From Bryobacteraceae bacterium (GTDB lineage Bacteria; Acidobacteriota; Terriglobia; Bryobacterales; Bryobacteraceae), in assembly GCA_029975915.1 (NCBI GenBank), contig JARKOC010000320.1:1-21019 (forward strand): 21,019 bases of DNA, given 5' to 3'. The notes below the pieces were generated by a model. The model was not told the DNA's origin. It ran no database searches and saw only the letters and a list, made by a program, of their open reading frames with translations. How positions within the stretch are numbered: the first letter of the stretch is position 1; each line of letters begins with the position of its first letter. Below are positions 1-21,019 of this stretch, piece after piece. The translations under genes were made by a program, and so were the position numbers.

Positions 1-207
1 GCCGTCGCTGCGGATAAACCGGTACTGGACTCTGGCCGGTCCTGAAACCGAGATCCGGCCCATGAACCGGATCTCCGCCGGGCACCTTCCCGTATACTCC
101 GGCGGATGCGCCGATACCGTGGCGGTGATGGCGGTTGCCGAGGAGACGGAAACCCCTCCGATGAAAAGAAACAGAAGACCCGCTACCCCTGCAAGAGCAA
201 CTTTCAT
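1..207 (-). CDS. Secreted hypothetical protein, 5' part only (runs off left edge)
   Basis: This minus-strand reading frame is open from the start codon to the window edge, so only the first 69 or so residues are visible. It begins with tandem ATG codons (210 and 207). A perfect AAGGAGG lies at 214-220, and its spacing suits the second ATG better (6 bases). The N-terminus is a clear signal peptide: MK, then a hydrophobic stretch (VALAGVAGLLFLFIGGV) ending in SSATA. The mature part starts ITATVSAHPPEYTGRCPAEI and continues through GRISVSGP to an YRFIRSDG segment. That looks like a small beta-sandwich exported domain. I do not recognise a named family. Similar short secreted proteins are, from memory, common in Geobacter, but no function can be assigned. 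The plus-strand ORF over the same bases is a shadow. Confidence 0.75.
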   Translation of the reverse strand, partial: MKVALAGVAGLLFLFIGGVSVSSATAITATVSAHPPEYTGRCPAEIRFMGRISVSGPARVQYRFIRSDG

Positions 208-242
208 CATGATCCTCCTTATATGGCTGTGTATGGCCGTGT

Positions 243-290
243 TCAGTCAGCCTTCAATCCCGCCACCTGAGTGATTGCTAACGTTTTCAT
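243..290 (-). CDS. Possible 15-residue leader ORF upstream of the secreted protein
   Basis: On the minus strand an ATG at 290 opens a 15-codon frame (MKTLAITQVAGLKAD, stop TGA). GGGGAG lies 8 bases upstream, and a TTGACA hexamer sits further upstream (316-311). It ends 33 bases before the first ATG of the secreted-protein gene. A leader peptide is possible. Chance is also quite possible because the ORF is so short and no attenuator structure was found. Confidence 0.25.
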   Translation of the reverse strand: MKTLAITQVAGLKAD

Positions 291-382
291 TTTCTTCTCT
301 CCCCGCGAAATGTCAAGCAGGCAGTGCGGAAGCATCATCTTAACCCCCCTTGAATATATCGGCGAATGGCATTACTCTTAGA

Positions 383-439
383 AAACGGAATTGCCAAAAC
401 GCTGGAACAAACATCAGCAACCGTGAAATTATTCCGTTT
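383..439. repeat. 9-bp inverted repeat in the divergent region before cheD
   Basis: AAACGGAAT at 383-391 and ATTCCGTTT at 431-439 are perfect inverted copies separated by 39 bases. They lie in the 306-base divergent region (211-516) between the secreted-protein gene and cheD. Apart from this repeat, the possible leader ORF and the ribosome binding sites, I see nothing else definite in the region. The arms could be paired operator half-sites or a long stem. Confidence 0.45.
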
Positions 440-516
440 CCAAGCATCACCTCGTATTGAGAGTGTACCCCCTCCGTGAGAGCGCGGAAACGGTTCGGTT
501 TTAGCCTGGAGATAGT

Positions 517-1110
517 GTGAGATTTGAGACTGTCGGACCGTACAAACGCGTAATCATCCTCCCCGGGGAGTTTTTCGTTTCGTCGAAACCCATCGTTATT
601 TCAACCCTTCTCGGCTCATGCGTCGCCGCCTGCCTCTATGATCCGCACCAGCGGATCATCGGGATGAATCATTTCCTGATAAGCGGAAACACCCAGTTGC
701 CGTCCACCCCGATCTGCCTTTCCGAAGCGGGACGCTACGGGATCCATGCCATGGAGCTTCTTATCAATGAAATGATGAAACAGGGAGCACAGCGAGACAA
801 CCTGCGCGCGAAAGTATTCGGGGGAAGCGCTCTCGGCGGTACGCACGGGCGATCCGTGTACCGCGTCGGGGAGAATAACAGCCGCTTTGTCATCGAATGT
901 CTGAACCTGGAAAACATACCGATCGATGCCAGCGATCTGGGAGGCACGCACGGGAGAGTGCTGCATTTCTGCCATGGGGATTATTCGGTATACGTGCGGA
1001 AGATACGGTCCGACCAGAACGATCACCTCGCCAGACGGGACCGGCAGTGCTGGATCGATGCTCTGAGAAGGCAGGAGCACGGGGAGACTTCGGTGGATCT
1101 GTGGGAGTAA
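517..1110 (+). CDS. cheD: CheD chemoreceptor glutamine deamidase
   Basis: CheD converts specific glutamines of methyl-accepting chemotaxis proteins to glutamate and in many bacteria also binds the phosphatase CheC. It is cytoplasmic. The 197-residue protein carries the family signature: GSCVAACLYD with the catalytic Cys at residue 35, and GMNHFL with the catalytic His at 52. This 17-residue spacing equals that of the Thermotoga enzyme (C27/H44), and Ser29/Thr30 lie where the third catalytic residue is expected. Further conserved blocks are KVFGGSAL and two GGTHGR segments. The start is GTG, 5 bases after GGAG (508-511). No other chemotaxis gene is in the window, so this is an orphan cheD. It converges on the DUF488 gene with only 4 bases between the stops. 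The long minus-strand ORF over it is a shadow. Confidence 0.93.
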   Translation: MRFETVGPYKRVIILPGEFFVSSKPIVISTLLGSCVAACLYDPHQRIIGMNHFLISGNTQLPSTPICLSEAGRYGIHAMELLINEMMKQGAQRDNLRAKVFGGSALGGTHGRSVYRVGENNSRFVIECLNLENIPIDASDLGGTHGRVLHFCHGDYSVYVRKIRSDQNDHLARRDRQCWIDALRRQEHGETSVDLWE

Positions 1111-1114
1111 CCGA

Positions 1115-1492
1115 TTACCCCGTTCTTTTCGGGGGGCGCGATAGCAGGTATTCCCTGAGTGCGACCGCTTGATTGTGGTCGGCATCGCGAGCTGAAAACA
1201 AAAGTGTCACCCGGCCTTTAGCCGTTTCATCAAGGAGCATCGCCACGGCCTCGGGGTGGGCGTCAAGCTCCGAGAAGTAGCGGCTCTTGAATTCCTCCCA
1301 TTGCGACTGGTCGTGCCCGAACCACTTTCGCAGAGCCGTGCTCGGAGCCACGTCCTTCAGCCACACGTCAGCCTGAACCTGCTCTTTCGTCATGCCGCGC
1401 GGCCATACCCGGTCAACAAGAACCCGGAAGCCGTCGCGCGGATCGGCCGGTTCGTATACCCGTTTCGTTCCAATGTCCATGTTTTCCATCAT
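1115..1492 (-). CDS. DUF488 (YeaO-like) family protein, copy A
   Basis: This small cytoplasmic protein of about 125 residues has the DUF488 hallmarks: IGTKRVYEP, then RVLVDRVWPRG, WLKDVAPS, LRKWFGHD, and VTLLFSARD near the C-terminus followed by a YLLSR helix. Members of the family are uncharacterised. ATG codons occur at 1502, 1492 and 1489. I chose 1492 because GGGAGAGGG (1502-1510) is about 8 bases upstream; frames running further upstream cross a hairpin and look non-coding. The protein is closely similar to copy B at 5491-5883. The DNA identity is high, with long runs of perfect match, so the two are a recent duplication or a doubly acquired gene. Both lie in the same orientation. Confidence 0.85.
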   Translation of the reverse strand: MMENMDIGTKRVYEPADPRDGFRVLVDRVWPRGMTKEQVQADVWLKDVAPSTALRKWFGHDQSQWEEFKSRYFSELDAHPEAVAMLLDETAKGRVTLLFSARDADHNQAVALREYLLSRPPKRTG

Positions 1493-1518
1493 AAGCCACA
1501 TCCCTCTCCCGAAAGTCA

Positions 1519-1558
1519 AAAGCCGCCCTATCAGCATTGCGCTGACGGAAGCGGCTTT
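1519..1558. repeat. Two-part inverted repeat just upstream of DUF488 copy A
   Basis: AAAGCCGC (1519-1526) pairs with GCGGCTTT (1551-1558), and inside it TCAGC (1531-1535) pairs with GCTGA (1541-1545) around an ATTGC loop. The structure would be a stable stem with a bulge. Neither side has a clean T-tract, so a Rho-independent terminator is uncertain. It marks the boundary between the DUF488 gene and the gene-poor stretch to its right. Confidence 0.45.
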
Positions 1559-2044
1559 CATTCAATTCCCATGATTCAGGCGGCGCATGTCACTTCGTTC
1601 CTCATGAACACCTTTTCAAGAAGCATCAAATGCAGAGATGTAGTAGCGCATTATCTCGCGATCTTTCAACATTTCAAAAAGCGTTCGACAGGAACTTGTC
1701 GAGATATGCAATCTCTGTCAGCCATCCCTTCCCCTGCCTGGCCTAACCGAGTATCATAGCGTCCGAAGGCGCGAGCGTAGCGTATCGCTCATGAGAGCCA
1801 TTTTGATCGGGGATAGGCGCGGGAATTCTTTCAGCAGGTCGCGAAGGAAAATCAAGAACATGTCAAATGAGGCCATTCACCTGGCCGCTGATACCAGCTT
1901 GTTCCGCATCTATTTGAATTTATTTGCGTCTTCGCATGATCAAATGCCGTTTCTTGGATGAAATCTTTCCTTTTGGTATGTAATCTCGGACGGCAACGTC
2001 TGTGCCGGCAGGTAATGCGCCATTGTACTGGCAATAGGGGGAAT
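1559..2044. other. Gene-poor stretch with short broken reading frames
   Basis: No convincing gene is present. The minus strand holds several tiny frames: a 35-codon ORF (ATG 1861 to stop 1754, no good ribosome binding site) and, to its left (about 1562-1710), overlapping fragments such as MLKDREIMRYYISAFDAS and LLEKVFMRNEVTCAA in different frames. These may be remains of a frameshifted gene. Small hairpins occur, for example CGGCA (1991-1995) with TGCCG (2003-2007) and TGCG-TCTT-CGCA near 1935. None has the form of a known RNA gene. Confidence 0.3.
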
Positions 2045-2854
2045 CTACTTGATCTCCTCCGGCTTGACGGCATACCCCATATAATTACCCGCAATGTTCG
2101 GACCTTCCTCCGTCCCTCCGGCACACCTCCCAAACTCGGCAGCAGAGATTCTCCCCGTGTTGTATCTGCGCATGGTCATAATCATTCGCAAAGGATTTCC
2201 GGGCGGTTTGGTACCCTTGATGTCCCTGTGCTCCAGGGTATGGTGTTTCAGTGACGCCTTCAGTTCTTCCGGTTTGATGAACATCTCCCAGACATGAAAA
2301 TTGGGCGGCAGGAAGCGCGTTAATCTCCATTCCTGTCCCAGCTTGATGAAAATTACTTTGCTCAGTGTCGTGCGATTGATGGTGTCGTAGAAAAACACAC
2401 CTCCAGGTTTGAGCACTCGCGCGATTTCGGAAATCACCGCTTCCCAGTGGAGAATGTGTTCAAGCACATCGCAGCAGTAGACAACATCGAATAATTCATC
2501 CTCGAAAGGAAGCCTCTCGCCGCTCCCCACTCGATAGTCGATCTTCAGCCCGCTTTGCACGGCGTGCCTCCGCGCGGCTTCGATGGATCCCCCGGACGGA
2601 TCGATGCCCGTCACGTCAAACCCCATGGATGCGAAATCCTCGGCCAATATGCCGCCACCGCACCCAACATCCAACGCGCGCTTCCCCTTCGGATTAATCT
2701 TCAGGTCCTGCATTAGTACTCGCTTGAAGTACGGAACCCGCCAAGGGTTGGAGATATGCTTGAGCATTGAGGCGAAGCCGTCATCGCTCCACCATTTTTC
2801 CGCATGCCGGTTGTAAATGTCATTGTCAATCGGAATGATGGCTGCTGCATCCAT
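2045..2854 (-). CDS. UbiG-like class I SAM-dependent methyltransferase
   Basis: This is a 269-residue Rossmann-fold methyltransferase. Motif I is LDVGCGGGILAEDF (about 61-74), an acidic ribose-binding residue follows in VTGIDPS (81-87), and motifs II/III appear as FDVVYCCDVLEHI and ARVLKPGGVFFYDTINRT. The N-terminal NDIYNRHAEKWWSDDGF block resembles UbiG, the O-methyltransferase of ubiquinone synthesis. Geobacter-type bacteria use menaquinone, so the UbiG name would be an over-call and the substrate is open. The start is ATG 2854, with AAGGAG 7 bases upstream. The gene begins 42 bases after the stop of the ferredoxin-SCP2 gene, in the same direction, so the two are probably co-transcribed. 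The last residues (MGYAVKPEEIK) recur in a remnant at 4322-4445. Confidence 0.85.
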   Translation of the reverse strand: MDAAAIIPIDNDIYNRHAEKWWSDDGFASMLKHISNPWRVPYFKRVLMQDLKINPKGKRALDVGCGGGILAEDFASMGFDVTGIDPSGGSIEAARRHAVQSGLKIDYRVGSGERLPFEDELFDVVYCCDVLEHILHWEAVISEIARVLKPGGVFFYDTINRTTLSKVIFIKLGQEWRLTRFLPPNFHVWEMFIKPEELKASLKHHTLEHRDIKGTKPPGNPLRMIMTMRRYNTGRISAAEFGRCAGGTEEGPNIAGNYMGYAVKPEEIK

Positions 2855-2896
2855 GGTGCGTCTCCTTGAGTTTAATGGGTCGCCTTATCTATGAAG

Positions 2897-4243
2897 TCAG
2901 ACAAAACATTCGCCGAACAGTCGCATACACCGGACCTTGCCCTTCATGCGGATCTTGCCTCGAAGGACGGCCCAGATCATGCCGCGCTCCCCGGCAAGCA
3001 CCTTGAGCCAGGTATCGCTGTCCGCCCTGACGACGACATCGGCGACACCGACATGCCCTTGGGAAACATTGAGCGCGCTGTCGCGGATGGTCATTGTCGC
3101 CCGGCATTCTTCGCGCCCGGAAAAGGTGAAATGGACGGTTACGGCAATTCCGGATGCCTTGCGGCGCTGAAACTTGAGGGGCGCGCCTTTGAGGAAGCCG
3201 GCGATCGACTGCGCGCGCATGCCGTTGCCGATGCGCCGCAGCTCCTTGTGCGGAAAGTGCCTGGCTGCATAGACCTCGGCGTCCGACCCTGCTACCACAT
3301 AGACTCTCTCGCGTTTTTCCCGCAGCGGCCGCGCCACTTCGGCAAAAAACCGCGCCCGGTCGGCAAGAAACGGACCGATGACATCTTCCCCTGCCGGACA
3401 TACCGCCATACAGTATGCGGTGCGGTACACCGGACCGACGGTAAGAGCCTGCCAGACAGTCGAGGTCTCGCTGTCGTCCACCCGGCGACGGTAGGCAAGC
3501 CGGTTGGGACTGTCAGCGACGCGTTCGATCCAGTCACCGAAGCCGGTCAGGGAAAAGCGGTAGCAATTGGCGTAACAGGATGAAAAATCGAACTCCCCCT
3601 CTGAACCGAGAGCCCCGACCGGACAGACGGCGACACATGCCCTGCAGTCCAGACAGGGGGAAAAAGAGAGTTTTTCACCGTACGCGCTGACCGGGGCATC
3701 CAGGAGCACGGTTCCGAGCACTACGAAAACCCCGAAACGCGGATGCGCGACCAACCTGTTGCGGACCATCCGTCCAAGACCGGCAGTCACTGCCACAGGC
3801 TTGTGCCCGACAATCCACGGCTGTTTGTCAGGGAATATTTCAATCTCCACGGGAAGCGTGGCCGGGACGGGCAGGGCGCGGATTCCCGCCGCGGAGAGCG
3901 TGGTGGCGATCCTCCGTCCCACCTCGTCGGTGTGTCGAGTGCCGCGGTTGAACTCGAGCTGAGCCGGGGAGCGCGTCGGGCTTCGCATGCTTTCCGGATG
4001 GAGACGGCAGACATAGCTCGCCAGGGTGCGGGCGTGGGGGAATGCGTACAGGATGGCGTCGCGCTGCTCCGCGATATCCGGATGGTCGATTGAAACAAAA
4101 CCGGTATCGTCGGCTCCCGCTTCAAGGCATTGTTTCCGCAACCATGCGGCGTCGATGACGTCCGCTGAACCGGGTCCGGCGGACGGCGGCGGAAGGGAAC
4201 GACGGCGTACGGCTGAAACGGTAGGATGCTCTTCGAGCTTCAT
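2897..4243 (-). CDS. Epoxyqueuosine-reductase-like ferredoxin protein with C-terminal SCP2-like domain
   Basis: The 448-residue protein has a QueG-like N-terminal region (about 30-190). Next comes a two-[4Fe-4S] ferredoxin segment: C197, C200, C203, C207 in the pattern CxxCxxCxxxCP, then C223/C227 and C278/C282 with the second xCP. The C-terminal part (about 340-448), with VTVHFTFSG and ADVVVRADSDTWLKVLAGE and a closing GKIRMKGKV, reads as an SCP2 sterol-carrier-like domain, a fold that binds hydrophobic ligands. This is not a plain QueG: the domain order and the partner methyltransferase suggest a redox enzyme acting on a hydrophobic substrate. GTG 4249 and ATG 4243 are both possible starts. 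AAGGAGGT ends only a base from the GTG but 7 bases from the ATG, so ATG was chosen. A lux box lies about 240 bases upstream. Confidence 0.8.
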   Translation of the reverse strand: MKLEEHPTVSAVRRRSLPPPSAGPGSADVIDAAWLRKQCLEAGADDTGFVSIDHPDIAEQRDAILYAFPHARTLASYVCRLHPESMRSPTRSPAQLEFNRGTRHTDEVGRRIATTLSAAGIRALPVPATLPVEIEIFPDKQPWIVGHKPVAVTAGLGRMVRNRLVAHPRFGVFVVLGTVLLDAPVSAYGEKLSFSPCLDCRACVAVCPVGALGSEGEFDFSSCYANCYRFSLTGFGDWIERVADSPNRLAYRRRVDDSETSTVWQALTVGPVYRTAYCMAVCPAGEDVIGPFLADRARFFAEVARPLREKRERVYVVAGSDAEVYAARHFPHKELRRIGNGMRAQSIAGFLKGAPLKFQRRKASGIAVTVHFTFSGREECRATMTIRDSALNVSQGHVGVADVVVRADSDTWLKVLAGERGMIWAVLRGKIRMKGKVRCMRLFGECFV

Positions 4244-4321
4244 AGTCACGACCTCCTTCTGAACTATATTTCCGTATCAGGCAGGGCGGAGGGAACTGAA
4301 AAGGGCCGGCGCCGGTTCGAT

Positions 4322-4445
4322 TCAGCGCTCCTCAGGCTTGACGGCATACCCAATCAAGGCGCAATCGATGGTGACGCCTTCCCGCTTGCCGGATTCAAGG
4401 TTTCGGAACGATTGTCCATGCCCGGATATGATGCGGCGGCGCTTT
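4322..4445 (-). pseudogene. Possible remnant of a methyltransferase C-terminus
   Basis: On the minus strand the frame ends IGYAVKPEER-stop, against MGYAVKPEEIK-stop in the methyltransferase at 2045-2854. The DNA matches 24 of 26 bases (4328-4353 against 2054-2079). Upstream in the same frame the translation (SGKREGVTIDCAL) is no longer alignable by eye, and there is no start codon or ribosome binding site. It is best read as the tail of a lost second methyltransferase gene, or a short duplicated patch. Confidence 0.35.
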
Positions 4446-4542
4446 CAGTATTGATGACTACGATAACGAACCCGTTTTTTCACCTGTAAGAAATTACAGG
4501 GGGACCGCCCTCTCGCTCGAGCAGATGGAAGACGCCGTGTAA
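4432..4542 (+). pseudogene. Short open frame without start, possible C-terminal gene fragment
   Basis: After an in-frame stop (4429-4431) the plus strand is open for 36 codons to TAA at 4540-4542, with protein-like composition (FSIDDYDNEPVFSPVRNYRG, then TALSLEQMEDAV). No ATG, GTG or TTG occurs in frame. It overlaps the lux box and the methyltransferase remnant. It may be debris of an old gene, or chance. Confidence 0.2.
4482..4501. promoter_or_regulatory. lux box: probable LuxR-type operator
   Basis: The core CCTGTAAGAAATTACAGG (4483-4500) is a perfect 7+7 palindrome around GAAA. Over 20 bases it agrees at about 15 positions with the classical Vibrio fischeri lux box. It lies 67 bases beyond the stop of the luxR gene and about 240 bases upstream of the ferredoxin-SCP2 gene. 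Reading leftward (minus strand), a TATCGT or CGTAGT lies 17-20 bases past the box, near where a -10 element sits in LuxR-activated promoters. The leftward operon is therefore the likely target. Confidence 0.7.
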
Positions 4543-4568
4543 TCAAAAACCGTCCCTTCAACAATCCG

Positions 4569-5342
4569 TCAGTCAAGGTCTACCAATCCGAGATGGATGG
4601 CGACTGCTACGGCCTGGGGCCTGTTTGTTACATTCAGTTTTTCCATGATGTTATAAACGTGGTAATTGACCGTGCGTTCGCTTATTCCCAGGATAACGGA
4701 GATATCCCAGGAGCTTTTTCCCCGCTTCAGCCAGTTGATGACTTCCTTTTCGCGCTCGGAAAGGACAGCGCGCGTTTCCGGCCGCGTATTGTTGAAGATA
4801 TGGGAAAGGGTCAGATGCAGGTGGGGAGTCAGGAGGTGAAGTATGGCTTCGGTGCGTTTCTCCTGCTTCACGGACGGGCTTGCAAAGCAGAACATGCTTC
4901 CGCAATTTCCCGGAATTGACGGGGCCGTGCCGTGGCAATAGGATTCCAGTACACCGAAATCCCTGTTCAGTGATTTGATTTCCCGCGGAACGTGGATGTT
5001 TTTCTGTTTGAAGTACGACCAGTGATTCAGTGTATAGGTCTTGAACGTTTCCTGCGTCGCCGCATCCAAATGGAAGTAACGATGGGACAGATATTCGTTG
5101 AGCCATTCTTGCGGAAAGCTGATATTGATTCCGTACGCCATGATAAAACCAATGCCGTCGTCGATGCGGCCCAGTATGGCGCCGGCGAAGTCAAACGGAA
5201 AAAGCGCCCGAATGCGGGAAATCACCCTGGAAAAATCCTCTTTAGTATTGCAGGACAGGTTTTCGTGGATGATTTCCAGGAGTGTTTTCGCATCGCCGCC
5301 GGAAAGGGAGGAAATCGATGTTGACGGTTCACGTAATGACAT
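4569..5342 (-). CDS. LuxR-family regulator with autoinducer-binding-like domain (LuxR solo)
   Basis: The 257-residue regulator has an N-terminal sensor of the autoinducer-binding type (about 20-180) and a C-terminal LuxR/FixJ helix-turn-helix (about 193-257: LSEREKEVINWL, then ILGISERTVNYHV and MEKLNVTNRPQAVA). Ligand-pocket landmarks of acyl-homoserine-lactone receptors are partly kept: W80 and Y84 in WLNEYL and D93 in HLDAA. However, the Pro that normally follows the Asp is Ala here, so the ligand may differ. No luxI synthase is visible, which makes it a LuxR solo within this window. The start ATG 5342 has only a weak GAGAG upstream. A near-consensus lux box sits just past its stop, pointing at the neighbouring ferredoxin-SCP2 and methyltransferase genes as the regulon. 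Confidence 0.88.
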   Translation of the reverse strand: MSLREPSTSISSLSGGDAKTLLEIIHENLSCNTKEDFSRVISRIRALFPFDFAGAILGRIDDGIGFIMAYGINISFPQEWLNEYLSHRYFHLDAATQETFKTYTLNHWSYFKQKNIHVPREIKSLNRDFGVLESYCHGTAPSIPGNCGSMFCFASPSVKQEKRTEAILHLLTPHLHLTLSHIFNNTRPETRAVLSEREKEVINWLKRGKSSWDISVILGISERTVNYHVYNIMEKLNVTNRPQAVAVAIHLGLVDLD

Positions 5343-5443
5343 TTTTTCACTCTCGGTGTCAATGCGGCATTATGTTAGTATCTGCCTTCCACCATAGTGC
5401 CTGAACGGTCCAGGGTCATCATGCCGAAGTTCGTCTGCCATTC

Positions 5444-5457
5444 CCCATCGGGATGGG
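5444..5457. repeat. Short inverted repeat between DUF488 copy B and luxR
   Basis: CCCATC (5444-5449) and GATGGG (5452-5457) form a perfect inverted repeat around GG in the 148-base gap. It may be an operator or a weak end-of-transcript hairpin for DUF488 copy B. There is no T-tract. Nothing else was recognised in the gap. Confidence 0.3.
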
Positions 5458-5490
5458 CATGGCGGGATAAACAGTATTATTCAAGATATT

Positions 5491-5883
5491 TCACCCGATA
5501 CTCCTTTTTTGGGGCCGCGAAAGAAGATATTCTCTGAGTGCTACCGCTTGGTTGTGGTCGGCATCGCGAGCTGAATACAAAAGTGTCAGCCGGCATTTCT
5601 CCGTCTCATCGAGAAGCCGTTCCACTGCCTCTGGTTGAGCATCAAGCTCCGAGAAGTAGCGGCTCTTGAATTCCTCCCATTTCGACTGGTCGTGACCGAA
5701 CCACTTTCGCAGAGCCGTGCTCGGAGCCACATCCTTCAGCCACAAGTCAGCCTGAACCTGCTCTTTCGTCATGCCGCGCGGCCATACCCGGTCGACAAGG
5801 ACACGACAGCCGTCGCGCGGATTGGCGGGTTCGTATACCCGTTTCGTTCCAATGTCCGTGATTTCCGTCATCTGCCCATCCAT
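5491..5883 (-). CDS. DUF488 (YeaO-like) family protein, copy B
   Basis: This 130-residue paralogue of the gene at 1115-1492 has the same blocks in order: IGTKRVYEP, RVLVDRVWPRG, WLKDVAPS, LRKWFGHD and LTLLYSARD. Differences are scattered (for example DGC for DGF, and ERLLDETEKCR for AMLLDETAKGR), so both copies look intact and are drifting under constraint. Start ATG 5883 has a GAGG 8 bases upstream; a second in-frame ATG lies 4 codons in. The start overlaps by one base (TAATG) with a 25-codon ORF upstream. The function of the family is unknown. With copy A it forms direct repeats flanking the methyltransferase/ferredoxin/luxR module. Confidence 0.85.
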   Translation of the reverse strand: MDGQMTEITDIGTKRVYEPANPRDGCRVLVDRVWPRGMTKEQVQADLWLKDVAPSTALRKWFGHDQSKWEEFKSRYFSELDAQPEAVERLLDETEKCRLTLLYSARDADHNQAVALREYLLSRPQKRSIG

Positions 5884-6043
5884 TACCGCGCCTCACGGGC
5901 CGCGAGGCAACAAGCGGTCCTCGTGCAGGCGTTCATTACGGGGGCCGCCCGCGCTTTCATGTCGTGGCCTTGAGGGTAAACATCGCATCCAGCGCGGCTT
6001 GGAGCATCGCCTCGAACGCCGCGTCCCCCCACCCGCCGGTCAC
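5883..6043 (-). other. Two tiny overlapping ORFs between LprI-like gene and DUF488 copy B
   Basis: Going leftward on the minus strand, a GTG at 6043 (just after TAAGGA) opens a 28-codon frame (…WGDAAFEAMLQAALDAMFTL…) ending at 5957. Its TGA overlaps an ATG (ATGA) at 5960 that opens a 25-codon, cysteine-containing frame ending in TAA at 5883, which overlaps the DUF488 start. The head-to-tail chain suggests translational coupling or the remains of one frameshifted gene. Neither peptide is recognisable and chance is not excluded. Confidence 0.25.
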
Positions 6044-6047
6044 GTCC

Positions 6048-6482
6048 TTATTTCACCGGTAATGAGCCGGTGCATACATCACCTTCTTCCGTTCCAACCA
6101 GCCATCGTCGAAGTTGTTGCGTCCTCTGGCTCGTGAGCTTCTTCATCCAGTGCGCATAACACATCGGATACGCGGAACCATACGCTACCTGTTTTTCGGG
6201 ATCCGGGAAAATCGCCTCCAGTTCGGCATCCCGGAGTGAAATCCATGCCCGTTGCGCTGCTTTCAGGCGATCGAGAAACACGGGATCCTTAGCGTTTCGC
6301 TTCAGGATTTCCCTATAGACCCGATTCAGCTCATCATCTGCTTCTTTCAGCTCACGTGCCGCGCATTGGTTCAACTCGAACTGGTTGTTCGCCGTGTGGA
6401 AGCAGGAATTCTGTTTGGCTCCGAAGGCCGGGGTTGCGAAGGTAATAAGGAGAAGCGCCGCGAAAAGCCTTGTTGCCGTCAT
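6048..6482 (-). CDS. LprI-like (DUF1311) periplasmic protein
   Basis: The 144-residue exported protein has a signal peptide (MTATRLFAALLLITFATPAFGA, cut before KQNSC). The mature domain is typical of the lysozyme-inhibitor LprI N-terminal family: NQFELNQCAARELKEADDELNRVY, then LKAAQRAWISLRDAEL and a C-terminal CYAHWMKKLTSQR helix. Conserved cysteines (about 27, 40 and 108) are consistent with disulphide bonding in the periplasm. Some relatives inhibit lysozyme; here that activity is only a family-based guess. Start ATG 6482 has AGAGGA 6 to 7 bases upstream. It is separated by 166 bases from the FG-GAP lipoprotein gene upstream, so it may or may not share a transcript. Confidence 0.85.
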   Translation of the reverse strand: MTATRLFAALLLITFATPAFGAKQNSCFHTANNQFELNQCAARELKEADDELNRVYREILKRNAKDPVFLDRLKAAQRAWISLRDAELEAIFPDPEKQVAYGSAYPMCYAHWMKKLTSQRTQQLRRWLVGTEEGDVCTGSLPVK

Positions 6483-6648
6483 ATGAGATCCTCTCAGCTA
6501 CCGGTATCGGCCTGAATTCGGATCATCTTTACCGGCCTCCCGCCGGCACATTTTTCATAAAAACCGTGTGCAGGGATTCAGTTTCTCATCGTCATGATAT
6601 ATATCAATAGGGAATAACGCTTCACCCCATTCTGATTGCAACACGGTA

Positions 6649-8469
6649 TCAATTCCCGTTGGGAGCGCCCATGCGCAGGGGGCCGCCGCGGGCCGTCGTC
6701 CAGAGCAGGCATTTGCATCCGGAACCGGGGACCGTGAAGATATCCAGCCCGTGATCGAAGGTCTGTACCAGGATCTCCAGTTGTCCGTCGCCGTCCAGGT
6801 CGGCAATCGTGGGGGCGGCCGGTGCGCCGTTGCCGTTGCCGTTGGAGCCGGGATTGGGAAGGGATACGTCATGAAGCAATGCGCCGTTGGCCGTAAGGAT
6901 GATCAGGTGTCCGGAATCGAGGGCTTTCGGGTCGCCATAGGTGCTGAAGACCAGTTCGGGCGAACCGTCCTGATTCAAATCGGAGGCCGTGACCTCGGAG
7001 GCGAACATGATCGCCTTGCCATGGGTGTAGTTGTAGCGCCACAGACGGTTGCCCGCGGCGTCAAAGGCATGGACAAAGCCGTCGTTGAGGGAAACCACGA
7101 TTTCAGGCCTGGAATCACCCGAGATATTGATAGTGGTTGCGGCCGGCACTCCCCTGGGCGGATACCAGCCGTCGACACTGATGGGAGCGCCTCCCCGCGG
7201 CAGGGTTTCCCATCCGGCAAGTCGCATGGCGCTCCGTGAGCCGTCGCCGTATGCGCCCTCCAATACCATCAGGGCGTAAGCCTGTGTTTCGTAGGGTATG
7301 TTTTTCTCCACGTTGGGGACTCCCAGAACCTCGTTGCGGCCGTCGCCGTTCAGGTCCACCACGTTGGGCGGGGAGGCGGTCCATTGCAGCCACTCCTGCC
7401 CGGTTCCGGGATCTGGCCAATCCCCGGTGTTCAGGTGATAGTGGTTTTCTTCCACAGTCGGATCCGCCCAGCGAATGAACTGACCCCAGGCCAGACGCAT
7501 CCCCGCATAGCCGGAGGCCCGATTGGTAAACCACGGCGAGGCGTCGATGGCCTGCCCATCCATCTTGAACGCCTCGATGGTGTGATTGTCGTAGGTGACG
7601 ATGATTTCCAGGTTCGCATCGTCATCGATATTTCCGATCCCCACATTGAGGCCGTAGCACCCGTACCCGTGCAGACCGGCGCCGTTTCTGCCGACGTCGC
7701 CTCCCATCCCGGTTCGGGTATTGTATCGAGGCCAGGCCTGGTAGGTCACGTCTGCCGGCTGGAAGAGTGAGCCTTTTGCGGAGAAAACGAACACCTGCGC
7801 CCCCTCGGACCTGGTCTGGGTGGTGGTGGCGACTACCTCGATCCTGCCGTCACGATCGAGGTCGCCTGCCGCCAACCCCCGCACCTCCGGGGTCTGGCCG
7901 GCCGAGGTGGTGTCCGCCGGCCAGCCGTTCTTCACGGACAGTTTCCTGTTGCGCCATTCATAGGCATACACCTTGCCGCCCTGCCCGACGACAATCTCCC
8001 GAATTCCATCTCCTTCCAGGTCGGTCACCACATGGGGGGCATAGATGCGGCTGCCGTTGCCCGGGGCGCTGTCGAGAAGCTTTCCACCGGCGTCATGCAC
8101 ATACAGCGTATAATAGGCTGAAATCAGCTCTTTGGAGCCGTCGCCGTCCAGATCGGCCACGAGCGGTGAGGCAAACCAGCCGGTCTGACCCGACAGGTTG
8201 CGCATGAAAACGGGCCGTTGCACGGGGCCGCTGCTCTTCCCGGCCGCGCATACCGGCGTCACGAGACCACCGGTGGCTCCGTCCCCTCCTTCCGAGGAAG
8301 GAGTGTCGGCGCCTCCGCTGCCGCCGGTACTACCGTCGCTGCCGGTAGCGCCGCTATGTGCGCTGCCGCCGCCGTTACAACTACCGCTACCTCCTCCACC
8401 TCCTCCGCCGCAGCCGACTATCAGACTCATCAGGAAAATCACGATAACCTCTTTCAAATCTCTTCGCAT
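6649..8469 (-). CDS. FG-GAP/VCBS repeat lipoprotein
   Basis: This exported protein of 606 residues is predicted to be lipidated. A short N-terminus (MRRDLKEVIVIFLMSLIVGC) ends in a lipobox with Cys20, followed by a low-complexity Gly/Ser linker (about 20-68). The rest is a repeated beta-propeller: blades carry calcium-binding-type DLDGDG motifs (VADLDGDGSKEL, VTDLEGDGIREI, AAGDLDRDGRIEV, IGNIDDDANLEI, VVDLNGDGRNEV, ASDLNQDGSPEL, IADLDGDGQLEI). The frame is open to 8583, but ATG 8469 was chosen because GGGAGGG stands directly upstream and the lipoprotein signal begins there; the longer start would run into the riboswitch terminator. Such propellers mediate surface binding or adhesion. Regulation is by a promoter and a GEMM-I riboswitch immediately upstream, so it is expected to answer to a cyclic dinucleotide. 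Confidence 0.9.
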   Translation of the reverse strand: MRRDLKEVIVIFLMSLIVGCGGGGGGGSGSCNGGGSAHSGATGSDGSTGGSGGADTPSSEGGDGATGGLVTPVCAAGKSSGPVQRPVFMRNLSGQTGWFASPLVADLDGDGSKELISAYYTLYVHDAGGKLLDSAPGNGSRIYAPHVVTDLEGDGIREIVVGQGGKVYAYEWRNRKLSVKNGWPADTTSAGQTPEVRGLAAGDLDRDGRIEVVATTTQTRSEGAQVFVFSAKGSLFQPADVTYQAWPRYNTRTGMGGDVGRNGAGLHGYGCYGLNVGIGNIDDDANLEIIVTYDNHTIEAFKMDGQAIDASPWFTNRASGYAGMRLAWGQFIRWADPTVEENHYHLNTGDWPDPGTGQEWLQWTASPPNVVDLNGDGRNEVLGVPNVEKNIPYETQAYALMVLEGAYGDGSRSAMRLAGWETLPRGGAPISVDGWYPPRGVPAATTINISGDSRPEIVVSLNDGFVHAFDAAGNRLWRYNYTHGKAIMFASEVTASDLNQDGSPELVFSTYGDPKALDSGHLIILTANGALLHDVSLPNPGSNGNGNGAPAAPTIADLDGDGQLEILVQTFDHGLDIFTVPGSGCKCLLWTTARGGPLRMGAPNGN

Positions 8470-8540
8470 GGAACCCTCCCGATACGGTGACGACCTCTTG
8501 TCGTATTTTTCCCCCTTCGTCCACCGGTTCAGACCGCCGG

Positions 8541-8590
8541 AAACAGAACAGCCGGGGCTGAAATATGGATGATATTTCGGCAACCCGGCT
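8541..8590 (-). terminator. Riboswitch expression platform (conditional terminator hairpin)
   Basis: Reading the minus strand, AGCCGGG (8590-8584) pairs with CCCGGCT (8556-8550), and inside it GAAATAT (8578-8572) pairs with ATATTTC (8566-8560). The stem is followed by TGTTCTGTTT. The left arm is also part of the 3' half of the GEMM aptamer, so aptamer folding and terminator folding exclude each other. Ligand binding would then favour read-through (an ON switch), inferred from the geometry. Confidence 0.75.
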
Positions 8591-8662
8591 GTCTCGGCGA
8601 GACCCTGTAGGCTTTCCGCCCCATCCTCACGGATGGTTGAGTAGTATCGTCTATCCCATGGG
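8571..8662 (-). promoter_or_regulatory. GEMM-I cyclic-dinucleotide riboswitch aptamer (probable GEMM-Ib)
   Basis: The minus strand shows the GEMM-I pattern in order: CAACCATCC, a GTGA tetraloop, GGATGGGGCGGAAAGCC (P2 and its flank, 8640-8610), then a GTCTC-GCC-GAGAC hairpin (P3, 8603-8591), and the AGCCGGGTTGCCGAAA closing strand (8590-8575). Aligned to the Vibrio Vc2 aptamer, the base at the ligand-contacting position 20 reads A (…TACTCAACC against …GGGCAAACC). In the literature this marks the GEMM-Ib group that responds to 3',3'-cGAMP in Geobacter rather than c-di-GMP. Class membership is confident; the ligand is inferred from hand alignment. Confidence 0.9.
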
Positions 8663-8680
8663 GTAATTTAGTTTGAGTGA

Positions 8681-8709
8681 ATCCTACGTCATGAAAAGGA
8701 ACAAGTCAA
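8681..8709 (-). promoter_or_regulatory. Sigma-70 type promoter of the riboswitch/FG-GAP transcript
   Basis: TTGACT (8709-8704), a 17-base spacer and TAGGAT (8686-8681) on the minus strand predict transcription starting near 8674. That is just ahead of the aptamer, which is the right place for a riboswitch-controlled leader. Confidence 0.6.
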
Positions 8710-8766
8710 CCGTGTGATATGAAAGCATCATGTTATTTCCTTGCCGTTTCCGCAACCGCCCCTTTT

Positions 8767-10296
8767 TCATTCCGCGAGCAGCTTCGCGCTATCGTACTCG
8801 AAGTGCTGGTAATCGAGGAGGTGCTTCCAGGCGCCGCCCCAGTCGAAGCCCCGGTCGGCGAAGAAGCCGACTTCCCTGCCGCCGGTCCTGAGCAGTCCCG
8901 GCTCTTTCCTTGAGCGGTCCGCGTAGACGGCGCCCGTTGCGGGCAGCACCAGGCAATCCGCGGGACGGGCTGTGCAGAAGGCCAGGGCAGGAGACGGGGC
9001 GTCAAAGCCATTACGGCGAAGGAACTCTCCCTTGTCCTCCGCGCCGTCCCAGCCGAGCGTCCTGAGAACGTCGCTCCTTGGGGAGATGTACGGGTTCTGG
9101 AGCGGGTTGATATCGATGGCGCCTCCGTAGCTGTGCTTGGACCAGACGCCGGGTTTGCCGGTGACGTCCCGGCAGTTGAAGGCCGACGTGTTGTTGGCCA
9201 CCATGGAGCGATCATCACTGGCGTCGTATTTCTCAATCAGCTCCATCCGCTCGATGGGATACTGTTCGGTGTAAAGATCGCCGAAAGCCTTGACCACCGG
9301 GAGCGCCAGCTTCCGGTGCACCACCAGTTCCCCCACCTTGTGCGTGCCGTCGAACCCGCGATGGACGAGCACCAGGTACCGCAGGTCGGAAATCGACACC
9401 GGACACCCTTCCTTCCAGCTTTTTTTCAGCCGCATCTCGTCCGCCAGGTTTTTCGGCACGGACAGGGCCATGCCGAAGAATCCGTCCGCTCCACGGTACT
9501 CCACCTGTCGCTCTCCCAGACCGGCAAGCCTGGACCGTACCTGCTTCTCCGGCCCGCCGGCCTGCTCACCAATGGGTGCCAGACGCGACAGTCCGGGCAG
9601 TGTCGCCAGGTCATGACGGTTCGCCATGAGCATCTGCGGTTTTTTCGAAGGATCGAGCCAGGCGAGAATCCTTACCAACTCAGGTTCGTCTACCGCCACA
9701 CACCCGGACGTCGTTACGCCCTCCTCCAACCGGACATGGAGAAAGATCGCACTGCCGAGGCCCTTGACAACGGGGTTGCGGTTATAGCCGATCACGATCC
9801 CGTGCCGGTAGCGGTGATCCGTACGCTTCATCACCTCGTACGACGCGGCGCCGGTCTCGTTCCGCTTCGCCCAGGTGTTGTAGTCGGACGCATTCACGTC
9901 ATCCACCCAGATATCCTCTTCCGTTGCCTGACGGTAGGGCATGCGGCTTTCGACTGCCGACGCATAGCCGAATGCGAATTCCAGGGGGAATACACCGGTC
10001 GGAGTCCGTCCGTCGCCTTCCCGTTTCTCCTCCCGTGGGGCGATTCCGTTTCGGCCTATCATGGCCGGAACCGGAGCGAAGCGGGCTTCCCATCCCGCGG
10101 CGGTGCGTTCCAAAACGTAGAGACGCGCCAGGGAGGTGTCCGGTGTGTCGGCCACCACCAGCAAAAGCTGGTCCCCTTTGATTTCTGATTCGGACAGGGC
10201 CTCCGGGGCATCGCCCGGCGTGTCCGGGGAACAGCCGGCGCCAACCAGCAGCGCCAACAGGAGCAGGAAACCCAGTGTATTTCTCTTTTCTCTCAT
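8767..10296 (-). CDS. Lipoprotein fusing L,D-transpeptidase and M15 (VanY-like) carboxypeptidase domains
   Basis: This 509-residue envelope protein should act on peptidoglycan. The signal (LGFLLLLALLVGAGC) gives a lipobox Cys22. Residues about 40-210 form an L,D-transpeptidase (YkuD-like) domain: GRTPTGVFPL, then IFLHVRL with His187 and TTSGCVAVDE with the catalytic Cys199. Residues about 290-509 form a zinc D-alanyl-D-alanine carboxypeptidase domain of the M15 type: SKHSYGGAIDINP (ligands His388 and Asp395) and DYQHFEY (catalytic acidic Asp495 and ligand His498). An insert around 431-470 contains two Cys. Both catalytic sets look intact, so the protein could trim stem peptides and form 3-3 cross-links or attach lipoproteins. 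Start ATG 10296 has AGAAGG 6 bases upstream. No adjacent gene is clearly co-transcribed. Confidence 0.88.
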   Translation of the reverse strand: MREKRNTLGFLLLLALLVGAGCSPDTPGDAPEALSESEIKGDQLLLVVADTPDTSLARLYVLERTAAGWEARFAPVPAMIGRNGIAPREEKREGDGRTPTGVFPLEFAFGYASAVESRMPYRQATEEDIWVDDVNASDYNTWAKRNETGAASYEVMKRTDHRYRHGIVIGYNRNPVVKGLGSAIFLHVRLEEGVTTSGCVAVDEPELVRILAWLDPSKKPQMLMANRHDLATLPGLSRLAPIGEQAGGPEKQVRSRLAGLGERQVEYRGADGFFGMALSVPKNLADEMRLKKSWKEGCPVSISDLRYLVLVHRGFDGTHKVGELVVHRKLALPVVKAFGDLYTEQYPIERMELIEKYDASDDRSMVANNTSAFNCRDVTGKPGVWSKHSYGGAIDINPLQNPYISPRSDVLRTLGWDGAEDKGEFLRRNGFDAPSPALAFCTARPADCLVLPATGAVYADRSRKEPGLLRTGGREVGFFADRGFDWGGAWKHLLDYQHFEYDSAKLLAE

Positions 10297-10479
10297 AAAG
10301 AACCTTCTCTTTCTGTGTAATGGTTGAATTGAACCCGCGGTTCCCAGCGTCCCCGTGCACTCCTGTTTAGGATGAGCCTGGAGCAGAAGAAACAGGACGG
10401 AGGTTACGAAGGATTACTCCACCTGCCGAATCCGATGATCTCAGTGCGCTCAAAAACACATTGTTGTTCCGGGATGAAT

Positions 10480-12177
10480 TCAGCCTTCACCATCATAGCC
10501 GCCTCTGCGCTCATGGAGCATCCGTCCGGAAAAAACCCCGCTCCATTCTGGATTCCGGTGCATGGCCCGCGGTTTCACGTCCCCCAGCCTTTGGCCGAGT
10601 TCCGTGCACCTCCGCAGATAGGATTCCCGGCCGTTCGCAGCGATGCGGAATACGCGTAACGGCGCCAGTTGCCCCAGGTCGCGGCAGTAGCGGTAGTGGT
10701 AATTCTCTCCGAGCAGGCCGTCCATCGCTTCCCCCATGCGGGCCAGTGCGTCGTCGGCCGCGTCCGGAGCTTCCACATAGATCACATAGGCGGGCGGGGT
10801 CTGCTCGTCGAAGGCGAGCATGTCAAAGGTGGGGTGTAATCCGGTCTGTTGCGCGGCTTTCCGGAGCGCTTGGCAGACGTGCTCTTCGTGAAGCTTCTCG
10901 CCGAAGCGGTCCGAGATGAAGTCGGCCTTGCCGACAAAGCGCAGCAGCGGCGTCCCGCGATGGAAACCCGTGACCCGCACCAGGTCGTGGAGACGGTAGC
11001 GGTACAGCCCGCCAGCGGTGGTGACCGCCAGGGAATAGGTTTTCCCGGCTTCGAGCTGGTGGAGCAGCCGTGCCTCTCCCCCGTCATGGGGGAGAAATTC
11101 GAAGAAGTGGGAGCGGATGGCGGGGAGGCAACCGTCAAGGCCGGTCAGCGGCAGGGTGGCGAAGCATTCGGTGGCGAGCAGACCCTTGCCCTGGACCACG
11201 GCGTGGGGGAATAGGCGTTCCAGATCCTCAGCCGGTCCGGCGGCGGCCGCATCCCGCCAGCAGCTGACCAGCCGCAGGCGGGGCCAGATGGCACGGTGAA
11301 CGTCTCCGGGTGAGGCATTGCCGGAAAAGGCTTGTCTGATTTCAACGGCGCGGGCTGTGTCAGACCGGTTGAGCCGTCCCAGTCGTTCCGCCAGGGACGG
11401 TTCCAGGGTCGCGGGGGGCGTCAGGGTCCCTGCGGCCACATCGTCGGCTAGTTGTGGCCACCAGCGCAGCAGATGGTCGCAGAGGATGGTCAGGAACGTG
11501 GGATTCCAGACCGAGACCAGGGTCAACCGGCGGCTGCGCATCAGGAACAGGAGCGTGATGTACCAGAAGCTCTCCATGTCGCGGATCAGCTTGACTTCCG
11601 GCGGAACCGCCTGCGCCGAGCGGACCAGCCATCCCTTGAATCCTCCCAGGTACTCGCTGTCGTCCTCGAAGCCAACCGGTATGCCGCCGCCGGTTCTTTC
11701 CGGTTTCCGGGCAGCAGGGGTGATCGACCAGTAGCTCCGGCCGGTAATCAGCGAGGGAAAGGCGAGGTACAGGTCGGCGATCCAGGGGGCGATTCCCCGC
11801 TGGAACTGGCTTTTGAGCCCTTCGGTATAGGGTATCAGCTTGGAAGCGGCGGCCGAGCCGCTGGTAGGCTCCAGCAGAAGAACCGGATCAGCAGTCAGTA
11901 TGCCCGGTTCTCCGGCGGCGATCCTGCCGATGTACGGCTCGAAATCCCTGTAGTCGGCCAGGGGCGCCGCTGCCTGGTACTCCCTGGGGGTACGGATGGC
12001 GGCGAAGCCGTGGAGACGTCCGTATTCGGTGTCTGCGTTCCGTCGGAGTATGTCCCGCAGCGCCGCCCACTGCGAGGCCTCGCACCTGCCGAGGTCCCGG
12101 TGGAAACGCCATGCTTCGGGCAGGGTGGAAAGGAACCAGAGGCCGTTTGCGATGGCGCTCCTGAGCAGTCCTATCAT
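10480..12177 (-). CDS. GH3-family (auxin-responsive promoter type) acyl-amide synthetase
   Basis: The 565-residue protein belongs to the GH3 family within the adenylating (ANL-like) superfamily. Plant members activate a carboxylic acid as acyl-AMP and join it to an amino acid; bacterial members are mostly uncharacterised. The family marks are LEPTSGSAAASKLIPYT (ATP-binding loop, about 102-118), SSYWSITPA-like GRSYWSITPA, EYLGGFKGW, a SVWNPTFL helix, YFEF-like FFEFLPHDGG and AGGLYRYRLHDLVRVTGF, where an Asp typically contacts ATP ribose. The last quarter (KLHEEHVCQAL onwards) is the mobile C-terminal lid. The ATG start overlaps the stop of the GNAT-like gene upstream (ATGA, 12174-12177), showing translational coupling. 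It is the last gene of the radical SAM operon, so it may conjugate an acid made by those enzymes; the substrate is unknown. Confidence 0.85.
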   Translation of the reverse strand: MIGLLRSAIANGLWFLSTLPEAWRFHRDLGRCEASQWAALRDILRRNADTEYGRLHGFAAIRTPREYQAAAPLADYRDFEPYIGRIAAGEPGILTADPVLLLEPTSGSAAASKLIPYTEGLKSQFQRGIAPWIADLYLAFPSLITGRSYWSITPAARKPERTGGGIPVGFEDDSEYLGGFKGWLVRSAQAVPPEVKLIRDMESFWYITLLFLMRSRRLTLVSVWNPTFLTILCDHLLRWWPQLADDVAAGTLTPPATLEPSLAERLGRLNRSDTARAVEIRQAFSGNASPGDVHRAIWPRLRLVSCWRDAAAAGPAEDLERLFPHAVVQGKGLLATECFATLPLTGLDGCLPAIRSHFFEFLPHDGGEARLLHQLEAGKTYSLAVTTAGGLYRYRLHDLVRVTGFHRGTPLLRFVGKADFISDRFGEKLHEEHVCQALRKAAQQTGLHPTFDMLAFDEQTPPAYVIYVEAPDAADDALARMGEAMDGLLGENYHYRYCRDLGQLAPLRVFRIAANGRESYLRRCTELGQRLGDVKPRAMHRNPEWSGVFSGRMLHERRGGYDGEG

Positions 12178-12968
12178 TCTTCTCCCCGCTTCAGGCCGAG
12201 CATCCTCCTGCCGGCCGGGGTCAGGTTGCGGAGATCCACTTCGGTCAGGCAGACCAGTTCATCCCCGTGCAGGTGGCCGGAATTGGCCTTTTGAAAGAAA
12301 GCGACGTGGGGGTCTTTCAGGCGCTGCTCCGTCACATCCGCCACTCCGGCCTTGAGAGGCGTCGGTTCCTTCAGGCGCACCACGCCGCTTTCCGCGTCGT
12401 ATTCGTGGGGAAACTTGCGGGACGCCAGACGGTCCATGATGCGGCGTACGCCAGACGGGCACGGGCGTTCACGGCAGGGATGGAAGGTCCTGAAAAATAC
12501 CGGCAGGAACCGGTAGGTCTTGTATCCCGAGCTGATGAGGAACCAGTACACCGCACGGTCTTTGATCCCCTCCGCCAGATGGAAGAAGAGTCTGCCCAGG
12601 AGGCGTGGAAGGAGGGTTTCCCGCCGGAAATCATGGCTGACCACCGTGTCGCCGGAAAAGAAGGCCGTCACCGGCCTCCCGTCGATCTCTTCTTCCAGAC
12701 GCATCAGGGTGGAAAATCCGCGCAGCGCGCCGCCGTCCATCTCGTGGAGGAGGGCCACCCATTCCTTTTCGGAAAGGTCCGCTTCGAAATGTTCCGGCCG
12801 GACATTATCATAGTACCTCTCCATGAGCCGGAACATGGCGCCCCGATCCCCATCGCTCAGTTCCCGCACCGGCCTGACGGTCCCACGGAGGCGACCCTCG
12901 ATGAGCGGTCCCGGCAGGTCAGAGCACGGCGAGTTCCACATGGCTGATGCGTGAGTCAAGGCGGTCAT
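12174..12968 (-). CDS. Divergent GNAT-like hypothetical protein
   Basis: This 264-residue cytoplasmic protein has no clear named family. The pattern is GNAT-like: VRELSDGDRGAMFRLMERYY at the N-terminus, FFSGDTVVSHDFRRETLLPRLLGRLFFHL (about 100-128) in the place of the acetyl-CoA-binding strand-loop-helix, and YWFLISSGYKTYRFLPVFF afterwards. The usual RxxGxG/A pyrophosphate loop is not obvious, so it may use another acyl donor or be non-catalytic. ATG 12968 overlaps the end of the previous gene by 50 bases and has GGGAG 8 bases upstream; ATG 12941 is an alternative start. The stop overlaps the GH3 start. Lying between another GNAT-like protein and GH3, it is probably a pathway-specific acyltransferase or amino-acid-handling protein. 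Confidence 0.65.
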   Translation of the reverse strand: MTALTHASAMWNSPCSDLPGPLIEGRLRGTVRPVRELSDGDRGAMFRLMERYYDNVRPEHFEADLSEKEWVALLHEMDGGALRGFSTLMRLEEEIDGRPVTAFFSGDTVVSHDFRRETLLPRLLGRLFFHLAEGIKDRAVYWFLISSGYKTYRFLPVFFRTFHPCRERPCPSGVRRIMDRLASRKFPHEYDAESGVVRLKEPTPLKAGVADVTEQRLKDPHVAFFQKANSGHLHGDELVCLTEVDLRNLTPAGRRMLGLKRGEE

Positions 12969-14031
12969 GAAATTCGCTCCCGTCGTCCCAGCCGACCGTA
13001 TAGAGTCTGCTGGTATAGTCTATATGGGGATAGCGGCGCGCCGCTTTCAGGAAGGGGTCATGCTCGGCCATGCCGAGCATGAGAAACCCTTGGCCCCGTC
13101 TGTGGGTCGATTGTATCACCTGCCGCAGCAGGAGGTCGAATACCACGGGTTCATTGTCCGCGATACAGGTAAAAGCGGCGTAGCCCATGGAAATGGCCTC
13201 TCCCGGCCGGGGAAGGGGCCGAAATCCCCGCAGGCGGGCATACAGGTCGTACAGGGGCCGCCCCCGGCGAAGAAACCCGCCATAGACGTGAACCACCGAC
13301 TGCTTGAAGGAGGACTGGTCCCAAAGGCCCATGACGCCTGCAATGCGGCCGCGCCGCAGGGCAACCAGGAAGTCAGACGGCCGGAAACCCCTTGTCCGCG
13401 CGGCTTCCGGCGCGAAGTCCGCGACCGCGCATACCGGGAAAAACTGCCGCCGCGCCCCGCACCGGTTGAGGAATTCGACCATGTCGTCCAGGTGGATTCC
13501 ATTGCCGTCGCGCACTTCGAACCCTGCCGGGATCATCGCTTCAATCCGCCGCGCATGCAGGGCCAGGGTGTGGATGCGGGCCAGCGGCCGATAGACCGGG
13601 AAATGGCGTCTCGCCCTGTTCACCAGCACCCCTTCCGCTTCCCGGTTTCCCTCGATAATGGTGGTCAGGTATCCCCTGGTCCGCCGGTCTTCGTGCAGCT
13701 CCCTGAGGAAGCGGAATCCCCCCGAAACCAGCCATCGGGAGCGGAAGCGGCGGTCCACCCGCAGCTGCCCCAGGTAGCCGACGGTCTCCTCCCGGCCGTT
13801 GATGAACAGCCGTCGCAGGGATCGGCCCGCCAGGGCGGCGATGTCGCCGCTCGGCAGGCGCCGGGCCACCAGGGTCTGGTGGAGATCGCCCATCACATCG
13901 CAGCCGTGGAAGTAGGAGGGAGAGCGCTCGTATCTCACCGAGACGCTGCCCGGCACCGGGTTCTCCCGCAGGAGCCGCAGGATCGCCTCATCGTCGTCGG
14001 GCGTGGCAAGGTCGAAGGTGAATTCGGTCAT
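12919..14031 (-). CDS. GNAT-family N-acetyltransferase-like protein, probably two GNAT modules
   Basis: The 370-residue protein starts like a GNAT enzyme (FTFDLATPDDDEAILRLLRE), followed by GYLGQLRVDRRFRSRWLVSG (about 94-113), which occupies the position of motif A although the CoA loop is degenerate. A block YLTTIIEGNREAEGVLV…FPVYRPLARIHTLAL closes a first module near residue 160. The second half repeats the theme (FLVALRRGRIAGVMGLWDQ, then YAAFTCIADNEPVVFDLLLRQVIQSTHRRGQGFLMLGM), so a tandem GNAT architecture like that of Fem or N-acyl-amino-acid enzymes is plausible. The start is ATG 14031, with only a weak ribosome site. It lies 63 bases after the first radical SAM gene, with a GC hairpin in the gap, and overlaps the next gene by 50 bases. 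Confidence 0.75.
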   Translation of the reverse strand: MTEFTFDLATPDDDEAILRLLRENPVPGSVSVRYERSPSYFHGCDVMGDLHQTLVARRLPSGDIAALAGRSLRRLFINGREETVGYLGQLRVDRRFRSRWLVSGGFRFLRELHEDRRTRGYLTTIIEGNREAEGVLVNRARRHFPVYRPLARIHTLALHARRIEAMIPAGFEVRDGNGIHLDDMVEFLNRCGARRQFFPVCAVADFAPEAARTRGFRPSDFLVALRRGRIAGVMGLWDQSSFKQSVVHVYGGFLRRGRPLYDLYARLRGFRPLPRPGEAISMGYAAFTCIADNEPVVFDLLLRQVIQSTHRRGQGFLMLGMAEHDPFLKAARRYPHIDYTSRLYTVGWDDGSEFHDRLDSRISHVELAVL

Positions 14032-14050
14032 AGGCGCTCGGAATTATTTT

Positions 14051-14067
14051 CCCCCAGGGGAAGGGGG
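14051..14067. repeat. GC hairpin inside the radical SAM/GNAT operon gap
   Basis: CCCCC (14051-14055) pairs with GGGGG (14063-14067) in the only non-overlapping gap between genes of this operon (14032-14094). In the transcript sense it is followed by AAAATAATT, not a U-tract, so it is not a classical terminator. It may tune mRNA processing or relative expression of the downstream genes. Confidence 0.35.
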
Positions 14068-14094
14068 ACTTCAAAAACCTTGATAATATCCAAA

Positions 14095-15459
14095 TTACAG
14101 AGACAGGCTATCTGCGTCCGGCAACGGCTCAGTGAACCCCTCGTCCCCCAGCGGATACTCTCTCCGCTGCCGCGCCTCGCGCCGCATCAGGAGGTTGATC
14201 AGGAAGAAGTGGAACCCCATGAAAGCGGTGCGACTGTTGACCCTGAAGTCCAGGCCCCGGCGCAGGATGGAGCGCAGACCGAAGAAACGGCGGCGGGCTG
14301 CCGAGCACCGTTCTTCCAGCTCGCCAGCGGAAATGCCCTCCGGCGCGAACGGCAGCATGCCGTAGCGGTACCCGGGATCGAGCCACCAGCGGTCGAAGAG
14401 AAGGCGGCCCTCCTCTTCCAGCCGCAGGTAGAGGGGAGTTCCCGGAAAAGGGGTGAGATGGTTGAAGGCGGTGAGGAAAAAGCGGTGGGCCTCGGCAAAT
14501 GTCGCTGTCCTGTCCACCGTTTCCGCCGTGTCGCTCCCGTACCCGAAGACAAAGGTCACGTAGAGCCGGATACCAAAGCGGCGCAGGTTGGAGAGCGCGG
14601 CCTCGTAGGTCCCGAAGGGGGTGACGAAGCCTTTTCCCATGGTCTCCAGGGTTTCCCGGTCAAGGCTTTCCAGACCGATGAGGAGCCCCTGGCAGCCGCT
14701 TTGCGCCAGCAATCCCAGCAGTTCATCGTCAAAGGCCGCGCCGATCCCGGCCTGGCCGACCCACTTGATCTTCAGGGGAATCAGCGCCAGGAGCAGGTCC
14801 CGCGCCTCTTCCGGGTCCGCAACGATATTGTCGTCCACGAAAAAGACCAGCGGCTTGTCGATGCGGGACAGTTCCGCGACCACTTCGTCGACGGGACGGC
14901 GGCGGCGGGTGCGCCGGAAAAAGGTCTGGATGGCGCAGAACTCGCACGGGTACGGGCAACCGCGTCCGGTCTCCACCAGCGCCACCGGGAGATAGTTTCT
15001 GCCCTCGAAGATGGAGCGGTCCGGCGCGCACCCCGCCAGGGAAGGAAGGGATTCGTGGCGATAGAAGCGGGCCGGCCGGTTACGGCGGAAATCGTCGATC
15101 ACCCGCGGCCAGAGCCCTTCCGCCTCGCCGATTACCACTGCGTCGGCGTATTCGGCCACTTCGTCCGGCGCCAGCGTGGCATGAAATCCTCCCATGACCA
15201 CCGGCGCCCCCCGCTTCCGGTATTCCGAGGCAATCTGGTAAGAGCGCCTGGCGGTATAGGTCTCCACCGTAATCGCCACCAGGTCGGTGGGGTCGTCAAA
15301 GGGAATCACCTCCATGCGGTCGTCATGGAATCTGATCTCCACGTCATCCGGGGTCAGCGCCGCCAGTACCGCCGGGGCGAGCGGCTCCATCTGCCAGGAG
15401 CGGATGTAGGGTTCGCCTGTGCGGCGTCCCATGCAGGGCTGGATGATGGTTAGCCTCAC
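14095..15459 (-). CDS. B12-binding radical SAM protein (paralogue 1)
   Basis: The 454-residue enzyme has an N-terminal cobalamin-binding Rossmann domain (about 1-130: LTIIQPCMG, MEPLAPAVLAALTP, VVMGGFHATL, AVVIGEAEGLWP). A radical SAM TIM barrel follows, with the [4Fe-4S] motif CxxxCxxC at C168/C172/C175. VFFVDDNIV, GLLIGLESLD and FVFGYGSDTAETV are further typical blocks. The C-terminus (PFPGTPLYLRLEEEGRLLFDRWWLDPGYRYG and onwards) resembles extensions of lipid-acting relatives. Such enzymes make methyl-, C-C- or ring-forming changes on unactivated carbons; the substrate here is unknown. The GTG start overlaps the stop of the preceding gene (GTGA, 15456-15459). The protein is close to paralogues 3 and 4. 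Confidence 0.9.
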   Translation of the reverse strand: MRLTIIQPCMGRRTGEPYIRSWQMEPLAPAVLAALTPDDVEIRFHDDRMEVIPFDDPTDLVAITVETYTARRSYQIASEYRKRGAPVVMGGFHATLAPDEVAEYADAVVIGEAEGLWPRVIDDFRRNRPARFYRHESLPSLAGCAPDRSIFEGRNYLPVALVETGRGCPYPCEFCAIQTFFRRTRRRRPVDEVVAELSRIDKPLVFFVDDNIVADPEEARDLLLALIPLKIKWVGQAGIGAAFDDELLGLLAQSGCQGLLIGLESLDRETLETMGKGFVTPFGTYEAALSNLRRFGIRLYVTFVFGYGSDTAETVDRTATFAEAHRFFLTAFNHLTPFPGTPLYLRLEEEGRLLFDRWWLDPGYRYGMLPFAPEGISAGELEERCSAARRRFFGLRSILRRGLDFRVNSRTAFMGFHFFLINLLMRREARQRREYPLGDEGFTEPLPDADSLSL

Positions 15460-16841
15460 GGGCGTGCCTCCGCCGGGACCCGGCCGCGGTACCAGCGTTC
15501 ATCGGGCGGCGTACCGGGATTGTCCAGGGAAAAGGGATGGGCGAAGCGCTGTTCGCTGTACAGACGGCGCACGAAGATGCGGTAGGTGAGGTTGCCGACG
15601 AAGTTGATGAGGGAGTTGGTGGAGAGCCCCCGCATGCGCCGGGCAGCATGGCCGATGCGGAAGGTCTCCCGGTACGCCCGTTTGAAGCCCCGGTACAGTT
15701 CCTCCGGGGTCATGAGCGCCGGTTGGATGACCACGTGCATGGTGTCGTAGTCGTCCCAGTTGTAGCTGAGGATCCTCCCCTCCGCCTGAAGGCGCCGGAA
15801 CAGCTCGGTTCCGGGATAGGGGGTATAGATGGAGTAACGGGGGATATCGATCTTCAGTTCGTTGACCCGATCCACGGTCCGCGGGAAGGTCTCCGCGGTG
15901 TCGTGATCGAACCCGAACACAAAACACCCCTGAACGCTGATCCCCATGCCGTGCATGGCGCGGATGAGCTCATCGTAATTCACCGGCGTGTTGAATCCCT
16001 TCCTGATCTCCTTCAGGACGGTCCGGCTGTCGGACTCGAAGCCGAACAGGAGGTAGCGGCAGCCGCTGGCCTTCATCAGGTCCAGCAGCTCCGGGTCGTT
16101 GACGATATCCACCGTGGCAAGGCCCCCCCATTTCTTCCCCAGGGGTATCATGGCCCGGAACAACTCCTTGGCGTACTCCGGATCCTCTGCGATGCTCACG
16201 TCGTTGAAGACGATGTATCTCCCCCGGGTCAGCCTGATGTCGCGGATCACGTCTCCCACCGGCCTGCGGAGATAGTTGGGCCAGACACCGGGCACGGTGC
16301 AGAAGTCGCACACCTTCTTGCAGCCCCGCGTCGCCTGGATGGTGTCGGGGATCATGTAGCCCGAACGCCGGTGCAGGTCGCGGCGGGGAGGCGGCACGCC
16401 GGGCAGCGTGTCAAGAAGGGGCTCTTCCTCGTAGACTCTTTTCATGCGTCCCGCGCGGAAGTCCTCGATGAGCCGGGGCCAAGCATCCTCTCCCCGGCCG
16501 ATGACAATGGCGTCGGCGTGGCGGATCGCCTCCCCCGGCAGGAGGGTGACATGCACGCCCCCCAGGACCACCGGGATGCCCCTCGCCCGGAAACGATCGG
16601 CCAGGGCGTAGCCGCTGTTTGCGCAGCCGGTAATAAGACTGATGGCCACCAGGTCGGCATCCGCGTCGAGCGGGATCGGGTCCACGCTGCCGTCCACCAG
16701 ACGGATATCCATGTCCGGGTATGCCGGGGTCAGGGCCGCCAGGGTGCAGATGGAGAGCGGCATCTCCCTCATGGAGCGGACCAGGGGGCCGAGCCTCAGC
16801 TTGTGCATGTGCGCGTCCGGCATGATGAGCAGCAGCTTCAC
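15456..16841 (-). CDS. B12-binding radical SAM protein (paralogue 2, divergent)
   Basis: The 461-residue member has the same layout but differs more than the other three. The cobalamin domain reads MPLSICTLAALTP with VVLGGVHVTLLPGEA (about 91-105). The cluster motif is RGCKKVCDFC (C174/C178/C181). Later blocks are IVFNDVSIAEDPEYAKELF, where a VDDN motif is replaced by NDVS, LLFGFESDS, GCFVFGFDHDTAETF and YTPYPGTELF. The C-terminal RWWL segment shared by the others is replaced by SYNWDDYDTMHVVIQP. It likely does a different chemical step on the same pathway. The GTG start overlaps the preceding stop (GTGA, 16838-16841), and its own stop overlaps the next start in the same way. Confidence 0.9.
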   Translation of the reverse strand: MKLLLIMPDAHMHKLRLGPLVRSMREMPLSICTLAALTPAYPDMDIRLVDGSVDPIPLDADADLVAISLITGCANSGYALADRFRARGIPVVLGGVHVTLLPGEAIRHADAIVIGRGEDAWPRLIEDFRAGRMKRVYEEEPLLDTLPGVPPPRRDLHRRSGYMIPDTIQATRGCKKVCDFCTVPGVWPNYLRRPVGDVIRDIRLTRGRYIVFNDVSIAEDPEYAKELFRAMIPLGKKWGGLATVDIVNDPELLDLMKASGCRYLLFGFESDSRTVLKEIRKGFNTPVNYDELIRAMHGMGISVQGCFVFGFDHDTAETFPRTVDRVNELKIDIPRYSIYTPYPGTELFRRLQAEGRILSYNWDDYDTMHVVIQPALMTPEELYRGFKRAYRETFRIGHAARRMRGLSTNSLINFVGNLTYRIFVRRLYSEQRFAHPFSLDNPGTPPDERWYRGRVPAEARP

Positions 16842-18211
16842 AGGCGGTTCTCCGTTTTATATTCGCGCTTCCGTTCGAATCCCCGATACCCCAGCATCAT
16901 GCCGTGCTTCTTCATCATCTCGCTCCGGAACAGCGGGTTGTAGGCGAAGTAGGTCAGCAGGCTCCGCAAATCCTTGGCATTGGTCTTGAAATCCGTGGCG
17001 CGGCGAAGGATCTGGTACGGTGAACTGTGCCTCATGCGGGCCACGTGGCCGAGCCCGGAAAGCCTCTCAGGGGTCAGGCGCCGGGGCCGGAAGGCTGCGT
17101 CACCGAAGCGGTACTCGTCATGGAGCCACCAGCGGCCGTCATACAAGAGCCTCCCTTCGGCCTTCATCCTCTCATAAAACGCCGTGCCAGGATAGGGGGT
17201 GAGGATGTTGAAGGCCGAAAAGGCGAACTTCTTGGACAGCGCCCAGTCGATGGTGTCGAGGATGCTCGCCTCGGTTTCGTGGTCATAGCCCAGAAGGAAC
17301 GCGGCCCACAGCATGATGCCCGCGTCCCGTATCCTCTCCACCGCCTCGTCGTAGGTTCCGAACGCCAGGTTGGTCATTTTGTTCATTATGGCCAGGTTGG
17401 CCGGATCCCGCGACTCGAACCCCACCACCAGCCCGGCGCAGCCGCTGCGCGCCATCAGGTCCAACAGTTCCGGGTCGGCCGCGAAATTGAGGCTCGTCTG
17501 GGCCGTCCAGCGCAGCTTCAGGGGGACCAGTTCACGGAACAGGGCCTTGGCCGCCTCCGCATCGGCGATGATGTTGTCGTCCACGAAGAAAACCAGCTTC
17601 CGCCCGTCCCGGGCCACTTCATCAGCAACCTCCTTTGGGGAGCGACAGCTGAAGCCGCCGCGGTACAGGTTGCCGGTAACGCAGTATTCGCAGGTATTGA
17701 CGCATCCCCTGGAAAGCTGGGTAAGCATGACCGGCAGATACTTCTTCCCCTGATAGATGTCGCGGCGCGGCTGTATTGGCCCGGAAGCGCCGGTGTCAGC
17801 GAAGGGGCGGCGGTACACGGGTTTCAGTCTTCCGGCTTCGGCGTCCTCAAGGATGTCCGTCCATCCGTCATCGATGTCCCCCATCGCCAGCGCGTCCGCA
17901 TGAAGGGCGGCCTCCTGCGGGATCATGGTGGCGTGGCACCCGCCAAGCGCCACCTTCGCGCCCACCTCCCGGAAGCGGTCGGCGATTTCGTAGGCCCTGC
18001 GCGCGGTATAGATTTCCGTATTGATGGCAACCATATCCCAGTGTTCGCCGTAGGGGACCGGCTCGAACCGGTCGTCGCAGAGCGAGACCCGGTGGCGATT
18101 CGGAGTGAACCCGGCCAGCACGGCGAAGGTGTGGGGTTCCATCCTGCCGTGGTCGTTGTACGGCCGCCCCCGGACCAGCCCCATGTTGGGCTTGACGAAG
18201 AGGATCTTCAC
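16838..18211 (-). CDS. B12-binding radical SAM protein (paralogue 3)
   Basis: This 457-residue protein starts at GTG 18211, directly overlapping the upstream stop (GTGA). The frame stays open to 18454, but that part is shadow of the previous gene, and the family N-terminus (KILFVKPNMG) starts here. The cobalamin-binding domain has MEPHTFAVLAGFTP and ALGGCHATMIPQEA. The radical SAM cysteines are C170/C174/C177 (RGCVNTCEYC), followed by LVFFVDDNIIADAE and GLVVGFESRD. Its C-terminus shares PGTAFYERMKAEGRLLYDGRWWL with paralogues 1 and 4 but has a longer tail rich in aromatic and basic residues (TYFAYNPLFRSEMMKK), perhaps for membrane contact. Confidence 0.9.
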   Translation of the reverse strand: MKILFVKPNMGLVRGRPYNDHGRMEPHTFAVLAGFTPNRHRVSLCDDRFEPVPYGEHWDMVAINTEIYTARRAYEIADRFREVGAKVALGGCHATMIPQEAALHADALAMGDIDDGWTDILEDAEAGRLKPVYRRPFADTGASGPIQPRRDIYQGKKYLPVMLTQLSRGCVNTCEYCVTGNLYRGGFSCRSPKEVADEVARDGRKLVFFVDDNIIADAEAAKALFRELVPLKLRWTAQTSLNFAADPELLDLMARSGCAGLVVGFESRDPANLAIMNKMTNLAFGTYDEAVERIRDAGIMLWAAFLLGYDHETEASILDTIDWALSKKFAFSAFNILTPYPGTAFYERMKAEGRLLYDGRWWLHDEYRFGDAAFRPRRLTPERLSGLGHVARMRHSSPYQILRRATDFKTNAKDLRSLLTYFAYNPLFRSEMMKKHGMMLGYRGFERKREYKTENRL

Positions 18212-19512
18212 CGCGCCGCCCCCCGTAGACGGGACTTGGCCCGGATATCCATCCCGGAAACGAGATTCGCCTTCAGAAACACGGCCAGATTGTCCAGACT
18301 GCCGAAATGGGCGCGGGAGGGGAGCCGGCGGATGATTCCCGGCAGGCTGTGAAAGCTCTCCCGTGCCCTGCGGCACCCCTCGGTGAGCTGGCCGGCGCTC
18401 ATGCCGCGGGGATGGAGGAGGGCCTCCTGCCACCGGTAGGACGGCTCCAGCCACCAGCGGTCATACACCAGGCGTCCTTCCCCGGAAAGCCGCTCGTAGA
18501 GCGGTGTGCCCGGTATGGGCTGGAGCGGGTTGAAGTTGGCGAGGCACAGTTTCTGCCGCAGGGCGAACTCCAGGGTACGCTCGATGGCGCCGGGCCCATC
18601 GTTGTCATAGCCGAACAGGAACGTGCCGTAGACCATGATGCCGGCAGTGCGGATGCGGCCGAGGCGCGATGCGAATTCAGAGGCGCGGTTCCACCCCTTG
18701 CCCATCTGCCGGAGGTTGTCACTGTCCAGCGATTCGAATCCGATGATCAGGCTCTGGCAACCGCTCAGCCGCGCCAGGGCCAGCAGCCCCGGATCGTCGG
18801 CGATGCCCGCGTCCATCTGGGCGGACCAGCGCACTTTCAGCGGCAGCAGGGCCTCCATCAGGGAGCGGAGCGCATCGCGGTCCGACATCATGTTGTCGTC
18901 CACAAACAGGATCCTCCGGCTGCGGCACGACTCGATCTCTTCCACCACCGCGGCCACGGGCCTGTGCCGTACCCGGCCGCCGTAAAACGCCCGAATGGAA
19001 CAGAATTCACAGGAGCGCGGGCATCCCCTGGCGAACTGCACCGGGCGGATGGGGAGGTAGTTCCTCCCTTCGTAGATGGAACGGTCAGGCTGAGCAGCCT
19101 CCGAGGGGCCGGGTGTTGCCGGGGCATAGAGACGTCGGAGCCTGCCGGACGCCGCATCGGCCAGGACCCGGGGCCAACTCGCCTCCGCGTCCCCCGTGAC
19201 AACGGCGTCCGCATGTTTCAGCGCCTCCTCCGGGAGCAGGGTCGGATGGAAGCCCCCCATCACGACCGGTACGCCCCGCTTCCGGTAGTCGGCGGCTATC
19301 TCGTAGGCCCGCCTGGCGGAAAAGGTGCAGGCGGAGATGGAGGCCAGGTCGGCCGTGTCGTCATGGGGGTTTTCTCCCAGGCGCTCGTCAACGGCCCGGA
19401 CCTCGTGTTCCTTTGGCGTAAGAGCGGCAAGAACGGCCAGCGCCAGCGGTTCCATAATGGCCGGAGAACGGTATCCCTCGCTGGAGCGGGGACGAATCAG
19501 GGTGATTTTCAT
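18208..19512 (-). CDS. B12-binding radical SAM protein (paralogue 4, first gene of operon)
   Basis: The 434-residue protein leads the seven-gene operon. ATG 19512 was chosen over the longer frame (to 19545) because GGGAGG is 7 bases upstream and the homologous N-terminus (MKITLIRPRS) begins there. The cobalamin domain contains MEPLALAVLAALTP and VVMGGFHPTLLPEEA. The radical SAM motif is RGCPRSCEFC (C164/C168/C171), with LFVDDNMMSDRDA and LIIGFESLDSDN after it. The C-terminus has PIPGTPLYERLSGEGRLVYD and RWWLEPSYRW. The close kinship of paralogues 1, 3 and 4 suggests successive tandem duplications. A promoter candidate lies at 19569-19597. Confidence 0.9.
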   Translation of the reverse strand: MKITLIRPRSSEGYRSPAIMEPLALAVLAALTPKEHEVRAVDERLGENPHDDTADLASISACTFSARRAYEIAADYRKRGVPVVMGGFHPTLLPEEALKHADAVVTGDAEASWPRVLADAASGRLRRLYAPATPGPSEAAQPDRSIYEGRNYLPIRPVQFARGCPRSCEFCSIRAFYGGRVRHRPVAAVVEEIESCRSRRILFVDDNMMSDRDALRSLMEALLPLKVRWSAQMDAGIADDPGLLALARLSGCQSLIIGFESLDSDNLRQMGKGWNRASEFASRLGRIRTAGIMVYGTFLFGYDNDGPGAIERTLEFALRQKLCLANFNPLQPIPGTPLYERLSGEGRLVYDRWWLEPSYRWQEALLHPRGMSAGQLTEGCRRARESFHSLPGIIRRLPSRAHFGSLDNLAVFLKANLVSGMDIRAKSRLRGAAR

Positions 19513-19568
19513 GGAACCGCCTCCCTGTTCCGGGTAAAAAAACAATAATCAATCAGGATTCACGGGCT

Positions 19569-19597
19569 GTTATTGCACTTCTTCCATGCCGTGTCAA
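19569..19597 (-). promoter_or_regulatory. Candidate promoter of the radical SAM operon
   Basis: On the minus strand TTGACA (19597-19592), a 17-base spacer and AATAAC (19574-19569) form a -35/-10 pair with a perfect first hexamer and 4 of 6 matches in the second. Transcription would start near 19562, about 50 bases before the ATG. It is back to back with the lexA promoter, 50 bases away. Confidence 0.5.
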
Positions 19598-19646
19598 CGG
19601 GGTATAACGGCGGCGCCCCGAATTTCGCGACGGGCGCGGGCACGCC

Positions 19647-19675
19647 TTGACATTCCCTGTCACGGCTGGTATGTT
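19647..19675 (+). promoter_or_regulatory. lexA promoter
   Basis: TTGACA (19647-19652), a 17-base spacer and TATGTT (19670-19675) form a good sigma-70 promoter. The -10 element overlaps the LexA operator at 19673-19688, so repressor binding would block polymerase. Confidence 0.7.
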
Positions 19676-19688
19676 GTCTTTTGACAAC
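19673..19688. promoter_or_regulatory. LexA operator (SOS box)
   Basis: GTTGTC-TTTT-GACAAC is a perfect 6+6 palindrome overlapping the -10 region of lexA. It fits most of the Geobacter LexA motif reported as GGTT-N2-C-N4-G-N3-ACC (the outermost bases differ) and not the E. coli CTGT-N8-ACAG form. Autoregulation of lexA and the dinB cassette is the natural reading. Confidence 0.75.
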
Positions 19689-19706
19689 TAACAGTGAGGT
19701 GTCCCC

Positions 19707-20312
19707 ATGGAAGAGCTGACCCCCCGCCAGCAACAGGTGCTGGCATTCGTCACCGAATTCATCGACGCAAACGGCTATCCCCCCACCCTGCGGGAGATCG
19801 CGGCCCACCTGGAGGTCAACGGGACCCTGGGGGTGATGCGCCACCTGGACGCCCTGGAGAAAAAGGGGTACCTCACCAAGGCCGCGGGCAGCTCCAGGGG
19901 GATCGTGCTCGCCGGCCGCGCCTCCGCCGTCCCCCTTCCCATCGTCGGGGTGGTGCGGGCCGGCCTTCCCCAGCCCGCGGTGGAGGACATCGAGGGATTC
20001 TTCGCCATCGACTCCACCCAGCTCCGCTCCGGCGGCTCCTTCTTCCTCCGGGTCAAGGGGGACTCCATGATCGGCGCATCCATCCTGGAAGGGGACCTGG
20101 CCCTGGTGCGGCCCCAGCCCTCGGCGGAGAACCGCGATCTGGTGGTGGCCATGGTGGACGGCGAGGCCACCCTGAAGCGGTTCTTCCGGGAACGGGGAAG
20201 GATCCGGCTGGAGGCCGCCAACCCCAACTACGACGACATCATCGTCCGGCCGGGCAAAGGCGAGGTGACGATCGTCGGCAAAGTGGTCGGCATCTACCGC
20301 CCCCTGGAGTGA
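19707..20312 (+). CDS. lexA: LexA repressor
   Basis: LexA represses SOS genes and inactivates itself by RecA-stimulated cleavage. The 201-residue protein has the N-terminal winged helix (LTPRQQQVLAFVTEFIDANGYPPTLREIA), the cleavage site Ala85-Gly86 in VVRAGLP, catalytic Ser120 in KGDSM and catalytic Lys157 in EATLKRFF. These positions are one residue off the E. coli numbering (A84-G85, S119, K156). The recognition helix (HLEVNGTLGVMRHLDALEKKG) departs from the E. coli type, in keeping with the different operator. The start ATG 19707 has GAGGTG 6 bases upstream. A LexA box overlaps its promoter. It heads an operon with an 82-residue ORF and dinB. Confidence 0.95.
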   Translation: MEELTPRQQQVLAFVTEFIDANGYPPTLREIAAHLEVNGTLGVMRHLDALEKKGYLTKAAGSSRGIVLAGRASAVPLPIVGVVRAGLPQPAVEDIEGFFAIDSTQLRSGGSFFLRVKGDSMIGASILEGDLALVRPQPSAENRDLVVAMVDGEATLKRFFRERGRIRLEAANPNYDDIIVRPGKGEVTIVGKVVGIYRPLE

Positions 20313-20316
20313 AGCC

Positions 20317-20565
20317 ATGGAAAGGATTCGGGAGCCGGTGCGGGTGGCCGTCATCTTTACCCCTGGGAGGAACATCCGACCGGTTTGGTTCGACTGGAAG
20401 CGCAGGAAGCACACCGTCCTGGAGACACCCTACTCCTGGCCGGAGAAGGCCGGGGACAAACTCTTCCTCCACTTCGCGGTGATGGACGGAGAGGCCCTCT
20501 ACGAGCTGGTATACGATACAAGGGAGCAGAGTTGGACACTGAACGGGGTGGAGGCGGAACCGTGA
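20317..20565 (+). CDS. Small hypothetical protein between lexA and dinB
   Basis: This 82-residue ORF starts 4 bases after the lexA stop and ends in a GTGA overlap with dinB, so it is clearly translated as part of the SOS cassette. The sequence (RVAVIFTPGRNIRPVWFDW, then LHFAVMDGEALYELVYDTREQSWTL) looks like a compact all-beta fold of five or so strands; no signal peptide or membrane segment is seen. I do not recognise a characterised family. From position, a role in damage response or as a helper of polymerase IV is possible, which is inference only. Confidence 0.8.
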   Translation: MERIREPVRVAVIFTPGRNIRPVWFDWKRRKHTVLETPYSWPEKAGDKLFLHFAVMDGEALYELVYDTREQSWTLNGVEAEP

Positions 20566-21019
20566 CCTATCGCGCCATCCTTCACATCGACATGAACGCC
20601 TTCTTCGCCAGCGTGGAGCAGGCAATGAACCCGGCCCTGCGGGGCAAGCCGGTGGCGGTCATCGGATCGGCCAAGCGCACGGTGATCACCACTTCGTCCT
20701 ATGAGGCGCGAAGGTATGGGGTGAAGACCGGCATGGCGGTGTGGGAGGCAAAGCGCTGCTGCCCCGACCTGATCCTGGTCGTCGGCAACAATCGCCGCTA
20801 CACCCACACCTCGGCCGGGATCATCCGGATGATGCTGGACTACACGCCACTGGTGGAGGTCTTTTCCATCGACGAGGCATTCATGGACGTGACCGGTTCC
20901 CTGAGGCTGTTCGGCCCTGCCGAAAACATCGCCATGCTCCTGAAATCGCGCATCCGTCATCGCTTCGGCATCACCTGTTCCATCGGCATCGCTCCCAACA
21001 AGATGCTGGCAAAACTGGC
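20562..21019 (+). CDS. dinB: DNA polymerase IV (Y-family), 5' part only
   Basis: The first 152 residues of a Y-family translesion polymerase are present and the gene runs off the right edge. The palm residues are intact: Asp10 in HIDMNAFFASVEQ and Asp104-Glu105 in FSIDEAFMDVTGS bind the catalytic metals, and SSYEAR (45-50) contacts the incoming nucleotide. CSIGIAPNKMLAKL near the edge is also typical of DinB. A diverged inactive relative such as ImuB is unlikely because all three acidic residues are kept. The start is GTG 20562, overlapping the previous stop by 4 bases (GTGA). It is co-transcribed with lexA, so SOS-induced. Confidence 0.93.
   Translation, partial: MTYRAILHIDMNAFFASVEQAMNPALRGKPVAVIGSAKRTVITTSSYEARRYGVKTGMAVWEAKRCCPDLILVVGNNRRYTHTSAGIIRMMLDYTPLVEVFSIDEAFMDVTGSLRLFGPAENIAMLLKSRIRHRFGITCSIGIAPNKMLAKL

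Follow-up and report, generated by a model that had tools for sequence, protein, structure and literature searches.

A radical SAM, tandem-GNAT, and GH3 operon as a candidate pathway to a fatty-acid-derived amide in distant bacterial phyla

We consider it moderately probable that the seven-gene operon described here, which lies in a 21,019-nucleotide stretch of a Bryobacteraceae contig (hereafter the window), represents the oxygen-independent version of an undescribed pathway to a fatty-acid-derived amide that is present across distant phyla, over which it has probably spread by horizontal transfer. The genes recur in conserved neighborhoods and no description of the set was found in the open-access literature, both of which uphold the original prediction of a dedicated pathway without a known counterpart. 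The features in question are as follows (positions of the window; motif positions are those of the proteins).

RS1: 18208-19512, minus strand, B12-type radical SAM protein of 434 aa, optional module, with CPRSCEFC at 164
RS2: 16838-18211, minus strand, B12-type radical SAM protein of 457 aa, optional module, with CVNTCEYC at 170
RS3: 15456-16841, minus strand, B12-type radical SAM protein of 461 aa, core, with CKKVCDFC at 174
RS4: 14095-15459, minus strand, B12-type radical SAM protein of 454 aa, core, with CPYPCEFC at 168
GN1: 12919-14031, minus strand, tandem GNAT of 370 aa with a predicted N-myristoyltransferase (NMT)-like fold and a fixed C terminus, core, marker gene
GN2: 12174-12968, minus strand, single-domain GNAT of 264 aa with a conserved SGDT, core
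GH3: 10480-12177, minus strand, acyl-acid amido synthetase family protein of 565 aa from a cluster-specific clade, core
RS1/lexA intergenic region: 19513-19706, no strand, 194 bases between divergent genes

The seven open reading frames all lie on the minus strand, run unbroken from start to stop, and together occupy positions 10480-19512. From RS1 to GH3 the successive junctions measure -4, -4, -4, +63, -50, and -4 bases, the 63 bases between RS4 and GN1 being the sole gap in the operon. The single-strand arrangement that had been read from the sequence, with its three GTGA overlaps, 50-base overlap, and ATGA overlap, is borne out by these values, though the GN1/GN2 overlap may be shorter because the start of GN2 is uncertain, several of its homologs beginning approximately 30 residues further in than the annotated protein. 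The putative operon promoter likely lies in the 19513-19706 region, where the sole sigma-70-like match is on the plus strand and points at lexA. Among the LexA relatives listed (120 of 1899), 11 carry an organism name and nine of them belong to the Geobacter group (Geobacter, Geomonas, Geotalea, Geomobilimonas, and Geobacteraceae), so that LexA alone would place the host there. A link of the operon to the LuxR gene at 4569-5342 was rejected, as that gene has no relatives at E 1e-3 among the open reading frames of the other 52 loci.

A profile search with GN1 recovered relatives in six further phyla, and 53 loci were scored. These counts leave out L001, L008, L009, L011, L012, L122, L124 (the second GN1 of genome G002), and the short loci L013-L076 and L123, and they keep the near-identical pairs L007/L118, L077/L078, L092/L093, and L115/L116; the GN1 tree covers 50 of the 53, with L084, L107, and L117 (all with radical SAM genes) below the coverage limit. 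GN1 is accompanied by one to four B12-type radical SAM genes at 26 of the 53 loci, the window included. The commonest order, RS-RS-GN1-GN2-GH3, is seen at 11 loci, and the version with four radical SAM genes at three, the window being one. This repetition of gene order (11/53 and 3/53) indicates that the association is more than chance. The original prediction had named the absence of a conserved neighborhood in relatives as its refutation; this fails, since neighborhoods are conserved across the loci. The four tandem radical SAM genes, in contrast, do not constitute the defining set: the core is RS3, RS4, GN1, GN2, and GH3, with RS1 and RS2 as an addition in three lineages, and 14 of the 53 loci carry a Rieske oxygenase without any radical SAM gene. 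There is no overlap between radical SAM loci and Rieske6 loci, and a second type of Rieske protein stands alongside radical SAM genes at five loci. Reduced sets are also seen: 12 of the 53 loci possess neither GN2 nor GH3 and 13 neither radical SAM nor Rieske6 genes, some of the contigs being short, and GH3 is absent from 4 of the 26 radical SAM loci (L077, L078, L079, on a contig of 7.8 kb, and L094). COX1 scored over its cut-off in four of four Rieske6 genomes and two of four radical SAM genomes, numbers too small for it to be accepted as proof of an aerobic/anaerobic split. Kinship of the FG-GAP gene of the window with the FG-GAP protein of the Rieske loci was also rejected (no match at 1e-8).

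The CxxxCxxC motif is intact in each of the four radical SAM proteins, as had been predicted, and no row without it was reported among the 58 rows of their tree. Of the cobalamin-type N-terminal domain that had been assigned to all four, the assignments to RS1 (Pfam Radical_SAM and B12-binding both over cut-off) and RS3 (B12-binding over cut-off) stand, whereas RS4 falls slightly short (31.2 against 32.1 bits) and RS2 has no B12-binding match at E ≤ 1e-3; RS2 can be aligned with RS1, RS3, and RS4 over 389-445 residues. DxHxxG is found in none of the four. Cobalamin binding is a putative property of the proteins. The top PDB match for the RS3 profile and for the RS4 profile is 6fd2, AprD4, an enzyme that is not known to require cobalamin, a point that counts against the main reading. 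RS4 is 48% identical to RS1. In the tree, RS1 clusters with L094_7651 and L111_5000 (support 100/98) and RS2 with L094_6254 and L111_6346 (100/99), the orthologs of both coming from one verrucomicrobial and one planctomycete locus. RS3 belongs to a clade of 25 rows (100/100) with L111_44 as its closest row, and RS4 to the RS4/RS1/RS2 side of the tree with 33 rows (100/100).

HpnJ, BchE, HpnR, PhpK, and the ladderane-type TIGR04072 belong to the same superfamily as RS1-RS4 and are among their best NCBIfam matches, but scores of only 35-104 bits against cut-offs of 360-650 make the four proteins nonmembers. Membership was accordingly rejected for HpnJ (best 104 against 577.6 bits), HpnR (58 against 650), TIGR04072 (76 against 360), and BchE (on the NCBIfam cut-off); for RS3 the nearest models are HpnJ and, at 92 bits, BchE, both far below their cut-offs. 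The earlier argument for a lipid substrate from the C-terminal extensions of these proteins is therefore weak, none of them coming near the HpnJ, HpnR, or ladderane cut-offs (at best 104 against a rounded 578 bits). For a fatty-acyl substrate, the predicted NMT-like fold of GN1 together with its fixed C terminus would be the better argument.

Confident structure models support the GNAT-like character that had been proposed for both small proteins: GN2 is modeled as one GNAT domain, and GN1 as two GNAT domains in one chain, which is the architecture of NMT. The position of the GN1 C-terminal carboxylate is fixed at 53/53 loci, and every one of the 50 rows of alignment A7 (50 of the 53 loci, with L079, L116, and L118 left out) extends to the last column. 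WDQSSFKQ was rejected as a family signature, as the strict pattern fits only 12 of the 53 loci, so that the C terminus, N129, and P274 are better marks of GN1. In contrast to the eukaryotic NMTs, which acylate proteins and with which it shares approximately 10% identity, GN1 is bacterial and set in a biosynthetic operon; it also lacks the N-terminal region that recognizes Myr-CoA and peptide, residue 1 of its model corresponding to residue 153 of human NMT1. At the sequence level, evidence of NMT kinship is weak. GN1 of the window matches neither Pfam NMT nor NMT_C; NMT_C weakly matches one of 65 GN1 proteins in one set (best E 0.0031) and two of 50 in another (best E 0.0037), and NMT one of 50 relatives (E 0.14), general GNAT families matching many more members than NMT_C does. 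A PDB profile search placed the first NMT at E 0.45, below 31 other GNAT or unrelated sequences, and the A3 profile search of GN1 found none. Among structures, the tandem GNAT 7q3a scores nearly level in the Foldseek search with the GN1 model, and the VIA listing of GN1 has no non-NMT entry among the matches listed. As for GN2, no acyl-CoA pyrophosphate loop of the form [Q/R]xxGx[G/A] is visible by eye past its SGDT strand in alignment A2.

Enzymes of the GH3 family activate carboxylic acids by ATP-dependent adenylation before conjugating them with amines or amino acids. The assignment of the last gene of the operon to this family holds: Pfam GH3 (PF03321), GH3_M (PF23571), and GH3_C (PF23572) score 168, 69.9, and 42.4 bits, all over 23.6. 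Its nucleotide-binding motif I, defined as SG-S/T...K, reads TSGSAAASK, and its motif III, defined as YR..D, reads YRYRLHDLVRVTGF. An acid-activating, amide-forming activity is supported by family membership. In a quick tree of 69 rows, from which one sequence of less than 420 residues was dropped, the cluster-type proteins (39/39) form one clade with an SH-aLRT of 100.

The pathway that we infer, including all its reactions and substrates and the equivalent role of Rieske and radical SAM enzymes, would run as follows. By the chemistry of its family, GH3 would use ATP to adenylate a free carboxylic acid, which it would then couple with an amine or amino acid. To judge from its fold and fixed C terminus, GN1 would accept a fatty acyl group, delivered as an acyl thioester, in its N-terminal domain and transfer it to an amine bound in the C-terminal one, with the carboxylate of its own C terminus as the base. 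GN2 could carry out a second acyl transfer or hand over an intermediate. RS3 and RS4 would functionalize unactivated acyl carbons, either by methylation or by BchE-like oxidation or cyclization, RS1 and RS2 may supply two extra steps in some lineages, and in other bacteria the Rieske oxygenase would do the same job in place of the radical SAM proteins.

It is unlikely, though not negligibly so, that the product is instead a structural membrane lipid, be it a modified amino lipid or one resembling ladderanes, hopanoids, or tetraethers, with a hydrocarbon part edited by the radical SAM proteins. A close precedent is the ornithine-lipid pathway of Singulisphaera acidiphila, where OlsH, the bacterial GH3 enzyme of the OlsH/OlsI pair, uses ATP to build N-acyl ornithine, an N-acyl amino acid destined for a membrane lipid, from free fatty acid (PMC12493201); its gene stands in an operon with an acyltransferase, as GH3 of the window does with putative acyltransferases. 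The cluster GH3, however, belongs to a different clade, and the window operon combines GNAT and radical SAM proteins without an alpha/beta-hydrolase or N-methyltransferase. OlsH membership was rejected, NF052613 scoring 50 against a cut-off of 620 bits and the protein falling outside the OlsH-like group of the quick tree; an OlsI-type alpha/beta-hydrolase is absent from the seven operon genes and the ten flanking proteins scanned, all of which are of other families. Accessory genes for fatty acid desaturases (14 of the 53 loci) and PAP2, hexapeptide, and AurF-like proteins (6 each) would suit a lipid, as would the Tes-like region in radical SAM proteins of L005 and L114 (123 and 93 bits; cut-off 450). 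Yet all RS proteins score below the cut-offs of the lipid-acting models, and no acyl carrier protein (ACP) or ketosynthase gene was noticed in the gene lists inspected by eye. The planctomycete FASII clusters, whose radical SAM enzymes are likewise proposed to remodel an acyl chain, also encode ACPs, SAM methyltransferases, and phytoene-desaturase-like enzymes; the present core contains no member of these three groups. Furthermore, exporter-type genes follow GN1 at three Pseudomonadota loci (L010 and L119, HlyD by Pfam; L120, by clustering), with RND and MFS partners seen by eye, and these would suit a secreted small molecule no less than a membrane lipid.

RiPP pathways frequently include B12-type radical SAM proteins, which lends something to a reading that we nevertheless hold improbable, namely lipidation of a peptide or protein, with GN1 acylating a peptide like NMT or NpuN and the radical SAM proteins modifying it. 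We know of no role of GH3 in RiPP pathways, which counts against it, and a precursor gene inside the operon is excluded because the only gap is 63 bases. NpuN, which acylates a lanthipeptide and is a tandem GNAT by its published model, and related GNATs of the lipidated RiPPs called selidamides transfer fatty acyl groups (PMC13060382); GN1 is likewise modeled as a tandem GNAT and is encoded in a putative biosynthetic cluster. The window operon differs in having no peptide precursor or lanthionine synthetase. Very improbable, in our estimate, is a plant-like role of GH3 in conjugating a small acid that is aromatic or hormone-like, with the GNATs acting on the conjugate and no fatty acid involved. 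The ten PDB sequences matched by GH3 are all amido synthetases of the plant type, for indole-acetate, jasmonate, or benzoate, with E between 1e-29 and 1e-17, but this says little about the substrate because no other GH3 structures were matched, while the modeled GN1 fold would point to long acyl chains and some loci have desaturase and PAP2 neighbors.

Beyond the fatty-acid-derived amide, we tentatively raise the possibility that GN1 founds a bacterial NMT-type acyltransferase lineage, which would use its C-terminal carboxylate as the base on small molecules and may mark a bacterial origin of the eukaryotic enzyme, and that the product belongs to a new class of acyl-amide natural products in two interchangeable forms, one oxygen-independent (B12-type radical SAM) and one oxygen-dependent (Rieske), the latter often beside an FG-GAP membrane protein with, at some loci, an NQR2/RnfD-like and possibly electron-donating portion.

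The route would extend over at least six phyla, comprising the window's own group, Myxococcota, Planctomycetota, Verrucomicrobiota, Patescibacteria, and Pseudomonadota, and Pfam has no dedicated family for two of its core proteins. With GN1-GN2-GH3 as a genetic handle, the product could be sought in culturable bacteria, Moritella among them. Should the radical SAM and Rieske enzymes really stand in for each other around one core, oxygen-free and oxygen-using chemistry could be compared on one substrate. If the C-terminal carboxylate of GN1 does take part in catalysis, a device that has been reported for NMT alone would gain a bacterial counterpart, with a bearing on the origin of NMT.

The seven genes of the operon lie, as the original prediction had it, on the minus strand between 10480 and 19512, in the order of four B12-type radical SAM genes (RS1 to RS4), two GNAT-like genes (GN1 and GN2) and GH3, and the junctions measure -4, -4, -4, +63, -50 and -4 bases, reproducing the predicted overlaps. 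The GH3 assignment likewise holds, as the protein matches all three Pfam GH3 domains, and the CxxxCxxC motif is indeed kept by all four RS proteins. These are 35-48% identical to each other in pairwise comparisons, with RS1 and RS4 as the closest pair and RS3 as the most distant. The operon is flanked by:

lexA, upstream, in divergent orientation
a YkuD/M15 cell-wall gene, downstream

Among the matches listed for LexA, 9 of the 11 relatives bearing an organism name belong to the Geobacter group, which by this marker makes an uncultured relative of the group the most likely host. Farther from the operon, a c-di-GMP-I (GEMM) riboswitch (8576-8652, minus strand, 39.9 bits) overlaps the TTG start listed for an FG-GAP gene (6649-8583, minus strand), the true start of which is therefore probably further in. 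A LuxR-type regulator (4569-5342, minus strand), with an Autoind_bind domain over the cut-off, is separated by about 5 kb from the operon, whose product may be an acyl amide; none of the ORFs in the 52 further loci described below is related to it. Two DUF488 genes (1115-1561 and 5491-5883, minus strand), about 4 kb apart, both fall in the "inactive N3" subclade and are closely similar by eye.

GN1, a tandem GNAT with an N-myristoyltransferase (NMT)-like fold in the structure model, served as the marker for related loci. A scan of genome contigs yielded 12 loci, nine of which have both GN2 and GH3 by script, while one more, on a 4.7-kb contig, has GN2 without GH3. In sampled whole genomes, the GN1 profile matched 20 of 246 Planctomycetota, 8 of 194 Verrucomicrobiota, 4 of 299 Pseudomonadota, 2 of 286 Patescibacteria, 2 of 198 Actinomycetota, and 15 of 282 in the phylum of genome G001, a sample having genomes in common with that of Myxococcota (11 of 188). 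Of 7995 scored database candidates, 410 are GN1 relatives; the best 120 of these also include, by name, Chloroflexota and one Gemmatimonadetes MAG, and are annotated, where at all, as "hypothetical" or plain GNAT/acetyltransferase. The GN2 profile matched 4434 of 7995 scored candidates at E<=1e-3, with no named row among the 120 matches listed more specific than hypothetical; GN2 probably works outside this cluster too.

We scored 53 loci, the window included, with HMMs built in this analysis on ORFs from a simple six-frame finder. GN2 occurs in 40, GH3 in 38, both in 37 and neither in 12, counts that are lower bounds because some contigs end within the cluster, that are not independent because some loci are closely related, and that describe GN1 neighborhoods rather than all GH3 or radical SAM genes, since every locus was found via GN1. 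The scored Actinomycetota locus is among the 12, and the core is therefore shown in six phyla rather than seven, the host's included. Most often the genes are arranged as RS-RS-GN1-GN2-GH3 (11/53); the full order RS x4-GN1-GN2-GH3 recurs in L003, from a Patescibacteria MAG, and L111, from a verrucomicrobial genome (3/53 with the window). The two Patescibacteria genomes with the cluster, of about 1.0 and 1.3 Mb, carry four RS genes in one locus and two in the other (L003, 3253-12538, and L110); multigene biosynthetic clusters are rare in this phylum.

The GH3 enzymes of these loci form a clade of their own. A Pfam GH3 family search found matches in 48 of 149 Planctomycetota and 13 of 140 Verrucomicrobiota. 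Across 43 short GH3 loci, the cluster GH3 HMM gave three score levels, one from about 580 bits upward (cluster type) and two lower ones of 276-383 and 76-132 bits, and GN1 or GN2 adjoins the cluster type only. Two cluster-type genes (L147, L150) have neither within the short stretch examined; their genomes carry GN1 on another contig. In a quick tree, a branch with support 100 separates all 39 cluster-type GH3s from the other sequences, with proteins like OlsH, the GH3 enzyme of bacterial ornithine-lipid synthesis, as a group apart; against the OlsH model (cut-off 620), the GH3 of L156 scores 371 bits and that of the window 50.

B12-type RS genes are present in 26 of the 53 loci, and a Rieske oxygenase of one type, nearer that of L006 than that of L007, in 14. 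The two never coincide (0/14 and 0/26; Fisher p 1.2e-5, uncorrected for relatedness), and 13 loci have neither. On a GN1 tree of 50 of the loci, the RS label needs four changes, three of them forced by well-supported branches, and the Rieske cases L092/L093 and L097 lie within the half holding all RS rows. The Rieske gene of L092 and L093 is about 5-6 kb from GN1 on the opposite strand, so its link to the cluster is looser there. A different Rieske type stands alongside RS genes in L007, L099, L106, L107 (a weak match) and L118, in the company of SnoaL-like and desaturase genes, so that some form of Rieske chemistry is possible in these loci. An FG-GAP-type protein accompanies the L006-type Rieske in 10 of 14 loci and RS genes in none of 26. 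Six of those ten loci additionally show a match to the N-terminal, NQR2/RnfD-like part of the L006 protein, a part that may donate electrons. Proteins with this part (L006, 2633-5356; L081, L083, L092, L093, L104) are tied to the Rieske version, and in L006 it is fused to FG-GAP and UnbV_ASPIC domains. The enzyme families suggest that the Rieske version depends on oxygen, in distinction to the RS version; COX1 exceeds the cut-off in four of four Rieske genomes and two of four RS genomes, which is no proof of an oxygen split.

A tree of 58 RS proteins from GN1 loci separates an RS3 side (25 rows) from an RS4/RS1/RS2 side (33 rows) with support 100/100. RS1 of the window groups with proteins of L094 and L111 (100/98), as does RS2 with a further two proteins from these loci (100/99); the partner of RS3 is L111_44 (99/88). 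Thus, RS1 and RS2 did not arise by recent local duplication. L094 and L111 each also carry RS3-side and RS4-side members, and the four RS genes of L003 split evenly between these sides. In our reading, RS3 and RS4 form the core pair, to which three lineages add RS1 and RS2 as an optional one. Other radical SAM genes (cluster c15) occur in L114 (6000-8875), L005, L098 and L111-L113; the proteins of L114 (6000-7319) and L005 have a region in common with the tetraether synthase Tes and with TrsS, far under the cut-off. L114 has neither the RS nor the Rieske module, but two of these other genes, one weakly Tes-like.

GH3 family chemistry, together with the N-acyltransferase fold of GN1, which accommodates a long acyl-CoA in NMT, suggests that the pathway may make a fatty acid amide. 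Accessory genes for fatty acid desaturases (14/53), SnoaL-like (9), AurF-like, hexapeptide and PAP2 (6 each) and ABH proteins (3) suggest further editing. In L010 and L119, GN1 is followed by HlyD-type proteins (Pfam), whose RND or MFS partners were recognized by eye, and clustering gives L120 the same exporter pattern as L010; hence the product is probably exported in these three loci. As the predicted product, we consider a small acyl-amide metabolite more likely than a membrane lipid.
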